Below the pieces are notes generated by a model. The model did no database searches. It had not been told where the DNA came from and saw only the letters and a list, made by a program, of their open reading frames with translations. Positions 1 to 64,000 of a DNA stretch of 64,000 bases are shown here, piece by piece (position 1 is the first letter of the stretch; each line of letters starts with the position of its first letter). Made by a program: the position numbers and the translations under genes. Source of the stretch: Cyanobium sp. NIES-981 (GTDB lineage Bacteria > Cyanobacteriota > Cyanobacteriia > PCC-6307 > Cyanobiaceae); contig NZ_LT578417.1 in assembly GCF_900088535.1 (NCBI RefSeq), positions 62,001 to 126,000 on the forward strand. Direction: 5' to 3'.

Positions 1-471
1 CAGCTGGGCCACGGCCTGGGCGGTGCGCCCGGTTTCCACCTGGATCAGCGCCATCAGCTGCAGGGCCTCCACCTGGTCGGGCCGCTGGTTCAGCAGCTGG
101 CGCAGCTCCCGTTCGGCCCCGCTGCGGTCGCCCTGATCACGGCGGACCTCCGCCAGCAGCAGCCGCAGCGACCAGCGCTCCGGCTGCTGGTCGGCCAGAC
201 GCTCCAGCAGCGGGGTGGCCTCGGCCTTGCGGTCGAGGGCCACGAGCAGCTCCAGCAGCCGCTGCTGCTCCGCCACGCTGGCCTCGCCGGCATCCATCCG
301 CCGGCGCAGGTCGGCCGCCTGCCGCTCCAGGCCCGGCCGGGAACCGGGGCCGTCCGGCCCGCCACCGCTCTGGAGCTGGCCCAGCCACCACCCGGCGCCC
401 AGGCACGCCCCGGCCAGTCCTGTCACCGCCAGGCCCAGCCAGAGACCTTCACGGCGCGGAGCTGGGGGCAT
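1..471 (-). CDS. TPR-type protein with N-terminal membrane anchor (cut by window edge)
   Basis: The minus-strand frame is open from an ATG at 471 to base 1, so 157 residues are visible and the C-terminus lies outside. The start MPPAPRREG is followed by a hydrophobic stretch (about residues 10-31) that looks like a signal anchor. After it come helical Leu/Ala/Arg-rich segments with the spacing of tetratricopeptide repeats, such as LERLADQQPERWSLRLLLAE and LRQLLNQRPDQVEALQLMAL. That arrangement resembles CcmH/NrfG-type TPR proteins, but nothing here proves a role in cytochrome assembly. It is divergent from the gene starting near 552. Confidence 0.75.
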   Translation of the reverse strand, partial: MPPAPRREGLWLGLAVTGLAGACLGAGWWLGQLQSGGGPDGPGSRPGLERQAADLRRRMDAGEASVAEQQRLLELLVALDRKAEATPLLERLADQQPERWSLRLLLAEVRRDQGDRSGAERELRQLLNQRPDQVEALQLMALIQVETGRTAQAVAQL

Positions 472-551
472 GGAGGCAGGCAGACCGAACGGATGGACCC
501 AGTCTGCCCCCCATGCCATCGCACGCCGTCACGACACCTACATTGGGCGCC

Positions 552-1268
552 ATGCGCCAACACCCCATCCCACCGGTCACGGAGCCGCTGCAATACCGGG
601 CCATCGGCGTGGTGCGGGGCACCTTCGTGCCCAGCGATCCCGAGCAGCCCACGCGGGGAGCCATCCACACGGCGGACGGCAGCACCATCGAGGCGGTGGT
701 GCTGGGCCGTCTGCTCACCCTGATGCGTCGCCACCTCGACCCGGAGCAGCCGCACCTCTGGGTGGTCTACCCCCGCTCCCGCGAGGCCGGCGGGCTGCAC
801 CTTCAGATGGTGGGGGTGTGGGAGCCAAGCACCCTGGCCGAGGGCGAGGCCACGGCTGCCGATGATCCGGCCCCCACCGATGACCATCCGGCTCCCACCG
901 ACGACCTGCCCGAGGGCGACAACTACTTCTCCATCCGCGGCGAGCTGATCTACACCCGCCCGGAATCGGGTGACCTGGTGGTGAAGGTGCGCCAGATGCC
1001 CCGTCCGGACGGCAGTCGTCCCGTTCCGTTCAAGCTGCAGCTCAAGGGGGAGATCCCTCTGCAGCATCTGCGCCACTTCGTGGCGCTCGACATGCGGCGC
1101 CAGGGGGAAGCCCTGCAGCTCGAGGGGTTCGAGGTGCTGGGGCCGGTGGCCCAGCGCGGCAGCCGTGGCGGCAAGGGCCGCCGGGAGGGAGGCGGTGGTG
1201 GCGCCGGCCGTCCCGGTGCGGGTCGCCGTGGCACCCCCCGTACGGCCGTGAGCCGTCCGGCCCGCTGA
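552..1268 (+). CDS. Conserved hypothetical protein (cyanobacterial type)
   Basis: A 238-residue protein starting MRQHPIPPVTEPLQYRAIG. An in-frame ATG at 513 would add 13 residues that look unlike the conserved part. The core has beta-rich segments (RAIGVVRGTFVP, GELIYTRPESGDLVVKVRQM). It is interrupted by a short acidic Pro/Asp/Thr repeat (DDPAPTDDHPAPTDD) and ends in a Gly/Arg-rich basic tail of about 40 residues. I recognise no catalytic motif. It is the first gene of a forward run with almost no spacing, 1 base before the DUF554 gene. The basic tail might bind nucleic acid, which is speculation. Confidence 0.75.
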   Translation: MRQHPIPPVTEPLQYRAIGVVRGTFVPSDPEQPTRGAIHTADGSTIEAVVLGRLLTLMRRHLDPEQPHLWVVYPRSREAGGLHLQMVGVWEPSTLAEGEATAADDPAPTDDHPAPTDDLPEGDNYFSIRGELIYTRPESGDLVVKVRQMPRPDGSRPVPFKLQLKGEIPLQHLRHFVALDMRRQGEALQLEGFEVLGPVAQRGSRGGKGRREGGGGGAGRPGAGRRGTPRTAVSRPAR

Positions 1269-1269
1269 C

Positions 1270-2016
1270 ATGGCCTTCTGGGCCGCCACCAGTGGCACCT
1301 GGATCAACCTCCTCACCGTGCTGCTGGGCGGCCTCAGCGGCGCGGCCCTGGGCCGGCGCCTCCAGCCGCAGCTCACCCGCCAGTGGCAGCAGTGGCTCGG
1401 GGTGCTCACCCTCCTGCTGGCGATCGAGATGGTGCAGCCTCTCTGGCCGCTGCGGCTCGGTCCCTTCCCGGCGGTGCTCGCCGCCCTGCTGGTGGTGATG
1501 CTGGGGACAGCCTTCGGCCATGGCCTGGCCCTGGAGCAGCGGTTGGAAGGCTGGCTGCGGCGTCTGGGCCGGGCTGAGCCCCCGGGGCAGGCAGGCTCCC
1601 AGGACCAGGCCGCCGAGGTGGTGAGCGGGGCCTTCGTGCTCTTCTGCATCGGCCCGATGACCCTGCTGGGCTGCCTCCGCAACGGCGCTCTGGGGGATCC
1701 GGATCTGCTGCTGGTGAAGGCCGGCCTCGATGGCCTCAGCGCCGCGGTGCTCGCCGCCGCCGTGGGACTGGTGCTGCTGTGGGTGCTCCTGCCTCTGGGG
1801 GTGCTGCAGTTCGCCCTCTCGGGCGTCGGCGCCCTGGCGGCGGGTGGCTTCAGTGATCCCACCGGCGCGCCGGTGGTGCTGTTCACCGCCGCCGTGGGCG
1901 GCATCCTGGTGCTTGCCCTGGCCCTGGATCTGCTGAACCTGCCCCATCCTTCGGTGGTGAACGGGCTGGTGGCCCTGGCCCTGGCCCCTGCCCTCGGCTG
2001 GGCGATGCAGCCATGA
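1270..2016 (+). CDS. DUF554 family membrane protein
   Basis: A 248-residue integral membrane protein with about seven hydrophobic segments. Typical DUF554 (YdfK-like) features are the N-terminal GTWINLLTVLLGGLSGAALG, the central GAFVLFCIGPMTLLGCLRNG, and Gly/Ala-rich C-terminal helices. The family is thought to be transport-related, with no established substrate. It follows the preceding stop directly and overlaps the next gene by 4 bases, so co-transcription and translational coupling are likely. Confidence 0.85.
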   Translation: MAFWAATSGTWINLLTVLLGGLSGAALGRRLQPQLTRQWQQWLGVLTLLLAIEMVQPLWPLRLGPFPAVLAALLVVMLGTAFGHGLALEQRLEGWLRRLGRAEPPGQAGSQDQAAEVVSGAFVLFCIGPMTLLGCLRNGALGDPDLLLVKAGLDGLSAAVLAAAVGLVLLWVLLPLGVLQFALSGVGALAAGGFSDPTGAPVVLFTAAVGGILVLALALDLLNLPHPSVVNGLVALALAPALGWAMQP

Positions 2017-2657
2017 CCTCCCCCCTCGCCGCCGGTGTGGCTGTCGCCCTGGTGAGCCTGCTCGCCGCGCTGGGTCCGCTGCTGGGCCTCTCCCCCTGGT
2101 GGATCGCCCTGGTCGCGGGTGTGTCCCTCGGGGGGCTCACCTTCGATGCCGCCCGCTTCGGCGGGCGGGGCGGCCATCTGCTGGCCGAAGCCCTGCCGGG
2201 CGGGGAGGGGCGGCTGCGGCGCATCGCCGTGCACGAGGCGGGCCATGTGCTGGTGGCCCGCGACGAAGCGATGCCGGTGCGCCAGGTGCTGATCGGCAGC
2301 CTGGCCTGTCTGCAGGCCGGCCTCAGCGCCGGCGGCACCACCGAACTCGAGCCGCCGGCCAGCGCCAAGCTGCCGCTGGAGGAGCTGCGCCGCTGGAGCC
2401 GGGTGCTGCAGGCCGGCATGGTGGCCGAGGAGCTGGTCTACGGCGAGAGCCAGGGGGGCGCTGACGACCGCGCCCTGCTTGGGCGGCTGTGGGGCCTCTC
2501 CGGCCAGGATGTGGCCACGGCCCAGCGGGAGCAGCGGCGGGCGCGCCGGGAGGTGGAGCAGGCCCTGCGCCACAACCGCACGGATCTGGAGGAGGAGGCC
2601 CGGAAGCTGCTGGAGGCCGCGCCCCGCCTCGGGCGTCGCCAGCCGGAGGCCGGCTGA
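2013..2657 (+). CDS. M41 (FtsH-type) peptidase domain protein lacking an AAA module
   Basis: This 214-residue protein has two N-terminal hydrophobic segments (about residues 5-40). Next comes HEAGH at residues 74-78, the zinc-binding motif of M41/FtsH proteases, and a later GGADDRALL segment matching the place of the third zinc-ligand Asp in FtsH. No Walker A or B ATPase region is present, unlike FtsH, which is about three times longer. Stand-alone M41-like membrane proteins occur in cyanobacteria. Whether this one is proteolytic is unknown, but the zinc ligands are intact. It overlaps the DUF554 gene by 4 bases and the larC start by 1 base. Confidence 0.8.
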   Translation: MTSPLAAGVAVALVSLLAALGPLLGLSPWWIALVAGVSLGGLTFDAARFGGRGGHLLAEALPGGEGRLRRIAVHEAGHVLVARDEAMPVRQVLIGSLACLQAGLSAGGTTELEPPASAKLPLEELRRWSRVLQAGMVAEELVYGESQGGADDRALLGRLWGLSGQDVATAQREQRRARREVEQALRHNRTDLEEEARKLLEAAPRLGRRQPEAG

Positions 2658-3913
2658 TGGCCCTGGCCCTGCTGGATTGCCCCACCGGCCTGGCCGGCAA
2701 CATGCTGCTGGCGGCCCTGCTCGATCTGGGTGTGCCCGAGGCGGTGGTCCATGGGCCCCTCGCCGCCCTCGGGCTGGCTGACGCCTACCGGCTGGAGATC
2801 AGTGAGCGCCGCAGCGGCGGCCTGCGGGGGCTGCACCTGGAGGTGGTGCCCCTGGAGGCCGATCCTCCCCATCGCCTCTGGGCCACCCTGCGCTCCACCC
2901 TGCAGCAGGCCCCCTGGCCTGACTCCCTGCGCAGCCGGGTGCTGGCGGTGTTCGGGCTGCTGGCGGAGGCCGAGGCGGCGGTGCATGGCCATGGGGCCGA
3001 CGCCGTTCACTTCCATGAGGTGGGCGCCCTCGATGCGCTGGTGGACGTGGTGGGGGTGTGTGCCGCCCTGCTCCACCTGGGCGTGGAGCAGCTGCAGTGC
3101 ATGCCGCCCCCCGCCGGCCATGGCAGCGTCAGCACGGCCCATGGTGTGCTGCCGGTGCCGGCGCCGGCGGTGCTGGAGATCGCCCGTGCCCGCGGCATTC
3201 CCCTGGCCTCTTCGGAGGGCTTCCCCGCCGGCGAGCTCACCACCCCCACCGGCCTGGCCCTGGCGGCGGTGTGGAGCGATCGCTTCGGGCTGCCGCCGGC
3301 CCACCGCCCCGAGCGGGTGGGGGTGGGCCTGGGCACGCGCCGGCTCGACCGCCCCAACCTGCTGCGCCTGGTGCTGGCCACGGCGCTCGCCCCGGCTGGC
3401 GCCCACGGGGACGCGCTGCCCGCCGGCGCCGGCCAGCCCTGCTGCGAAACGGTGGTGGAGCAGCAGGCCCAGATCGATGACCTCACCCCGGAGGATCTGG
3501 CGGCCTTTCAGGACGCCCTGCGCAGTGCCGGTGCCCTGGAGGTGTTCTGCCAGGGCATTCTGATGAAGAAGGGAAGGGCGGGCTGGCTGGTCACCGCCCT
3601 GGCCGCCCCCCCCACCGCCGAGGCCCTGCGCGCCGTGTGGTGGCGCCACAGCAGCACCCTGGGCCTGCGGGAGCGCCACCAGCCGCGCTGGGTGCTGCCG
3701 CGCCGCAGCCGGGACCTGGCCACCCCCCTGGGCGTGGTGCGGATCAAGGAGGCCCGCCTGCCCGATGGCCGCTGGCGCCCCAAGCCCGAACACGAGGATC
3801 TGCTGGCCCTGGCCGGCCGCCACGCCCTGCCGCTGGATCAGGTGCGGGCGGTGGTGCAGGCCAGCCTGCGGCAGGAGCCCGGCCAGGATGGGGGCTCCGG
3901 GGAGATCGCGTGA
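2657..3913 (+). CDS. larC: LarC-like nickel insertion protein (nickel-pincer cofactor, DUF111)
   Basis: A 418-residue protein. The start ATG at 2657 overlaps the preceding TGA and gives MALALLDCPTGLAGNMLLAALLD, matching the LarC N-terminus (normally D...G.SGDM...ALLDLG). It has the DUF111 blocks HFHEVGALDALVDVVG and GSVSTAHGVLPVPAPAVLEI, a GELTTPTGLAL block, and a C-terminal ferredoxin-like domain with QAQIDDLTPEDL and ILMKKGRAGWLVTALA. LarC inserts Ni, using CTP, into the pyridinium dithiocarboxylate precursor to make the lactate racemase cofactor. No larA, larB or larE lies in the window. Confidence 0.9.
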   Translation: MALALLDCPTGLAGNMLLAALLDLGVPEAVVHGPLAALGLADAYRLEISERRSGGLRGLHLEVVPLEADPPHRLWATLRSTLQQAPWPDSLRSRVLAVFGLLAEAEAAVHGHGADAVHFHEVGALDALVDVVGVCAALLHLGVEQLQCMPPPAGHGSVSTAHGVLPVPAPAVLEIARARGIPLASSEGFPAGELTTPTGLALAAVWSDRFGLPPAHRPERVGVGLGTRRLDRPNLLRLVLATALAPAGAHGDALPAGAGQPCCETVVEQQAQIDDLTPEDLAAFQDALRSAGALEVFCQGILMKKGRAGWLVTALAAPPTAEALRAVWWRHSSTLGLRERHQPRWVLPRRSRDLATPLGVVRIKEARLPDGRWRPKPEHEDLLALAGRHALPLDQVRAVVQASLRQEPGQDGGSGEIA

Positions 3914-4899
3914 AGCTGCTCAAGGCCTGGCGATCGGCCCTGCCCCCGTGGCTGTCCCTGCCCACGCTCCCCTCCCCACCGGGGGGCCTGGGCCTGTGGT
4001 TCACCCTGCTCAGCTTCGGCTTCCTGCTGGCGGCTCTGGCCAGCCACGGCCGCCAGATGCTGCAGCTCAGCCTCGACGGGCAGGGCTGGCTGTGGCTGGT
4101 GCTGGGGCTGGGGCTGAGCCTGCTCAGCCTGGTGGCGAACGCACTGGGGCTGGCCGTGGTGCTGGCCTGGCTCGGGCTGCAGCCCCGCTGGGCGGCGCTG
4201 GTGCGGATGTATCTGGACACGAACCTGCGCAAGTTCCTGCCCGGCGGCATCTGGCATCTCACCACCCGTCTGGCCCTGCTGCGGGATCCGGCCGGGCCGC
4301 TGCGGGCGGTGGCGCCCTGGCCCCAGGCCCTGGCGGCCGTGTTGCTCGATCCCCTGCTGGCGGCGGCGGCGGCCCTGGCGCTGGTGGCCCTCGATGGCTG
4401 GCAGGCCGGCTTCGGCCTGCTCTGCCTGCTGCCGCTTGGCCTGCTGCTGCCCCGCTGGCTGCGGCCCCTGCTCACCGCCCTCGAGCGGCGCCAGGCCCGC
4501 CGCCTGGCGGCCTCACCGCAGAGTCCCCCGCAGGAGGAACCGCCACCCATCCCCTCGCTGCCCGGCGGATACCCCTGGCTGCCCCTGCTCTCCCTGCTGG
4601 GCTTCGTGCTGGTGCGCTTCGGTGGCTTCGCCTGCTGTGTGGCGGCCTTTGACCTGCAGGGCTCCCTGGACTGGACCGGCTGGCTGGCCAGCTTCGCCCT
4701 GGCCTGGACGGCCGGCCTGGTGGTGCCCGGTGCCCCCGGCGGGCTGGGGGTGTTCGAAGCGGTGCTGCTGCTGCGGCTCGGCAGCCAGATCCCCGAGGCG
4801 CCCCTGCTGGCCATCGCCATCAGCTACCGGGTGGTGGTGACCCTGGCCGATCTGGTGGCCGCCCTCACCGCCCGCCTGGATCAGCGGCTCTCCCGGTAG
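3910..4899 (+). CDS. Lysylphosphatidylglycerol synthase-type transmembrane protein (UPF0104/YbhN-like)
   Basis: The GTG at 3910 overlaps the larC stop (GTGA) and gives MKLLKAWRSALPPWLSLP, a 329-residue polytopic protein with about eight membrane segments. The family signature appears as MYLDTNLRKFLPGGIWHLTTR and, near the end, AWTAGLVVPGAPGGLGVFEAVLLLRLG, both typical of the flippase-like domain shared by AglD, YbhN and the membrane half of MprF. The soluble aminoacyl-transferase domain of MprF is absent. A role in lipid-linked substrate flipping is family-based inference. It is the last gene of the forward operon and converges with the dehydrogenase, overlapping it by 19 bases. Confidence 0.8.
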   Translation: MKLLKAWRSALPPWLSLPTLPSPPGGLGLWFTLLSFGFLLAALASHGRQMLQLSLDGQGWLWLVLGLGLSLLSLVANALGLAVVLAWLGLQPRWAALVRMYLDTNLRKFLPGGIWHLTTRLALLRDPAGPLRAVAPWPQALAAVLLDPLLAAAAALALVALDGWQAGFGLLCLLPLGLLLPRWLRPLLTALERRQARRLAASPQSPPQEEPPPIPSLPGGYPWLPLLSLLGFVLVRFGGFACCVAAFDLQGSLDWTGWLASFALAWTAGLVVPGAPGGLGVFEAVLLLRLGSQIPEAPLLAIAISYRVVVTLADLVAALTARLDQRLSR

Positions 4900-5849
4900 G
4901 CCGCGAGGTGGGCGGCGAGGGTGGCCACCAGCCGCTGCCGCGCCTGCCGGGACGCCCAGCCGATGTGGGGGGTGAGGATCAGGTTGGGCACGCTCTTGAG
5001 CGGTTCCAGTTCCGGGCCCGGCGGTTCCCGCTCCAGCACATCGAGGGCGGCACCGGCCAACTGCTCCTCCTGCAGCGCCCGCACCAGGGCCGGGGTGTCG
5101 ATCAGGCCGCCGCGCCCCATGTTCACCAGCACCGCCGTGGCCTTCATCCAGGCCAGGCGCTCGGCATTGATCAGGTGGCGGCTGGCGGCGGTGAGGGGGG
5201 CATGCAGGCTCACCACGTCGGCCTGGCGCAGGGCCGCCTCCAGCTCCTGGGGAGGCGTCCGGCTGGTGATGGAGCGCACCGTCATGCCGAAGGCTTCGCC
5301 CACCGCCGCCACCCCGCGGCCGATGTCGCCCGCGCCCACCACGGTTAGGGTGCCGCCGGCCAGCTCGTCGAAGGCCGGCTCCACCAGGGCGAACACCGGG
5401 CTGCGCTGCCAGGCTCCGGAGTGCACCTGCTCGCGCCGGAGCTGCAGCTGGCAGGTGAGCTCCAGGATCAGGGCCCAGGTGATCTGCACCACCGAAGGCT
5501 GGCTGTAGCGGCCCGCATGGCGCACCGTGATGCCCCGGGCCTCGCAGGCCCGCAGATCGAGCTGATCGGTGCCGGTGCTGGCGGTGCAGATCAGTCGCAG
5601 CTGCGGCAGCTGGGCCAGCAGGGGCCCATCGAGGGGCACCTTGTTGGTGATCGCCACCTCCGCCCCCTGCAGCCGCGGCAGCCGTTCCTCCAGGCTGGTG
5701 CTGGGCCAGCAGCGGAGGTGGGCCTCGGCGGCGATCGGCGCCAGATCCACCGGGCCGAGGCTGAGGGCATCCAGGAACACGGCCCGGGGGGCTGCGGCGT
5801 CCGCAGACGGGGAGGGGGTGGAGCCGGACGCCATGGCCATGCTTCGCAA
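4881..5849 (-). CDS. D-isomer specific 2-hydroxyacid dehydrogenase (glycerate/hydroxypyruvate-type)
   Basis: A 322-residue protein with the two-domain fold of NAD-dependent D-2-hydroxyacid dehydrogenases. The nucleotide-binding loop reads VVGAGDIGRGVA (GxGxxG present). The catalytic set is the Arg of VNMGRGGLID, the Glu of LDVLEREPP and the His of LTPHIGWAS. The substrate loop ICTASTGTDQLDLRACEARGI also fits. Closest by eye to glycerate dehydrogenase or hydroxypyruvate reductase, but substrate cannot be read from sequence. The N-terminal 20 residues are Ser/Ala/Pro-rich, so a start a few codons downstream of 5849 is possible. It is divergent from the Fur-family gene with only about 35 bases between them. 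Confidence 0.85.
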   Translation of the reverse strand: MRSMAMASGSTPSPSADAAAPRAVFLDALSLGPVDLAPIAAEAHLRCWPSTSLEERLPRLQGAEVAITNKVPLDGPLLAQLPQLRLICTASTGTDQLDLRACEARGITVRHAGRYSQPSVVQITWALILELTCQLQLRREQVHSGAWQRSPVFALVEPAFDELAGGTLTVVGAGDIGRGVAAVGEAFGMTVRSITSRTPPQELEAALRQADVVSLHAPLTAASRHLINAERLAWMKATAVLVNMGRGGLIDTPALVRALQEEQLAGAALDVLEREPPGPELEPLKSVPNLILTPHIGWASRQARQRLVATLAAHLAAYRESR

Positions 5850-5884
5850 CTGAACCTATTGTTGAGAAGCCGGGGCTGTTTGCG

Positions 5885-6388
5885 GTGCCTGTCCCATCCA
5901 ACCTTGGACCCCCACCCGGCGCTGCGGCGGGCCCGGTGGTGACCGCGGCCACCACCAGCGACGGCCTGCGCACCAGCCTGCATGACCGCGGGCAGCGCCT
6001 CACGCCCCAGCGCCAGCGGGTGCTGGCCCTGTTCGAGCGCATCGGCGAAGGCACCCACCTCAGCGCCGAAGAGGTGCACCAGCGGCTGCTGAAGGCCCAG
6101 GAGCGGGTGTCCCTGGCCACGGTGTACCGCACGCTGCGGCTGCTCAGCTCGATGGGGCTGCTCCAGGAGCTGGAACTGCCGGAGGGCGGCCGCCGTTTCG
6201 AGCTGGCCGGCGACACCCACCGGGATCACCACCACCTGGTGTGCGTGCGCTGCGGCCGCACCGAGGAGTTCGAGAACACGGCCGTGCTGGCGGCCGGGGA
6301 GGATGCCGCTGCGGCCCACGCCTTCCGGCTGCTGGAGTGCGTGCTCACCGTGCGGGCCCTCTGCCCGCGCTGCGCCGAGAGCGCCTGA
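5885..6388 (+). CDS. Fur-family transcriptional regulator (Fur/PerR type)
   Basis: A 167-residue metalloregulator. The DNA-binding domain reads RGQRLTPQRQRVLALF then VSLATVYRTLRLLSSMGLL. The dimerisation domain has the His-rich sensor segment HRDHHHLVCVRCG and two structural-zinc Cys pairs (C120/C123 and C160/C163, counting from this start). The recognition helix SLATVYRTL is characteristic of the family. Metal specificity, Fur or PerR, cannot be settled by eye. A second homologue at 38328-38753 looks more like Zur. The GTG start is uncertain: GTGs at 5936 and 5939 would remove a Pro/Ala-rich leader of 17-18 residues. Confidence 0.88.
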   Translation: MPVPSNLGPPPGAAAGPVVTAATTSDGLRTSLHDRGQRLTPQRQRVLALFERIGEGTHLSAEEVHQRLLKAQERVSLATVYRTLRLLSSMGLLQELELPEGGRRFELAGDTHRDHHHLVCVRCGRTEEFENTAVLAAGEDAAAAHAFRLLECVLTVRALCPRCAESA

Positions 6389-6392
6389 GCCG

Positions 6393-8087
6393 GTGTCTTT
6401 CCTGCGTCTCCCTCGCCTGCCTGCCTGGGTGTGTGCCTACCGGAGTGACTGGCTGCAGCCCGATGTGCTGGCCGGGCTCACCACGGCGGCCGTGGTGCTG
6501 CCCAAGGCGATGGCCTTCGCCACCATTGCCGGCCTGCCGGTGCAGGTGGGCCTCACCACGGCCCTGGTGCCGATGCTGGTGTACGCCCTGCTCGGCACCT
6601 CCAGGCCCCTGAGCGTGAGCAGCACCACCACCCTGGCGATCCTGGTGGGCAGCGAACTGGATCGGGTCTCCAGTGGAGCCGCCCCGGGCCAGGTCCTGGC
6701 CACCAGTGCGCTGCTCTCCCTGCTGGTGGGAGCCATGCTGATCGGCGCCGCGGTGCTGCGGCTCGGCTTTCTGGCCAGCTTCATCTCCGAGTCGGTGCTG
6801 GTGGGGTTCAAATCCGGCATCGGGCTGGTGATCGTGGTGGACCAGCTGCCCAAGCTGCTCGGCGTGTCGATCGAAAAGGCCGGCTTCTTCCGCGATCTGG
6901 CGGCCGTGGCGGCGCGCATCCCCGCGGCGTCCCTGGCCACGGTGGCCCTCTCGGCCCTGCTGGTGGCGCTGCTGATCGGCCTGCAGCGCCGCTGGCCCCA
7001 GCTGCCGGCGCCCCTGCTGGTGGTGGCCGCGGCGGTGGTGGTCAGTGCCGGCCTGGGCCTGGCGCAGCACGGCGTGGCGGTGATCGGCGCGGTGCCGGCG
7101 GGGCTGCCCTCGTTCGCTCTGCCCCCGCTCGCCCGCACCGCTCAGCTGTGGCCCGCCGCCGTGGGCATCGCCGTGATGAGCTTCACGGAGAGCGCCGCCG
7201 CCGCCCGGGCCTTCCGCGCTCCCCAGGAGCCACCACCGGATGCGAACCGGGAGCTGCTGGCCCTGGGGGCGGCCAATGCCGTGGGGGCCTGCTTCGGGGC
7301 CATGGCAGCCGGTGGGGGCACCTCCCAGACGGCGGTGAACCGCCAGGCGGGCGCCCGTACCCAGCTGGCGGCCCTGGTCACGGCGGCCACCGCCCTGGCC
7401 ACCCTGCTGGTGCTGGCGCCGCTGATCGCCGCCCTGCCCCAGGCCGCCCTGGCGGTGGTGGTGGTGGTCTACGCCGTGCCGATGATCACGCCGGCCGAGT
7501 TCCTGGCGATCCGCCGGGTGCGGCACGTGGAATTCCGCTGGGCCCTGGTGGCCTTCCTGGGGGTGGTGCTGCTCGGCACTCTCAAGGGAATCCTGGTGGC
7601 GGTGATCCTCTCGCTGGTGGCCCTGGTGCAGCAGGAGATCCATCCGCCCGTGTATGCCATCGGCCGCAAGCCGGGCACCAGCGTGTTCCGCCCGCTCTCG
7701 CCGCGCCATCCCGATGACGAAACCTGGCCCGGCCTGCTGCTGGTGCGGGCGGAGGGGCGCCTGTTTTTCGCCAATGCCGAGGGTGTGGCCGCCCGGATCC
7801 GCGCCCTGATCGAGCAGCACAGGCCCCGGGTGCTGGTGCTCGATGCCAGTGCCCTGATCGACCTGGAGTACACCGCCCTCAAGGCCCTCACCCAGGCCGA
7901 GGATCAGCTGCGCCAGCAGGGCATCGAGCTGTGGCTGGCCGGCCTCAACCCCGCGGTGCTGGCGGTGGTGCGCCGCTCGGAACTGGGCCAGCGGCTGGGC
8001 CGGGCACGGATGCGGCGCAATGTGGAGCGGGCGGTGCGGCGCTACCTGGAGGACGCCAGCCCGTCATCAGACCCCTCCCACGCTTGA
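6393..8087 (+). CDS. SulP family anion transporter with C-terminal STAS domain
   Basis: A 564-residue membrane protein from a GTG at 6393, 4 bases after the Fur-family stop. The SulP signature is in DVLAGLTTAAVVLPKAMAFA, followed by about ten membrane segments and GTSRPLSVSSTTTLAIL. A cytosolic STAS domain covers roughly residues 440-555, with LVLDASALIDLEYTALKAL. SulP proteins move sulfate, bicarbonate (BicA) or other anions; which one applies here is not evident. In cyanobacteria bicarbonate is a reasonable candidate, but the sulfatase gene 2 kb downstream makes sulfate worth considering. Close linkage to the regulator suggests co-transcription. Confidence 0.9.
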   Translation: MSFLRLPRLPAWVCAYRSDWLQPDVLAGLTTAAVVLPKAMAFATIAGLPVQVGLTTALVPMLVYALLGTSRPLSVSSTTTLAILVGSELDRVSSGAAPGQVLATSALLSLLVGAMLIGAAVLRLGFLASFISESVLVGFKSGIGLVIVVDQLPKLLGVSIEKAGFFRDLAAVAARIPAASLATVALSALLVALLIGLQRRWPQLPAPLLVVAAAVVVSAGLGLAQHGVAVIGAVPAGLPSFALPPLARTAQLWPAAVGIAVMSFTESAAAARAFRAPQEPPPDANRELLALGAANAVGACFGAMAAGGGTSQTAVNRQAGARTQLAALVTAATALATLLVLAPLIAALPQAALAVVVVVYAVPMITPAEFLAIRRVRHVEFRWALVAFLGVVLLGTLKGILVAVILSLVALVQQEIHPPVYAIGRKPGTSVFRPLSPRHPDDETWPGLLLVRAEGRLFFANAEGVAARIRALIEQHRPRVLVLDASALIDLEYTALKALTQAEDQLRQQGIELWLAGLNPAVLAVVRRSELGQRLGRARMRRNVERAVRRYLEDASPSSDPSHA

Positions 8088-8096
8088 GCCGGCTCC

Positions 8097-9119
8097 ATGG
8101 TCCGTACCCTGCTTCCCTCCCTCCTGCTCGCCCCGCTGCTCTGGATGGCACCCCTCGCCGCCGCCACCGCCAACCCCGCCGTCCCCACCGACCAACCGCT
8201 TCCCTCCTGGCGTGAGGGCAGCGCCAGGCAGCGGATCCTGGAGTTCGTGGCGGCCGTCACCACGCCTGGTGCCCCGGGTTTCGTGGCGCCGGCGGAGCGG
8301 ATCGCCGTGTTCGACAACGACGGCACGCTCTGGTCGGAGCAGCCCATGTACATCCAGCTGGCCTTCGCCATCGATCGGGCGCGCCAGCTCGCCGCCACCG
8401 ATCCCACCCTGCTGGAGAACCCCGCCATCGCCCAGGCCGTGGCTCCTGGCCAGGACCGCGACCTCAGCAGCCTCGGCATGGCCGGGATCCTGGAGCTGGT
8501 GGGGCTCACCCATGCGGGCCTCAGCACCGAAGCCTTCAGTGCCGTGGTGCGGGAGTGGTTCGCCACGGCCCGGCACCCGCGCACCGGGCGCCCCTACACG
8601 GAGATGGCCTATCTGCCGATGCAGGAGCTGCTCGCCTACCTGCGCAGCCAGGGCTTCCGCACCTACCTGGTGTCGGCCGGGGGCACCGCCTTCATGCGCG
8701 TGGTGGGCGAGGAGTTGTATGGCGTGCCGCCGGAGCAGGTGATCGGCTCCCGGATCAAAACCCACTACAGGGCGAAGGACGGCGCCGTGTCGATTCTGCG
8801 GCTGCCCGAGCCTGAGCTGATCAACGACGGGCCCGCCAAGCCGCTGGCCATCGAGGCCCTGATCGGCCGCCGGCCCCTGGCGGCCTTCGGCAATTCCGAT
8901 GGCGACGTCGAGATGCTGGAGTGGACCACCGCCGGCGCCGGCCCCCGCCTCGGCGTGCTGGTGCACCACGACGACGGTGAGCGGGAGGTGGCCTATGACA
9001 AGGCGTCACCCATCGGCCGGCTGGACCGCGGCCTCAGCGAGGCTCCGGGGCGGGGCTGGATCCTGGTGAGCATGCGCCGCGACTGGCTGCGGGTGTTTGC
9101 GGATCCCTCAGGCGAGTGA
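8097..9119 (+). CDS. Exported HAD-family phosphatase
   Basis: A 340-residue protein with a signal peptide (MVRTLLPSLLLAPLLWMAPLAAATA). HAD motif I is VFDNDGTLWSEQP, with D73 as nucleophile and D75 as acid/base. Motif II is in YLVSAGGTAF, and motif III/IV is in ALIGRRPLAAFGNSDGDVEML. A helical cap follows motif I. It resembles secreted phosphoserine-phosphatase-like enzymes, and periplasmic release of phosphate from small phosphoesters is a plausible role. It begins 9 bases after the SulP stop and may share that transcript. It converges with the AraC gene. Confidence 0.85.
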   Translation: MVRTLLPSLLLAPLLWMAPLAAATANPAVPTDQPLPSWREGSARQRILEFVAAVTTPGAPGFVAPAERIAVFDNDGTLWSEQPMYIQLAFAIDRARQLAATDPTLLENPAIAQAVAPGQDRDLSSLGMAGILELVGLTHAGLSTEAFSAVVREWFATARHPRTGRPYTEMAYLPMQELLAYLRSQGFRTYLVSAGGTAFMRVVGEELYGVPPEQVIGSRIKTHYRAKDGAVSILRLPEPELINDGPAKPLAIEALIGRRPLAAFGNSDGDVEMLEWTTAGAGPRLGVLVHHDDGEREVAYDKASPIGRLDRGLSEAPGRGWILVSMRRDWLRVFADPSGE

Positions 9120-9140
9120 ACGGGCCCGAGCGCTTTGGCG

Positions 9141-10115
9141 TCATTTCCGGTTGCTCGCCAGGGTGTCGGAGGGCCGCTCCCCGAACAGCTCGGCATACTG
9201 CCGGGCGAAGTGGCCCGGGTTGAGAAAGCCCCATGCGGTGGCGAGGGCGCCGATCGTCGTCTGGTCTGGCTCGGCCTCCAGGAGGTTGCGGCGGATGCCG
9301 TGCAGGCGCTGAAGCCGCAGGTAGGTCATCGGACCCATCCCCAGGTGCTCCCGGAAGCCCTGGATCAGGCTGCGGCGGCTCGTGTGCACCTCCCGGCAGA
9401 GGCCCTCGAGCTGGATCGGCTGGCCTGGGTGGGCCTCCATCCAGTGCTGGGCCGCCTTCACCAGCTCGATCCGTGAGGGGGCCCGCGCCAGCCGACTGGC
9501 GCCATCCCAACCATGCACGAGGGCTTCCAGCACCAGGGGGATCAGATCCCCGCTCACCAGCGCCTCGAACCCGCTCACCTGCTGCAGGGTCGGGGCAGCC
9601 TCGAGTGCCCCGAGCAGCTGGTGCAGGTACCGCCGCAGCCGAGAGAACCGCACGGGCTCCACAGCGAGCCAGTTGCGGGCCAGGACCTCCTCCAGCACCG
9701 GGCAGCCGAGCCGCTCCGCCCGGCGCAGAAACTCCCGCCGCTCGATGATCAGCAGCGCCAGGTCGCACCGGCCGAAGGTGGTGAGATGGATCTCGCCGCT
9801 GGCGGAGAGCCCGAACAGGGCCCTGGGCAGCAGGGGCTGGCCATGGCTGCGGATCGCGGCGGCCGACGTGGCATGGTCGTTGGGGCTCCTGGCCAGATCG
9901 AGGCTCACCAGTTGGCGCTCAGCCGGTTTGGGGCCGGCGCAGTGGATGGCCCGATCGAGGCGGATGCGCAGCAGCTGCAGCGGCCCCAGCTGGAGCGCGA
10001 GCAGATCTCCACCCAGCCTGCCCCTGGCGAGCTGGGTCACCGTCACCGCCAGGCCACCGCGGGCCAGCAGCGCCTGGAGGCTCTCGACTCCTTCAACCGT
10101 CAGCGGATCGGGCAT
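9141..10115 (-). CDS. AraC-family transcriptional regulator
   Basis: A 324-residue protein whose C-terminal 100 residues form a double helix-turn-helix of AraC/XylS type: IQLEGLCREVHTSRRSLIQG, then LGMGPMTYLRLQRLHGIRRN, then IGALATAWGFLNPGHFARQYAELFGERPS. The last element fits the family consensus (A...GF....HFSR.YK..FG..PS). The N-terminal domain shows only loose similarity to AraC-ligand or OruR-like sensor domains. It is divergently arranged with the sulfatase gene with 83 bases between them, so it is the obvious candidate regulator of that gene. Confidence 0.9.
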   Translation of the reverse strand: MPDPLTVEGVESLQALLARGGLAVTVTQLARGRLGGDLLALQLGPLQLLRIRLDRAIHCAGPKPAERQLVSLDLARSPNDHATSAAAIRSHGQPLLPRALFGLSASGEIHLTTFGRCDLALLIIERREFLRRAERLGCPVLEEVLARNWLAVEPVRFSRLRRYLHQLLGALEAAPTLQQVSGFEALVSGDLIPLVLEALVHGWDGASRLARAPSRIELVKAAQHWMEAHPGQPIQLEGLCREVHTSRRSLIQGFREHLGMGPMTYLRLQRLHGIRRNLLEAEPDQTTIGALATAWGFLNPGHFARQYAELFGERPSDTLASNRK

Positions 10116-10198
10116 CGGAAAAAATTCGCACTTTCGGAGTGTTTGCCCACGTGCTCCATGGCCATAGTGCAGAGGAGTGAACGGTCTCCCTCACCACC

Positions 10199-11701
10199 AT
10201 GCCCAACGGCAAGCCCAATATCTTGATCCTCTGGGGCGATGACATCGGCCAGAGCAACCTCAGCTGCTACAGCGACGGCCTGATGGGGTACCAGACCCCC
10301 AACATCGACCGGGTCGCCAAGGAGGGCGGCCGCTTCATCCACTACTACGCCGAGCAGAGCTGCACCGCCGGCCGCGCCGCCTTCATCTCCGGCCAGAGCG
10401 TGTTCCGCACGGGCCTCAGCAAGGTGGGCCTGCCCGGCGCTGAGCTGGGCTACCGCACCGAGGACCCCACCATCGCCGGCTTGCTCAAGCCGCTGGGTTA
10501 CCGCACCGGCCAGTTCGGCAAGAACCACTTCGGCGACCGGGACGAGCACCTGCCCACCAACAACGGCTTCGACGAGTTCTTCGGCAACCTCTATCACCTC
10601 AATGCGGAGGAGGAGCCGGAACTGCGCGATTATCCCCAGCCTGAGGACTTCCCGAATTTCCGCAAGAACTACGGCCCCCGTGGCGTGCTGCACTCCTGGG
10701 CCAACCCGGATGGCACCCAGCGGATCGAGAACACCGGCCCGCTCACCAAGAAGCGGATGGAGACGGCCGATGAGGAGTTCATGAAGGAGGCCAAGCGGTT
10801 CATCCGCGATGCGGTGGCCTCCGGCGAGCCCTTCTTCGTGTGGTTCAACACCACCCACATGCACTTCCGCACCCACGCCCGTCCCCAGGATCTGGGCCAG
10901 TCGGGGCGCTGGCAGTCGGAATACCACGACGTGATGATCTACCACGACGAGTGCATCGGCGAGATGCTCAACCTGCTCGATGAGCTGGGCGTCACCGACG
11001 ACACGATCGTGATGTACAGCACCGACAACGGGCCCCACATGAACAGCTGGCCCGATGCCGGCATGACCCCGTTCCGCAACGAGAAGAACTCCAACTGGGA
11101 GGGGGCCTACCGCGTGCCGGCCCTGATCCGCTGGCCCGGCAGGATCGCCCCCGGCACACTGTTCACCGAGATCGTGAGCCACCTCGACTGGCTGCCCACC
11201 CTGTTGGCCGCGGCCGGTGAGCCCGAGATCAAGGAGAAGCTCAAGGCCGGCCACCAGGCGGGCAGCCGGCACTACCACGTGCATCTCGACGGCTACAACA
11301 TGCTCGATTACTGGACGGGCAAGACCGACAAGAGCCCGCGGGTGGAGTTCTTCTACTTCTCCGACGACGGCGACCTCACGGCCCTTCGTTACGACAACTG
11401 GAAGATGGTGTTCATGGAGCAACGGGCCACCGGCACCCTGCAGATCTGGGCGGAACCCTTCGTGACCTTGCGGGTGCCGAAGATCTTCAACCTCAAGACC
11501 GACCCCTACGAGCGGGCTGACATCACCTCCAACACATACTGGGACTGGATCCTCGACCACGTGTTCCTGCTGGTGCCGGCCCAGGCCTATGTGGCCCAGT
11601 TCCTGGCCACCTTCCAGGAATTCCCGCCGCGCCAGAAGGCCGCCAGTTTCTCCCTCGCGGACGTGATGGAGAAGATGACCAGCACCACGGGGCTCTCCTG
11701 A
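10199..11701 (+). CDS. Type I (formylglycine-dependent) sulfatase, arylsulfatase-like
   Basis: A 500-residue alkaline-phosphatase-superfamily enzyme. It opens with the metal-binding block NILILWGDDIGQSNLSCY and carries the sulfatase signature CTAGRAAF at residues 55-62, where Cys55 would be converted to formylglycine. The second signature region is GYRTGQFGKNHFGD. The remaining metal ligands fall in VMYSTDNGPHMNSWP, and substrate-pocket His residues in NTTHMHFRTH. No signal peptide is visible at the chosen start, so the enzyme is either cytoplasmic or exported in another way. The SUMF1-type protein at 20643 is the likely activating enzyme. Confidence 0.92.
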   Translation: MPNGKPNILILWGDDIGQSNLSCYSDGLMGYQTPNIDRVAKEGGRFIHYYAEQSCTAGRAAFISGQSVFRTGLSKVGLPGAELGYRTEDPTIAGLLKPLGYRTGQFGKNHFGDRDEHLPTNNGFDEFFGNLYHLNAEEEPELRDYPQPEDFPNFRKNYGPRGVLHSWANPDGTQRIENTGPLTKKRMETADEEFMKEAKRFIRDAVASGEPFFVWFNTTHMHFRTHARPQDLGQSGRWQSEYHDVMIYHDECIGEMLNLLDELGVTDDTIVMYSTDNGPHMNSWPDAGMTPFRNEKNSNWEGAYRVPALIRWPGRIAPGTLFTEIVSHLDWLPTLLAAAGEPEIKEKLKAGHQAGSRHYHVHLDGYNMLDYWTGKTDKSPRVEFFYFSDDGDLTALRYDNWKMVFMEQRATGTLQIWAEPFVTLRVPKIFNLKTDPYERADITSNTYWDWILDHVFLLVPAQAYVAQFLATFQEFPPRQKAASFSLADVMEKMTSTTGLS

Positions 11702-11796
11702 GGGGTCAGGGGGCGGCGGCTGGCGGTGGCGATCGTTCCCCCTCGCTCAGCCCTGCCGGTCACCTCCCCTTCCGCCTGCGCTGCAGAGCGCCCGCC

Positions 11797-12438
11797 TCAG
11801 CCGCCCATGGCGCGGCCCATGGCGCGGAAGGTGAAGTTGATCCGGGCACCCACCGGGCGTGTGGTTCTCGGAAGGCAGTGCTGCCAGTGCTCCTGGGTGG
11901 AGCCCGCCATCCACAGCACCGAACCATGGCTGAGCTCGAACGATCGCCGTTGGCCGTGATCGGCCTTGCTGCGCATCAGAAACCGCCGCGTTGCCCCCAG
12001 GCTCAGGCTGGCGATCACCGGCCGGGGGCCGAGTTCGGGCTCGTCATCGGCGTGCCAGGCCACCGAATCCTGCCCATCGCGGTAGAGGTTGGCCAGGGCG
12101 GTGTTGAAGGGCACGCCGCTGGCCTCCCGCAGCCGCTGCAGCAGCGGTTGCAACGCCTCCGGAAACGGCTCGGGGCGCATCACCAATCCCGACCACCGGT
12201 AGGTCTGGCGGGCGTCGGCGAACCAACGGTGCAGCCGCGGCACGGGGTGGACGCGGCCGTAGAGGCGGATCGTGTCCTGCCTCCAGCCCGGCAGCGCCTG
12301 GAGGGCCTGAAACAGCGCCGTGGCCTCGCCCTCGGCCAACGCCTGACGCTCCAGCCGCACCGCACCCGGCTCAGACCCGGCCGGGGGCTCAGCCGCTGCT
12401 GGATCCGCGGCGAACAGGGGGAGCTGGCGTGCCTCCAT
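11797..12438 (-). CDS. AlkB-like 2-oxoglutarate/Fe(II) dioxygenase
   Basis: From the ATG at 12438 (MEARQLPLFAAD) the protein is 213 residues; a longer frame from 12474 adds 12 residues of doubtful value. The iron ligands are visible as HADDEPELG (H-x-D) and the later His of STQEHWQHCLPR. RPVGARINFTFR supplies the Arg residues that bind 2-oxoglutarate, and NLYRDGQDSVAWHADDE is the classical AlkB block. Oxidative demethylation of alkylated DNA or RNA bases is the family role. The gene stands alone, converging with the sulfatase. Confidence 0.88.
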   Translation of the reverse strand: MEARQLPLFAADPAAAEPPAGSEPGAVRLERQALAEGEATALFQALQALPGWRQDTIRLYGRVHPVPRLHRWFADARQTYRWSGLVMRPEPFPEALQPLLQRLREASGVPFNTALANLYRDGQDSVAWHADDEPELGPRPVIASLSLGATRRFLMRSKADHGQRRSFELSHGSVLWMAGSTQEHWQHCLPRTTRPVGARINFTFRAMGRAMGG

Positions 12439-12516
12439 GGGGGCATGGGTACATGAACCGATTGCAGCCGTCATTCGGCCCCGCCTAGAACCTTAAGAGA
12501 ACCTGAAATCACGGCC

Positions 12517-12666
12517 ATGGCTGCCTTCTGGTCCAAGGACCTCCATCTCGTCTACCTGGATCACCGTCCGTTCGCCAGCTGTGTGGACCGGCATGAGGCC
12601 GTGATGCTGCAGCAGGCGCTGCTGCGCACCCATCACTCCCGCCGAGTGCACCTGTTGAGGGCATGA
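12517..12666 (+). CDS. Small hypothetical protein (49 residues)
   Basis: An ATG at 12517 opens a 49-residue frame starting MAAFWSKDLHLVYLDHRPFA and ending RRVHLLRA. The preceding AAGAGAACC gives weak ribosome-binding context. It contains one Cys, several His/Arg residues and no clear membrane segment. I do not recognise a family. It lies at the border between ordinary high-GC sequence and the atypical patch downstream. Confidence 0.4.
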   Translation: MAAFWSKDLHLVYLDHRPFASCVDRHEAVMLQQALLRTHHSRRVHLLRA

Positions 12667-13115
12667 AGCTCGCACCCCACCAGAGCACAGCGCCAGTTCA
12701 CGGCGCTGCAGATCGGTGGCAGCAGCGGCGCCGCACGGGTCCCTCTGCGGTGATCGAGGCCCTGAACTGGGCCCTGCGGTGGAGGCTTGTTGTTGAACAG
12801 CCTGGGCTGAGTGGCTGCCCCCACCTGTAGAAAGGGCTCAAGGTCAGACCATCTCAGCGGCATTCTCAGCTGCAACAGTGCTCTTCGCGGCTACGTAGGG
12901 CTTTCATGGCCCGCTGATTATGGAGAGGGCCCATGATCAAATGCCGGATGTCGAATGTCCCGGACGTCGAATGTCCCGGACGTCGAAGGCTCCTGACCCT
13001 GGACGATCGGGCTGCCGCGCTCCTGTTAGTTGTTGTTGGTGAATCGCAACACAATCCAAGGATTGACCCTGTTGTTGTCGCTTACAGTCCCGTCCTTTCT
13101 GCGGGATTGGCGGCC
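12667..13115. other. Gene-free stretch at the start of the accessory patch
   Basis: About 450 bases without a convincing gene. Frames here are short and lack family-like content. The only clear structure is the 16-bp tandem repeat at 12944-12991. The promoter of the disrupted outer-membrane gene should lie in the last 100 bases, which are relatively T-rich (TTGTTAGTTGTTGTTGG-like sequence), but no confident -10/-35 pair was found. Confidence 0.5.
12944..12991. repeat. Three-copy 16-bp tandem repeat
   Basis: Unit CCGGACGTCGAATGTC. Copy 1 (12944-12959) differs by one base (CCGGATGT...), copy 2 (12960-12975) is exact, and copy 3 (12976-12991) matches its first 12 bases and then diverges. Each unit holds a GACGTC or near-GACGTC palindrome. 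It lies about 125 bases upstream of the start of the disrupted gene. Confidence 0.85.
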
Positions 13116-13659
13116 TTGATCAAGCGCCTCCTCTGGCTGATGCCATGCACGCTGGCATGCGCAGCCATTGCCAGTGTCCACCCTCCGAGCCTCTCCAAGG
13201 AGTCTGCCCCGTCAGGACTTCCTGCGCCCTTGCGACGACCCATCACCCGTGATCAAAACGCGGCGGTCGACCACCCCGCAAGCTCACGGCGGTTGGTGCA
13301 GGCTCCGTCAGAGGCTGAGCAATCAGCTCCTCCTCCAGGTGACGCTGGATCCGCAGAGCAGACATCCGCTGAACAGAATCCCACCGCATCCGATGCGGCA
13401 GCCCTGGCCAAGGAGGCGCAGAACCCCATCGCCAACCTGATCAGCCTGCCTTTTCAGAACAACACCAATTTCGGCGCCGGCCCAGCCGGAGAGGGCACGC
13501 CCAACGTGCTCAACATTCAACCGGTGATTCCGGTTCCACTCAGCAAGCGTCTGCTGTTGGTCACCCGCACGATTGTGCCAGTGATCAACCAACCCGCAGC
13601 AGCCACGGGTCAAGCCAGCGCCTTTGGTCTGGGGGATATCAATCCCCAGTTCTATTTAG
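13116..13659 (+). pseudogene. 5' part of an outer-membrane beta-barrel-like protein gene ('neuromedin U'-type bacterial family), disrupted by an IS
   Basis: The reading frame runs into the insertion sequence at 13660. A TTG at 13116 gives a good signal peptide (IKRLLWLMPCTLACAAIASV); an ATG at 13140 is the alternative. A Pro/Ser/Ala-rich linker follows, then the conserved block EAQNPIANLISLPFQNNTNF and IQPVIPVPLSKRLLLVTRTI. These are typical of bacterial proteins often mis-named neuromedin U, which look like outer-membrane barrels. Removing the IS and one target-site copy joins this frame exactly to the part at 15380 and restores NPQFYLVPISKG, a protein of about 336 residues. Confidence 0.88.
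13652..13659. repeat. Target-site duplication, left copy (8 bp)
   Basis: CTATTTAG directly precedes the left inverted repeat. The same eight bases directly follow the right inverted repeat at 15373-15380. Confidence 0.9.
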
Positions 13660-15372
13660 GGCCTCCTGAGAAAGTGAGCCGCGGGCAATGCGCACCACAA
13701 TGAGCCTGCCCGGGCGACCTCTGAGTGATCCTCAGGCCCCGCTGAGCTGACAACTCAGCTCTCTGCTGCTGGAGCTCAGAGCCCGTGCGGCGGAGACCAA
13801 GAGTTGCCAGCAGAGCACAAAATAGAGACAAAGAAGCTCCAGGAGCTTCTGGAGGTTCATGACCAGGACATTCATCGCGATGGATGAACCCTGTGTTGCC
13901 GGCAGTTTCTCTCGGATCAATCCCAATCCATAGCGACGCTTGCCTTGACCGATCTTGCCTTCAACAGCATTGCGCCGCCTTTGATCATCAACGAACTGCC
14001 GCCTCTCGGCTGCCACCAACTCCGGATCATTCTTCGGGCGACCAAGACGAGGCCCACTCAGCCGAATGCCGTGACGCTGGCAGAATGCCCGATTTGATCT
14101 TGTGCGGTAGATCTGATCAGCGCAGATCACCTCCGGATAGCAGCCGTATCGACGACGATAGGCTTGGGCCTGAACTTTCAGATCTTCCCCTTCGTTGTAG
14201 GGGTCAAAGCTCAGCCGATCCAGGAAAGCAAATCCTTCATCGGTGACAGAAAGTGAGATCTTGGCGCCGAACTCAACATTGCACCTCGCCTTGCCGCGAA
14301 CAATTGGCCTGATGTGCGCTTGACAGAGGCTGACGATGCGAGCGGGAATACTTCTGGTGTCTGAGCGATAGAGAATGTTCTGCTGGCGGACCAGCTCACT
14401 GACAACCAACAGCTTCTGATAGGCATGCCGCCCAGCCGCCAGAAGGCTTGCGCCACAGGCTGTCAGGGCGTCAATGTTGGCAAGGTTGCGCTTGAGATGC
14501 CCAAGCTGTTGCTTGATCGCTTTGCGGATCTTGAGAAACCGAGGGCGTTTTTTCTTGGCCACGGCGAGGAACTGCTGCCTGGCCTGCTTCCGATGCGTTC
14601 GTGGTTTGTGACCAAAGGACTCTCTGACCTGCGAATACATGGCATCGATCAGAGTCTCGGTGAGCTCTCGGCCTTCATTGAGCAGCGAGAGATCCGTTGG
14701 ATGCCGAATATCTGCCGGAACGCATGTCGCATCAATCAGCAGTGACCCCTGATTTGGCCGTGGCGTTTTGGATTCAATCTTCTGATCAGCTGCGCTCCCG
14801 GCTCCGCCTCCATCGCTGCTGTCGTGCTCATCAACTGCAGACGAACGGATCACGTTCAGACCGTGACGCACGATTCGTTCATTGCAGTCATTCACGACCG
14901 AATCTGGCAGCCGCTTCCGGAAGTACACCATCATTGATGGGTCAAACGGAGCCGAGTACTGAAATGCCTCCAGGCCGATGAAGAACTGGAGATAGGGGTT
15001 CTCTTTGATTTGCTCAACCAGTTCTTCATCAGTCAGCCCCATGCGGGCCTTGATGATCAGGGCGCCCAGTGCCATGCGAAATGGCTTTGCCGGGGCGCCA
15101 AAGCCCTTGCAGAACTGAGCTGCATAGTCACCTTCCAGCTCATCCCATGGGATCAGCTCAGCCAGCTTGATCCAGCGATTGTCACCAGAGAGCTTTCCTC
15201 CAAACGGCAGGAAGAAGTCCTCGAACGAGAGCTGATCACGATGCTCACGTCGGTACATGTGGAAAACTCTGGGCGGCTTTTGGGCGCAAACGAGCCCAAT
15301 CTCGTACATTTTAGCCGAGAAAACTGCTCACATCCATTGCGCTGCAGTGGATGTGGCTTTTCTCAGGAGGCC
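13660..15372 (-). mobile_element. Insertion sequence (IS5/IS1182-like, 1713 bp), complete
   Basis: Perfect 14-bp terminal inverted repeats, GGCCTCCTGAGAAA at 13660-13673 and its complement at 15359-15372, enclose one transposase gene on the minus strand. An 8-bp direct repeat (CTATTTAG) flanks the element. The identical duplication and intact transposase imply a recent insertion. Base composition is clearly lower in GC than the surrounding chromosome. Family assignment rests on the transposase; an 8-bp duplication is longer than usual for IS5 proper, so the subgroup is uncertain. Confidence 0.92.
13732..15258 (-). CDS. DDE transposase (IS5-like, DUF772 N-terminal domain)
   Basis: A 508-residue protein from the ATG at 15258 (MYRREHRDQLSFEDFFLPFG); an upstream in-frame start at 15309 adds 17 residues. 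The N-terminal DUF772 domain contains FRMALGALIIKARMGLTDEE and FDPSMMVYFRKRLPD. The catalytic triad appears as the Asp of LLIDATCVPADIRHPTD, the Asp of VICADQIYRTRSNR and the Glu of RRNAVEGKIGQGKRRYGLG. A Lys/Arg-rich insert (about residues 235-270) separates the first two. There is no frameshift or internal stop, so it may be active. Confidence 0.92.
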   Translation of the reverse strand: MYRREHRDQLSFEDFFLPFGGKLSGDNRWIKLAELIPWDELEGDYAAQFCKGFGAPAKPFRMALGALIIKARMGLTDEELVEQIKENPYLQFFIGLEAFQYSAPFDPSMMVYFRKRLPDSVVNDCNERIVRHGLNVIRSSAVDEHDSSDGGGAGSAADQKIESKTPRPNQGSLLIDATCVPADIRHPTDLSLLNEGRELTETLIDAMYSQVRESFGHKPRTHRKQARQQFLAVAKKKRPRFLKIRKAIKQQLGHLKRNLANIDALTACGASLLAAGRHAYQKLLVVSELVRQQNILYRSDTRSIPARIVSLCQAHIRPIVRGKARCNVEFGAKISLSVTDEGFAFLDRLSFDPYNEGEDLKVQAQAYRRRYGCYPEVICADQIYRTRSNRAFCQRHGIRLSGPRLGRPKNDPELVAAERRQFVDDQRRRNAVEGKIGQGKRRYGLGLIREKLPATQGSSIAMNVLVMNLQKLLELLCLYFVLCWQLLVSAARALSSSSRELSCQLSGA

Positions 15373-15380
15373 CTATTTAG
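15373..15380. repeat. Target-site duplication, right copy (8 bp)
   Basis: CTATTTAG immediately after the right inverted repeat, identical to 13652-13659. Confidence 0.9.
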
Positions 15381-15847
15381 TGCCGATATCAAAGGGCAGG
15401 GTCACCTGGGGTGTAGGCCCAACCTTTGTGCTGCCTACAGCCACGGATGACGTGCTGGGGCAGGGGAAATGGAGTGCCGGCCCCGCCGCGGTGGTGGTTG
15501 TGACCACCGAGCGCATGGTGTTCGGGGCGGTGGGGAACAATGTCTGGTCGTTTGCCGGCGCCAGTGATCGCGAGTCAGTCAATCAGCTGTTGGTGCAGCC
15601 ATTCGTGAACTACAACCTGCCCAACGGATGGTATCTGGTGTCCGCTCCCATTGTCACCGCCAACTGGCAAGCACCTCGGGGAGACGAAGAGTGGACGGTC
15701 CCCGTCGGTGGTGGCTTTGGCAGGGTGTTCGCGATCGGTGATCAGATGATGAATGCCACGCTTCAGGCCTACTGGAATGTCGTCAAGCCAGAGGCTGCTG
15801 GGGATTGGACTCTGAGGGCGCAATTCCAGTTTCTGTTTCCCCGTTAA
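15373..15847 (+). pseudogene. 3' part of the IS-disrupted outer-membrane beta-barrel-like gene
   Basis: It continues the frame broken at 13659. From 15380 it encodes 155 residues (VPISKGRVTWGVGPTFVLPT ... LRAQFQFLFPR) and ends in TAA at 15845-15847. Blocks WSFAGASDRESVNQLLVQPF and NYNLPNGWYLVSAPIVTANW fit the family. The protein ends in an aromatic/Arg terminus typical of barrel proteins. No start codon with a ribosome-binding site is evident, so this half is probably not made. Confidence 0.88.
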
Positions 15848-16091
15848 TCCGCGCTCCCCTGAATCAGCAGTCCATCACTGGCTGGTGTGACCATGCGGTC
15901 TGCCAGCGAGAACTCCACTGTTCAGTGCTCAACCCCCTCGCGGTGGGGCGGTTGATCTGTGTTCAGCCTGCGTTGCACACATCGACAGTATCTTTGTCGC
16001 CTTGTCGCCAAAATCGGACGGTGGAATTGCTGGGGTGACTCCGGCAGGGGAACTCATGGGCTGGACAGCTTTCGATGTCCAGCGATGACAA

Positions 16092-16607
16092 CTATTTTGC
16101 TGGTTGAATCGGGCCCACAGGTGTTGAACTGATCCGTTTCACGCCATCAGGTTCACTGACGGTGACTACCACCATCAGCGATTGGCCGATGTTTCCTGCG
16201 CCGGGCTTGTACGTTGGTCCGCTTGCGGCCTCAATCAGTACCCAGCTGTCCGCGCCGGCAGCGCGTTGGTACCAGTGATAGTTCAGCGGAGCGAGCTCAC
16301 TCACCATGGCTCCCTGCAGGAAGGCCGTCAATACTGCACCTTCATACGCTTCACCACGGAGTTGGAGACCTTGCAGGCCCTGGATTGTCTGTTCGATGGA
16401 TCCTTCCTCTCGCTCTGTGTTGGTGATCTCCTGATCGAGGATCTGAATCTGCTTCTGAGGATCGGCAGTGAGGCCAGGCACGCACTGGAGGGTGCCCTGA
16501 ACCAGGCGACAGCCTGTCATCATCTGGGCCTGGCTGGCAGCAGGGCTCAGCAACAGGAGTAGGGCAAAGCCCGCGGCGGGACACCGAGGAAACTGGAGGT
16601 AGTTCAT
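16092..16607 (-). CDS. Secreted hypothetical protein with Ig-like/beta C-terminal domain
   Basis: The ATG at 16607 gives a 171-residue protein with a signal peptide (MNYLQFPRCPAAGFALLLLL ... SQA). A short Cys pair segment follows (MTGCRLVQGTLQCVPG), then a Glu/Gln-rich helical region (about residues 50-90), then a beta-rich domain with YHWYQRAAGADSWVLIEAAS and GPTYKPGAGNIGQSLMVVVT. The latter resembles Ig-like repeats used for ligand or surface binding. The function is unknown. Unusually, a potential hairpin ends at the base before the start codon. Confidence 0.7.
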   Translation of the reverse strand: MNYLQFPRCPAAGFALLLLLSPAASQAQMMTGCRLVQGTLQCVPGLTADPQKQIQILDQEITNTEREEGSIEQTIQGLQGLQLRGEAYEGAVLTAFLQGAMVSELAPLNYHWYQRAAGADSWVLIEAASGPTYKPGAGNIGQSLMVVVTVSEPDGVKRISSTPVGPIQPAK

Positions 16608-16649
16608 GTGTAAATACGCCACTCTGTTTACACGGTCATACCATGGTAT
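16608..16649 (-). promoter_or_regulatory. Two inverted repeats directly upstream of the secreted-protein start codon
   Basis: On the minus strand GTGTAAA (16627-16633) and TTTACAC (16608-16614) form a 7-bp perfect inverted repeat with a 12-base loop whose 3' arm abuts the ATG at 16607. Slightly upstream, ATACCATGGTAT at 16638-16649 is a perfect 12-bp palindrome. No good Shine-Dalgarno sequence is visible. They could be operators, an RNA hairpin covering the initiation region, or both. Confidence 0.5.
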
Positions 16650-16845
16650 CAGGCGGCGGAGACTGCAAAGATCAACATCGCCAGGTCGGCTCCATGTTGC
16701 CGGGCGAAACCAGATCCCATCCGCAGAGACCACACGCATGGAGGTGACTGTTTCTCGACATTCTGATGAGATGCGGCCCTTGCGATCCACATCATTTGCG
16801 CAGGTGCAATGGCAGCGCCTATGGCCACGCCCAGGCTCCCATGGC

Positions 16846-18528
16846 TCAGACCTCTGCAGCTGGCGACGACGTCTTCGGCACCGTGCTGGGGTTGCCGTTC
16901 CGAACAGCGTGGTAGCCCGGCGAGAGAATTTCCACATCGGCTTCCGCGAACTTGTCCTGCAGCGCCGCATGCAGCTGCGAGAGGCTCAGCCGGTAGGTGT
17001 TGGCATCCCGCAGGAAGGCGGTGAGCTCATAGCTGATGTGGAAGTCGTTCAGGGCCGTCTGCAGCACGAAGGGCTCCATTTCATCGGTCACCCCCTCCAC
17101 GCTGCGGGCGGCGGCCAGCATCAGCGCTTCCACCTGGCGCCAGGGCACGTCGTAGCCGATCGTGATTGTGCAGGCCAGCGCCACCGGCTGACGGATCTCC
17201 CGGCGGGAGAAGCTGTAGTTCGCCACGGCGTTGCTGATCACGGTGGCGTTGGGAATGCTCACCAGCTGGTTGTGGGGCGTCTGTACCCGGGTCACCAGCA
17301 GGGTGCGGTCCTGCACCGTCCCGAGCACGCCATTGAGTTCAACGAAGTCACCTTCCCGGAACGCCCGCGTGTAGATCAGCATCAGGCCGCTGATGATGTT
17401 GGCGGCTACGGCACTGGAGCCCAGCGCCGCAAACACCCCCACGAACAGGCCGGCCCCCTGAAATGCCTTGCTGCCGGAGCCGGGGATGTAGGGGAAGGCG
17501 ATCACCAGGGTCGCCACGGCGATGAGCAGGGCCACCAGCCGGGAGGTGGGCCGCGCCCACTCCCGGTAGAAGCCCGGGATGCGCAGGCGGCCGAGTCGCA
17601 GGGCATCGAACACGCCGTTGCTGGCCCGCACCACCAGCACCCCGAGGCCGATGATCACCGCGATCGTGAGCAGGTTGGGGATGGCGGCCACCACCCCGTT
17701 CAGCAGCCCCAGGGTCACCGTGCGCAGCTGCTGGCGCAGGCCGCTGGCAATGCCCTGGGTGGGGGGGAAGAAGCCCAGCAGCAAGGGCACCAGCAGATAG
17801 CTGATCAGCAGCAGCACAGCCCAGTGCACGGTGCTGCGCACGCCCTGCAGCAGGCGCCGTACCTGCGCCGGTTCCAAAAGGGCGGAGAGCCCGAACCGTG
17901 CCAGCTGCTGCAGCAGGAAGCGTTCGCGGCTGGCGATCAGGTGCCGGATCCGACCGTTGAGACGGAACTGGAGGCGGAGCCACACCACGTACACCGCCAG
18001 GACCAGCGCCGCCAGGGCGCTGCCGCGCAGCCACGACTGCAGGGAATGGGCCTCGCGGTAGCGCACCATCGCGGCGCGGATCTGGTCGCGGCTGAGTTCC
18101 GCCAGTCGCCTGGGCTCCATGCCGTAGCAGCGGGCGATCCGCTTGTTCATCACCCCGAGCCGGCGTACAGGCTCGCCCTGTTGCTGCAGCACGATGAAGC
18201 TCTCGCTGTCCAGGTGTTTCACCCCAATGTCGCCAGGGGCGATCGTGAGGTTCTGGGCCAGCTGCAGCAGGGTCCTGCTGCCCCGTTCGGCCACCGTGGT
18301 GACGCTCTCGGCGCCGGCGGTGCTGCGCACCTCCAGCACCTTCTGGCCATCGAGGCGGATGGCCGCCGGTTCGGCGGCGCAGCCCTCGGGCACCTCCTTC
18401 TGATCCAGCAGGATGAAGCTCTGGGCCGGTGTGGCCAGGCCCATCACGAGAACCGCGGCCAGGGCTGCAAGCCCGAGGCCCAGCCTGCCGAGCCAGGCCG
18501 GCCGCCGGAAACGATCACGCAGGCGCAT
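16846..18528 (-). CDS. MscS-family mechanosensitive channel protein (first of two)
   Basis: A 560-residue protein. A signal peptide or first membrane segment (WLGRLGLGLAALAAVLVMGL) is followed by an exported sensor region of about 130 residues, then five or so membrane segments. The MscS core has the pore-lining Gly/Ala helix GLFVGVFAALGSSAVAANIISGLMLI, then REGDFVELNGVLGTVQDRTLLVTRVQTPHNQLVSIPNATVISNAVANYS without a break in similarity. A cytosolic vestibule completes it. The Gly/Ala-packed pore helix and the IPN motif define the family. It probably releases solutes on hypo-osmotic shock. Confidence 0.9.
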   Translation of the reverse strand: MRLRDRFRRPAWLGRLGLGLAALAAVLVMGLATPAQSFILLDQKEVPEGCAAEPAAIRLDGQKVLEVRSTAGAESVTTVAERGSRTLLQLAQNLTIAPGDIGVKHLDSESFIVLQQQGEPVRRLGVMNKRIARCYGMEPRRLAELSRDQIRAAMVRYREAHSLQSWLRGSALAALVLAVYVVWLRLQFRLNGRIRHLIASRERFLLQQLARFGLSALLEPAQVRRLLQGVRSTVHWAVLLLISYLLVPLLLGFFPPTQGIASGLRQQLRTVTLGLLNGVVAAIPNLLTIAVIIGLGVLVVRASNGVFDALRLGRLRIPGFYREWARPTSRLVALLIAVATLVIAFPYIPGSGSKAFQGAGLFVGVFAALGSSAVAANIISGLMLIYTRAFREGDFVELNGVLGTVQDRTLLVTRVQTPHNQLVSIPNATVISNAVANYSFSRREIRQPVALACTITIGYDVPWRQVEALMLAAARSVEGVTDEMEPFVLQTALNDFHISYELTAFLRDANTYRLSLSQLHAALQDKFAEADVEILSPGYHAVRNGNPSTVPKTSSPAAEV

Positions 18529-18682
18529 GGATTGGGTGACCGATCGAGAGGAAGGGCCCTGCGGGCTCCGGTTGTCGCCTCCTCAGGGTGGGGAGGGACC
18601 CGGCGCCTGTCAGTGGTTCGCGGTGCGCACCCTGGGGATTTGTGACCCTGCCGCGGTGGGTCTGCAGGGCTGGGTGGAACCC

Positions 18683-20512
18683 TCAGGCCTGGCGGGAGAG
18701 CCGCTGCGGAATGCCGGGTTCGATGCCGGCCTCATCGAAGGCCAGCTTGAGCCGCCGCCGGTATTCGCGGGCCACACCCCACTGCTTGAGGGGCTGGGTC
18801 TTGATCCAGAGCTTGAGGCGCACGCCGCTCTGGTCGAGCTGCTCCACCCCCAGCAGCTGGGGCTCCTCCAGGATCAGGGCGCTCCACTCCGGATCGGCGG
18901 CCAGCTGCGTGGCCACCGCCTCCAGCAGCGCGCAGGCCCTGGCGAGATCGCTGCGCCAGGCGATGTCCACCTCGAAGTTCACCCGGGCCCAGTCCTTGCT
19001 GCGGTTCTCGCACTCCCGGATGGCGCCGTTGGGCAGGCTGATCAGTTCACCGCCGCCCCCACGCAGCTGGGTGTAGAGCAGGTTCATGCCCTCCACCAGG
19101 CCGGCATGGCCGTTGGCGGCGATCGAATCGCCGACGGCATAGAGGTCGGCGGTGAGGATCCGCACGCCACCGATCAGATCCTCCACCAGCCCCCGGGCCA
19201 GGAAACCCACGGCCACCGCCACGATGCCGGCCCCGGCCAGGATCTCGGGCGTGAGGCCGAACAGCAGCAGGGTGAGATAGAGCCCCAGCAGGGTGGTGCC
19301 GACCCCGATCGTGCCCTTGATCACCCCCAGATTGGTGCCGAGGCGCTGCTGGGGCCGCCGGGAGTTGGGCTCCGCCAGCTGCGCCTGCTCGGCCCACTGG
19401 TTGAGGCGGCGCACCAGGCTCCAGCTCAGCAGTCCCTCCAGCACGATCATCGCCAGCCAGATCACCGGAATCCAGGCCGACTGGCGCAGCAGGGCCAGGG
19501 CGAACAGGCGGGTGCCGGGCAGCACGAACAGCGCCAGGATCACCGCCATCACCAGCACCGCGATCCGCAGCACCCGGATCAGCTTGATGGCCAGAGCGTG
19601 GTGCCGCTGGTCGCGCTCTAGCTGCTGCACCTGCCGGAGAGCCTGGACGTCCGCCGCGTCCGCTTTGGACTCCTCGCCGGGCAGGGTGTTGTGCTCCTCG
19701 GCGCGCGAGCGGCTCTGCTGGAGTGCGATCAGCTCCCGCCCCAGCGCCAGCACCCGCTGGCGGCGCCGACGCACGGCCCGGCTGCACGCCAGCACACCGG
19801 CCGCGCCGAAGGCGGCGGCCAGAGTCACCATGGTGGCGCGGGCCCAGGGGAAGCGCCGATCGAAGCTGGCCCCCCAGAGGGCCTCGCTCAGGGTGCGCTC
19901 CAGGATCCCCTTCCAGCGCTGTGCCAGGGCCTTGGTGTCCAGGCCATTGGCGATGCTGTCCGGCTCAGTGAGGGTGATCAGGGTCACCAGGGGGGTGTTG
20001 TTGGCCGCATCCGCCGGCAGCACGATCACCGGGCTGTTGTTCTTCGTGGCGATCGCCAGCGATGGCGTCAGCGGGTGACGGGGTTTCTGCTGGCGGTCGA
20101 GCCAGAGCCCGGCGCCGAGGCTTGGCGGGGGCGTCGGCGCGCTGCGCACGGAGGCCTCCAGCTGGCTGGCCAGTTCCCGCAGGCTGGTGGCCACCGCCGT
20201 GGAGCGGGCTTCCACCCGGGCGGCGCTGTCCTGGACGCTGGCCCCATCCGCGACCGGCACGGCCAGGCGGATGCGGGGCTCTCCCGGCCCGAGCGGGATG
20301 TGCGGGCTCACCACCACGCTGCACCAGAAGCGGCCGCAGGGGCGGGCCCTGTCCAGGTCCCACCAGTGTTTGCGGGCCGACAGACCCGCCTCCGCACTGG
20401 AGTTCGTGCCGCCGCCGGCAGCCCATACAAAGCCGGACGCCGGGTTGACGAGCACGAGCATCAGGGCCAGCACGGCCACGGCAAGCCTGCGAGGCCATCG
20501 ACGTAGTCCCAT
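18683..20512 (-). CDS. MscS-family mechanosensitive channel protein (second of two)
   Basis: From the ATG at 20512 (MGLRRWPRRLAVAVLALMLV) the protein has 609 residues; the longer frame from 20584 lacks a signal-like start. It has an N-terminal signal, an exported domain of about 200 residues, then membrane segments interrupted by an acidic/Arg-rich cytosolic stretch (about residues 240-300). The MscS core reads GAGIVAVAVGFLARGLVEDLIGGVRIL, then YAVGDSIAANGHAGLVEGMNL and ELISLPNGAIRECENRSKDW. It lies 154 bases upstream of the first MscS gene on the same strand. The two proteins differ enough to be old duplicates. Confidence 0.9.
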   Translation of the reverse strand: MGLRRWPRRLAVAVLALMLVLVNPASGFVWAAGGGTNSSAEAGLSARKHWWDLDRARPCGRFWCSVVVSPHIPLGPGEPRIRLAVPVADGASVQDSAARVEARSTAVATSLRELASQLEASVRSAPTPPPSLGAGLWLDRQQKPRHPLTPSLAIATKNNSPVIVLPADAANNTPLVTLITLTEPDSIANGLDTKALAQRWKGILERTLSEALWGASFDRRFPWARATMVTLAAAFGAAGVLACSRAVRRRRQRVLALGRELIALQQSRSRAEEHNTLPGEESKADAADVQALRQVQQLERDQRHHALAIKLIRVLRIAVLVMAVILALFVLPGTRLFALALLRQSAWIPVIWLAMIVLEGLLSWSLVRRLNQWAEQAQLAEPNSRRPQQRLGTNLGVIKGTIGVGTTLLGLYLTLLLFGLTPEILAGAGIVAVAVGFLARGLVEDLIGGVRILTADLYAVGDSIAANGHAGLVEGMNLLYTQLRGGGGELISLPNGAIRECENRSKDWARVNFEVDIAWRSDLARACALLEAVATQLAADPEWSALILEEPQLLGVEQLDQSGVRLKLWIKTQPLKQWGVAREYRRRLKLAFDEAGIEPGIPQRLSRQA

Positions 20513-20642
20513 GCCGATCTCCGTTCCTGTCTCTCCTGATCGTGCCGTCTGGCCCGGTCGGCTTCGGCGGGTGACACTGCGCATCGTCGGCGTTGCGGCG
20601 CCTGGGTCGCGTCATCACACTGCGGGCAGTCCCCCTGGCGGC

Positions 20643-21659
20643 ATGGCCCTGAGCTCGAATCCCGCCCCCGCCCTCCTCGAGCCGCGAGCAGGCCAGGAGC
20701 CTGCGGGTGGGCGTCCCTGCCCGGGACGGCCGCCCGCCCGGGACATGGTGTGGATCCCGGGCGGCAGCTTCACGATGGGCTCGGACCACCACTACCCGGA
20801 GGAAGCCCCGGCCCATCGCCGCGAGGTGCAGGGCTTCTGGATCGACCGGGCTCCCGTCACCAATGCCCAGTTCCGCAAGTTCGTGAAGGCCACCGGCCAT
20901 CTGACGCTGGCGGAGCGGGCCGCGAACCCGGCCGATTACCCCGAGGCGCTGCCTGAGCTGCTGGCACCCGCCTCGATCGTGTTCGTGCCGCCGGCGGGAC
21001 CGGTGGGGACTGGGGATCCCTACCGCTGGTGGCAGTACATCCTGGGGGCCAACTGGCGGCACCCGGAGGGGCCGGGTTCCTCGATCAAGGGCCGCGACCA
21101 TCACCCCGTGGTGCATGTGGCCTATGAGGATGCGCAGGCTTACGCCGTCTGGGCGGGCAAGCAGCTGCCCACGGAGGCCGAGTGGGAGTTCGCCGCCTGG
21201 GGTGGCCGCGGCGGCACGGAGTTCGTCTGGGGCTCGGAACTCCATCCCGGCGGCCGCGCCCTGGCCAACACCTTCCAGGGCGATTTCCCTCACCACAACA
21301 GCCGCCAGGATGGCTACGAGCGCACCTCGCCCGTGGGGGCCTTCCCTGCCAACGGCTACGGCCTGGTCGACATGATCGGCAACGTCTGGGAGTGGACCGA
21401 CAGCTGGTACCAGGCCCACAGCGCCGCCGGGCAGGATCCCGGCACCGCCCCGGAGGGTGGCTGTTGTGCCAGTGCCGCCCGGGAGGCCAGCATCGATCGC
21501 ACTTCCCAGCACGGCGCCATGCCCCGCAAGGTGGTGAAGGGAGGGTCGTTCCTCTGCGCTCCCAGCTACTGCCGCCGCTACCGCCCGCCGGCCCGGTTGG
21601 CCCAGGGAATTGACACCTCCACCTGCCACATGGGCTTCCGCTGCGTGGTGCGGGTCTGA
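20643..21659 (+). CDS. Formylglycine-generating enzyme (SUMF1/FGE) family protein
   Basis: A 338-residue protein from the ATG at 20643; the frame is open further upstream but would overlap the divergent MscS gene. FGE-sulfatase domain blocks are MVWIPGGSFTMGSDHHYPEE, FWIDRAPVTNAQFRKFV, HHPVVHVAYEDAQAYAVWAG, LPTEAEWEFAAWGG and GNVWEWTDSWY. The end carries GGSFLCAPSYCRRYRPPAR with Cys305 and Cys310, matching the catalytic Cys pair of genuine FGEs. That pair is missing in many SUMF1 relatives such as EgtB or regulatory homologues. It would oxidise the active-site Cys of the sulfatase at 10199. Confidence 0.9.
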   Translation: MALSSNPAPALLEPRAGQEPAGGRPCPGRPPARDMVWIPGGSFTMGSDHHYPEEAPAHRREVQGFWIDRAPVTNAQFRKFVKATGHLTLAERAANPADYPEALPELLAPASIVFVPPAGPVGTGDPYRWWQYILGANWRHPEGPGSSIKGRDHHPVVHVAYEDAQAYAVWAGKQLPTEAEWEFAAWGGRGGTEFVWGSELHPGGRALANTFQGDFPHHNSRQDGYERTSPVGAFPANGYGLVDMIGNVWEWTDSWYQAHSAAGQDPGTAPEGGCCASAAREASIDRTSQHGAMPRKVVKGGSFLCAPSYCRRYRPPARLAQGIDTSTCHMGFRCVVRV

Positions 21660-21662
21660 GCG

Positions 21663-22109
21663 ATGGCGGAACTTCCCCTGGAGACCTGGTTGGAGGTGGG
21701 AGCGAACTCCCTGCGCCTGGTGCTGGAGTTCATCTCGGTGGTGTGTGTGGGCATCGGCCTGCTGGTCTCCCTGCGCCAGGCGCTGCGGTTGCGGCTGCGG
21801 CGGCGGGTGGGATCGCGGCCCTTCAACAGCATCCGGCTCACCTTCGGCAGCTGGCTCTCGATGGCGCTGGAGTTCCAGCTCGCGGCTGACATCGTGTCGA
21901 CCACCACGGCCCCCTCCAACGCCAACCTGATCAAACTTGCCGTGGTGGCCGTGATTCGAACCTTCCTCAATGTGTTCCTGGCCAGGGAGGTGGAAGCGGA
22001 ACAGAAGTTCGAGGACGAGCACAGACAGCCCGGTGAGCGCAGCTCTGCCGGCGGTGACCTTGCCGTGGCCCGATCGTCCGGTGCTTCCCTGCCCTTCGAG
22101 GCCCAATGA
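21663..22109 (+). CDS. DUF1622 family membrane protein
   Basis: A 148-residue protein starting 3 bases after the FGE stop. It has an N-terminal membrane helix (LRLVLEFISVVCVGIGLLVSL), an amphipathic Arg-rich stretch, RLTFGSWLSMALEFQLAADI and a second hydrophobic block KLAVVAVIRTFLNVFLAREV; this pattern defines DUF1622. Function is not established. The C-terminal 35 residues are polar and disordered-looking. It overlaps the DUF202 gene by 4 bases. Confidence 0.85.
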   Translation: MAELPLETWLEVGANSLRLVLEFISVVCVGIGLLVSLRQALRLRLRRRVGSRPFNSIRLTFGSWLSMALEFQLAADIVSTTTAPSNANLIKLAVVAVIRTFLNVFLAREVEAEQKFEDEHRQPGERSSAGGDLAVARSSGASLPFEAQ

Positions 22110-22492
22110 CGAATCTCAACAACGAACTGGCCAAGGAGCGCAATCGGGCCGCCGCCGAGCGCACGATGATGGCCTGGATCCGCACCTGCCTGTCGCTGAT
22201 CAGTTTCGGCTTCGGCCTCGACAAGATCATCGGTGCCATCAACCGCAGCCGCTTCAATGACAGTTACCACGCCGGTCTGAGCGTGCGGCTGATGGCGATG
22301 GGCTTCGTGCTGATCGGCATCCTGGCGATGGCGGCCGCCACCCGGCAGCACATGCGCACCCTCAAGCTGATCCGCCGCGATGACTTTGTGTATGTCGATC
22401 AGCGCTCGATCACGGTGTTCACGGCCATTGCCCTCACGATCATCGGTGTCGTGGCCTTTGTGCTGCTGATGACCGGAAACCCTGCGCCCTGA
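22106..22492 (+). CDS. DUF202/YidH family membrane protein
   Basis: A 128-residue protein with the family opening NELAKERNRAAAERTMMAWI and three membrane helices (LSLISFGFGLDKII, LMAMGFVLIGILAMAAAT, VFTAIALTIIGVVAFVLLM). The Arg-Thr-x-x-Ala-x-x-Arg motif typical of DUF202 is present. Its role is unknown; homologues are often grouped with small membrane proteins such as DUF1622, as here. Confidence 0.88.
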   Translation: MTNLNNELAKERNRAAAERTMMAWIRTCLSLISFGFGLDKIIGAINRSRFNDSYHAGLSVRLMAMGFVLIGILAMAAATRQHMRTLKLIRRDDFVYVDQRSITVFTAIALTIIGVVAFVLLMTGNPAP

Positions 22493-22498
22493 TTCTCC

Positions 22499-23383
22499 AT
22501 GCCACCCTTCGCTGCGCTGCTGGCCACGGCCACCATCGTCACGTTGATGTTCAGCCTCGGGCTGGGCCTGAAGGATTACCCCTTCGTGCTGCTGCGGGAT
22601 CGCCCTGCGTTCCTGTGGCGCGTAGTGCTGGCCACCTGTTTCCTCGTGCCCCTGGCGGGTCTGGCGCTGGTGCTTCTGCCCCTGCAGGGCCTGCTCTCCA
22701 GGCCCGCCTGGGTCGCCATCGCCCTGATGCTGGCGTGCCCCAGCGCCCCGCTCATTCTGTTCCGGGTGCGCAGCAGTGGCGGCACGGCTGAGCTGGCCGC
22801 GCGTCTGCAGATCCCGGCGGCGCTGCTGGCGATCGTGTCCATTCCCCTGCTGGCGATGCTGTTCAAGGCCTGTGCTGGCCTCAATGGCTGGGAGGTGAAC
22901 GGTTGGGACATCCGGCCCCTCGCCGTGGCCGCCCAGGTGCTGAAGGTGCAGGTGCTGCCGGTGCTGGCCGGGGTGCTGCTGGCCCAGTGGCGTCCGGCGC
23001 TCGCTCGCCGCTGCAGTGCCGTGCTCGGCAAGCTGGCCACCCTGATGCTGGCGGCCCTGCTGATGGCCTTGCTGGTGATGAGCGCCGCCAAGCTCTGGCC
23101 CTTCCTGCAGCAGAACCTTCTGGGTCTGGCGGCAATGGCCCTGTTGAGCGTGCTCAGCCTGGCGATCGGGTATGCCCTGGCGGGCCGGGATCCCCTGGAG
23201 CGCCGCACGGTGGGGCTGGTGACCGGCATGCGGAACACCGGCCTGGCCGCCGACCTGGCCCTGACCCATGCGCCTTCGAACGTGCTGCCGGAGTTGATTC
23301 CGGGCATCCTCGGCTATGTGCTGATCACCGTGATCGTGTCCACGATGTTTCTGAGCTGGCAGAAGCGGGAACTCGCCACCTGA
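22499..23383 (+). CDS. Bile acid:Na+ symporter (SBF)-family transporter
   Basis: A 294-residue membrane protein with nine or ten hydrophobic helices. Family traits include the N-terminal FSLGLGLKDYPFVL, the internal broken helix LMLACPSAPLILFRVRSSGG, and GLVTGMRNTGLAADLALTH, which corresponds to the second crossover helix. The sodium-binding residues cannot be assigned confidently by eye. It likely carries an organic anion with Na+. It begins 6 bases after the DUF202 stop, last gene of a four-gene forward run headed by FGE. Confidence 0.82.
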   Translation: MPPFAALLATATIVTLMFSLGLGLKDYPFVLLRDRPAFLWRVVLATCFLVPLAGLALVLLPLQGLLSRPAWVAIALMLACPSAPLILFRVRSSGGTAELAARLQIPAALLAIVSIPLLAMLFKACAGLNGWEVNGWDIRPLAVAAQVLKVQVLPVLAGVLLAQWRPALARRCSAVLGKLATLMLAALLMALLVMSAAKLWPFLQQNLLGLAAMALLSVLSLAIGYALAGRDPLERRTVGLVTGMRNTGLAADLALTHAPSNVLPELIPGILGYVLITVIVSTMFLSWQKRELAT

Positions 23384-23412
23384 GCTGAGTCACACACCCC
23401 TGCCGGACGGAT

Positions 23413-24342
23413 CTAGAAGAAGAACTTCACCCCCATCTCGATGCCGTTCTGATAGCTGCGGATGCCACTGGGCCGCTCATCCCCGTTGCTGTAGTTGATG
23501 CCCAGATAGCGCCAGGAGAGGGTGAGATCGGTGTTGTTGCCCACGGCATAGCCCAGGCCGAGCTGGGCGTTGCCGGTGTAGTCCTTGGCGCCGGAGAAGT
23601 CAAAGCCGCCGATGTCGGCCCGGGCGAAGGCCCTCAGCTTGGGCGAGAGGAAGTAGGTCGCCTGGAAGCCGAGCAGCGGTTGGGCCCACGTGCGGTCGAA
23701 GGAGCGCTCGGCCCCAAACCGTCGATCCCCATCGATTTCCCGGATCTCCGCCTTCACATCGAGCCCCATGTCGAGCACGCGCACGCCCGCGTAGGGGATG
23801 AAGCTGTAGTGGCCAGGCTCGGCGATCGCCGTCTCGGGTGACCCGAAGCGATAGCGCAGGGCGAAGTCATAGATCCCCTGCGTGGTGGACACCTCGGTAT
23901 TGCCGGTGAAGAGGCCGCGCCGCCCGGTCCTGCCGTCCTCGCCCGAGAGCTTCACATAGCTCAGATCGGTGAGCAGGCCCCAGCGCCCCTTCTCCACGCT
24001 GCCCCGGACGTAGGTGAGCCAGTCGAGGGCGGAGAGGATGTCGCCGAGATCGGCATCCACGTCGCTTTCGAAGCCGCGGATCGTCACGCTGCCGGTGGCG
24101 CGCAGCGGCGCAAATCCGTAGATCTCCACCGTTCCGCGCCAGTCCTTGGTCGGATCGGGGCTGGCGGCCTGGGGGTCTTCCGTGGGATCCTCTGCCGGCG
24201 CCGGCGCGGCCATCGGGTCCGGGGTGCTGGTCTCCTCGGTCATGGGGATAGCCTCCTCGGCCCTGACCGGACCGGCACCCACGCCGAACCAGGCGATCGG
24301 CAGGTTGATCAGGGCCAGGGCGGCCAGGCTGGATGAACGCAT
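23413..24342 (-). CDS. Outer-membrane beta-barrel protein
   Basis: A 309-residue protein with a signal peptide (MRSSSLAALALINLPIAWFG ... VRA). An acidic Pro/Thr-rich linker of about 35 residues follows, then alternating polar/hydrophobic beta strands (WRGTVEIYGFAPLRATGSVT, LRAFARADIGGFDFSGAKDY). It ends in GVKFFF, an aromatic C-terminus recognised by the BAM machinery. Length suits an eight- to twelve-stranded barrel. No substrate can be read from sequence. It converges with the SBF-family gene. Confidence 0.82.
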   Translation of the reverse strand: MRSSSLAALALINLPIAWFGVGAGPVRAEEAIPMTEETSTPDPMAAPAPAEDPTEDPQAASPDPTKDWRGTVEIYGFAPLRATGSVTIRGFESDVDADLGDILSALDWLTYVRGSVEKGRWGLLTDLSYVKLSGEDGRTGRRGLFTGNTEVSTTQGIYDFALRYRFGSPETAIAEPGHYSFIPYAGVRVLDMGLDVKAEIREIDGDRRFGAERSFDRTWAQPLLGFQATYFLSPKLRAFARADIGGFDFSGAKDYTGNAQLGLGYAVGNNTDLTLSWRYLGINYSNGDERPSGIRSYQNGIEMGVKFFF

Positions 24343-24459
24343 GGTGCGGAAGGTCAGCCGCCTGAGGGCGGCATGGCAGCCACCTCTTATAGGAGCAGCC
24401 CGCCCCCGTGGCTATCCAGGCCGTGGCGGCCCCGGATCGGCATGCTGCGTTCCCCCATC

Positions 24460-24489
24460 AAAAAACCTGCCGCCGTGGAGGGCGGCAGG
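24460..24489 (-). terminator. Rho-independent terminator downstream of the duplicated cassette
   Basis: Read on the minus strand, CCTGCCGCC (24481-24489), a 6-base loop and GGCGGCAGG (24466-24474) form a perfect 9-bp GC stem followed by six T residues (24460-24465). It lies 31 bases past the stop of the gene at 24521, at the distal end of the duplicated operon. Confidence 0.9.
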
Positions 24490-24520
24490 TACAAGGTTCG
24501 GCCGTTTCAGGCCGCGACGC

Positions 24521-25615
24521 TCAGACCGAGCCGTAGGCCACCTGGCAGGCCGCATTCAGCAGCTCCGCCTCCGAAGCGCTGTTGGGCGTGCTGCCGTTGA
24601 GCGTGCCCCGGTCGCAGTCGGCCTCCATGGTGATCGAGCTGTCACCCGAGATCGCTTCGAACGACACGGACTGATCACCCACCGGCGCCACCGTTCCATA
24701 GAGGAGTTGGTAGTCGCTGTTCGGAACCGCGATGTAGGTGGTGTGGCTGCTCACGGCGTTGTCCACCGCCGAGTTGATGATGGCGGCTGTGGCCAGGGTG
24801 CTGACCCCCCAGGCCGCGGCACTCGCACCCCACCAACCCCAGCTGGGGCTCGACCAGCCGCCGTACCAGCCGTAATTCCAGGGCCTTGCATAGCCCCAGC
24901 CCGGCCGGGCCCAGCCGGGATAGCGGTCCCAGCGGTCGTTCCAGCGGTCGTTGCGCCGATCCCAGCGGTCATCCCAGCGGTCTGAACGGCGGTCATAGCG
25001 CTCATCGCGCCTGTCCTGGTTGCGGCTGACCCTCTCATCACGCCGGTCCTGGCGGTTGTCAAAACGGTCGTCCCGGTTGCGGTCGTCGCGCCGGTTGTCC
25101 CGGTTCCCGGCCCGGTCGTCCCGCCGGTTCTTGGCGGTGTCCCGGTTGCGATCCCGGTTGCCGTCGCGCTGGTTCCTGTTCTTGTTGGAGGCGGTGCGGT
25201 TGCGGTCACCACTGCCTGCCTTGCGGTTCTTGCTGCCGGATCCGCTGGCCGATTTGCTGTTGAGCGAGGGGTTGCCGCTCGAGCGGGCGTTCTTCTTGTA
25301 GCCGCCCGAGGGTTTCTTGGACCCCCGGCTGAGCCCTGAACTGCTGCTCTTGAAGCCAGTGCTGCCTTTGGAGGAACGTTTGGCGGAACTCTTGCGACTG
25401 CCGCCGCCGCTGCGTTTGCCGGAGCTCTTGCGGCCCCCACCCTTCTTGCCGCCGCCACCCTTTTTGGCCAGCAGTTCGGTCTGGGTGGTGGCTGAACTGG
25501 TGTCCAGGCTTGTGCCGGATTGGAATGCAGCCTCGGCTGGAATACCGGGGAGTGCCAGGGCCCCCGCCAGCAGCAGGCCGAACAGGGAGCGGGTTCGGGA
25601 TCGGGTTCGGTGCAT
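24521..25615 (-). CDS. Exported Arg/Asp-rich, Trp-rich protein, lysine-rich copy (cassette copy 2)
   Basis: A 364-residue protein from the ATG at 25615, which overlaps the upstream stop (TGATG); a GTG one codon earlier is possible. Order: signal peptide (about residues 1-30); a Gly/Ser/Lys-rich basic linker with 19 Lys; Arg/Asp/Asn tracts with recurring QDRRDER-like units; an aromatic segment (RYPGWARPGWGYARPWNYGW); one membrane-like or beta segment (WGVSTLATAAIINSAV); and a C-terminal domain with two Cys ending AACQVAYGSV. I recognise no family. The composition suggests a surface or matrix protein. The paralogue is at 26296. Confidence 0.82.
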   Translation of the reverse strand: MHRTRSRTRSLFGLLLAGALALPGIPAEAAFQSGTSLDTSSATTQTELLAKKGGGGKKGGGRKSSGKRSGGGSRKSSAKRSSKGSTGFKSSSSGLSRGSKKPSGGYKKNARSSGNPSLNSKSASGSGSKNRKAGSGDRNRTASNKNRNQRDGNRDRNRDTAKNRRDDRAGNRDNRRDDRNRDDRFDNRQDRRDERVSRNQDRRDERYDRRSDRWDDRWDRRNDRWNDRWDRYPGWARPGWGYARPWNYGWYGGWSSPSWGWWGASAAAWGVSTLATAAIINSAVDNAVSSHTTYIAVPNSDYQLLYGTVAPVGDQSVSFEAISGDSSITMEADCDRGTLNGSTPNSASEAELLNAACQVAYGSV

Positions 25616-26160
25616 CACTTCACCCCCTCGCAGCCCTCGTCCCAGCAGGTGATGATCACCCGGCCGTCATCGCCGAACTTCACGCCCACCAGGTCACGAC
25701 CCGCCGAGGCATCCGGACGGTCTTCCCGCACGCTGTTGAGGTAATTGGGGTTCACCACACAGAGCTCACGGTCGTTGAAGCAGATCGTGTTGGTGGAGAA
25801 GCGGGCCCCTGCGGAGCTGAGCCTCACCCAGTCCTTGCTGCCCGGGGCCATCGCGCTCATGGTGAGCGGGGCGTCGGACACGCGGATCGAGAAGACCGAC
25901 TTGCCCAGGGTGTGGACGTAGGTGGTGACGCCTGCCTCCTCATCGTCCATGGCTTTCACCACGCAGGGCTGGGGCTGGCCGCCCTTGACGCTGCAGGTGG
26001 TTTCCAGCGTGTAGAGCTCCGTGGTGGCTGCCCGGACCGGGCTGACTGCCAAGGTGGACGCGAGGGCGGTGACCAGGGCGCAGGCGGCGCTGGCGTACAG
26101 CAAGGGTCGGACCAGGCGGTTCTGATCACTGGGAGGACAGCACATGGTGCGGCTCGGCAT
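25615..26160 (-). CDS. Small secreted cysteine-paired protein (cassette copy 2)
   Basis: A 181-residue protein with an Ala-rich signal peptide cleaved about residue 44 (SPVRA/ATTELY). The 137-residue mature part has six Cys in close pairs (TTCSVKGGQPQPCVV, NTICFNDRELCVV, ITCWDEGCEGVK), so three disulfides are plausible. It differs from its paralogue at 27399 by only two residues in the mature region, though the signal peptides are very different. Family unknown. It is translationally coupled to the Arg/Asp-rich partner. Confidence 0.85.
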   Translation of the reverse strand: MPSRTMCCPPSDQNRLVRPLLYASAACALVTALASTLAVSPVRAATTELYTLETTCSVKGGQPQPCVVKAMDDEEAGVTTYVHTLGKSVFSIRVSDAPLTMSAMAPGSKDWVRLSSAGARFSTNTICFNDRELCVVNPNYLNSVREDRPDASAGRDLVGVKFGDDGRVIITCWDEGCEGVK

Positions 26161-26165
26161 AACGA

Positions 26166-26192
26166 GTCAATCCCTAACGGAAGGCGGGACAC
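26166..26192 (-). promoter_or_regulatory. 27-bp leader element of cassette copy 2
   Basis: On the minus strand it contains CCCGCCTTCCGTTAGGGATT and ends 5 bases before the start codon of the gene at 26160. It is identical over 27 bases to 27947-27973. TTAGGGATTGA may include a ribosome-binding site. Confidence 0.65.
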
Positions 26193-26295
26193 CTCCTCAG
26201 CGTGGACACAGCTCCTGGCGCTGTCAGCAACCTGATGCAGTTCTGCCATGGGGCCCTGGACTGACAAGTCCACGGCCCTGAGGGGAGAGGGCAAC

Positions 26296-27399
26296 TCACA
26301 CGGAGCCGAACGCCACCTGGCAGGCCGCGTTCAGCAGCTCGGCCTCCGCCGCCGTGTCGGGCCTGCGGCCGTTGAGCGTGCCGCTGTTGCAGTCGGCCTG
26401 CATCGTGACCGCCTCGTCGTTGAAGATGGCCTCGAACGACACCGACTGGGTTCCGACGGGCGACACCGTGCCATAGAGCAGGCGGTAGTCGCTGTTCGGC
26501 ACCACGATGTAGGTGGTGTGGGTGCTCACGGCGCTGTTCACGGCCGCATTGATCACGGCTGCCGTGGCCAGGGTCGTGATTCCCCAGGCGGCCGCGCTTG
26601 GCCCCCACCAGCCCCAGCGCGGGGTGGACCAGCCGCCGTACCAGCCGTAGCTCCAGGGTCTGGCGTAGCCCCAGCCCGGACGGGCCCAGCCGGGATAGCG
26701 ATCCCAGCGGTCATTCCAGCGGTCGTTGCGCCGATCCCAGCGGTCATCCATTCGGTCACCGCGGCGGTCGAAGCGCTCGTCGCGCCGGTCCTGGTTGCGG
26801 TCCACGCGCTCGTCGCGCCGGTCCTGGCGGTTCTCGAAGCGGTCGTCGCGGCTGCCGGTGCGGTTGTCCCGCCGCTCGTCGCGGGTGCCTGTGCGGTTGT
26901 CACGGCGGTTGCTGGCGGCCTCGCGGTTGCGGTCGCGCTGGCCGCTGCTGAGGCTGGAGCCGCTCCGATTGGAGGTGGTGCGGTTGCGGTCGCCGCTGCC
27001 CGCCGCACGGTTCCGGTTGCCGGAGCCGCTGGGCGTCTGCCGGTTCAGCGACGGGCTGCCGCTCGAGCGGGCGTTCGTCTGGAAACCGCCGCTGGGCCGG
27101 TTGGAGCCCCGGTTGAGGCCGGAGCCACTGCTCCTGAAGCCGCTGCTGCCACTCGAGGAGCGGCCGCTGCTCTGGCGGCTGCCGCCGCCCCTGCTGCCGG
27201 AACTCCTGCCGCCACCGCCTCTGCTGCCCCCGCCGCCGCCGCCTCTGCGGGCCAGCAGTTCGGTGTGGGTGGTGGCTGAAGGGGTTGGTGCATCGGTGGC
27301 GGTCTGGAAGGCCGCCTCGGCCGGCACTCCCGGCAGCGCCAGGGCCCCCGCCAGCAGCAGGCCGAACAGGGAGCGGGTTCGGGATGGGGTTCGGTGCAT
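26296..27399 (-). CDS. Exported Arg/Asp-rich, Trp-rich protein, lysine-free copy (cassette copy 1)
   Basis: A 367-residue protein from the ATG at 27399. Architecture is as in its paralogue at 24521: signal peptide, Gly/Ser/Arg linker, Arg/Asp/Asn tracts (DRRDERVDRNQDRRDERFDR), aromatic segment, and conserved C-terminal domain ending AACQVAFGSV. It contains no lysine at all, whereas the other copy has 19; the positions are filled by Arg, Gln, Ser or Gly. The first residues (HRTPSRTRSLFGLLLAGALA) and C-terminal 120 residues match the paralogue closely. Function unknown, probably cell-surface or extracellular. Confidence 0.82.
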   Translation of the reverse strand: MHRTPSRTRSLFGLLLAGALALPGVPAEAAFQTATDAPTPSATTHTELLARRGGGGGGSRGGGGRSSGSRGGGSRQSSGRSSSGSSGFRSSGSGLNRGSNRPSGGFQTNARSSGSPSLNRQTPSGSGNRNRAAGSGDRNRTTSNRSGSSLSSGQRDRNREAASNRRDNRTGTRDERRDNRTGSRDDRFENRQDRRDERVDRNQDRRDERFDRRGDRMDDRWDRRNDRWNDRWDRYPGWARPGWGYARPWSYGWYGGWSTPRWGWWGPSAAAWGITTLATAAVINAAVNSAVSTHTTYIVVPNSDYRLLYGTVSPVGTQSVSFEAIFNDEAVTMQADCNSGTLNGRRPDTAAEAELLNAACQVAFGSV

Positions 27400-27941
27400 C
27401 ACTTCACCCCCTCGCAGCCCTCGTCCCAGCAGGTGATGATCACGCGGCCGTCATCGCCGAACTTCACGCCCACCAGGTCGCGACCCGCCGAGGCATCGGG
27501 GCGGTCTTCCCGCACGCTGTTGAGGTAGTTGGGGTTCACGACGCAGAGCTCACGGTCGTTGAAGCAGATCGTGTTGGTGGAGAAGCGGGCCCCTGCGGAG
27601 CTGAGCCTCACCCAGTCCTTGCTGCCCGGGGCCATCGCGCTCATGGTGAGCGGGGCGTCAGTGACCCGGATCGAGAAGACCGACTTGCCCAGGGTGTGGA
27701 CGTAGGTCGTGACGCCCGCCTCGGCGTCGTCCATGGCTTTCACCACGCAGGGCTGGGGCTGGCCGCCCTTGACGCTGCAGGTGGTTTCGAGCGTGTACAG
27801 CTCGGTGGTGGCGGCCCGGGCGGGGCTGATCAGCAGGGAGGAGGCGAGGGCCGTCGCCAGGGCGCAGGCGGCGGCGAACAGGACCGGACGGCTCGGGTGG
27901 TTCTGGTCAGCGGGATGGCAGCGCGTGGTGCGGCTCGGCAT
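27399..27941 (-). CDS. Small secreted cysteine-paired protein (cassette copy 1)
   Basis: A 180-residue protein with signal peptide (about residues 1-43, ending SPARA) and a 137-residue mature domain with six Cys. Compared with the copy at 25615, only Ala/Glu and Thr/Ser differences occur in the mature part. It is the promoter-proximal gene of the whole cassette array, divergent from the IdiB-type regulator across a spacer of about 190 bases with Fur-like boxes. It ends in the overlap TGATG with the partner gene. Confidence 0.85.
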   Translation of the reverse strand: MPSRTTRCHPADQNHPSRPVLFAAACALATALASSLLISPARAATTELYTLETTCSVKGGQPQPCVVKAMDDAEAGVTTYVHTLGKSVFSIRVTDAPLTMSAMAPGSKDWVRLSSAGARFSTNTICFNDRELCVVNPNYLNSVREDRPDASAGRDLVGVKFGDDGRVIITCWDEGCEGVK

Positions 27942-27946
27942 GGAGG

Positions 27947-27973
27947 GTCAATCCCTAACGGAAGGCGGGACAC
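27947..27973 (-). promoter_or_regulatory. 27-bp leader element of cassette copy 1
   Basis: Identical to 26166-26192 and also ends 5 bases before its start codon. Exact conservation right outside the coding region, where the adjoining signal-peptide sequence has diverged, suggests a functional leader or translation-initiation element. Confidence 0.65.
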
Positions 27974-28062
27974 TCGCTCAGCCTGAACGCGGCTGGATGG
28001 GCTGTCAGCGGGCTGTCACCGAGTGTGTGCAGGGCGGCGCCCTCGCAGCAGGCACTCGCTAT

Positions 28063-28116
28063 TGAGAATCGCTTGCAAAAGTCAGCGTTGTTGTTTAGGT
28101 TGCGAGTCATTCGCAA
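28063..28116. promoter_or_regulatory. Two Fur-like boxes between the cassette and the IdiB-type gene
   Basis: TGAGAATCGCTTGCA at 28063-28077 partly fits the 7-1-7 Fur box (TGATAATNATTATCA). TTGCGA (28100-28105) and TCGCAA (28111-28116) form a perfect inverted repeat with 5-base spacer and fit the same scheme less well. Both lie 20-75 bases upstream of the start at 28135. Their place in an iron-uptake locus supports iron regulation; the matches alone are modest. Confidence 0.45.
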
Positions 28117-28134
28117 TAGGTCCTGTTCCTGGCC

Positions 28135-28731
28135 ATGACCTTCCGCCTGCTTCCGGATGCCGCCCTCAGCGCTGTTCGCCTTCCAGCCGGCCATTCCGTG
28201 TTGCTGGACCCCTCCCGCCGCGGTGACGGCGGCTGCATCGAGGTGCTCGACGGCGTCGCCCGCGTGTACTGCCCCTGCGAGGAAGCCGAGGGGATGACCC
28301 TGGCCTTCCTGCAGCCCGGGGATCAGCTGCAGACCAGCCGCCTCTGCAGTGACGGGGTCTGCGTCGAAGCACTCACCCCGCTCTGTTTCAGCACGTCCGC
28401 CGAGGTGGAGGCGACGCCCGGCCTCGACCCGGTGAACGAATGGACCCTGCAGCTGCTTCGCATCCGGCACCTCGGCAGCGCCGAGCAGCGGCTGCACGCC
28501 CTGCTGGCCCTGCTGGTGCGGCGCCTGGGTCGCCGCTGCGGTGCCTGGTGTGATCTGCCGTTCCGCCTCACCCACGAACGCATCGGCGAACTGATCGGTA
28601 CCACCCGCGTCACCACCACCCGGCTGATGTCGCGGATCCGCCAGGCCCAGCTGATCGAGGTGCCCGCCGGCGAGCCGGGCCTGCGCCTGGCCCCCGATCT
28701 GGTGGAGTCGGCTCCGCTGGCCAGCGCCTGA
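28135..28731 (+). CDS. Crp/Fnr-family regulator, IdiB-like (iron-starvation activator)
   Basis: A 198-residue protein. The N-terminal half folds like a cyclic-nucleotide-type beta barrel (SAVRLPAGHSVLLDPSR, LDGVARVYCPCEEAEGMTLA). The C-terminal winged helix has LTHERIGELIGTTRVTTTRL, matching Crp-family DNA-reading helices. Five Cys residues in the sensor half, including CPC, could bind a metal or cluster. In Synechococcus elongatus the Crp-type IdiB beside idiA activates iron-starvation genes; here the FutA/IdiA gene is 1.8 kb away, with a small protein and futB between. Assignment is by context plus family. Confidence 0.8.
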   Translation: MTFRLLPDAALSAVRLPAGHSVLLDPSRRGDGGCIEVLDGVARVYCPCEEAEGMTLAFLQPGDQLQTSRLCSDGVCVEALTPLCFSTSAEVEATPGLDPVNEWTLQLLRIRHLGSAEQRLHALLALLVRRLGRRCGAWCDLPFRLTHERIGELIGTTRVTTTRLMSRIRQAQLIEVPAGEPGLRLAPDLVESAPLASA

Positions 28732-28843
28732 GCCGGGGGCTGCACCTGCGCCCGCCCCGTGGGCACGCCCCAGCGAACCCCGCGAATTGCCACCCGGTTC
28801 TCTCTCCACTCCCTGTCCTTCCTTCTCCCTTCCTCCACGCACC

Positions 28844-28984
28844 ATGGCCCAGCCGATCGGTCCCGCCAACGACCAGCCCGATCCCGCCGCCCGCCGCGGC
28901 CCTGCCCAGTCCAAGAAGAAGGGCTGCAAGAAGAACAAGTGCTCCCACTGGAAAGGGGGCAAGTGCCGTTGCGGCAGGGAGTGA
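28844..28984 (+). CDS. Small Cys/Lys-rich protein (46 residues)
   Basis: The ATG at 28844 gives 46 residues: a Pro/Asp/Ala half, then a compact basic half, SKKKGCKKNKCSHWKGGKCR followed by CGRE. Four Cys and one His in 18 residues (C-x4-C-x-H-x5-C-x-C) could bind a metal ion. It ends at base 28984, directly before the convergent futB stop at 28985. I do not know the family. Its position between the IdiB-type regulator and futB suggests an iron-related role, which is inference. Confidence 0.65.
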   Translation: MAQPIGPANDQPDPAARRGPAQSKKKGCKKNKCSHWKGGKCRCGRE

Positions 28985-30532
28985 TCAGCTGTCCTTCTCG
29001 TCCAGGCTCGGCACCAGGGCCAGCGAGGCGATCAGCCCCAGGCCGAGGATGAGCAGAGCCGGGATCAGGGCGGCCCCCACCCGTTCGTCACTGGCGTACT
29101 GATACACCCGCACCGCCAGGGTGTCGAAATCGAAAGGGCGCAGGGCAAAGGTGAGGGGCAGCTCCTTCACCGTGTCCACGAACACCAGCAGGGCTCCCAC
29201 CAGCAGGGGGCCCCGCAGCAGCGGCAGGTGCACGCGGCCGAGCACCTGGATCCAGCTGCAGCCCAGGCCGGTGGCGGCCTCATCGACACTGGGGGGAATG
29301 CGCTCCAGGCCGGCATCGAGGCCGCCCTTGCCCACGGCCAGAAACCGGTCGCCGTACCCCCAGAGCAGCAGCAGCAGCGGGCTCAGCCCCAGCGGCCCTC
29401 CCAGCAGCATCAGGGCGAGGGCCAGCACGGTGCCCGGAATGGCGTAGCCCATCCCCGCCAGGAAGGTGAGCTGCCGGATCAGGACCTGGGGAATCCAGCG
29501 CCGGGCGATGGCCAGCACCAGCCCCACGGCCATTGTGAGGGCGGCCGCCACCAGAGCCAGCGCCAGGGTGCGCCCGCCGAGGCCCGCCAGCTCGGCCACC
29601 GATTCCCCCTGCAGCTGATCCCAGCTGATGGCGGTCCAGAGCAGGGGCAGCCCGAGGGTGGCCAGGGGGGGCAGCGCCGTGAGCAGCTGGGCCAGCAGAG
29701 CCCGCCAGCCCCGCAACGTCCACGGGGTGAGCTGGTCGCCCCGGTTGCCGAGCAGCCAGCGCCGGCTGCGCCGCCGCAGCAGCCGCTCCGCCGCCACCAG
29801 CAGGCTCACGATCACCAGGGCCACCAGGGCCAGCCCCACCGCCCCCTGGGGATCCCCCTGGTTCTGCCAGCGCTGCAGGATGCCGCTGGAGAGGGTCGGC
29901 ACTCCGAGCAGCTCCACCGCCCCCAGCTCGTTCACCACTTCCATGCCGCTCAGAGCGATGCCGGCGCCGATGGCGGGCAGGGCCATCGGCAGGGCCACGC
30001 GGCGGAAGCTGCCCCAGGGCCCGATGCCCAGGGAGCGGCAGGCCTCCAGCTGGCGCTTGCCGCTCACCGCGAAGCTCTCGGTGCTCAGCAGGAACACGTA
30101 GCTGTAGGTGGCCAGGGTGAGCACGGCCACCGCCCAGCCCACACCATGCACCCGCCAGCTCAGGCGACTGCCCAGATCGATGGCGGTGGCGGCGAGCAGG
30201 TAGGTGGGCGTGGCCAGGGGCAGCAGCTGGGCGATGCGCAGCCAGCGGCGTCCCGGGAAGTGGCAGTTGGCCGTGAGCCAGCCGGTGGCGGTGCCGAGCC
30301 CAGCGCCCAGCACCCCCACGCTTGCCACCAGCACCAAGGTGTTGCGCACCTGGGTGGCTCCCTCGTGGCCGAGGGCGAGGCGATCCAGACCCCCTTCCAG
30401 GGCCGCGAAGCCCACCAGGGCCAGCACCGGCAGCAGCGCCAGGCCGCAGAGCGAAAGCACCCCAACGCTCAGCAGGGAGCGCTGGGGCAGGGTGTGGCCC
30501 GAGGGGCCACAGGCGGCAGGCTCGGCGATCAC
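28985..30532 (-). CDS. futB: Iron(III) ABC transporter permease, FutB-type
   Basis: A 515-residue inner-membrane protein with two fused permease halves, each with the binding-protein-dependent transport pattern. In the first half the EAA-like loop is in LEACRSLGIGPWGSFRRVALPMALPAI. The second has VDEAATGLGCSWIQVLGRVHLPLLRGPLLVG. About twelve membrane helices are evident. Double-length permeases of this kind serve ferric iron uptake (FbpB/FutB). The 4-base overlap with futA shows a shared transcript. The ATPase (FutC) is not in the window. Confidence 0.9.
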   Translation of the reverse strand: MIAEPAACGPSGHTLPQRSLLSVGVLSLCGLALLPVLALVGFAALEGGLDRLALGHEGATQVRNTLVLVASVGVLGAGLGTATGWLTANCHFPGRRWLRIAQLLPLATPTYLLAATAIDLGSRLSWRVHGVGWAVAVLTLATYSYVFLLSTESFAVSGKRQLEACRSLGIGPWGSFRRVALPMALPAIGAGIALSGMEVVNELGAVELLGVPTLSSGILQRWQNQGDPQGAVGLALVALVIVSLLVAAERLLRRRSRRWLLGNRGDQLTPWTLRGWRALLAQLLTALPPLATLGLPLLWTAISWDQLQGESVAELAGLGGRTLALALVAAALTMAVGLVLAIARRWIPQVLIRQLTFLAGMGYAIPGTVLALALMLLGGPLGLSPLLLLLWGYGDRFLAVGKGGLDAGLERIPPSVDEAATGLGCSWIQVLGRVHLPLLRGPLLVGALLVFVDTVKELPLTFALRPFDFDTLAVRVYQYASDERVGAALIPALLILGLGLIASLALVPSLDEKDS

Positions 30533-31605
30533 TGCCAGCCGTTGGCTTGCATCAACTCCACCGCCTCCTTGTTTTTGGCTCCCATCTGCTCGGCGGACAC
30601 GTCATCGGCGCGGAAGGTGCCGAAGCCCTTCAGCAGGGCATTGTCGCCGTAGCCGGTGAGGGGGTACTCGTTGTTGGCCTCGGCGTAGCCCTTGCCCCCG
30701 GTGGGCGAGGCGAGGAATTCCAGCAGCCGGCGTGCACCCTCAGGGTTGCTGGCATGGCGGGTCACGCCGGCTCCGCTGATGTTCACGTGGGCGGGGTCCG
30801 GGAACACCACCTTGAGCTTGCCGGCCAGGGTCTTGTCCTCGGCGCCGTTGTCTCCGGAGAGCATCCGCGCCACGTAGTAGGTGTTCACCACACCCACGCC
30901 GCAGTCTCCCTTGGCCACCGCCCGGGCCAGGGGGGTGTCCGAGGTGAAGAAGGGCTGGCTGGTGTTGGCCACCATGCCCTTCACCCAGGCGCGGGTGGCG
31001 TCATTCCCCCTCTGGATCAGCTGGTCGGCCACCAGCGACTGGTTGTAGACGCTCTTGCTGTTGCGCAGGCAGAGCTTGCCCTGGAGCGCGGGGTTGGCCA
31101 GATCGGCGTAAGTGCGGATCGTGGCCGGATCCACCTGGGTCGGATTGACGATGGCCGCCCGCACACGCCGGGTGAGGCCGAACCAGCGGCCCTGGGAGTC
31201 CCGCAGGTTGGCGGGCACATCCCTGCTGAGCTCGGCGGACCTGGTGGGCTGGAACAGGTCCATGCGGGTGGCCTTGTCCAGCCGGGCCGCATCCACCAGC
31301 ACGAGGAGATCGGCCGGACTCTTCTCCCCTTCGCTGCGCAGCCGCTCGATCAGGGCATCGTCCTTGGCTTCCAGCAGGTTCACCTTGATGCCGGTGCGGC
31401 GGGTGAATTCCCTGTAGAGCTCCTTGTCGGTGTTGTAGTGCCGGCCGGAGTAGACGCCCACTTCGGTGCCCGCCAGGTCCTTGTCAGCGCTGCCGCCGTC
31501 GCCGGCGGAGGGCTGCCGGCTGGCACAGCCGATGGCGCCGAGCGCGGTGAGCAGCACCGCCAGGCAGGCGCGGGCCGACAGGCGGGGGCTTGGAAGGCTC
31601 TTCAT
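30529..31605 (-). CDS. futA: Iron(III) ABC transporter substrate-binding protein, FutA/IdiA-type
   Basis: A 358-residue lipoprotein. Its signal ends in the lipobox AIGC, so it is probably membrane-anchored in the periplasm. The mature domain begins VGVYSGRHYNTDKELYREFT, the classical ferric-binding-protein start. It also has SPADLLVLVDAARL, GLTRRVRAAIVNPTQVDP and GVGVVNTYYVARML, where the paired Tyr residues coordinate Fe(III) in FutA proteins. In cyanobacteria IdiA/FutA rises under iron limitation. No convincing Fur box was seen in the 140 bases upstream. Confidence 0.92.
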   Translation of the reverse strand: MKSLPSPRLSARACLAVLLTALGAIGCASRQPSAGDGGSADKDLAGTEVGVYSGRHYNTDKELYREFTRRTGIKVNLLEAKDDALIERLRSEGEKSPADLLVLVDAARLDKATRMDLFQPTRSAELSRDVPANLRDSQGRWFGLTRRVRAAIVNPTQVDPATIRTYADLANPALQGKLCLRNSKSVYNQSLVADQLIQRGNDATRAWVKGMVANTSQPFFTSDTPLARAVAKGDCGVGVVNTYYVARMLSGDNGAEDKTLAGKLKVVFPDPAHVNISGAGVTRHASNPEGARRLLEFLASPTGGKGYAEANNEYPLTGYGDNALLKGFGTFRADDVSAEQMGAKNKEAVELMQANGWQ

Positions 31606-31745
31606 CCAGGACGCGGAACATCTCGATCACGCGTCAGAACCTAGAAATGGGCTCCGGAAGGGCTGCGATCAAAGGAGTCAGAGCCGGGTAACAAATGTCA
31701 CGGATGTCGGGACCCCGTTGGGTCGCTGAGGGGCAGCCGGAACGC

Positions 31746-31889
31746 TCAGTCGTAGCGACGTACCCGCACGGGCACGAGCACAGGCTGCATCATGCCGCCG
31801 CCGCCGTTGTCGTCATCGGAGTCGGTGGACGTCCAGAGTGCCAAGCCCAGCAGGCCAAGAACCACCAGGCTCAGAACCATTTCCACCAC
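31746..31889 (-). CDS. Small single-span membrane protein (47 residues)
   Basis: A GTG at 31889, preceded by AGGAGAATTGCC (a good ribosome-binding site at suitable distance), starts a 47-residue frame; an ATG at 31880 is an alternative. One hydrophobic helix (MVLSLVVLGLLGLALW) is followed by an acidic loop (TSTDSDDDNGGGG) and a basic tail (VPVRVRRYD). No family is recognised. The helix, charge pattern and ribosome-binding site argue that it is real. Confidence 0.6.
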   Translation of the reverse strand: MVEMVLSLVVLGLLGLALWTSTDSDDDNGGGGMMQPVLVPVRVRRYD

Positions 31890-32067
31890 GGCAATTCTCC
31901 TGCTTGGCCTGATCGTAGCCATCCCAGCAGGGGCTGCTGTGGTGATCGCCACATCCACGCCCTTCAGGTGTGCCCACGGGTGCCATCGATCACATGGCCC
32001 AGTGCCATGACGCCGCTGGGCGTGGCGGGCCCTTGCCCAGCATGGGACACCGTCCCGCGCCGACACC

Positions 32068-32853
32068 ATGGTTGTCCGACCCCGAGGTGCCCTTGGACTG
32101 TTCCTCGCCCTCACAGCCACTGCCTCCCTCGCCGTGGGTTGCGGGTCGTCCCAGGGGGATGCCCATTCCGGCGCCGGCCCCGGGGGGCACGCCGCAATGG
32201 AGGGCGGCGAGGCCGGGGAAGTGGGGGGGCTCGACATCGCCAGCCCCGAGGGCTACGCCACCACCCTTCAGTTGATGCATGGGCATCTGCTGGCGGGGCG
32301 CGAGCTCATCACTAAGGGGATGGCCACCGAGGCCCAGCCGCACATCGCCCATCCCATCGATGAGCTCTACGGGGATCTGGAACCGGAGCTCGAGCGCCGG
32401 GGCGCCGCCCCGTTTCTCGATCAGCTCATCGCGCTCAAGACCCGCCTTCGCGCAGCACCCGAGGCTCCCGAAACAGGTGCGGCCCTCGAGGCGGTGGAGA
32501 CCTCGATCCGCCAGGCGATGGCGGTGCTGCCGGCCCAGCAGCGGCAGGATCCCGCCTTTGTGGTGGGCGTGATCCGGGAGTTGCTCGCCACCGCCGCCGA
32601 GGAGTACGACGCGGCCGTGGCGGACGACAGGTTCGTGGAGGTGCTCGAATACCAGGATTCCCGCGGGTTCCTGCAGGCGGCCGAGCAGCTCTTCCAGCCG
32701 ATCGCCCCTCAGCTGCAACGCAGCAACCCGGAGCAGGCCGCCAGGTTTGAGCGCAACCTGGCGGAGCTCAGGATGGCCTGGCCGTCCATTCTTCCTCCGG
32801 CAACACCCGTGCTCACCCCCGACCAGGTCACCGCCCTGGCCCGGGGCGTCTGA
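32068..32853 (+). CDS. Exported helical lipoprotein
   Basis: A 261-residue protein with lipobox AVGC (Cys25). A His/Gly/Glu-rich stretch (residues 30-50) precedes an all-helical domain with HGHLLAGRELITKGMATEAQ, HIAHPIDELYGDLEPELERR and YQDSRGFLQAAEQLF. It loosely recalls imelysin/EfeO-like iron or copper proteins, but the diagnostic motifs are not clear, so I make no family claim. It sits 35 bases before the multicopper oxidase gene, so the pair may handle periplasmic metal together. Confidence 0.78.
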   Translation: MVVRPRGALGLFLALTATASLAVGCGSSQGDAHSGAGPGGHAAMEGGEAGEVGGLDIASPEGYATTLQLMHGHLLAGRELITKGMATEAQPHIAHPIDELYGDLEPELERRGAAPFLDQLIALKTRLRAAPEAPETGAALEAVETSIRQAMAVLPAQQRQDPAFVVGVIRELLATAAEEYDAAVADDRFVEVLEYQDSRGFLQAAEQLFQPIAPQLQRSNPEQAARFERNLAELRMAWPSILPPATPVLTPDQVTALARGV

Positions 32854-32888
32854 TCCTCGACCTCCTCCCCGCTGCCACCCACCGCCCC

Positions 32889-33929
32889 GTGGATGATCAC
32901 CCCTCCAGGCCCGTGCCGGCCAACCCGCCGCGGCTTTGGCGGCGGCGCGGCGCCATGGCGGCGCTGGCGGCAGCGACGGGCGGGCTGGCCCTGGCGGGGG
33001 TCGGGGCGCGGCGCTGGCTGGCGGACGGCCAGGGCCGCTGGAGCTGGGGTCCGTGGGGCGCGCCCCTGGCGCCGCCCCTGCCAGCCGATCCGGTGAGCTT
33101 CGGCGCGATGCAGCCCTTGCGCCTGCTGCGGCAGTTCGACTGGGGCCAGGTGGTGGTCGAGGGGGGCCGCCGCGTGCGCGAGTACACCCTCACGGCCGAC
33201 AGCATCGATCTGCCCCTCAATGAGGTGGTGACCACCACCGCCTGGGCCGTGAATGGGCAGGTGCCCGGGCCCACCCTGCGCTGCCGGGTGGGAGAGCGGC
33301 TGCGCGTGCGCTTCCGCAATGCCGATGGCACCTCCCACAGCCTCCACTTCCACGGCCGCCATCCGGCCGCCATGGACGGGGTGCGCCCCGTGCGCCATGG
33401 CCGCAGCGTGGTCTACGAATTCGAGGCCGATCCGGTGGGGATCCATCCCTACCACTGCCATGTGGAGCCGGTGACACGCCACGTGAGCAAGGGTCTGTAT
33501 GGCCTGCTGGTGGTGGATCCGCCCACCCCCAGACCCCCGGCGGATGAACTGGTGCTGGTGATGGGGGGATGGGATCTCCACAACCAGGGCCGCAACGACT
33601 ACTGCGCTTTCAATGGCATTCCCTTCGTCTACGACCGGCACCCGATCGCCATCTACCAGCACCAGCTGGTGCGCCTTTATCTGCTCAACATGGTGGAGTG
33701 GGCGGGTCCGCTCACCTTCCACCTGCACGCCAACAGCTTCCATCTCCAGCCGGTTGGGCTGCCCGCCAATCCGATGCAGATCACGGATGCGGTGACCATG
33801 GGGGTGGGGGAGCGCCACATCCTCGAGTTCCGATACCGATGGCCCGGGCGCTACATGTTCCATCCCCACCAGGACGAGGTGGCCTCTCAGGGGTTGATGG
33901 GCTTTTTCGATGTGATTCCGAGAGCGTGA
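32889..33929 (+). CDS. Two-domain multicopper oxidase-like cupredoxin protein
   Basis: A 346-residue protein from a GTG at 32889. A twin-arginine-like segment (PPRLWRRRGAMAALAAATGG) suggests Tat export. Copper-binding His are in domain 1: SLHFHGRH and HPYHCHVEPVTRHVSKGLYG, where the HCH...H pattern suits a type 1 site plus neighbouring His. In domain 2 they are FHLHANSFHL and FHPHQDEVASQGLMGFFDVI. It is shorter than laccases (three domains) and like nitrite-reductase-type two-domain enzymes. Metal or phenol oxidation is possible; substrate is unknown. Confidence 0.88.
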   Translation: MDDHPSRPVPANPPRLWRRRGAMAALAAATGGLALAGVGARRWLADGQGRWSWGPWGAPLAPPLPADPVSFGAMQPLRLLRQFDWGQVVVEGGRRVREYTLTADSIDLPLNEVVTTTAWAVNGQVPGPTLRCRVGERLRVRFRNADGTSHSLHFHGRHPAAMDGVRPVRHGRSVVYEFEADPVGIHPYHCHVEPVTRHVSKGLYGLLVVDPPTPRPPADELVLVMGGWDLHNQGRNDYCAFNGIPFVYDRHPIAIYQHQLVRLYLLNMVEWAGPLTFHLHANSFHLQPVGLPANPMQITDAVTMGVGERHILEFRYRWPGRYMFHPHQDEVASQGLMGFFDVIPRA

Positions 33930-33960
33930 TGGGATCGGACCCCAATGCGCAGCCAGGCAC

Positions 33961-35424
33961 CTAGAAGGAGAAGGTGGTTTTGAGCATGCCACCAACGGTG
34001 TCGTCAGCTCCGGTGTTTTCGATGTAGAAGAATGCGGGAGTCACGGCGATGGTGTCGGTGACCTGCCAGTTGTACCAGAGCTCATAGGCCAGGTTGTCAT
34101 TGCCGTCGCCGCCATCGATCCAGAGGCTGTTGCTGCAGGCGCCCACAGTGCCGCACTTGCCTCGCTCCTGAACGCCGACACTGCCGAGGGCCATGCCGAG
34201 GCTGTTGCCCTTGATGAAGACATCCTCCCAGGTGAGGCCCACCATCCAGCTCCAGGCCTCGTCGATGTTGCGGCGGTCGATGTCCGACCAGCCGAGTCCA
34301 GCGCTGATCGACGGTGCCCAGCCCGCCTGAAGCGGCTGCCAGTAACCGCTCACCGCCACGTTGTTGCTGGCCGCTGTGGGGAAGAGTTCGAAGGGATCCC
34401 AGTCGGCGTAGGTGTAGGCGATGGCGCCACCCCAGTTCTCACCGCTGTAGGTTCCCTGCGCCGTCAGGATGAAGTCGTCACCTGCGCCCAGCGTGGAGTC
34501 GGAGGCGGCACCAAGGTCGGACACGTAGGCGAGGCTGAAGGCCCATCCTTGTTTCTGCCATTGGAGCCCCACGCCGGCCCCCTGGTTCTTGTTGTACGTG
34601 GCCTGGGCGCCCGCGTAGTTGAAGATGTCCAGACCCATGTCCACTGGATAGGCTGTCGGCCAGAGCACGATGTCGTCCTGAGCCACGTTGGCCCCCACGG
34701 TGGCGGTGAGGTTCTCACCGATGGGGAACTGGTAGAAGAGGCGGTCGATGAAGACCGAGTTGGCGGAATCCTCTTCCCCGTAGCTGATCCCCAGGGCGGT
34801 GTTGCCGTTGCCGAACACCGCGTTGCCGAAGTTGCCGGCCCGCAGGGTGGTGCGCAGCAGGTCTTTCCTGGTGAAGCTGGTATCGACACTCAGCTGCAGG
34901 TCGTAGTTGGCGGTGAGGTTGTCGCCGAAGCCGGTGTTGCCGGCGCCGCCCAGCACCAGCGTGGCCTGGCCGCTGAGCTTGGTGGTGGTGGAGAACTCGC
35001 TGGCCTCCAGTTCCCCCACCTTGGCCTGGAGGCCGTCCACGCGGCCCTTGAGCACGGCGAGCTCCTTCTCGAACTCGGCCATCAGGCGCTTGAGCTCGTC
35101 GGTCACCTCGGTGACGCGGTCGAGGCAGGCGTTCAGAAGCGCAGCGGCTTCAAAACGGGTCATGGCCCGCTGGCCCTTGTAGGTGCCGTCGGGGTAGCCC
35201 GCCACGCAGCCGTAGCGCTCGATCAGGTTGGACAGTGCCTGGTAGGCCCAGCTGGTGGGCTGCACGTCCGAGAACTGGGAGATGCCGGTGACCTGCTCCT
35301 GGGAGGCGTAGTGGTTCACGCCCTCCAGGTTGGGTTCGGCAGCGTGGGCTGGTGCTGTGGCGGCCAAGGGCGCCAGCAGGCCGAGAGCTGCTGGCGTCAC
35401 CAGCAGGCGAGGGAGGAAAGGCAT
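33961..35424 (-). CDS. SLH-domain porin (cyanobacterial iron-uptake-porin type)
   Basis: From the ATG at 35424 (MPFLPRLLVTPAALGLLAPL) the protein has 487 residues; a longer in-frame start lacks signal properties. An S-layer-homology domain (about residues 45-105, FSDVQPTSWAYQALSNLIER and GYPDGTYKGQRAMTRFEAAA) is followed by a coiled coil (VTDELKRLMAEFEKELAVLK). A beta barrel then ends LKTTFSF. This is the standard architecture of the main cyanobacterial porins, where the SLH part contacts peptidoglycan. Iron preference is a family label, not evident here. Confidence 0.93.
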   Translation of the reverse strand: MPFLPRLLVTPAALGLLAPLAATAPAHAAEPNLEGVNHYASQEQVTGISQFSDVQPTSWAYQALSNLIERYGCVAGYPDGTYKGQRAMTRFEAAALLNACLDRVTEVTDELKRLMAEFEKELAVLKGRVDGLQAKVGELEASEFSTTTKLSGQATLVLGGAGNTGFGDNLTANYDLQLSVDTSFTRKDLLRTTLRAGNFGNAVFGNGNTALGISYGEEDSANSVFIDRLFYQFPIGENLTATVGANVAQDDIVLWPTAYPVDMGLDIFNYAGAQATYNKNQGAGVGLQWQKQGWAFSLAYVSDLGAASDSTLGAGDDFILTAQGTYSGENWGGAIAYTYADWDPFELFPTAASNNVAVSGYWQPLQAGWAPSISAGLGWSDIDRRNIDEAWSWMVGLTWEDVFIKGNSLGMALGSVGVQERGKCGTVGACSNSLWIDGGDGNDNLAYELWYNWQVTDTIAVTPAFFYIENTGADDTVGGMLKTTFSF

Positions 35425-35564
35425 GGGTGCGGGGAGCGCCTCAGGGGCGGCAGACAGAGGTTGGCGATTTCTGGAATGACAACGGTTCTCGCTATGGGCG
35501 TTGATCGGGTTTGCGTCCCGGTGGCGCCGGATTGGGGGCAGACCGGATGGAGTCGGACGCGCTC

Positions 35565-36315
35565 TCAGAGCTGGGCCCACTCCCGCGGCAGCGCATTGGC
35601 CACCTGAGCGAAGCCGTCACGGCCGCCGGGCTTGACCACGTAGGCGATGCCCTGGGGGGGGAGGGGTCGTCACCAGCGGGGTCACCTGCCTTGTTGTCAG
35701 GGCGACCAGATCATCGGTGTAGTCCTCATAGGGCAGAAAGTTCAGCCGGGAGTGTTTGTCGTCCACACGGCCGAAGGCGAGATTGGCCGTCTGCCAGGCC
35801 CGGCAGTACTCGCTGGTGATCACTGTGCTGTCGGTGATCCCCTTGTTCGTGAAGGCCGCTCCAATGTCTCGGGGTTCCTGGATGCTTTCCTTGCTCAGCT
35901 TTCGCTGGGTGGCGCAATCGCCGAGGCTCAGGTTCGGATCCACCTGGTCGGCATAGTCCCGCACTGTCATGGCGTGCCTGAAACAGATCACGTAACGACC
36001 AGAAAGCAGGGCGTTCAGCAGGGCTTTGGCGCCGAGCTTGTTCTGAAACTCACCATTGGCGTTCTCTCCGGGGGAGGGGGCTTCATCGGGGAGATTTGCA
36101 GGGATCGCAGCGCCGAAGCTGTGGGATGGGGCGAAGACGGGGGAAGCCAGCGAGGAAGGGGTCATGGCACAGACGCCGAGCCCGACCATGGCCGGAAGGC
36201 CTCGGGAGCGCAGCGCTCGAAACGTCGCGCGGCCGGGAAGCGGGAATCGCGGGGGATTGAGCACAGAGTTGCCACAACCTTCACAGCAGAAGCTACGGCT
36301 GCCATAGGGAGTCAC
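35565..36315 (-). pseudogene. Histidine-phosphatase-like protein with frameshift in a G8 run
   Basis: The frame from 36315 encodes a signal-like N-terminus and a phosphoglycerate-mutase-like domain with catalytic RHA in RYVICFRHAMTVRDYADQVD, then STVITSEYCRAWQTANLAFG. In the single frame it ends soon after PLVTTPPPPG at 35617. Skipping one base in the G8 run at 35654-35661 continues instead with PQGIAYVVKPGGRDGFAQVA and stops at 35565 (ending REWAQL). That end fits the domain better. This may be a sequencing slip, a true mutation or a phase-variable tract. Confidence 0.75.
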
Positions 36316-36616
36316 TGTGCATTTTCGGCCATCCTGCGGTGCCTTTTGCTACGAAGGACTGTCTTTCGATTGGCTGCTTACTTTTCCTATCCTAATCCTG
36401 TCATCACTTTTCTTTTGTCCAGGCTCCACCAGGGCTCCACGGGTTCCGCCAAGACATAGCTTTGGCCGAGCAGGTCTCTCCGTCAGGAGATGGTTCCTGT
36501 TGCGAACACTCCCGGAATCGCTTCCGCCTGAGCAGAGGCATGATCTGGCCGGTGTCTCGCCTTGGCGCCCCGCAGACCCCGGGCATCAGGCGGGGGAGGA
36601 TGGGCGGCAGGGCGCT
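36316..36616. other. Gene-free spacer, partly AT-richer
   Basis: About 300 bases between the histidine phosphatase and the COG0523 GTPase. Bases 36345-36420 are unusually T-rich for this genome (CTTACTTTTCCTATCC-like) and could carry the phosphatase promoter on the minus strand. Small frames on both strands lack family-like content. No hairpin terminator was seen. Confidence 0.45.
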
Positions 36617-37810
36617 TCAGCCGAAGCCCTTGCCGGCGTCCTTGGCCACGCAGGCCTGGAGCTGGCGGCGCAGCTGGGCGTGGTCGAGATCCTTGCCGAT
36701 CAGCACGATCTGGTTCTTGCGGGCTTCACTGGGCCAGTCGGAATCGTCGATCGAGAAGCGCTTGCCGGCCAGATGGAACACATGCCGTCGTTCGCTCTCG
36801 TTGAACCAGAGGATGCCCTTGGCGCGAAACACCCCGGCCGGCAGCTGGTTGTCGAGAAAGTTCTGGAACTTGCGCAGCGCGAAGGGACCCTCGCTCTCGA
36901 ACGACAGGGACGTGAAACCCTCAATCGCGGCATGGTCGGCAGCAGCGCCGTCGTGATGATGGTGACCGGCCTGATCGTGATGCCCATGCCCATGCCCATG
37001 CCCATGGTCATGGGCGCAGTGGCCGTGGTCGTGATCGCAGGCGCTGTGGTCTGCAGTGTCATGCTCATGGTCATGGGCCGGAACTGACGACTGCTCGGCC
37101 ACCACCCGGTCGCTTTCGAACAGGCCCACGCTCAGCAGCAGCGGCAGGGGCACCTCGCCCTTGACGGAGCGCAGGATGCGGGCGTCGGTCTTGATCTGGC
37201 GCAGTTCGTGTTCCAGATCGGCCAGGCGCTGGTCATCGACCAGATCGCACTTGTTCAGCAGGATCATGTCGCTGTACACCACCTGGGCCCGGGCCACCTC
37301 CCCTTCCAGGATCTCGGGGCCGAAGTTCTCGGCATCCACCAGGGTGATGATCGAATCGAGCCGGGTGGTCTCGCGCAGGTCGCTGCCCAGGAAGGTCATC
37401 GCCACCGGCAGCGGGTCGGCCAGCCCGGTGGTTTCCACCACCAGATAGTCCACCGGATCCGGCCGCTCCAGGATGCGGTACACCGCATCCAGCAGCTCGC
37501 CGTTGATCGAGCAGCAGATGCAGCCGTTGCTCAGTTCCACCATGTCGTCGCCGGTGGCCACGACCAGGTCGTTGTCGATGCCGATCTCGCCGAACTCATT
37601 GACCAGCACGGCGGTCTTGAGGCCCTGCTGATTGCTGAGGATGTGGTTGAGCAGCGTGGTCTTGCCGGCTCCCAGGAAGCCGGTGAGGATGGTCACCGGC
37701 AGTCCGGCGGGAGCCGTGCCCGGACTCGTGGCAGTGGCGCTCCCGGTGGTGCTGCCAGCGGCGCTGCCAGTGGTGCTGCTGGGCTTGGCGTTGGTGGTGG
37801 GGGTCGGCAT
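36617..37810 (-). CDS. COG0523 (CobW/ZNG1-type) metal-chaperone GTPase
   Basis: A 397-residue protein. A Thr/Ser/Ala-rich leader of about 35 residues precedes the GTPase domain with Walker A GFLGAGKTT (44-52), the metal-binding CICC (97-100), VETTGLADPLP and the NKCD guanine-specificity motif. A long His/Asp loop (about residues 245-290, HDHGHGHGHGHHDQ-like) separates it from the C-terminal CobW_C domain (RKNQIVLIGKDLDHAQL). The GCxCC-type motif plus His loop and closeness to Zur point to the zinc-linked subgroup, which delivers Zn to client proteins. Tail of a seven-gene minus-strand run. Confidence 0.9.
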   Translation of the reverse strand: MPTPTTNAKPSSTTGSAAGSTTGSATATSPGTAPAGLPVTILTGFLGAGKTTLLNHILSNQQGLKTAVLVNEFGEIGIDNDLVVATGDDMVELSNGCICCSINGELLDAVYRILERPDPVDYLVVETTGLADPLPVAMTFLGSDLRETTRLDSIITLVDAENFGPEILEGEVARAQVVYSDMILLNKCDLVDDQRLADLEHELRQIKTDARILRSVKGEVPLPLLLSVGLFESDRVVAEQSSVPAHDHEHDTADHSACDHDHGHCAHDHGHGHGHGHHDQAGHHHHDGAAADHAAIEGFTSLSFESEGPFALRKFQNFLDNQLPAGVFRAKGILWFNESERRHVFHLAGKRFSIDDSDWPSEARKNQIVLIGKDLDHAQLRRQLQACVAKDAGKGFG

Positions 37811-37834
37811 GGATCAGGGGAAGGGCGGGGGCGC

Positions 37835-38296
37835 TCAGAGGCTGAATTCAGCGATGCCGCCACCGATCAGCACATCGCGGTAGGTGTTGTCGGAATTCTT
37901 CCAGCGCCCGAAGGCATTGGGATTGAAGTACAGGTGCACGAACCGCTGGCCAGGCTCGGGGCTCGGCTCAGCGTTGCGGTAGCCCGGTGTGCCGGCGGGC
38001 AGCCAGTTGCGGTAGCGGGCGCGTTCCCCGGACGACCAGCTGAAGCGGCCGGTGCGGTTGTTGCGCTGGAGGCCGATCCACAGCCCGCATTCATCGGCGG
38101 CGATGGGCGAGAAGCGCCTCGTGAGGAAGCGGTTCTCCTTGCGGTTGTTCACCGTGGCGAGATCGCCACCGAGCTGGCGGGCTCTCTGGCGCGCTTTCTT
38201 CCAGCTGAGAGGACCCTCCAGCAGCACATAGGCGCTGCTCTTGCGGGTGAACACCTGGTAGCCGAGACCGGTGAGCCGGTCGACAACCTCGCTCAT
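37835..38296 (-). CDS. C-type-lectin-fold protein
   Basis: A 153-residue protein without a signal peptide. SSAYVLLEGPLSWKKARQRA, GGDLATVNNRKENRFLTRRF, GLWIGLQRNNRTGRFSWSSG, YRNWLPAGTPGYRN and RFVHLYF match the C-type lectin core: the alpha-helical SWxxA motif, LATVNN, LWIGL and the W-x-x-G/NW strand. The canonical Ca2+/sugar motifs (EPN/QPD, WND) are replaced, so carbohydrate binding is uncertain. The disulfide Cys of extracellular lectins are lacking, consistent with a cytosolic protein. It lies between Zur and the COG0523 GTPase. Confidence 0.78.
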   Translation of the reverse strand: MSEVVDRLTGLGYQVFTRKSSAYVLLEGPLSWKKARQRARQLGGDLATVNNRKENRFLTRRFSPIAADECGLWIGLQRNNRTGRFSWSSGERARYRNWLPAGTPGYRNAEPSPEPGQRFVHLYFNPNAFGRWKNSDNTYRDVLIGGGIAEFSL

Positions 38297-38327
38297 GCGG
38301 CGACGCTCATGCTGCTGGGCCTGAAAC

Positions 38328-38753
38328 CTACGACGACCTGCCCCTCACGTCAGGAGGGGAGGGGTAGCCCTGCCGCTGCTGACAGGCCTGGCACAGGCCG
38401 AAGAACTCCAGCGTATGGAACAGGGGCAGGAACCCCCCCATGTCGCCCCGGGGCAGCTCCAGGCCATGCACCGGGCAGTGGGCCAGCCGCTGGGTCTGGC
38501 CGCAGTCCACGCAGGTGAGGTGGTGGTCGTCGCGTTCGGTGGGGGCGAACAGGGCTTCGCCGCTGGGCAGGTGGCGGCAGCGCACCAGGCCCCACTGCTG
38601 CAGCTGCCGCAGGTGGCGGTAGACCGTGGCCAGCCCCATCGGTGCGTCGCCCGCCCGCAGCAGGGCGTGCAGATCCTGGCCGGACAGCTCCTCGCTGGCC
38701 TGGCGCAACGTGTCCAGCAACCGGGTCTGCCTGGCGTTGAGCTTGGGCCCCAC
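38328..38753 (-). CDS. zur: Fur-family regulator, probable Zur
   Basis: A 141-residue protein. The winged helix contains LNARQTRLLDTLRQASEELS and MGLATVYRHLRQLQQWGLV. The dimer domain has TERDDHHLTCVDCG and C-terminal CQAC, giving structural zinc pairs C81/C84 and C121/C124. GEALFAPTERDDHHLTC is like cyanobacterial Zur (FurB) rather than Fur. The surrounding COG0523 GTPase, permease and ZnuABC genes support zinc sensing. The likely operator is the palindrome at 43028. Confidence 0.82.
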   Translation of the reverse strand: MGPKLNARQTRLLDTLRQASEELSGQDLHALLRAGDAPMGLATVYRHLRQLQQWGLVRCRHLPSGEALFAPTERDDHHLTCVDCGQTQRLAHCPVHGLELPRGDMGGFLPLFHTLEFFGLCQACQQRQGYPSPPDVRGRSS

Positions 38754-38777
38754 AGCTCTGTGATCAGTGGGGCCGTT

Positions 38778-40142
38778 CTAGCCCGCAGGCAGCCAGTGCA
38801 CCTGGCTCACCGCCCGGGCCAGGGATCGCAGCTCGAGGCTGACCGCATCGATCAGTACGGGCTGGGCCGGGGCAGGTCGTGCGTCGATCGCCCCCAGCGG
38901 GCGCAGGGCCACCAGCAGCTGCTCGCTGCTCGGGTCGTAGTGCAGGCCGGTGCCGGGTTCCAGTTCCCAGCCGTCCAGCCGGCGGCGAGCCAGCGTCCTG
39001 CCGCGGCGGTCGAGCACCAGCATCGAGAGCTCGGGGGCGCCCCGGCCCTCCACCAGCAGGGCCCAGACCCGTTCGCCGCCACGGCTGCAGGCGCTGGCCA
39101 CCACCGCCTGGGTGCCGAGCCACAGCTGCTGCGGGGCCCGGCCCGGCTCCACCAGCTCGAGGGAGCGGCGGAAATCCGGCCAGTGCCGCAGCAGCACCGC
39201 CCGGCCCGCCTGGGGGCAGAAGCTGCTCAGATCGCGGCTGCCGGGCAGGGTCTGGCGGCGGGGCTGGCGCGGCGGCAGGGTCTCGAGGTGGAGGCCGTCG
39301 GGATCCGGCACCACCACCGAGCCGCCCCCGGGCAGCAGCAGCATCGGGCCGCTGGCCTGCCACGGCAGCCGGCTGCCCTGCCCCTGGGGCCGGCCGTCGC
39401 TGCGGGGGCGTACCAGCATGGCGGTGCTGCCGGCTTCCTCCAGGCTGCCGCTCTGCACCAGCAGCTCACCGCGGCGGTTGCTGCTCAGGTGGGCGAAGGT
39501 CACGGCCGCGGGGCCGAGCGGTTGGGGGGGGGCGATCTGGATCGCCCCCAGACCCCGCGCCAGCGGGGCCAGATTGCGCTGGCGCAGGCCGATGGTCCAC
39601 AGCCGCAGCTGCCCCGAGGGGTCGCGGCTGGCGGCGGCCACCCCGGATCCATCGCCCAGGGGCACGGCCACGGGGATGGCGGGCCACACCGGGCTGATCG
39701 GCCTCCAGCGGCCATCGTGATCCCGGATCTGCAGCTGCTCTCCGCCGGTTTGGCTCACCACCGCCAGCAGCCGCGGCCGCGGATCCCAGAGCCAGCGGCT
39801 GGCTGCCAGCGCCAGGCCGCGGCGATCCTTCCCCGCCAGGTCGAGCTGCAGCGGCTGCCGCAGGGTCTGGCCTTCGGCGAGGCTGAGCAGCAGGCTGTCG
39901 CCGCTGCCCAGCCAGCGGTGCGCCAGCGGCGGATCGAGGCGGCTGCCGCTCTGGAGGCTGGCCGGATCCATCGGCCGGCTGAAGCGCGCCTGCAGGGCGG
40001 CGGGCCCCGAACTGGCCGGCGCGTTGCCGAGCCCCTCCAGCCGCGGCGGCAGCCGCAGCAGCAGCTGCTGCTGGATCACCGCCAGCACGGCCGGTACGGC
40101 CAGCACCGCCAGCAGCGGCCGGTGGAGGGGGGCACCCGGCAT
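38778..40142 (-). CDS. Exported conserved hypothetical protein, possibly beta-propeller
   Basis: A 454-residue protein whose ATG overlaps the upstream stop by one base. An N-terminal membrane anchor (PLLAVLAVPAVLAVIQQQLL) is followed by an Ig-like segment (LQARFSRPMDPASLQSGSRL). About 350 residues of repeated beta-rich segments follow, such as RPRLLAVVSQTGGEQLQIRD and RGELLVQSGSLEEAGSTAML, whose spacing suggests a propeller. I recognise no catalytic motif. It is the last of four coupled genes with the permease and TIGR03943 protein. Confidence 0.72.
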   Translation of the reverse strand: MPGAPLHRPLLAVLAVPAVLAVIQQQLLLRLPPRLEGLGNAPASSGPAALQARFSRPMDPASLQSGSRLDPPLAHRWLGSGDSLLLSLAEGQTLRQPLQLDLAGKDRRGLALAASRWLWDPRPRLLAVVSQTGGEQLQIRDHDGRWRPISPVWPAIPVAVPLGDGSGVAAASRDPSGQLRLWTIGLRQRNLAPLARGLGAIQIAPPQPLGPAAVTFAHLSSNRRGELLVQSGSLEEAGSTAMLVRPRSDGRPQGQGSRLPWQASGPMLLLPGGGSVVVPDPDGLHLETLPPRQPRRQTLPGSRDLSSFCPQAGRAVLLRHWPDFRRSLELVEPGRAPQQLWLGTQAVVASACSRGGERVWALLVEGRGAPELSMLVLDRRGRTLARRRLDGWELEPGTGLHYDPSSEQLLVALRPLGAIDARPAPAQPVLIDAVSLELRSLARAVSQVHWLPAG

Positions 40143-40810
40143 TAGGGCTCCAGCGGCCGGGCCGGCCGGGGAATCGGGCGGATCCGCTGCGGCACCACCA
40201 CGAGCCGGCCTGAGTCCGCCGCCATCGTGCCCTCGATCGCCAGCCACTGGTCAGCTTCGGGCAGGGGCTGGTCCGCCGGCCAGCGCACCGGCAGGCCCAC
40301 CGGGGTGGCATCCGCGAGGCAGCAGCGCACCAGCAGGCGGGCGAGCTGGGGCGCCTCGCCGGGCACCGGCAGCACGAAGCCGCTGATCCGGGCGGGATCA
40401 CCGGCGAACAGGGCCGGATCGGGCTGGCTGCGCAGCAGGCGCACCCAGTCGGTGAGGCTGCGCTGGGCCGGCGGCAGCACGAAGCTCAGCTCCGCCTCGG
40501 CCGTTTCATCGCTCGGCCGCTGGCTGGCCAGATCGGCGAAGGAGGGGTTGGGGGGCAGCAGCAGCAGCAGGGCGGCCATGGCGGCGGTGAGCAGGTCGCG
40601 CCAGGCCGTGCCGCGCTCGGGCCGCTCCGGGCCTCCGACCAGCCGCAGCAGGGCCAGGGCCAGCAGCAGCAGCCCGGCGCCCCACACCAGCGGATGGAAG
40701 GCTTCGCGCAGCAGCAGATCCAGCCGCCCATCGGCAGCGCTGCGCAGCATCACCGCGGCCCAGAGGGCGAGGGGCAGCGATGGCAGCAGGCGGCCGGTGA
40801 ACCTCCCCAT
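40142..40810 (-). CDS. TIGR03943/DUF1980-type membrane protein
   Basis: A 222-residue protein, start ATG at 40810, starting MGRFTGRLLPSLPLALWAAV. Two or three N-terminal membrane helices are followed by an exported domain (SLTDWVRLLRSQPDPALFAG, ISGFVLPVPGEAPQLARLLV, RCCLADATPVGLPV). The RCC-AD-x-x-P-x-G block is characteristic of TIGR03943 proteins, which are paired with DUF318 permeases in many bacteria. The start overlaps the permease stop. The pair is thought to move metal or metal complexes, without a proven substrate. Confidence 0.85.
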   Translation of the reverse strand: MGRFTGRLLPSLPLALWAAVMLRSAADGRLDLLLREAFHPLVWGAGLLLLALALLRLVGGPERPERGTAWRDLLTAAMAALLLLLPPNPSFADLASQRPSDETAEAELSFVLPPAQRSLTDWVRLLRSQPDPALFAGDPARISGFVLPVPGEAPQLARLLVRCCLADATPVGLPVRWPADQPLPEADQWLAIEGTMAADSGRLVVVPQRIRPIPRPARPLEP

Positions 40811-41784
40811 CACAGCCTCCAGAGGTTGATCCACTGGCCGATCAGCAGCACCAGCAGGCTGGCTCCCGCCGCCGTGAGCATCAGGCCCCGGGGCCGGAAC
40901 AGCAGCCCCAGCAGGCCGATCAGCTTGAGGTCGATCACCGGGCCCAGCAGCAGGAAAGCCAGCAGCGCGCCTGGGGTCACCTGCGCCGCGAAACCGAGGG
41001 CGAGGAAGGCATCCACGCTGGAGCACACCGACACCACCAGGCTGAGCACCATCAGCGCCAGGATCGACAGGGTGGGCGCCCCCCCCACCGCCAGCAGCCA
41101 CTGCAGCGGCAGCAGGCTCTGCACCAGGGCGGCGATGGCGCAGCCCATCACCAGCAGCAGGGCCAGGTCGGTGAACTCCCTGCTGCCGTGCCGCAGCACC
41201 GTGGCCCAGCTAGGGCGCTGCACGGGATCCGGCGGTGCCATCGGCGCCGTGAGGCCCACCAGGCCGGTGCGCCGCTCCAGCAGGCTCACCTGGCTCAGGG
41301 GCTGGTTGAGGCGCCGTTCCTCCAGCAGGTCGGCGCGGAAGAGCTCCGCCTCCGGCAGCTGGCGCAGCAGCAGGGCCAGCCCCAGGGCCAGCACCACCGC
41401 CCCGAGGGGCCGGGCCAGCAGCATCCAGGGCTGGTCGGGAAAGGCCGCCCAGGTGCTGGCCAGCACGATCGGATTCAGCACCGGCGCGGCGAACAGGAAT
41501 CCCAGGCCCGTGCCCACCGGCGCACCGCCCACCAGCAACCGCCGCGCCACCGGCACGTTGCCGCACTCACAGGCCGGCAGCGCAAAGCCCAGGGCCGCTC
41601 CGGCGAGCGGCCCCCAGAGCGGGTGGGAGGGCAGCTTCCGCAGCCAGCGCCCTCCGGGCGCGAAGCGCCGCGCCAGCGAAGCGATCGCCACGCCGATCAG
41701 CAGGAAGGGCAGGGCCTCCAGCAGCAGCCCCTGGAACAGGGCCCAGGCGGTGGCCAGGCGGGTGAGGCTCAAGGCTGGAACCAC
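40810..41784 (-). CDS. DUF318/ArsP-type permease
   Basis: A 324-residue membrane protein of about eight helices. The signature blocks are ALPACECGNVPVARRLLVGGAP and GLGFLFAAPVLNPIVL in the first half, and VSVCSSVDAFLALGFAAQ and LLLGPVIDLKLIGLL in the second. The CECG and CSSVDAF cysteine motifs define the permease family that includes ArsP and Zn-regulated members. Placement between QueD-like and TIGR03943 genes and near zur points to a metal-related role, probably zinc, by context only. Confidence 0.87.
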   Translation of the reverse strand: MVPALSLTRLATAWALFQGLLLEALPFLLIGVAIASLARRFAPGGRWLRKLPSHPLWGPLAGAALGFALPACECGNVPVARRLLVGGAPVGTGLGFLFAAPVLNPIVLASTWAAFPDQPWMLLARPLGAVVLALGLALLLRQLPEAELFRADLLEERRLNQPLSQVSLLERRTGLVGLTAPMAPPDPVQRPSWATVLRHGSREFTDLALLLVMGCAIAALVQSLLPLQWLLAVGGAPTLSILALMVLSLVVSVCSSVDAFLALGFAAQVTPGALLAFLLLGPVIDLKLIGLLGLLFRPRGLMLTAAGASLLVLLIGQWINLWRL

Positions 41785-42236
41785 GGGGGCACGGCCTCAT
41801 AGCAGGCGGCATTGCGGCTGTTCTCCCGCGCTTCGGTCTTCCAGCAGCAGGTTCGGCCGCCGTCGCGCTCCAGCAGCAGCGCATTGGCCCACTCCCACAC
41901 CAGGGCGGCACTGGCCTCCATGCCCACGTTCTCCATCACGCGCAGATCGAGGGCCCCGGCCTCGTGGAGGGCCCGCCAGTGCTCCAGCAGGGGATCGTCG
42001 GCGTTGGCCAGGAAGGTGTGGTCGAACTGGGCGGCCAGCTGGGCCTCCAGGGGCCTGAGGCTGGAGAAGTCCACCACGAAGCCGCAGGCATCCAGCTGAT
42101 TCGCGGCGAACCAGAAGGTGAAACCGCGGCTGTAGCCGTGCACGAAGCGGCAGTGGCCCGGATGGCGCCACTGCCGGTGGCAGCAGGGATAGCCCCGGAA
42201 GGTCTTGCTGCAGGTGTAGGCCGCGGGAGACGGCAT
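41769..42236 (-). CDS. QueD/6-pyruvoyl-tetrahydropterin-synthase-like protein with altered zinc motif
   Basis: A 155-residue protein with the 6-carboxytetrahydropterin synthase fold: KTFRGYPCCHRQWRHPGHCR, FVHGYSRGFTFWF, CGFVVDFSSLRPLE and FDHTFLANADDPLLEHW. The catalytic Cys (HCRFVHG) and Asp-His (FDHTF) are retained. The usual HGH zinc pair reads HGY, so one ligand is missing or replaced, and extra Cys residues are present. It may be a divergent zinc-using enzyme or have another job. It overlaps the permease gene by 16 bases and is divergent from hisIE. Confidence 0.8.
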   Translation of the reverse strand: MPSPAAYTCSKTFRGYPCCHRQWRHPGHCRFVHGYSRGFTFWFAANQLDACGFVVDFSSLRPLEAQLAAQFDHTFLANADDPLLEHWRALHEAGALDLRVMENVGMEASAALVWEWANALLLERDGGRTCCWKTEARENSRNAACYEAVPPWFQP

Positions 42237-42264
42237 GGGGGAGGATCGCCTCAGCGGCAGAGCG

Positions 42265-42990
42265 GTGGCCTTGGAAGCACCATTTCAGCGTGATCCTCAG
42301 GCGGCTGAGGGGCAGCCGGGGCCATGGCCCCCGGCGGACTCCCTGGCGGAGGTGCTGCGCTTCAACGCCGACGGCCTGATTCCCGCCGTCGCCCAGGACT
42401 GGCTGGATGGGGCCGTGCTGATGGTGGCGTGGATGAACCGGGAGGCCCTGGAGCGCACCCTGGCCAGCGGCCAGGTGCACTACTGGAGCCGCTCCCGTCA
42501 GGAGCTCTGGCACAAGGGCGCCACCAGCGGCCACACCCAGACCCTGCGGGGGCTGCGCTACGACTGCGACGCCGATGTGCTGCTGCTCAGCATCGAGCAG
42601 ACGGCGGAGGTGGCCTGCCACACCGGGGCCCGCAGCTGCTTCTACGAGCAGGGCCCGCTTCCCACCGAGGGCGGGGCTGCCGCCCTGCCGCCGCCGGCGG
42701 ACGTGTGCACGGAGCTGATGCGGGTGATCGAGGGCCGCCGCGACCGTCCCGAGCCCGGCAGCTACACCAACAGGCTGCTGGAGGGCGGGGACAACCGCAT
42801 CCTCAAGAAGATCGGCGAGGAGAGCGCCGAGTTCGTGATGGCCTGCAAGGACGGCCAGGCCGAGGCCATCGCCGGGGAGGCGGCCGACCTGGTGTTCCAT
42901 CTGCAGGTGGCCCTGGCCCACCACGGCGTCAGCTGGCGCCAGGTGCAGGAGGTGCTGGCGGCACGGCGCGGGGCACCCCGCAGGGAGTGA
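42265..42990 (+). CDS. hisI: Bifunctional phosphoribosyl-AMP cyclohydrolase/phosphoribosyl-ATP pyrophosphatase (HisIE)
   Basis: Histidine biosynthesis, steps 2 and 3. The HisI domain contains HYWSRSRQELWHKGATSGHT, YDCDADVLLLSIEQT and the Cys-His-x-x-x-x-x-x-C cluster CHTGARSCFY that binds zinc. The HisE domain contains LLEGGDNRILKKIGEESAEF and GEAADLVFHLQVAL. The order HisI then HisE is standard. The GTG at 42265 is chosen because the ATG at 42235 would start inside the divergent QueD-like gene; either is possible (241 or 251 residues). Its zinc-dependent HisI half links it loosely to the neighbouring zinc genes. Confidence 0.92.
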   Translation: MALEAPFQRDPQAAEGQPGPWPPADSLAEVLRFNADGLIPAVAQDWLDGAVLMVAWMNREALERTLASGQVHYWSRSRQELWHKGATSGHTQTLRGLRYDCDADVLLLSIEQTAEVACHTGARSCFYEQGPLPTEGGAAALPPPADVCTELMRVIEGRRDRPEPGSYTNRLLEGGDNRILKKIGEESAEFVMACKDGQAEAIAGEAADLVFHLQVALAHHGVSWRQVQEVLAARRGAPRRE

Positions 42991-43027
42991 GGCGACGGCG
43001 CTCAGCAATCACTCACCAAGATACTGG

Positions 43028-43042
43028 GAACGATTATCGTTC
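43028..43042. promoter_or_regulatory. Probable Zur operator upstream of znuA
   Basis: GAACGATTATCGTTC is a perfect 15-bp palindrome around a central T, 22 bases before the znuA start. It fits the 7-1-7 layout of Fur/Zur sites (TGATAATNATTATCA) with strong AT core conservation. It is the best such match seen in the zinc region. Confidence 0.72.
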
Positions 43043-43063
43043 AGTCACCCAGACGGTCTGAGG

Positions 43064-44056
43064 ATGGATCTCCCGGTGTCCCAGTGCGCTCCTGGCCGCG
43101 GCCTGCCGGTGCTGGTCGCCGTCACCGCGGTCCTGCTCGCCGGCTGCGGCGCCCGGCCGGCCGTGGCGCCCAGCTCGGAGCCGCCGTCCCTCGCCGTGCT
43201 CACCACCGTCTTCCCCGTCACGGCCCTCACCGAGGCCGTGGCCGGCGACTGCGCCGAGGTGAGCGGCCTGCTCCCCCCCGGCACCGACCCCCACGACCAC
43301 CAGGCCACACCCGCCGACCTGGTGCGGCTTCAGCGGGCCCGGCTGCTGGTGAGCAACGGGCTGGGCTTCGAGAGCTTCCTGGGTGCCGCCAGCTCCGAAG
43401 GCCGGCCGGACCGTCTGCCCGCGGGGCTCAGGGTGGTGGAGGCGAGTGAGGGCATCGCGCCGATTGCGTCCGCTCAGGACCCTGCGGGGCATGACCATGG
43501 CGGACACGATCACGGGAGCGTGAACCCCCACGGCTGGCTCGATCCCCGTGGGGCCATGCAGCAGGTGGGCACGATCCGCGACGCCCTGATCCAGGCGGAT
43601 CCCAGCTGCGCGGAGGGCTACCGGCAGCGCGCCGACGCCTATCTGGCGCGGTTGGCGGCCCTCGATCGCCGCCTGGAGCAGGCCCTGGCCCCCCACCGCG
43701 GCCGCACCGTGGTGACCCAGCACGCCGTGGCGCCCTATCTGGCCCGTCGCTACGGCCTGAAGACGGTTCACCTGGTGCTGGAACCGGACACGCCACCGTC
43801 GCCGGCGGATCTGCGGCGGGTGGACGCCGTGGTGCGGGCCGAGGGGCTGAGGGGTCTGCTGGTGGATCCCGGTGAACCCCCGGGTGCCCTCAGGTCCCTG
43901 GCCCAGGATCGGGGGCTGACGCTGGTGCCCTTCGATCCCCTGGAGGTGGCCGGGGTGCCGGTGGTGAAGTCCCCCGAACACTTCCTGCAGGGGATGGAGC
44001 GCAATGGCGACGCCCTTCTCGAGGTGCTGGGGGTGTCCCCCGCAGCCCCCCGGTAA
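43064..44056 (+). CDS. znuA: Zinc ABC transporter substrate-binding protein
   Basis: A 330-residue lipoprotein (lipobox LAGC at about residues 26-29). Cluster A-I folds: TVFPVTALTEAVAGDCAEVS, then the metal His in GTDPHDHQATPADLVRLQ. A short His-rich loop follows (HDHGGHDHGSVNPHGWLDP), where NPHGWLDP holds the second His, and QHAVAPYLARRYGLK holds the third. The His loop is typical of zinc rather than manganese carriers. It starts 22 bases after the palindromic operator and precedes znuC. Confidence 0.92.
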   Translation: MDLPVSQCAPGRGLPVLVAVTAVLLAGCGARPAVAPSSEPPSLAVLTTVFPVTALTEAVAGDCAEVSGLLPPGTDPHDHQATPADLVRLQRARLLVSNGLGFESFLGAASSEGRPDRLPAGLRVVEASEGIAPIASAQDPAGHDHGGHDHGSVNPHGWLDPRGAMQQVGTIRDALIQADPSCAEGYRQRADAYLARLAALDRRLEQALAPHRGRTVVTQHAVAPYLARRYGLKTVHLVLEPDTPPSPADLRRVDAVVRAEGLRGLLVDPGEPPGALRSLAQDRGLTLVPFDPLEVAGVPVVKSPEHFLQGMERNGDALLEVLGVSPAAPR

Positions 44057-44065
44057 GTTGGACTG

Positions 44066-44935
44066 ATGATGGAAACCGTTCTCGACGTCCGGGGGCTCAC
44101 CGTTCGCCGCGATGGCCCGGCAGGGCTGGGCTGGGCCCGTGAACGACGCCTGGACGCTGCCGCTGGGGGCGTGAGCGCTGCTGCCGTGCAGGATGTCAGT
44201 TTCAGCCTGGCGGCCGAATCCGACACTGCCCTGATCGGACCCAACGGCGCCGGCAAGAGCACCCTGGTGGGGGCCGTGCTGGGGGTGCTGCCGCGCCAGT
44301 CCGGGGAGGTGGCGGTGCTGGGAGCGCCGCTCTCCCCTGAAGGACGGCTGCCGGCGGCGGTGCGCTCCCAGCTCGCCTACCTGCCCCAGCAGGTGTCCGT
44401 GCAGGGGCGGTTTCCTCTCACGGCCGCGGAGTTCGTGGGCCTGGGCTGGGACGCGCTCGGCCTGCGCTGGCCCTGGGGAGGGCGCCGCGGCCGCTCCGCG
44501 GCCATCCGGGCAGCCCTGGCCAAGGCGGGCGTGGCCGATCTGGCCGATCGCCTGGTGAGCAGCCTCTCCCCCGGCCAGTGGAAGCGGGTGCAGCTCGCCT
44601 TCTGCCTGGTGCGGCCCCGCCGCCTGCTGGTGCTCGATGAGGCCCAGGCCGGTCTCGATCCCCAGGCCTGCGACCAGTTCCAGGCCCTGCTGTTCGACCT
44701 GCGCCGCAGTGAGGGCTGGGCTGTGCTCCAGGTGTCCCATGACCTCGCCATGGTGCGGCGCACCTGTGACCGGGTGCTCTGTCTGAACCGCACCCTGCGC
44801 TGCAGCGGCAGCCCCGACCACGCCCTCAGCCCCGCCCAGCTGCGGCTGCTGTACGGCGAGGCCTACCTGCCCTACCGGCACCACCACACCGATCTCACTC
44901 CGCCCAACGATCCGGCGGCGCCGACGCTCGGATGA
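44066..44935 (+). CDS. znuC: Zinc ABC transporter ATP-binding protein
   Basis: A 289-residue ATPase. Walker A is GPNGAGKST, the Q-loop is in YLPQQVSVQG, and the signature is LSPGQWKRV where LSGGQ is usual. Walker B is LLVLDEAQAGLD where LDEPTAGLD is usual, and the switch His is in VSHDLAMVRR. The Glu after Walker B is present, so activity is expected. An insert of about 20 residues follows the N-terminal DVRGLTVRRDG. The stop overlaps the permease start by 4 bases. Confidence 0.9.
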   Translation: MMETVLDVRGLTVRRDGPAGLGWARERRLDAAAGGVSAAAVQDVSFSLAAESDTALIGPNGAGKSTLVGAVLGVLPRQSGEVAVLGAPLSPEGRLPAAVRSQLAYLPQQVSVQGRFPLTAAEFVGLGWDALGLRWPWGGRRGRSAAIRAALAKAGVADLADRLVSSLSPGQWKRVQLAFCLVRPRRLLVLDEAQAGLDPQACDQFQALLFDLRRSEGWAVLQVSHDLAMVRRTCDRVLCLNRTLRCSGSPDHALSPAQLRLLYGEAYLPYRHHHTDLTPPNDPAAPTLG

Positions 44936-45768
44936 GTCCGGCCGGTCTGCCTCCCCTGGGGGAGCTGCTCCAGTTCCCCTTCATGCAGCGGGCCCTGCTG
45001 GCCGGCCTGCTGAGCGGCAGCCTCGGCGGCCTGCTCGGCAGCTTCACGGTGCTGCGCCAGCTCTCCTTCTTCAGCGATGCCCTGGGCCATTCCGCCCTGC
45101 TCGGCATCTCGCTGGGGCTGCTGCTGGGGCTCAACCCCACCCTGGTGCTGATTCCGTTCGCGGTGGGCTTCGCCCTGCTGGTGGGGCGACTGGTGGAGCG
45201 CAGCCGGCTGCCCACCGATGCCCTGCTGAATGTGGTGTACTCCTCGGCTCTGGCGATCGCGGTGGTGGTGCTCACGGCGCTGCCCGGCCAGCGGGGCCGG
45301 CTGGAGCAGCTGCTGTTCGGCGACATCCTGGCCGTGGGCTGGGCCGACCTGGCCCTGCTGGCCACCCTGCTGGCCCTGGCGCTGGCCTACCTCGTGACCA
45401 CCCGCCGCAGCCAGATCCTGCTCACCCTCGACCCCGCCATGGCCACGGCCCGGGGCGTGGCCGTGGGCTGGCAACGGCTGCTGTTCATGGTGGTGCTGGC
45501 CGTGGTGGTGGCCCTCTCGATCAAGGCGGTGGGTGTGCTGCTGATCAGCGCCTTCCTGGTGATCCCGGCCTGCGCCGCCCGCCAGATCAGCTCAGGCTTC
45601 GGCAGCTACCTGTGGCTCTCCGCCATCACCGGCGGCAGCTGCGGCCTGCTCGGCATCCTCGCCTCGGGGCTGTTCAACCTCCCCTCCGGCCCCTGCGTGG
45701 TGATCGTGCAGCTGCTGGCCTTCGTGCTGGCGCTGCTGCTCTCCAGCCGCCAGGCTGCGGCTGGCTGA
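44932..45768 (+). CDS. znuB: Zinc ABC transporter permease
   Basis: A 278-residue membrane protein of the ABC-3 family with about eight helices: MQRALLAGLLSGSLGGLLGS, FSDALGHSALLGISLGLLLG (the conserved DALGHS motif), DALLNVVYSSALAIAVVVL and VGVLLISAFLVIPACAARQI (the LLISAFLVIPA block). With znuA and znuC it makes up a complete high-affinity zinc importer. Confidence 0.92.
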   Translation: MSPAGLPPLGELLQFPFMQRALLAGLLSGSLGGLLGSFTVLRQLSFFSDALGHSALLGISLGLLLGLNPTLVLIPFAVGFALLVGRLVERSRLPTDALLNVVYSSALAIAVVVLTALPGQRGRLEQLLFGDILAVGWADLALLATLLALALAYLVTTRRSQILLTLDPAMATARGVAVGWQRLLFMVVLAVVVALSIKAVGVLLISAFLVIPACAARQISSGFGSYLWLSAITGGSCGLLGILASGLFNLPSGPCVVIVQLLAFVLALLLSSRQAAAG

Positions 45769-45780
45769 AGCTCCGCACCA

Positions 45781-46572
45781 TCAATCCCCTGGCGTGCTCG
45801 GCGGCTGGTCACTGAGGGCCGGCTGACTCTGGAGCCAGAGAAAGGTGGCGCGATCGCGCTCACTCAGGTGCAGCACCGGGCGGGCCCCCGGCACCGCGGC
45901 CATCGCATCTTCAGGATCGTCACTGTGGCCCCAGAGGCCAAAGGCGTGGCCCAGTTCGTGCAGGGCGGTGGCCTGGATGGCCAGCTCGCGCTGGCCGGGG
46001 CTGATGGTCACCACCACCCGGGGCTCCAGCCGCCACTGCTCCTGGCGTTGCACGCGGTGCAGGGAGAGTTCGGCGCGGCCATGGCTGGCCCGGCCATTGC
46101 GCAGTGGTGGACGCCGACGCCTGATCCACACCTGGGCCTGGTCGGGGTTCGACACCTGGGTGATCGGCACCAGCTGGTTCCAGGACGCCAGAGCTGCCTC
46201 CACGGCCTGGCGCCAGCGCCCGTCCCAGCGGGCCATCGGCCCATCGCTGGCTCCCGGTTCGATCCAGACGCACCACTGATCGAGGCGGGGCCAGCCGTGG
46301 GAGGTGGCCTTCAGCAGCTCACGGTAATCGCGCTGGCCGGGCGGCCCGGCGGCTGGGGCAGTTGCTGGAACAGGGGCCTTCGTTGGGGGCAGCGCTTCTG
46401 AAGCGATCGCCGCAGGGCAAGGCTCGGACCATGGGGGAGGTGGCGCCGCCATCGCCGCACCCGCGGCAGCGGCGATGGCGACCAGGGGCAGCAGACCAGC
46501 CCCGGCGAGACGCTGCACCGCCGGGCGGCTGCCCGACTGTGGAGGCCGCATCCCAGGGAAGCGGACGTGCAT
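45781..46572 (-). CDS. Exported matrixin-like zinc metalloprotease
   Basis: A 263-residue protein from the ATG at 46572; an ATG at 46551 is equally possible. The Ala-rich signal peptide lies around residues 18-37. The catalytic motif ATALHELGHAFGLWGHSDDP fits HExxHxxGxxGH, and the following DDPEDAM matches the Met-turn region of M10 (matrixin-type) peptidases. Upstream beta strands (AQVWIRRRRPP, RVVVTISPGQ) also suit that fold. An extracellular peptidase is likely; substrate unknown. It converges with znuB. Confidence 0.85.
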   Translation of the reverse strand: MHVRFPGMRPPQSGSRPAVQRLAGAGLLPLVAIAAAAGAAMAAPPPPWSEPCPAAIASEALPPTKAPVPATAPAAGPPGQRDYRELLKATSHGWPRLDQWCVWIEPGASDGPMARWDGRWRQAVEAALASWNQLVPITQVSNPDQAQVWIRRRRPPLRNGRASHGRAELSLHRVQRQEQWRLEPRVVVTISPGQRELAIQATALHELGHAFGLWGHSDDPEDAMAAVPGARPVLHLSERDRATFLWLQSQPALSDQPPSTPGD

Positions 46573-46583
46573 CGACGCGACGC

Positions 46584-47096
46584 TCAGGTGATGGCGGTGC
46601 CGGGCAGCCCCACCCCCCTGGCCATCAGGGTGGCCAGCAGCGGAATCAGGGCGAAACCGGCCAGCTCGATGTTGAGGATCCACCCCAGCCTTGCGGCCAG
46701 GGCCTCACTCACCTGCGGCAGCTCGCCCTTGCGCAGGGGGATGGCCCAGAGGATGTAGGTGATCGTGGGGTAGAGCGACAGGGCCCCCACCGAGAGATAC
46801 AGCCCCACCTTCCACCAGAACAGGGGGTTTTCGGTGTAAAAGCTGCTGCCCTGGCCGTAGGCCAGCACCCGCAGGATGCCGCTGCCAAGCAGGGCGAGAG
46901 CCGCGATCCCGTACACGATGTCGGTGATCACCATCAGGGTGGCGTTCTCACGGCTGGGGTTGGGCCCGATCAGCCGGCGTTCCAGCACCAAGGCCCCGAA
47001 GCACACCATGAAGCTCAGGTAGTGCACGTAGGCGACCCCCGCCCGTGGAAACACACCATCGGGGAGGTGGAAGGGAAGTGCGGCCAGCAGTGCCAT
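46584..47096 (-). CDS. DUF2214 family membrane protein
   Basis: A 170-residue protein from the ATG at 47096 (MALLAALPFHLPDGVFPRAG). Four or five membrane helices include AYVHYLSFMVCFGALVLERR, ITDIVYGIAALALLGSGILR and WWKVGLYLSVGALSLYPTIT; the pattern with YVHY and FWWKVGL is that of DUF2214. Function is unknown. The metalloprotease gene follows on the same strand after 11 bases. Confidence 0.85.
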   Translation of the reverse strand: MALLAALPFHLPDGVFPRAGVAYVHYLSFMVCFGALVLERRLIGPNPSRENATLMVITDIVYGIAALALLGSGILRVLAYGQGSSFYTENPLFWWKVGLYLSVGALSLYPTITYILWAIPLRKGELPQVSEALAARLGWILNIELAGFALIPLLATLMARGVGLPGTAIT

Positions 47097-47277
47097 CCCA
47101 GCGTTGTCAAGGGTTCGGGATGGTAGCGGCTGCCCCACATCACCGTTGGCTGGCGTTGCAGTGTGATGCTGAAGTGTTGCTGAAATTCAGGAACAGATTG
47201 GAAAGTTGGAAGCTTTTCTGCTGGTTTCTTGTTTGGCCTGAAAAGTCCGTAGGTTCATTTCACTGGGTACGGGAAAC

Positions 47278-48198
47278 ATGGTTAGTTCGTTGAGCGCTTA
47301 TCTGGGGGAGATCGGCCGGCACCAGCTGCTCACACCTGAACAGGAGCTCACCCTCGGCCGCAAGGTGCAGGCAATGGCCCTGCTGCAGGAGCGTTGCCGT
47401 GAGGCCGGCGGTCAGGGCCCGGCCTGTGAGTTCGATGACCGGGAGAAGCGGACGCTGCGGCTGGGCGAGCGGGCCAAGAACCAGATGATCACCGCGAACC
47501 TGCGGCTGGTGGTGAACCTGGCCAAGCGCTACCAGAACAAGGGGCTGGACCTGCTCGATCTGATCCAGGAGGGCACCCTGGGCCTGACCCGCGCCGTGGA
47601 GAAGTACGACCCCACCCGCGGTCACCGTTTCAGCACTTATGCCTACTGGTGGATCCGCCAGGGTCTGAACCGGGCGCTCTCCACCCAGAGCCGCACGATT
47701 CGGATTCCCGTCAACGTGAATGAGAAGCTCACCCGTCTCAGGGCCGCCAAGGCCCGCTACCTCCAGGCCCAGGGCGTGTCCCCCAGCCCCCAGGCCCTCG
47801 CCCGGGAGATGCAGCTCCCACTCGTGGAGGTGGAAGAACTGCTGGGTTGTGAACTGCGCAGCATCACCGTGAGCCTCCAGGGGGTGGTGAAGTCGAAGGC
47901 GGATCCCTCCGAACTGGTGGATGTGCTGCCCAGCCCGGAGCTGGCTCCGATGGAGCGGGCCGAACTGGCTGAGCGCAGCGCCTCCGTGTGGAAACTGCTG
48001 GAACGCTCCAACCTCACACCGAAGGAGCGCACGGTGGTGATGCTCCGCTTCGGGCTGGATGGGAGCCATGAGTGGCGCACCCTGGCCGAAGTGGCCCGCC
48101 AGCTTGACTGCAGCCGCGAGTATTGCCGCCAGGTGGTGCAGCGGGCGCTGCGCAAACTGCGGAAAACCGGCATCGAGTGCGGGTTGGTGGACGCCTGA
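47278..48198 (+). CDS. RNA polymerase sigma factor, sigma-70 group 2 type
   Basis: A 306-residue sigma factor without region 1.1, starting MVSSLSAYLGEIGRHQLLTP (region 1.2). Region 2 is NLRLVVNLAKRYQNKGLDLL through FSTYAYWWIRQGLNRAL, including the -10 contact helix. Region 3 follows, and region 4 has LTPKERTVVMLRFGLDGSHE and REYCRQVVQRALRKLR, the -35 reading helix. Cyanobacteria have several non-essential group 2 factors for stress and circadian output; which one this is cannot be told. The 180 bases upstream are comparatively T-rich and probably hold its promoter. Confidence 0.9.
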   Translation: MVSSLSAYLGEIGRHQLLTPEQELTLGRKVQAMALLQERCREAGGQGPACEFDDREKRTLRLGERAKNQMITANLRLVVNLAKRYQNKGLDLLDLIQEGTLGLTRAVEKYDPTRGHRFSTYAYWWIRQGLNRALSTQSRTIRIPVNVNEKLTRLRAAKARYLQAQGVSPSPQALAREMQLPLVEVEELLGCELRSITVSLQGVVKSKADPSELVDVLPSPELAPMERAELAERSASVWKLLERSNLTPKERTVVMLRFGLDGSHEWRTLAEVARQLDCSREYCRQVVQRALRKLRKTGIECGLVDA

Positions 48199-48237
48199 GC
48201 GCCTTCACAATGTCGGGGTCGGCCGCCATTGCTGCCC

Positions 48238-48603
48238 GTGTCCCAGTCCGTTGATTCCGAGGTGCTCGAGGGCGAAGTGCTCGAGAGCACCGTTCTGGAC
48301 GAAGCCCTGTTGCTGAAGCTCCTGCGCCGGGCCGGCCGCACCCTGGCAAGGCCGGCCCTGGAATGCCTCGAGCTGTTGCTGGATGACGACACCCCCGCAC
48401 CGGCCAAGCTCACGGTGCTGGCGGCCCTCACCTACCTGCTCGTCCCCCTCGACCTGATTCCGGATTTCATCCCGGTGGCCGGATTCAGCGATGATCTGGT
48501 GGCCCTCACCGCCCTGCTCGGAATCTGTGGTCGTCATCGCACCGAAGCGATCCGGCTGCGGGCGCAGCGCAGACTGGATCGCTGGTTCCCCCTGGGCCGG
48601 TGA
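48238..48603 (+). CDS. DUF1232 (YkvA-like) membrane protein
   Basis: A 121-residue protein from a GTG at 48238. An acidic N-terminal third (VDSEVLEGEVLESTVLDEAL) precedes the DUF1232 core, TVLAALTYLLVPLDLIPDFI and PVAGFSDDLVALTALLGIC, whose DLIPDFIPxxGxxDD block is diagnostic. Function unknown. It overlaps or abuts the next gene at 48600-48603. Confidence 0.85.
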   Translation: MSQSVDSEVLEGEVLESTVLDEALLLKLLRRAGRTLARPALECLELLLDDDTPAPAKLTVLAALTYLLVPLDLIPDFIPVAGFSDDLVALTALLGICGRHRTEAIRLRAQRRLDRWFPLGR

Positions 48604-48953
48604 TGCCGATGGCCAGCCTCAGTCCTGAGCAGCTCGAAGAGCTCCAGGCGTTCCTCAAGGACTGGTTGCGCCACACCGGTCGCACCCAGGCCGATCTGCG
48701 GCGGGCGCTGCAGGCCAGTTCGATCCGGATGCCGGTGCTGCTCGAGAAGCTCCAGCGCACCTACGACGGCGAAGGGCTGGCTGGCCTGGCGGGCCAGTTG
48801 TGTGCGATCGAAGATCGCTGGCAGCGCCAGGATGCCGACAGTGCTTCCAGCCCCCCTGCAGCCGGCCATGCCGGCAGGACCGAGGAGGCCGAAGCCTCCC
48901 TCGGGCAGCTCGATCTGTTGTTGCAGGAGATCCGTGGCGAGCGGCACGACTGA
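48603..48953 (+). CDS. Conserved hypothetical protein, HTH-like N-terminus
   Basis: A 116-residue acidic protein (MPMASLSPEQLEELQAFLKD). The N-terminal half is helical: WLRHTGRTQADLRRALQASS and IRMPVLLEKLQRTYDGEGLA resemble a small helix-turn-helix with a following wing. The C-terminal half is Glu/Ala-rich. A GTG at 48600 adds one Met. Overlap with the DUF1232 stop suggests co-translation. Confidence 0.7.
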   Translation: MPMASLSPEQLEELQAFLKDWLRHTGRTQADLRRALQASSIRMPVLLEKLQRTYDGEGLAGLAGQLCAIEDRWQRQDADSASSPPAAGHAGRTEEAEASLGQLDLLLQEIRGERHD

Positions 48954-48995
48954 ACCGGTTTCGCCAGAGTGGAACGATTGCGCAGCTTTTCAGCC

Positions 48996-49292
48996 ATGGC
49001 AGCCTTGAACTCCCTGCCCCGGAGGCGATCGGCCCAGCAGGGCCCCGCGACCTGTGGGGATCGGCTCCTCGGGGGCCTGGTGATCGCCACGGTGCTGCTG
49101 GTGCCGGGCACCGGCCTGGCCCAGACGGAGAGCTACCTGCTGGGGCCGGGAAGCTCGGTGGGGCCGTCCACCAAGGTGAAACCGATGAACTGCGTCACTG
49201 CCCCTGATGGCGCGATCACCTGTGACACCGAGCTCGAGAACCCGCCGGGCGATACCAGGGCACGCCCCCAGTACGAGCTGTTCAACAACTGA
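48996..49292 (+). CDS. Small secreted hypothetical protein
   Basis: From the ATG at 48996 (MAALNSLPRRRSAQQGPATC), 98 residues. A basic start and hydrophobic core (LLGGLVIATVLLVPGTGLA) form a signal peptide cleaved near AQTESYLLGPGSS. The mature part is about 60 residues with Cys pair NCVTAPDGAITCDTELEN. No family is recognised; small secreted proteins of this layout are common in picocyanobacteria. Confidence 0.65.
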   Translation: MAALNSLPRRRSAQQGPATCGDRLLGGLVIATVLLVPGTGLAQTESYLLGPGSSVGPSTKVKPMNCVTAPDGAITCDTELENPPGDTRARPQYELFNN

Positions 49293-49321
49293 GTCCGCGG
49301 AGCGGCCGTCACGGTGTGGTG

Positions 49322-49858
49322 ATGCAAGATATGGGCGCCGTCGCCGCCCCTCCCCTGCCCCGGTTCCGCTCCCTGGTCAAACGGCTGTTTGACGATGTCA
49401 ATTACCTCTATGTGATCGACCGCGCCGAGCAGCAGCTCGCCAAGCTGCTGGGGCTGGTGCTGGTGGTGGTGATGGTGGCCGCCACCTTTCAGCTGGTCTG
49501 GCAGGTGGGGTTCGCCCTCAGTGTTCCGGACACCCCCTGGCTCGGTGACAAGCTGAACCGGGTGCTGGGCGATCTGCTCAACCTGCTGATCGCCGTGGAG
49601 GTGCTGCAGAACATCACCTCCTATCTGCGCCGCCATGTGGTGCAGATCGAGCTGGTGCTGCTCACGGCGATGACCGCCGTGGCCCGGAAGGTGATCGTGC
49701 TGCCGGCCGGAGCCGAGAGCAAGCCCCAGTTGTTGGCCGGCCTGGGGGTGGCGGTGCTGGCCCTGGCCGCGGCCTACTGGCTGGTGCGCTCGCTCACCCT
49801 GCGCAAGCCGCCCCGAAGAACAGGGCCAGCCATACGGATCCGGGGGCGGGATCGGTAG
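49322..49858 (+). CDS. PsiE-family (phosphate-starvation-inducible E-like) membrane protein
   Basis: From the ATG at 49322 (MQDMGAVAAPPLPRFRSLVK), 178 residues; two upstream GTGs would add two. Four membrane helices are visible: LGLVLVVVMVAATFQLVWQV, LNRVLGDLLNLLIAVEVLQN, the long amphipathic ITSYLRRHVVQIELVLLTAM, and ALAAAYWLVRSLTL. The YLRRH...E.VL.TA block is typical of PsiE. Its role in phosphate stress is a family name only. The 3' end overlaps the convergent Nif11-cupin gene by 65 bases. Confidence 0.82.
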   Translation: MQDMGAVAAPPLPRFRSLVKRLFDDVNYLYVIDRAEQQLAKLLGLVLVVVMVAATFQLVWQVGFALSVPDTPWLGDKLNRVLGDLLNLLIAVEVLQNITSYLRRHVVQIELVLLTAMTAVARKVIVLPAGAESKPQLLAGLGVAVLALAAAYWLVRSLTLRKPPRRTGPAIRIRGRDR

Positions 49859-50336
49859 CCTCCACCCGGTGGCGGCGATGGGGAGCGATCAGCACACTGT
49901 CGCCGGGGCCCAGGGCCCTGGGCTCACTTTCATCGGCGAACTGGAGCAGGGCTGATCCCTGCAGCAGGGTCACCCATTCGCTGGCCTGCTGGTCATACCA
50001 GGCACCGCTGGGGGTGGTGGCCTCGCACGAGTGAATTTTCTCCAGTCTCCAGTCAGCTCCCTGGAGCAGGATTTCGCTGGTTTCCCGGCCGGGGGGAGGG
50101 CAGGGCCCTCCCAGCAGGTTCGGACCGGCGGGCAGCGGAGCGTTCCGCTCCCCCCAGCGGCGACCGATCTCAAAGCCACACTGCCGGGCCAGGGCCACCA
50201 CCTGGTGGTGATGGGAGCAGTCGCGCAGGGCGTCGCGCAGGGCCGGATCCGCCTCGGTCAGTGCCACGAAGGCATTGAGCTGGCGCACCTTGTCGAGGAA
50301 TTGCTGCAGTTGGGCTTCAGCCACGGCCGCGATCAC
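49794..50336 (-). CDS. Nif11-domain/cupin fusion protein
   Basis: A 180-residue protein. Residues 5-62 are a Nif11 domain (AQLQQFLDKVRQLNAFVALT, then DCSHHHQVVALARQCGFEIG), the module used as leader in many cyanobacterial modified-peptide precursors and also found in nitrogen-related proteins. Residues 85-175 form a single cupin: EWVTLLQGSALLQFADESEP and GPGDSVLIAPHRRHRVEATD, with a His pair and Glu in place of the usual metal set. Between them lies a Pro/Gly linker. No double-Gly cleavage site is evident, so it looks more like a stable protein than a precursor. It overlaps the upstream acetyltransferase gene by 20 bases. Confidence 0.85.
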   Translation of the reverse strand: MIAAVAEAQLQQFLDKVRQLNAFVALTEADPALRDALRDCSHHHQVVALARQCGFEIGRRWGERNAPLPAGPNLLGGPCPPPGRETSEILLQGADWRLEKIHSCEATTPSGAWYDQQASEWVTLLQGSALLQFADESEPRALGPGDSVLIAPHRRHRVEATDPAPGSVWLALFFGAACAG

Positions 50337-50826
50337 CGCCGGCAGGCGAGGGAGACAGGGCTTTGATCATGCGCCAGCGCACGAAGCTCTCCCCGCCGAT
50401 CTCCACGGTTTCTTCCGCCTCCACCCGCCATCCCCGCCGCAGCAGCAGGGGCCTGGAGAGCTGGCTGGCTTCGGTGCGAAGTTGGGCAATCCCGGTGTCA
50501 TGCGCCCTGGCTTCCAGCCGATCGAGAATGGCGCTGGCATGTCCCTGACGGCTGGCTGAACCTCGGCAGTAGAGCAGGGCAAGGCGGTCGGGGGGGTCAA
50601 GAATGCCGAAGGCTTGAAGGCAGGGTGGATGTTCCTGCCGGAAGCAGCCAACGCCGTAGCCAGCCTGCAGGCTGCGTGCGATCAGATTGCTTCGACTGGC
50701 ATGGGCCGACCAGGCCTCAATCTGACGCGGTGTGTAGAGGCGAACGGTCTGGGTCATCACCGCGTCCTCATACACCGCAACCAGTTGATTCAGGTCCCCG
50801 GCGTCCAGTAAGCGCAAGTGGTTCAT
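50317..50826 (-). CDS. GNAT-family N-acetyltransferase
   Basis: A 169-residue protein beginning MNHLRLLDAGDLNQLVAVYE. The GNAT acetyl-CoA loop corresponds to CRGSASRQGHASAILDRLEA (R/Q-x-x-G-x-G/A), preceded by strand QAFGILDPPDRLALLY. A C-terminal segment (LLLRRGWRVEAEETVEIGGE) fits the last strands. Substrate unknown. It is probably co-transcribed with the Nif11-cupin gene, which overlaps its end. Confidence 0.8.
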   Translation of the reverse strand: MNHLRLLDAGDLNQLVAVYEDAVMTQTVRLYTPRQIEAWSAHASRSNLIARSLQAGYGVGCFRQEHPPCLQAFGILDPPDRLALLYCRGSASRQGHASAILDRLEARAHDTGIAQLRTEASQLSRPLLLRRGWRVEAEETVEIGGESFVRWRMIKALSPSPAGGDRGRG

Positions 50827-50976
50827 CCACCCGTGGGGAGCTGGGCGTGTTCTATCACCCGGTTCACGCTCCTGCGGGTCGGGGCCCGAGCCAACACTAA
50901 TTTGTCGGCCGACAGCGATCCTCTCTCCCCATCCTTGTCATCAGCATGCGGTGGTGTAAATTTCAGATGTCACAGA

Positions 50977-50988
50977 GGGAATATTCCC
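50977..50988. promoter_or_regulatory. 12-bp palindrome just upstream of the cyAbrB gene
   Basis: GGGAATATTCCC is a perfect palindrome, 19 bases before the ATG at 51008. The location between likely promoter and start suits an operator, possibly for autoregulation by the AbrB protein. It is short, so the assignment is tentative. Confidence 0.4.
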
Positions 50989-51007
50989 CCTACTGCCACC
51001 CCGATCA

Positions 51008-51373
51008 ATGCTCACCGGATCTGAACTGCTCGCCAAGGTCAAGGAACTTGGTGATGTGACCAAGTCGGAGATCGTCCGTGCCTGCGGTTACGTCTCCACC
51101 AAGAAGGATGGCGGAGAGCGCCTCAACTTCACGGCCTTCTACGAAGCTCTGCTCGAAGCCAAGGGCGTGGAGCTCGGTGGCTCCGGCAAAGTGGGCAAGG
51201 GTGGTCGCAAGCTCAGCTATGTGGCCACCGTTCAGGGCAACGGCAACCTGCTGATCGGCAAGGCCTACACCGCCCTGCTGGACCTCAAGCCCGGCGATGA
51301 GTTTGAGATCAAGCTGGGTCGCAAGCAGATTCGCCTGATCCCCGCCGGAGCCACCGACGAAGACGAGGAGTGA
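51008..51373 (+). CDS. Cyanobacterial AbrB-like regulator (cyAbrB)
   Basis: A 121-residue protein that opens MLTGSELLAKVKELGDVTKS and EIVRACGYVSTKKDGGERLN, the N-terminal half typical of cyAbrB. A Lys/Gly loop (GKVGKGGRKLSYVATVQGNG) and a C-terminal SpoVT/AbrB-type strand segment (LDLKPGDEFEIKLGRKQIRL) follow. In cyanobacteria these proteins control carbon/nitrogen and other stress genes. Monocistronic, with a palindrome close upstream. Confidence 0.93.
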   Translation: MLTGSELLAKVKELGDVTKSEIVRACGYVSTKKDGGERLNFTAFYEALLEAKGVELGGSGKVGKGGRKLSYVATVQGNGNLLIGKAYTALLDLKPGDEFEIKLGRKQIRLIPAGATDEDEE

Positions 51374-51462
51374 TCCATCCCGCGCCCTGACTTCCCCCGG
51401 GGCCACGCCCGCGCCTGCCAGTGGCCTTGCCGCTTCTGGCGGGCTATTCCTGTTGTCTTCCC

Positions 51463-51828
51463 ATGCTGCGCGTGATGCATCCCTGGTTCAGGCGCTCGGC
51501 GGTCGCGCTGGTGATGATTGGCCTCGTTCTGTTCACCGCGCTGCAGCCCGCTGCAGCGGCGGGCCCATCAGCGGATGGAGCCAGGCTTTTCGAGAATCAC
51601 TGTGCCGGCTGTCATGTCAACGGCGGCAACATCATCCGTCGCCGCAAGACCCTGCGCCTGGCCGCCCTTGAGCGCCAGGGGGTGGCATCCGAGCAGGCGA
51701 TCGCTGCCATTGCCGCAGCCGGGATCGGCCAGATGGGCGGGTACGGTGACGTGCTCGGAGAGGAGGGCGTCCGGGCCGTGGCCCGCTGGGTGTGGGATCA
51801 GGCCCAGGCGGACTGGCCGCGCACCTGA
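51463..51828 (+). CDS. Cytochrome c6-like protein
   Basis: A 121-residue protein from the ATG at 51463; an ATG at 51475 is an alternative. The signal peptide (RRSAVALVMIGLVLFTALQPAAA) is followed by ADGARLFENHCAGCHVNGGN with the haem motif CAGCH. IIRRRKTLRLAALERQGVAS matches the c6 family and ARWVWDQAQADWP the C-terminal helix. The axial Met would be that of GQMGGYG, where typical c6 has MPAF, so it may belong to the c6-like (c6B/c6C) groups rather than the main PSI donor. Confidence 0.87.
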   Translation: MLRVMHPWFRRSAVALVMIGLVLFTALQPAAAAGPSADGARLFENHCAGCHVNGGNIIRRRKTLRLAALERQGVASEQAIAAIAAAGIGQMGGYGDVLGEEGVRAVARWVWDQAQADWPRT

Positions 51829-51852
51829 GGCATGGTCTGCGCCGGGATGGTT

Positions 51853-52122
51853 TCAGAAGGCCTGGATCCAGGGATGAACTTCCACCTGTGTCCAGATTCC
51901 ATGGCGCCAGTAGACATCGTTGTGCACCAGGGCCTCCACCTGTTCGCGTGACTCGGCCTCATAGATCCCGAACACATGGGTGCTGCCCTCGGTGGGACCC
52001 AGCGTGATCAGCGTGCCGGCGTCCTGTTGCCGCTGCAGGCCGGCAAGGTGCTCGTCTCGGAACGGGGTGCGTTTCTCAAGGGCGTTGTCGCAGTAGGTGC
52101 CCCACAGGACGAAGCGGGCCAT
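51853..52122 (-). CDS. YciI-family protein
   Basis: An 89-residue protein. YCDNALEKRTPFRDEHLAGL and GTLITLGPTEGSTHVFGIYE then VEALVHNDVYWRHGIWTQVE match the YCII ferredoxin-like fold, including the conserved His and Asp of the putative active site (the HLAGL and NDVYWRHG regions). Function not established in this subgroup. It converges with the cytochrome gene. Confidence 0.85.
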   Translation of the reverse strand: MARFVLWGTYCDNALEKRTPFRDEHLAGLQRQQDAGTLITLGPTEGSTHVFGIYEAESREQVEALVHNDVYWRHGIWTQVEVHPWIQAF

Positions 52123-52250
52123 GGCGTCGCTGTTGCTGTGCTGACCTTATCCAGGCCGGTCGGCAAACCGGAACGTGCGGCCGGCCTGGAGTTCGGTCCG
52201 CTGCTCCGGCGGTGATAGGAATGAATCCCCGTTGTGCCGTCTCCGAACCG

Positions 52251-52520
52251 ATGCTCAAGCGCGCTGCCGCCCTGCTGATCCTGGCCACCGGTGTGATGCC
52301 GGCCGGCGTGCCGGCCCAGGCCAACATGATGGATTTCATGATCCGCAAGTACTGCCTGGCCGCGGTGGACCAGGAGGTGAAGGCGTCCGGCAAGCCCGCC
52401 CCCGCTGGCATGGCCGACTACACCTGTGACTGCGTGGTGCAGGAGATGAAGAACCGCAAGACCCAGGAACAGGCCAAGGCCACCTGCAAGGCCCGCACCG
52501 CCAAGAAGTACAACCTCTGA
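52251..52520 (+). CDS. Small secreted hypothetical protein with three Cys after the signal
   Basis: From the ATG at 52251 (MLKRAAALLILATGVMPAGV), 89 residues, with a signal peptide cleaved near PAQA/N. The mature part is Lys-rich: MIRKYCLAAVDQEVKASGKP, YTCDCVVQEMKNRKTQEQAK and ATCKARTAKKYNL. Four Cys in total (KYC, TCDC, ATC) could pair. Longer in-frame starts to 52212 lack signal-peptide features. No family recognised. Confidence 0.65.
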   Translation: MLKRAAALLILATGVMPAGVPAQANMMDFMIRKYCLAAVDQEVKASGKPAPAGMADYTCDCVVQEMKNRKTQEQAKATCKARTAKKYNL

Positions 52521-52544
52521 GGCCCCCTCGCCGGGGCTGAGGGG

Positions 52545-53855
52545 GTGATGACGGTGGTTCCCGCAGGTCCCGGCCCGGCTGCCCGGCTGGAGGCGGTGCT
52601 CCGTCCGGTGATCCCCGAACTGGCGGCCCTGGTGGCCCGCACACCGGGCACCCTCTCCCTGGCCCAGGGCATGGTGGGCTGGGGCCCTCCAGCGGCCGTG
52701 GCCGAGGCTGTCGGAGAGGCTTTCCGAGACGCTGTCGGGGAGGTCGTCGGAGAGGCCGTCGGGGAGGTGGTGGCCGCCGCGGCAGCTGCGGGCGCCCCGC
52801 TGGATCACTACGGGGCGGTGGCCGGAGATCCGGAGCTGCTGGCCGCCCTCGCCACCCTCCTGCGCGGCCACCACGGCATCGACCTGTCGGCCAGCACCCT
52901 GATGGCCACCGCCGGCAGCAACATGGCGTTCCACGCCATTGCCCAGGTGATCTGCGACAGCGAGGCGGAGGTGATCCTGCCCCTGCCGTACTACTTCAAC
53001 CACGTGATGGCGATCCAGCTGGCCGGTGGCCGCCCCGTGCCCGTGGACGCCGGTCTGATTCCCGACCCCGATCGCCTGGCCGCCGCGATCACACCCCGGA
53101 CCCGGGCCATCGTGACGGTGTCACCCAACAACCCCAGCGGCGTGGTCATGCCGCGGTCCGTGCTGGCGGAGATCAATGCCCTCTGCGCCCGGCACGGCCT
53201 GCTCCACATCTCCGACGAGGCCTATGCCCTGTTCGTGCATGGCACCGAGCCCCACTGGAGCCCCGGGGCGCTGCCCGGCAGTGGCACCCACACCGTGACG
53301 CTGCAGACCCTCTCCAAGGCCTATGGCATGGCCGGCTGGCGGGTCGGCTTCATGGCGGCGCCGCGCCAGCTGGCCGAGGCGCTGGCCAAGGTGCAGGACA
53401 CTGTGCTGATCTGCCCTCCGCGGCTGATGCAGCGGGCGGCCGTGGCCGCCCTTGAGGCCGGACCTGCCTGGTGTGCCCCCCACATCCGTGCCCTTGCGGA
53501 TCGGCGCCGTCAGCTGCTCGCCGCCGTTGCCGGGGCCCGGGCGGAGGGGCTGCCGCTGCGGCTGCTCGCCCAGCCGGAGGGAGCCTTCTATGGCCTGCTG
53601 GCGGTGGAGGCCGGTGGGTGGGCAGGGGCCGCCGGGGGAGGGCTGGCGCTGATGCGGCAGCTGGTGCTGGAGCACCGGGTGGCCACCATCGCGGGGGAGT
53701 GCTTCGGCCTCGCCGCGCCGGCCTGCGGCGTGTCGGTGGGTGGTGCGGTGCTGCGGCTCAGTTACGGGTTGTTGTCCGAGTCGGAGCTGGAGGAAGCCCT
53801 GCGGCGTCTGTTCGCGGGCGTGCGGGCACTGGTGCGGCAGCGCTCGGAGCAGTAG
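52545..53855 (+). CDS. PLP-dependent class I/II aminotransferase with internal four-residue repeat
   Basis: A 436-residue protein. The PLP Lys is in [33 protein letters not shown] holds the conserved Asn/Pro, SDEAYALFV the Asp and Tyr, and the C-terminal VLRLSYG the substrate Arg. It resembles aspartate-type aminotransferases with unknown amino-acid preference. Residues 54-77 are a run of four-residue units ([24 protein letters not shown]) encoded by a 12-bp repeat; this extends the N-terminal helix compared with ordinary members. The 3' end overlaps the antisense DUF2256 gene by 94 bases. Confidence 0.9.
52704..52775 (+). repeat. Degenerate 12-bp tandem repeat inside the aminotransferase gene
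   Basis: Six in-frame 12-base units: GAGGCTGTCGGA, GAGGCTTTCCGA, GACGCTGTCGGG, GAGGTCGTCGGA, GAGGCCGTCGGG and GAGGTGGTGGCC. The unit length is a multiple of three, so copy-number change would lengthen or shorten a helix without breaking the frame. Confidence 0.85.
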
Positions 53856-53953
53856 CGCACCTCCTCCCACACCGTTTTCCACTTGCGCCGCCACTGGAAG
53901 GGGCGGCCGCAGAAGGCGCAGAGCTTGGTGGGGCGGTTCTGGTGGTGGGGCAT
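53762..53953 (-). CDS. DUF2256 zinc-ribbon-like small protein
   Basis: A 63-residue protein from the ATG at 53953. [20 protein letters not shown] then VRYCSERCR is the DUF2256 signature with a Cys4 zinc site (C-x2-C and C-x3-C). The extra C-terminal tail (about 25 residues, Arg/Ser/Asp-rich) is read across the antisense 3' end of the aminotransferase gene. Function unknown. It starts 14 bases after the methyltransferase stop on the same strand. Confidence 0.8.
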
Positions 53954-53967
53954 GGAGGGATCGTTCT

Positions 53968-54750
53968 TCAGGCTGCCGGCGCAGCCCCAGGAAGGGTGCC
54001 CCACCGCCCCATGAACGGCCAGCGCAGGGGGAGGGCGCCGTCTCCCCGCTCGGGCCACAGGGGTTGGAGGCTGGCCTGGAGCGGGGTGAGCAGGTCGAGG
54101 CCAGCGGTGCGGCTGCGCTGCACCGCTGAGGTGGTGCCGAGGTGGGCGATCAGCTGCGGGAGCGTCCAGCGGCGCTCGATCCAGAGGCCTGCGGGGAAGG
54201 GGTCTTCCCGGGCCGGAAAGGGCAGGTTGCGGTAACCGGCCTCCACCCAGGCGCAGGACGGAGCCCACCACGGGCCCAGGGTGACGCTGCGGAAGTGCTC
54301 GAGGATCTGCTGCAGCTGCCGGTGCGGCAGAGACAGTGGCAGGTAGCCGATCCAGGCGAGCAGGGCTCCGGGCCGCGCCACGCGCAGCACCTCGGCGTTG
54401 AAGGCCTCCAGCTCGAACCAGTGCAGCGCCGCGGCCACCACCACCCCATCGACGCTGGCCGTCCCGAGACCGCTGGCTTCGGCCCTGGCCTGGCGGTAGG
54501 TCACCAGGGGATGGCGGCGGGCGGCGCCGAGCTGCTCGGCGCTGGCATCGGTGGCGATCACGCTCACGTTCCGGGCCGCCAGATCCAGGGCAGCCTGGCC
54601 GCTGCCGCAGCCGCAGTCCCACACCCTGGCCCCGGCGGGCAGGCGGGCGGCGAACGCGTCGAAGAAAGCGGCCGGATAGGTGAGGCGGTGGCGGGCGTAG
54701 GCGGCCGCCACCGCACCGAACACATCGCTCGCCTGCGTGGAGTGGTTCAT
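53968..54750 (-). CDS. Class I SAM-dependent methyltransferase
   Basis: A 260-residue protein. [20 protein letters not shown] is the usual N-terminal cap of UbiE/trans-aconitate-type enzymes. Motif I is [20 protein letters not shown], motif II contains [11 protein letters not shown], and [20 protein letters not shown] matches post-motif segments. Closest by eye to small-molecule methyltransferases such as Tam-like enzymes; substrate unknown. Its start overlaps the preceding DUF938 gene by 4 bases. Confidence 0.88.
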
Positions 54751-55358
54751 CCCCGCCGGCTCCAGATCAGGATCCGGTTGTTGGCAGGCAGGGGGACGTC
54801 CGCCAGGGGCTCCAGCCCGCTGCGGCCTGCCAGCCTGTGCAGCTCCACCGTGTCACGGACCCCCATGGCGGGGTCGAGGCTGCGCAGATGGGCGTCGAAG
54901 GCCGCGTTGCTCTCCGCCGTGTGCACGCCGTTGTCGCTGAAGGGGCCGTAGAGCAGCAGCCGGCCTCCGGGCGCCAGCACCCGGGCACTGCCGGCGAGAA
55001 AGGCCGCCACCGTGGATTCCCCCATGATGTGGGCCGTGTTGGCGCTGAACACTGCGCTGTAGGGGCCGGCCGGCCAGGCGTCGGTGGCGTCCACGGCGAG
55101 GCTGAGGGCCGGCAGCAGCCGGGAGCCAGGGGCGGGCCGCAGCGATCCCTCCAGCGCGATCCGCTCCTGGAGGGGGGGCACGCCGCTGGCCTGTTCGCTG
55201 GGCTGCCAGATCAGCCTGGGGATCTCCTGCGTGAAGAACACGGCATGCTGGCCGCTGCCCGAGCCCACCTCGAGCACGGTGCTCCCCGCCGGCAGCCAGC
55301 GGCGCAGCACCGCCAGGATGGGGGAGCGGTTGCGCTCACAGGCTGGGGAAAACAGCAT
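54747..55358 (-). CDS. DUF938 family methyltransferase-like protein
   Basis: A 203-residue protein. [20 protein letters not shown] and [20 protein letters not shown] give the DUF938 start and SAM motif [21 protein letters not shown] and [20 protein letters not shown] are further signature blocks (NxxHM/IM and YGPF). It begins 21 bases after trpA and overlaps the next methyltransferase, so the two are probably co-translated. Substrate unknown. Confidence 0.9.
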
Positions 55359-55379
55359 CGCGGCGGCTGGGGGGAACCT

Positions 55380-56195
55380 TCATGCGTCCAGGCCGCTCCG
55401 CAGCGCGGTACAGAAGCCCGCGGCGGCGGCGGCCACATCGTGTCCTTCGTCATGGGCTGCCGCCATCACCTTCACCAGGGCACTGCCCACGATGGCGCCG
55501 TCGGCGCCCCAGTCGCGCACCTGGCGCGCCTGCTCAGGACCCGAGATTCCGAACCCCACCGCCACCGGGGTGCCACCCTGTGCCTTGAGTTGCTGCACCA
55601 GCGGCCCCACGCGGGACTCCAGGCTGGTGCGCACCCCCGTCACGCCGGTGACGCTCACCAGATAGGTGAAGCCACGGCTGGCGTGGTGGATTCGCTCCAT
55701 CCGGGCGGGCGGGGTTGTGGGGGCCACCAGCAGCACCAGATCCAGGCCGTGGGCGGCGGCGATGCCGGAGAGTTTCTCGGCTTCCTCCAAGGGAAGATCC
55801 GGCACCACCAGCCCGGCGGCTCCGGCGGTAGCCGCATCGCGGCAGAAGGCGTCCATCCCCCGGTTGAGCAGGGGGTTGCTGTAGGTGAACAGCACCACCG
55901 GCAGGGTGAGTTCCCCCCGCAGCCCGGCCAGCATCTCCAGCACCCTCGCCGGGGTGGTGGCAGCGGCCAGCGCCCGGCTGGCGGCGGCCTGGATCACGGG
56001 ACCATCGGCGAGCGGATCGCTGTAGGGAATGCCCAGCTCCACCAGATCCGCCCCGGCGGCCTGCAGGGCCAGCAGGGTGGCCCGAGTGGTGGCGAGATCC
56101 GGATCGCCCGCCATCAGGAACGGCATCAGGGCGCAGCGGCCCTGCTCCTGCAGATGGCTGAAACGCTGCTGGATCAGGGTGGGGGCGGCGGACAC
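55380..56195 (-). CDS. trpA: Tryptophan synthase alpha subunit
   Basis: A 271-residue TIM-barrel enzyme that cleaves indole-3-glycerol phosphate. The conserved active Glu is in [19 protein letters not shown], with its Asp partner in [17 protein letters not shown]; phosphate-loop segments are [10 protein letters not shown] and [14 protein letters not shown] at 56195 is chosen ([20 protein letters not shown]); upstream in-frame codons to 56339 would add an Arg-rich leader not seen in the family. It forms a cluster with DUF3007 and ndhL, as in other cyanobacteria. Confidence 0.94.
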
Positions 56196-56223
56196 AGCGG
56201 CGGATGGGGTTCGGCCTGTGAGC

Positions 56224-56637
56224 CTATGCCTCGCCCTGAACAGCCCCGCCCTCAACCGCCGGGCCCGGAACCGTGCCGCTCGGCTCGATGCCGCCGTCGT
56301 CGGGGTCGGGGCCCTCTGCCGCCAGCTGGCCTGTTTCACGCAGCAATCGCAGCTGCTCCTCCGGGCTGAGGGCTTCGAATTTGCGCTGCAGCTCCGCGGT
56401 GGTGGCGGCGTCGTAGGCGGCGCGGTAGCTGCGGCGCTGCTGCATGTAGGTCATGTTGCCGCTCACAGCCCGGAACAGGTAGCTGGCCGTCCAGCCCACC
56501 ACCACCACCATCAACAGGGTGGAGGCGCCGATGCCGGCGGAGAAGCCTTCGAAGCCGTTGGCCTGGAACAGGGCATAGCCGATGGCGCCAAGGCCCAGCA
56601 CCGCCAGTCCCAGCAGCAGGGATTGGCCCTTGGTCAT
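56224..56637 (-). CDS. DUF3007 family membrane protein
   Basis: A 137-residue protein from the ATG at 56637. Two membrane helices ([40 protein letters not shown]) are followed by the conserved [20 protein letters not shown] and [17 protein letters not shown]. This is the protein regularly found between ndhL and trpA in cyanobacteria. It overlaps the ndhL stop by 4 bases. Function unknown, possibly linked to NDH-1. Confidence 0.88.
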
Positions 56638-56885
56638 CGGGCGCCCTGGCCGGCCATCCGCAGGTTGATGAACGGGGCGAAGAGGATCAACCCGGGAAAG
56701 AAGAGGAACACCAGGCCGTAGACGCCGAAGCGCTCGAGCTTGCCCATCACGGTCCAGCGCTTCACCATCCAGGCGTAGAGGGCCAGGGGGACGGCCACCA
56801 GGTAGGCCCCGCCCAGGGCCAGGTAGAGGCCAAGCACCAGCAGGGTGTCGCCGGAGATCGAACCGAGGGAACCGAACAGGGGCAC
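56634..56885 (-). CDS. ndhL: NAD(P)H-quinone oxidoreductase subunit L
   Basis: An 83-residue membrane protein from a GTG at 56885. Two helices ([20 protein letters not shown] and [20 protein letters not shown]) and the ending INLR match NdhL, a membrane subunit of cyanobacterial NDH-1 involved in cyclic electron flow and CO2 uptake. Order ndhL-DUF3007-trpA supports the call. It is divergent from the tRNA gene with about 45 bases between. Confidence 0.9.
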
Positions 56886-56928
56886 AGCCGCGGTGGCGTG
56901 GATCGGGCAAATCTAAAGTGCCCGGGCC

Positions 56929-57012
56929 GGGGGCATGGCGGAATCGGTAGACGCAGCGGACTTAAAATCCGCAGACCGCGAGGTTGTGGGGGTTCAAGTC
57001 CCCCTGCCCCCA
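56929..57012 (+). tRNA. trnL-UAA: tRNA-Leu (anticodon UAA), no intron
   Basis: An 84-base cloverleaf. Acceptor GGGGGCA pairs with TGCCCCC and discriminator base A at 57012. The anticodon stem GCGGA/TCCGC encloses loop CTTAAAA (anticodon TAA), a long variable arm follows as in class II tRNAs, and the T arm is GGGGG-TTCAAGT-CCCCC. CCA is not encoded. The group I intron common in this gene in many cyanobacteria is absent. Confidence 0.97.
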
Positions 57013-57104
57013 TGCCTCCTCCATGGTGCGTCCTGGCACCAGCCGGCGTGGACCAGGCCAGAGCCTCCCACTAGGGTCGAACATGAGCCCAGGCCGTCAG
57101 GCTG

Positions 57105-57971
57105 ATGCAACGATCCCCAGCCCAGCAGCTCCCAGCCCAGCAGCCACGAGCCATCCCCGGCCCCCGGGCGGCCATGGCAGCGGCGGCCCTGCTGGCATGC
57201 GCCATGGCCGGCGTGGTGCTGCTGCCCGCTCCCCCGCCCGCCCAGGCCCAGGCGGCTGCCAAGCCGCGCACGATCAAGGTGAAGGAGGGGGACACGCTGG
57301 AGGTGCTCGCCGGACGTCATGGCGTATCGGTGGAGGCACTGCAGAAGCTCAACGGCATCACCGATCCCCGCACGCTGCAGATCGACCAGGTGCTCAAGCT
57401 GCCACCAGTCACGAAGCCCAGGCCTGCGGCCGCCAAACCAACCCCGAAACCAGCCGCCAAACCAGCCGCGCCAGCACCCGCCAAGCAACCGCCCGCCAAG
57501 GCGCCAGCGGCCAAGGCGCCACCTGCCCAGGCCGCACCCGCCAAAGCCCAGCATCCAGTCCAGCAGCCAGCCCAGCCGGCGGCAGGGCCAGCTGCGAAGC
57601 CCGAGGCCACTCCTGCCGCCCAGCCGGCGGCCGCCGCCGCCGATCCCGCCCAGCCTGGTGAGGGCCGCTGGCGCTACTTCGGCAACACCCTGGTGGACTG
57701 GGGGGGCTGGAAGCTCCACCCCGGTGGCCTCAGGGTCACGGTGGTGCAGCCCTCCGCTGATGACGTGGGTGCGGTGCGGGCCAAGGCCACGGCCGTGGCG
57801 GTGCAGTGCAGCACTCTCCGGCAGACCTGGCGCGTGGATGGCGCCTGGCAGGAGTGGACCGTGCCCACCCCCCGCTCGGTGGCCCAGCAGATCGTGCTGG
57901 ACCTCTGCGAGCAGGTGAAGGATCCGACCGACAGCACCATCCCGCCCCCGACCGCCGGGCCTGGCCTCTGA
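57105..57971 (+). CDS. Exported LysM-domain protein with Pro/Ala/Lys-rich linker
   Basis: A 288-residue protein with a signal peptide (MAAAALLACAMAGVVLLPAP; an ATG at 57174 inside the frame could be the true start). LysM: RTIKVKEGDTLEVLAGRHGV through LQIDQVLKLPP (about residues 55-100), which binds peptidoglycan. A linker of about 90 residues rich in Ala, Pro, Lys and Gln follows. The C-terminal domain contains WRYFGNTLVDWGGWKLHPGG and AVQCSTLRQTWRVDGAWQEW. Wall-associated; exact function unknown. The lysozyme-like gene follows. Confidence 0.88.
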   Translation: MQRSPAQQLPAQQPRAIPGPRAAMAAAALLACAMAGVVLLPAPPPAQAQAAAKPRTIKVKEGDTLEVLAGRHGVSVEALQKLNGITDPRTLQIDQVLKLPPVTKPRPAAAKPTPKPAAKPAAPAPAKQPPAKAPAAKAPPAQAAPAKAQHPVQQPAQPAAGPAAKPEATPAAQPAAAAADPAQPGEGRWRYFGNTLVDWGGWKLHPGGLRVTVVQPSADDVGAVRAKATAVAVQCSTLRQTWRVDGAWQEWTVPTPRSVAQQIVLDLCEQVKDPTDSTIPPPTAGPGL

Positions 57972-58031
57972 CCCTGGCCAGCCCGCCTGCAGGCCGATAC
58001 CGTTCGGGCCAGTTCCAGGCCTCCACCGGGC

Positions 58032-58451
58032 ATGCCATCCCGTGTGTCCCCAGCCGGCGCCCCCAGGCTGCTGCCCAGGCTGATCATCCGGCTCCTTCTT
58101 GTCGGGACCTTGCCACTCGGGTTCGGGCTTCCCGGTCCGGGTCAGGCCGTCCGGGCCAGTGAAACGCCGCGCTCCGATGCCCTGCAGGCCATCCGTCAGG
58201 TGTGGCCGGAGGAGCACATGGACAGTGCCATCCGTCTGGCCCACCTGGAGAGCGGCCTCATGCCGACAGCCCGGGGTTGTGGAGGCGACTGCTTCGGCCT
58301 CTTCCAGATCCACTACGCCGCCAACCGCAGCCTCATCGCTGCCATGGGCATCCGCAGCCCCGAGGAGCTGCTCGATCCCGTGGTGAACAGCAGCGTGGCC
58401 TACGCGATCTTCCGCCAGTCGGGCTGGAGGCCATGGGGGGTGCAGCCCTGA
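58032..58451 (+). CDS. Exported lytic-transglycosylase/lysozyme-like protein
   Basis: A 139-residue protein with a signal sequence (LLPRLIIRLLLVGTLPLGFG). The catalytic-Glu region is AIRLAHLESGLMPTARGCGG, followed by DCFGLFQIHYAANRSLIAAM and DPVVNSSVAYAIFRQSGWRP. These match the E-S-x-x, G-L-x-Q and N-x-A-Y motifs of SLT/goose-lysozyme-like domains. Probably cleaves peptidoglycan. It follows the LysM gene by 60 bases, so the two may work together. Confidence 0.85.
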   Translation: MPSRVSPAGAPRLLPRLIIRLLLVGTLPLGFGLPGPGQAVRASETPRSDALQAIRQVWPEEHMDSAIRLAHLESGLMPTARGCGGDCFGLFQIHYAANRSLIAAMGIRSPEELLDPVVNSSVAYAIFRQSGWRPWGVQP

Positions 58452-58485
58452 GCCAGCCCCCACCCCGTTCCCAGACCGCTTCGCC

Positions 58486-58842
58486 ATGCCCCTGATCACG
58501 GTGCGCACCTCCTGCGAGAGCCCGTCCGCCGCCGCGGTCGATGCCCTCCTGCTCGACCTCTCCGCCCGGGTGGCCCGCCACCTCGGCAAGCCGGAGGCCT
58601 ACGTGATGACCGCCTTCGAGGCCGGCGTGCCCATGACCTTCGCCGGCAGCCGCGATCAACCGGTCTGTTACCTCGAGCTCAGGAGCGTGGGCGGGTTCTC
58701 GCCCACGACCACTGCGGCCGTGAGCGCAGACCTCTGCCAACTGGTCGCTGACAGCCTGGGTGTGCCCCCGGAGCGCACCTACGTGGCGTTCATGGCCGCG
58801 GAGGGGTACCTCTGGGGCTGGAACGGCCGCACCTTCGGCTGA
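58486..58842 (+). CDS. MIF-family tautomerase-like protein
   Basis: A 118-residue protein starting MPLITVRTSCESPSAAAVDA; after Met removal Pro2 would be the catalytic N-terminus of the tautomerase superfamily. YVMTAFEAGVPMTFAGSRDQ, CYLELRSVGGF and ERTYVAFMAAEGYLWGWNGR match the MIF trimer core. Picocyanobacterial MIF homologues are known to have tautomerase activity; physiological role unknown. The stop overlaps the Nudix start by 1 base. Confidence 0.9.
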   Translation: MPLITVRTSCESPSAAAVDALLLDLSARVARHLGKPEAYVMTAFEAGVPMTFAGSRDQPVCYLELRSVGGFSPTTTAAVSADLCQLVADSLGVPPERTYVAFMAAEGYLWGWNGRTFG

Positions 58843-59315
58843 TGCCGGCACCGCCGGTGGAGGTGGCCCTGGCCGTGCTCGAGCAGCGGGGCCACTGGCT
58901 GGTGCAGTTGCGCGACGACGTGCCCGGCATCGTGGCTCCGGGGGCCTGGGGACTGTTCGGCGGCCACCTCGATGCAGGGGAGAGCGCCCAGCAGGCCGTG
59001 CGCCGCGAACTGCTGGAGGAGATCCACTGGTGGCCGCCCCGGCCCCTGCCCTTCTGGTTCCGTCATACCAACGCCCAGCGGATCGCCCATGTGTTCCGGG
59101 CGACCTTGCCCCTCCCTCTGGAGGCCCTGGTTCTTCAGGAGGGCCAGGACATGGTGCTGGCCAGCCTGGCGGAGCTGGTCAGTGGCTCGATCTGGAGCCC
59201 TCGCCTCCAGCAGCATCGCCCGCTCGCGGCTTCCCTCTGCTGCGCCCTGCAGGCGCACCATCAGGCGCTCCCGTCCGGGTCTCACGCGGCTCAGAAGCTG
59301 GATCCGGGCTCCTGA
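58842..59315 (+). CDS. Nudix hydrolase
   Basis: A 157-residue protein with the Nudix box GGHLDAGESAQQAVRRELLEE followed by I (G-x5-E-x7-R-E-x2-E-E). The surrounding beta strands VEVALAVLEQRGHWLVQLRD and RIAHVFRATLPLPLEALVLQ fit the fold. It hydrolyses a nucleoside-diphosphate-linked compound; substrate unknown. Its 3' end overlaps the convergent DUF924 gene by 25 bases. Confidence 0.9.
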   Translation: MPAPPVEVALAVLEQRGHWLVQLRDDVPGIVAPGAWGLFGGHLDAGESAQQAVRRELLEEIHWWPPRPLPFWFRHTNAQRIAHVFRATLPLPLEALVLQEGQDMVLASLAELVSGSIWSPRLQQHRPLAASLCCALQAHHQALPSGSHAAQKLDPGS

Positions 59316-59875
59316 AGGAAGGCCAGTTCCTCCGGTGTCGACGCACGCCCCAGCAGGGCGTTGCGGTGGGGGAACCGGCCGAACCGCCGGATCACATCCC
59401 GGTGTTTCCGTGCGAACGCTGCGGTGCGTGGATCGCACCAGCGCTCGAAGAGCGGCACCGCGGTGCGCTGCACCTCCGGATCCTCGCTGTGCATCAGGGG
59501 CATGAGCCAGAACTGGCGCCGTGCCTGGTCGGCTTCCTGCTGCACCCATCCCCGCTCCACGGCGCGTTGGCTGAGGGCCAGGGCGGCGGGATCGCCGGCA
59601 AAGGCCTGGGCCGTGCCCCGCCAGATCTGGCGGGGCATCTGGTCCAGCAGCAGCACGAGGGCCAGGCCCCCGGATGGATCCTGCGCCCACGTGCTGAGCT
59701 GACCGTCGAGCGCCTGCAACGTGAGCTGCAGGAACCGCTGCCGCACCTGGGCGTCGAAGTCTGGATCTTTCCGGAACCACTGCTGCGGTGGGGTGGCCTC
59801 GAACCAGAACTGGTGCACCGAGCCCGGACCCTCGGCCGGCTGCATCGTCGGGCTGGCCATGGCGTTCAGCTGCAC
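59291..59875 (-). CDS. DUF924 family protein
   Basis: A 194-residue protein. VHQFWFEATPPQQWFRKDPD, DFDAQVRQRFL, LVLLLDQMPRQIWRGTAQAF and FWLMPLMHSEDPEVQ are the standard DUF924 blocks (helical, TPR-like). KHRDVIRRFGRFPHRNALLG is the conserved end. Function unknown. A Met at residue 6 is an alternative start. It overlaps the next upstream gene by 10 bases. Confidence 0.9.
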   Translation of the reverse strand: MQLNAMASPTMQPAEGPGSVHQFWFEATPPQQWFRKDPDFDAQVRQRFLQLTLQALDGQLSTWAQDPSGGLALVLLLDQMPRQIWRGTAQAFAGDPAALALSQRAVERGWVQQEADQARRQFWLMPLMHSEDPEVQRTAVPLFERWCDPRTAAFARKHRDVIRRFGRFPHRNALLGRASTPEELAFLQEPGSSF

Positions 59876-60111
59876 CCGATCGCGCGACCCGCCCGCGGGA
59901 GCCTGTGGCTGCTGGCCTGCAGCACCGGGGCGGAGCGGATGCGCACCCGCCAGGCGGCATGGGCCGGGCCGAAATGCTGAATCAACGCCTCCCGGGCCTC
60001 GTGGTGAAGTTCCTCACGGGATGGGGCCGTGATCGTGAGCGCAGGGTCGTCCGCCTGGGCTTCCAGGCGGCCGGGCTGCTCATGAAGCACGCGGAACACG
60101 ATCTCGCGCAT
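59866..60111 (-). CDS. Small HicB/DUF1902-like protein
   Basis: From the ATG at 60111 (MREIVFRVLHEQPGRLEAQA), 81 residues. The short beta-strand then ITAPSREELHHEAREALIQH is the pattern of HicB-like partial RNase H folds, often annotated as 2-oxoisovalerate-dehydrogenase-like small proteins in cyanobacteria. No toxin partner is seen next to it. Low confidence in family, good confidence in the gene because of its coupling to DUF924. Confidence 0.65.
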   Translation of the reverse strand: MREIVFRVLHEQPGRLEAQADDPALTITAPSREELHHEAREALIQHFGPAHAAWRVRIRSAPVLQASSHRLPRAGRAIGCS

Positions 60112-60435
60112 GGGTCTGCTGGCCCTCCGGCAACCAGCCTGGCGCGATGGGGCGCCAATGGAGGTGATCCCCCATACGGGAACCCGATGTCTGGGCGACA
60201 CCGCAGCTGAAACCGCAGCAATCTGCTCTATAGTTGCGAAGCCGGCTGAAGCTGGCGGGTCCGAAGACCTGCGCACGCCGAGCACCAGCACCAGATGGTT
60301 CCCTGTGCTTCCTGGGGGCCCCGATCCAGGCCCATGGGCTGAATGGATCTGCTCTGTGGGTTCCCTGCCTCCGGCCGGGAGCCACGGTCATGGGTGCGTC
60401 GTTCATATCTCCACTTCAAGCGATCCCTTCACGCG
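60112..60435. other. Gene-free stretch of about 320 bases
   Basis: Frames in this interval look like shadow reading without protein-like composition. TCTATAGTTGCG around 60228-60239 could be a -10 region for the forward small gene at 60436. No repeat or hairpin terminator was noticed. Confidence 0.4.
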
Positions 60436-60609
60436 ATGTCCCACACCTTCTCTTTCCGCTCCAGCCGCCAACACGCCTTCCAGGGCAGCGGCCGCGCCCG
60501 CGCCCTGGCCTATCCCAGCTGCCCCCTGCCGGGCGGTGTTCGCCAGGGTTCGGCCCAGGCCACGCCGGCGCAGCCCCTCACCTGGGAGGAGCTGCTGGGC
60601 CAGCGTTGA
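60436..60609 (+). CDS. Small hypothetical protein (57 residues)
   Basis: ATG at 60436: MSHTFSFRSSRQHAFQGSGR, then ARALAYPSCPLPGGVRQGSA, ending LTWEELLGQR. It is basic, contains one Cys, and ends in an acidic helix. No family is recognised. The composition and closing WEELL suggest a real gene, but it could be a chance frame. Confidence 0.45.
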   Translation: MSHTFSFRSSRQHAFQGSGRARALAYPSCPLPGGVRQGSAQATPAQPLTWEELLGQR

Positions 60610-60621
60610 AGCGGCCAGGCC

Positions 60622-61014
60622 CTACCCCAGCTCCCCGATGGCTCCCACCAGGGCCATCACCAGCAGTACGGCACCGCTCAGAAAACTGATGCCGAAACCC
60701 GGACCCCGGCGTTCGGGTGCCTGCAGGTAGCCCACCGCATAGGCGATGCGGCCGGCCACCCACAGGATGCCCATCCCATTGGCCCAACCGCTTCCTCCCC
60801 AGAAGTTCGCCAGCCAGAAGCAGGGCAGGAAGAACACCAGCTGCTCCAGGGTGTTCTGCTGCACCCGCACGGCCCGCTCAAAGGGTTCCGGCCCGTCCAT
60901 GGACGGCGGCTTCACGCCGTACTGCACCCGGGCCCGGCCCACCGTGAGCGCCGTGCCCTGGTACAGCGTCACGGCGGCGAGGGTCACCAGGGCGGGAAGG
61001 GCCAGGTTGGTCAT
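60622..61014 (-). CDS. MAPEG-family membrane protein
   Basis: A 130-residue protein from the ATG at 61014 (MTNLALPALVTLAAVTLYQG). Four helices and the MAPEG block VQQNTLEQLVFFLPCFWLAN (NTLE/Q-F...) followed by AGRIAYAVGYLQAPERRGPG are typical. Eukaryotic relatives process glutathione conjugates or eicosanoids; bacterial role is mostly unknown. Divergent from the antiporter gene. Confidence 0.9.
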   Translation of the reverse strand: MTNLALPALVTLAAVTLYQGTALTVGRARVQYGVKPPSMDGPEPFERAVRVQQNTLEQLVFFLPCFWLANFWGGSGWANGMGILWVAGRIAYAVGYLQAPERRGPGFGISFLSGAVLLVMALVGAIGELG

Positions 61015-61142
61015 GGTGGGTCGTGCGGGAATGGCGAGGGGGCATCCTCGCGGCAGCGGCCTGGATGTGGAGGCGCCCATCGCCTGCCGATGGCTGCCAC
61101 CGGTTCAGAATCGGCCCCCAACGCTCTTCCGCCGCACCGTGT

Positions 61143-62213
61143 ATGGCCACCCTGGCTCCCAGCGCCATCCAGATCGTGCTGGGCATCGCGCTGCTCTTCG
61201 GCGGCGGGGAGCTCTTCGTGGCCGGCTCCACCGCCGTGGCCCTGCTGCTGGGCATCCCCCAGCTCGTCATCGGTCTCACGGTGGTCTCGCTGGGCACCAG
61301 TGCTCCAGAACTGTTCGTGAGTCTGATCTCCACCCTGCAGGGCAACGATGCGATCGCCCTCAGCAACGTGGTGGGCAGCAACATCTTCAATGTGCTGGTG
61401 GTGCTCGGCATGAGTGCCCTGGTGGTGCCCCTCAGCGTGCGCAGCCGCATCGTGCGGCGCGATGTGCCGCTGCTCCTGGCTGTGTCGATGGCGGTGTGGG
61501 GGATGGCCTCGGGCAGCCGGCTCACCTGGCAGGCCGGTCTGGCCCTCCTGGTGGGTCTGGTGATCAACCTGGTCTGGGAAATCCGCACGGCTGGCGAGAA
61601 CCCCGACGAAACCGACGAGCTGAACGATGAGGAGCGCCTGTCGCCGCCGGCGGCCACGGTTCGTCTGCTGGGCGGTCTAGTGCTGCTGGTGCTGGGTTCC
61701 CAGCTGCTGGTGCGTGGGGCGACCACCGCGGCCCTGGCCCTGGGGGTGAGTCAGACCGTGGTGGGCCTCACGATCGTGGCAGCCGGCACCTCGATGCCGG
61801 AACTGGTCACCTCGCTGGTGGCGGCCTACCGCGGCCGCATGGACCTGGCCATCGGCAACGTGGTGGGCAGCAACCTGCTCAACCTGTTCGTGATCCTCGG
61901 GCTCTGTGCCCTGGCCTCCGGCAGCCGGGGGCTGGAGGTGGATCCCACCCTGGTGAGCCGCGATCTTCCGGTCATGCTGGCCACCACCATGGCGTGCCTG
62001 CCGATCTTCTGGAGTCACGGTCAGATCACCCGGCTCGAGGGCGGCCTCCTCGTGCTGCTCTACGGGCTGTATCTGCTGGAGCAGGTGCTCACCAACACCC
62101 TCCCCACGGTCACGGACGGATTCCGGCTGGTGACCCTCACGGCCGTGCTGCCCCTGGTGCTGCTGGTGCTGGTGTGGCAAAGCGTGCGCTGGTGGCAGGA
62201 ACGCCGCAGCTGA
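61143..62213 (+). CDS. Calcium/sodium antiporter (CaCA family, YrbG-like)
   Basis: A 356-residue membrane protein with two internally homologous halves. The alpha repeats are VSLGTSAPELFVSLIS with ALSNVVGSNIFNVLVVLG, and AAGTSMPELVTSLVAAYRGR with AIGNVVGSNLLNLFVILG. The acidic residues of PEL and the Asn/Ser of GSNxxN bind Ca2+ in the family. An acidic loop (ENPDETDELNDEERL) joins the halves. It exports Ca2+ in exchange for Na+ or H+. Confidence 0.93.
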   Translation: MATLAPSAIQIVLGIALLFGGGELFVAGSTAVALLLGIPQLVIGLTVVSLGTSAPELFVSLISTLQGNDAIALSNVVGSNIFNVLVVLGMSALVVPLSVRSRIVRRDVPLLLAVSMAVWGMASGSRLTWQAGLALLVGLVINLVWEIRTAGENPDETDELNDEERLSPPAATVRLLGGLVLLVLGSQLLVRGATTAALALGVSQTVVGLTIVAAGTSMPELVTSLVAAYRGRMDLAIGNVVGSNLLNLFVILGLCALASGSRGLEVDPTLVSRDLPVMLATTMACLPIFWSHGQITRLEGGLLVLLYGLYLLEQVLTNTLPTVTDGFRLVTLTAVLPLVLLVLVWQSVRWWQERRS

Positions 62214-62220
62214 GGGCCGC

Positions 62221-64000
62221 TCAGATCCCGAACTGGCGGCACACCAGCCAGGGCACCAGCAGGGTCATGACCACCGTGAGCGGAAACCCGTAGCGGGTCA
62301 CATCCAGGAACCGGTAGCGGCCGGGCCCGAACACCATCAGGTTGGTCTGGTAGCCCACCGGGCTCAGGAAGCTCTGGCTCGCCCCGAACAGCACGGTGAA
62401 GATGCCCGCCATCGGAGGCATGCCCAGACCGATGGCCAACTTGGCGGCGATCGGGATCACGATCGCCAGCGTGGCGGCGTTGCTCATCACCTCCGTGAGC
62501 AAGGTGGTGAACAGGAACACCGTGGCCAGGGCCCAGTACAGGGGCCAGCTGTGCAGGCCGCTGATCAGCGCCTGGGCCAGGGCATCGGCGACGCCGGTCT
62601 TCTCCAGGGCCACACTGAAGCTGGCCAGGGAACCCAGCAGCAGAATCACGTCCAGCCGGATCGAGCGCTGCAGCTCCCCGGGCCGCAGACAACCGGTGGC
62701 CACCATGGCCACGGTGCCCAGCAGCACGGCCGCCACCAGGGGCAGCACCTTGAGACTCGGCAGCAGGATCGCCAGGACGGCGATCACCACGGCCACGCGT
62801 TTGCGGCTCATGGTGGGCAGGTCGTCCTCGAGCTGTTCGAGCACCACCAGATCATTGTTGGCCTGCAGGCCCCGGATGGCATCCTTCGGGCCCTGCAGCA
62901 GCAGCACATCGCCCTCCTGCAGGTTGGCCTGGCCGAGGCGTTCCCTCAGCACGGCATTGCCCCGCCGCAGGGCCAGCACCGTGGCGTTGTAGCGCTGCCG
63001 GAAGCGCAGATCGCGCAGGCAGCTGCCGGCCAGTGTGGATCCTGAAGGCAGCAGCACCTCCACCATCGGCTGGCCGTTGCCCACCTCGCCGCCCCGCGGC
63101 GGAGCCGGTTCCTCCTCGGGGGTGGGCGCCAGCGTCACGGTGTGCTCCTGCTGCAGCCGCAGCAGATCCTCCCGGGTGCAGCGCAGCACCAGGCGGTCGC
63201 CCAGTTCGAGGCGACGGTCCGCCAGGGGGGGCTGAAACCGCTCCACGCCGCGGTGCAGCTCCAGCACGTCCACGTCGAAGCGCCGCTGCAGGCGGCTGCG
63301 GTGCAGTGATTGCCCCACCAGCTCCGAGCCGGCTGGAATCTCCACCTCGGTGAGGTAGCCGCTGTTGGAGAAGCTGCGCACCAGATCGTCGTCATTGCAG
63401 CCGCGATCCGGAAGCCAGTGATCGGAGAGCAGCACCATCATCAGGCTGCCCGCGATCCACACCCCCAGGCCGATCGGGGTGAAGGAGAACAGATCGAAGG
63501 CGCCGTAGCCGAGCTTGTTGCTCACTTCGCTGGCCAGCAGATTCACCGAACTGCCCAGCAGGGTGAGGGTGCCGCCCAGCACCGTGGCGAACGACAGCGG
63601 CAGCAGCACCTTGGAGGGGGAGATGCGGCGGCGGTGGCACCAGCCCTCGATCACCGGCAGCAGCGAGGCCACGATCGGTGTGTTGGGCACGAAGGCCGAC
63701 ACGGGCCCCACCAGCGCGGTGAGCAGCAGGATCATCCGCCGCGGACTGCGGACGGCATCGGAGCCGATCATCCCCCGCAGCCGATCCAGCCCACCGGAGC
63801 GGAACAGGCCGGCCGACAGGGCGAACAGCCCCATCAGGGTCAGCAGAGCGGGGCTGCCGAAACCCTCCACGGCCTCGGCGGGCTTGAGCACCCCTGAGGC
63901 CATCAGCAGCCCCATGGCCAGGAGGCCCGTGATCTCCGGCGGCAGCCAGCCGCTGATGAAGAGCACCACCGAGAGTGCCATCACCCCCAGGGTGATGAGG
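62221..64000 (-). CDS. SLC13/DASS-type transporter with two TrkA-C domains (N-terminus outside window)
   Basis: The frame is open to the right edge; residues LITLG precede a possible GTG/ATG at 63984/63981 and continue a membrane helix, so the true start is probably beyond base 64000. Helices and VPNTPIVASLLPVIEGWC, then GGTLTLLGSSVNLLASEV come first. Two RCK_C/TrkA-C domains follow (LTEVEIPAGSELVGQSLHRS, VEVLLPSGSTLAGSCLRDLR), then the second membrane half with LLTEVMSNAATLAIVIPIAA and SFLSPVGYQTNLMVFGPG. Divalent anion, sulfate or similar, with Na+ is the family substrate type. Confidence 0.88.
   Translation of the reverse strand, partial: LITLGVMALSVVLFISGWLPPEITGLLAMGLLMASGVLKPAEAVEGFGSPALLTLMGLFALSAGLFRSGGLDRLRGMIGSDAVRSPRRMILLLTALVGPVSAFVPNTPIVASLLPVIEGWCHRRRISPSKVLLPLSFATVLGGTLTLLGSSVNLLASEVSNKLGYGAFDLFSFTPIGLGVWIAGSLMMVLLSDHWLPDRGCNDDDLVRSFSNSGYLTEVEIPAGSELVGQSLHRSRLQRRFDVDVLELHRGVERFQPPLADRRLELGDRLVLRCTREDLLRLQQEHTVTLAPTPEEEPAPPRGGEVGNGQPMVEVLLPSGSTLAGSCLRDLRFRQRYNATVLALRRGNAVLRERLGQANLQEGDVLLLQGPKDAIRGLQANNDLVVLEQLEDDLPTMSRKRVAVVIAVLAILLPSLKVLPLVAAVLLGTVAMVATGCLRPGELQRSIRLDVILLLGSLASFSVALEKTGVADALAQALISGLHSWPLYWALATVFLFTTLLTEVMSNAATLAIVIPIAAKLAIGLGMPPMAGIFTVLFGASQSFLSPVGYQTNLMVFGPGRYRFLDVTRYGFPLTVVMTLLVPWLVCRQFGI

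Follow-up and report, generated by a model that had tools for sequence, protein, structure and literature searches.

A tandemly duplicated, coupled gene pair for two exported proteins without a recognised family in Cyanobium sp. NIES-981 and its occurrence among Cyanobiaceae

Results

We describe a clean two-gene unit, here called A-B, that occurs in over a third of the sampled Cyanobiaceae genomes and that, judging from the sequence searches given below, is a widespread orphan module with neither protein in a known family. In Cyanobium sp. NIES-981 the module is present as a tandem duplication. With a probability of roughly 0.4, we consider A and B to be a two-protein unit of the cell envelope or surface, whose members are translated from one mRNA in a fixed ratio. 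Of the proteins that picocyanobacteria export, the greater part is uncharacterised (54%; PMC4949707), and the module offers a concrete test of how these organisms shape their surface and attach.

Two cassettes in tandem

The window, that is the whole analysed stretch of 64,000 nucleotides, carries four genes in the order A1-B1-A2-B2 on its minus strand (24521-27941), which form two A-B cassettes in tandem. A1 (27399..27941) encodes a secreted six-cysteine protein of 180 aa, and its stop overlaps the ATG start of B1 (26296..27399), which encodes a secreted, basic, low-complexity protein with a C-terminal domain at 26299-26700. The second cassette consists of A2 (25615..26160; 181 aa) and B2 (24521..25615). 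In both cassettes the A stop and the B start overlap as TGATG. Alignment of the upstream regions showed that about 40 nt immediately 5' of each A are nearly identical; this leader, also detected as direct repeat D4, lies at 27942..27985 for A1 and at about 26161-26204 for A2. An intrinsic terminator with a 10-bp stem and a T run (24465..24490, minus strand) follows B2. It is the only good one on this strand, and none is present between the cassettes. An earlier sequence-only reading had proposed just such an arrangement (duplicated two-gene cassettes, TGATG coupling, a shared leader and a single terminator), and the present analysis confirmed all of these points. A search against Rfam returned no match.

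The cassette repeats are spaced 1775-1784 nt apart and are 76-93% identical. A1 and A2 share 91% identity over the whole protein and 99% over the mature part (91-98% at the nucleotide level outside the leader), while the values for B1 and B2 are 76% for protein and 70-87% for nucleotides. Synonymous differences are fewer between the A copies than between the B copies (window 25512-25811 and 27296-27595), a pattern which suggests that A has undergone gene conversion or is under strong constraint. When cassette number was surveyed in Cyanobiaceae, the pair was found to co-occur widely and the tandem form to be rare: only 2 of the 110 tabulated genomes (Cyanobium sp. NIES-981 and G072) had A copies no more than 3 kb apart. 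A neighbour genome, G099, has a single cassette at the same place.

Pairing and distribution

The counts given here refer to samples of genomes, with matches accepted at an E-value threshold of 0.001. Of 300 Cyanobiaceae genomes, 111 contained A and at least 121 contained the B domain; retention of both proteins and their invariant cysteines in more than 100 genomes goes beyond what chance would give. Among 292 genomes sampled across the phylum, A was confined to Cyanobiaceae and B extended to one more family. Homologues of A were absent from the plasmids and viral contigs searched, as were those of B from the plasmids searched.

Altogether 134 places with A were tabulated, three of them at contig ends (G288, G096 and G171). 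B was listed directly downstream in at least 127 of the 134, and four others (G023, G194, G238 and G259) proved to be paired on inspection; wherever the flanks of A were readable, B thus followed directly (131/131). In the intact pairs that were checked, stop and start overlap as TGATG or ATGA; a few rows of the overlap table represent fragments, alternative starts or broken frames. Pairwise distances of A and B were correlated (Spearman 0.60; highest value among permutations 0.29) and nearest neighbours agreed in many cases, although much of this correlation could come from shared ancestry alone. From the fixed pairing, the overlap and the correlated distances taken together, it follows that A-B is a real, co-inherited and coupled unit.

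The pairing is obligate for A and not for B, since B has solo paralogues; the former claim that both partners are obligately paired thus stands in one direction only. Two further B copies without A were found in the Cyanobium genome itself (G000:C1:1220048 and 680201), and solo B genes were also among the matches listed for other genomes (for example L109 and L110). Like paired B, the solo paralogues possess the same Trp-rich motif and C-terminal domain after a variable low-complexity stretch. Unlike paired B, they have no upstream A, contain other repeats (NRP, Lys-rich) and yield a less basic mature protein.

Protein A

Both A and B begin with a Sec-type leader, recognised by eye from a hydrophobic core and an AxA motif, and six cysteines, all in the mature part, are invariant in the family alignment of A. 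This agrees with the description of A as an exported six-cysteine protein that the sequence-only reading had given. The structure model of A is confident (pLDDT 93) and dominated by strands. Residues C12/C22 and C83/C90 face each other in predicted hairpins, and C128/C133 are near each other in sequence; from this placement, three local disulfides may be inferred.

The view that neither protein belongs to a recognised family was upheld. Scans of the proteins against Pfam and NCBIfam and a Pfam scan of the alignments gave no curated match for A or for B, comparison with sequence profiles of the PDB gave nothing for either, and the A and B profiles show no similarity to each other. Hydrophobin_2 and BRANT gave weak hits below the cut-off that were not repeated among members. 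Structure comparison of the A model with the PDB (Foldseek, VIA-align) returned only a middling mixture of PH/EVH1-, Ran-binding- and OspA-like sheets (Z not above 6.5), and comparison with viral structure models returned no significant match. To judge from the model, the fold of A has no clear counterpart.

Protein B and its possible resemblance to protein E

B is a protein of about 365 aa in which the leader is followed by a Gly/Ser/Lys/Arg-rich part, an Arg/Asp/Asn-rich part, a Trp-rich motif and the C-terminal domain. The low-complexity part (Gly/Ser/Arg/Asp/Asn) is disordered and the protein is basic overall: mature paired B has a median pI of 11.0, and its terminal domain one near 4.05. 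Two cysteines of this domain are invariant in 60 sequences.

The model of the B domain (pLDDT 88.6) consists of three main strands and a C-terminal helix. The four best PDB entries were all Haemophilus influenzae protein E (Z 5.8, 5.7, 4.8 and 4.1; the next entry 3.4), and the best alignment covered 75 residues at an rmsd of 3.2, a weak match with Z below 8. At such a score the likeness between the modelled fold and protein E may reflect a common arrangement. As modelled, the B domain would share with protein E (PF16747, Adhesin_E) an antiparallel sheet followed by a C-terminal helix, with one cysteine where a strand ends and another within the helix. In protein E a disulfide links the main helix with the end of beta4 (PMC6652776), and in the model Cys104 (strand end) and Cys127 (C-terminal helix) of B, both of them invariant, are placed in equivalent elements. 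In contrast, the B domain has three predicted strands of at least four residues and protein E six, and only B has the long basic disordered region, the Trp-rich motif and the partner A.

The Adhesin_E HMM matched none of 60 B-domain members at E 0.1 and nothing in the whole Cyanobium genome, while it did find matches in 24 other cyanobacterial genomes. Foldseek with the B domain gave no significant match, and hhalign against Adhesin_E members was not significant (probability 1.1, P 0.049, with just 21 columns around the C-terminal cysteine). Since the sequences give no evidence that the two share an ancestor, we call the B domain protein-E-like and do not regard it as a member of the protein E family.

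Genomic neighbourhood

Two kinds of neighbours recur around A-B, in loci whose genes were called by a simple codon model: i) an island downstream of the module with genes for an outer-membrane protein, an SBF transporter, DUF202, DUF1622, FGE and a sulfatase, present in many genomes, and ii) futA/futB-like transporter genes. The island accompanies A-B no less often than the transporter genes do and is also found in loci without iron genes. Some loci have neither, so that no neighbour defines the function of the module, and no anchor or secretion gene was constantly linked to A-B in the loci surveyed.

As for i), about 15 of some 38 long loci, representing at least five genera, have a sulfatase, FGE or outer-membrane protein gene no more than 10 kb from A. 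Together with the strongly basic character of B, this would be expected if A-B acted on a sulfated or acidic extracellular polysaccharide, with the Arg-rich B binding it and the sulfatase, FGE and outer-membrane protein processing or importing it. However, the island is missing from many loci, its linkage could be explained by clade history, and no carbohydrate-binding family was found in A or B; we therefore regard this possibility as unlikely. In the window, genes for FGE-sulfatase, DUF1622, DUF202, the SBF transporter and the outer-membrane protein occupy 20646-24342. The island sulfatase of relatives is mostly 86-90% identical across genera, a degree of conservation well above that of A or B.

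As for ii), a Crp/Fnr-family regulator gene (28135..28731, plus strand; PF13545, E 6.7e-10) is divergent from A1 and is followed by permease and solute-binding genes, which by our own reading would be of the Fut/Idi type. A small Lys/Cys-rich ORF of 65 aa, with the C-terminal end KKGCKKNKCSHWKGGKCRCGRE, is located between the regulator and permease genes (28787-28984). Such an arrangement might mean that A-B assists in acquiring iron or another metal and that the Crp-like regulator controls it jointly with the ABC transporter genes. The futA/futB-like genes adjoin A-B in about 10 of the roughly 38 long loci, that of Cyanobium sp. NIES-981 included, and the upstream region of A1 is common to the regulator gene and two palindromes, TTGAGAATCGCTTGCAA (28062..28078) and TTGCGAGTCATTCGCAA (28100..28116). 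These sites are 38 nt apart within 28062-28116, and no other position of the 3.02-Mb genome matches TTGMRA-N5-TYKCAA. However, the iron neighbourhood is limited to part of the family, the transporter genes are missing from most other contexts, and the solute-binding protein and the permease match no iron-specific NCBIfam model. The suggested proximity to an iron-acquisition locus applies to about ten of the long loci, and a role of the module in metal acquisition appears unlikely.

Sister loci have retained the palindromes next to their Crp-like regulator gene. In G023 the pair of sites remains with the regulator while A-B is 5.6 kb away, which weakens their interpretation as elements of A-B. 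In G140 and G192 sites persist 5' of A, with no regulator gene detected. Outside this kind of neighbourhood they are absent upstream of A, and they are absent at the ABC genes as well. Since the sites follow the regulator in G023, though they also accompany A in G140 and G192, they are probably the regulator's own operators, and control of A-B by them is possible. Two sites per genome are too few for a global Fur box, and the classical 19-bp Fur box, sought upstream of A, scored no better there than in shuffled sequences.

Possible function of the A-B unit

A surface structure or a binding pair, as suggested by the sequence-only reading, is plausible, and the invariant cysteines of A and B would fit folding outside the cytoplasm. 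A model of such an envelope unit can be outlined as follows. Translational coupling on one mRNA would allow A and B to be made in fixed proportion. The basic disordered stalk and the Trp-rich segment of B might hold it in or on the envelope, where it would expose the acidic C-terminal domain, in which one disulfide would clasp a small sheet and a helix, as in the adhesin protein E. Its partner A, compact, beta-rich and fastened by three local disulfides, would bind B as a co-adhesin, cap or folding partner, and through the unit a cell could then attach to matrix, to particles or to its neighbours. Tandem duplication would raise the dosage, leaving the B stalk free to diversify while A is kept nearly fixed. 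Since B is found without A in other loci, A cannot be needed for every B. Taken further, A-B might constitute a two-component adhesion or matrix system at the surface of picocyanobacteria, outside any described family, with a protein-E-like B head on a stalk and A as its obligate co-translated partner, found mostly in larger Cyanobiaceae genomes and missing from streamlined ones; this narrower proposal is tentative and, taken as a whole, somewhat unlikely.

The division of roles could also be less equal, with A dedicated to folding B in the periplasm, as chaperone or partner, and B alone the working product. B occurs without A and A never without B, and A precedes B in the coupled order, as this would predict; yet solo B proteins with the same Trp-rich and C-terminal domains manage without A, and A resembles no chaperone or other protein clearly in its fold, so that we find the idea decidedly doubtful. 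That A and B work in competition between cells, one as an exported effector and the other as its cognate protein, is very improbable, for although both are small, secreted, disulfide-rich, co-expressed and duplicated, they show no toxin family or linked secretion apparatus, leaders are present on both partners, whole genera keep A-B stably and A changes slowly.

Concerning the solo B genes, those of L063, L065 and L109 are situated near a cytochrome c6-like gene, an association seen in Cyanobium relatives as well as in G335, a genome from a different family.
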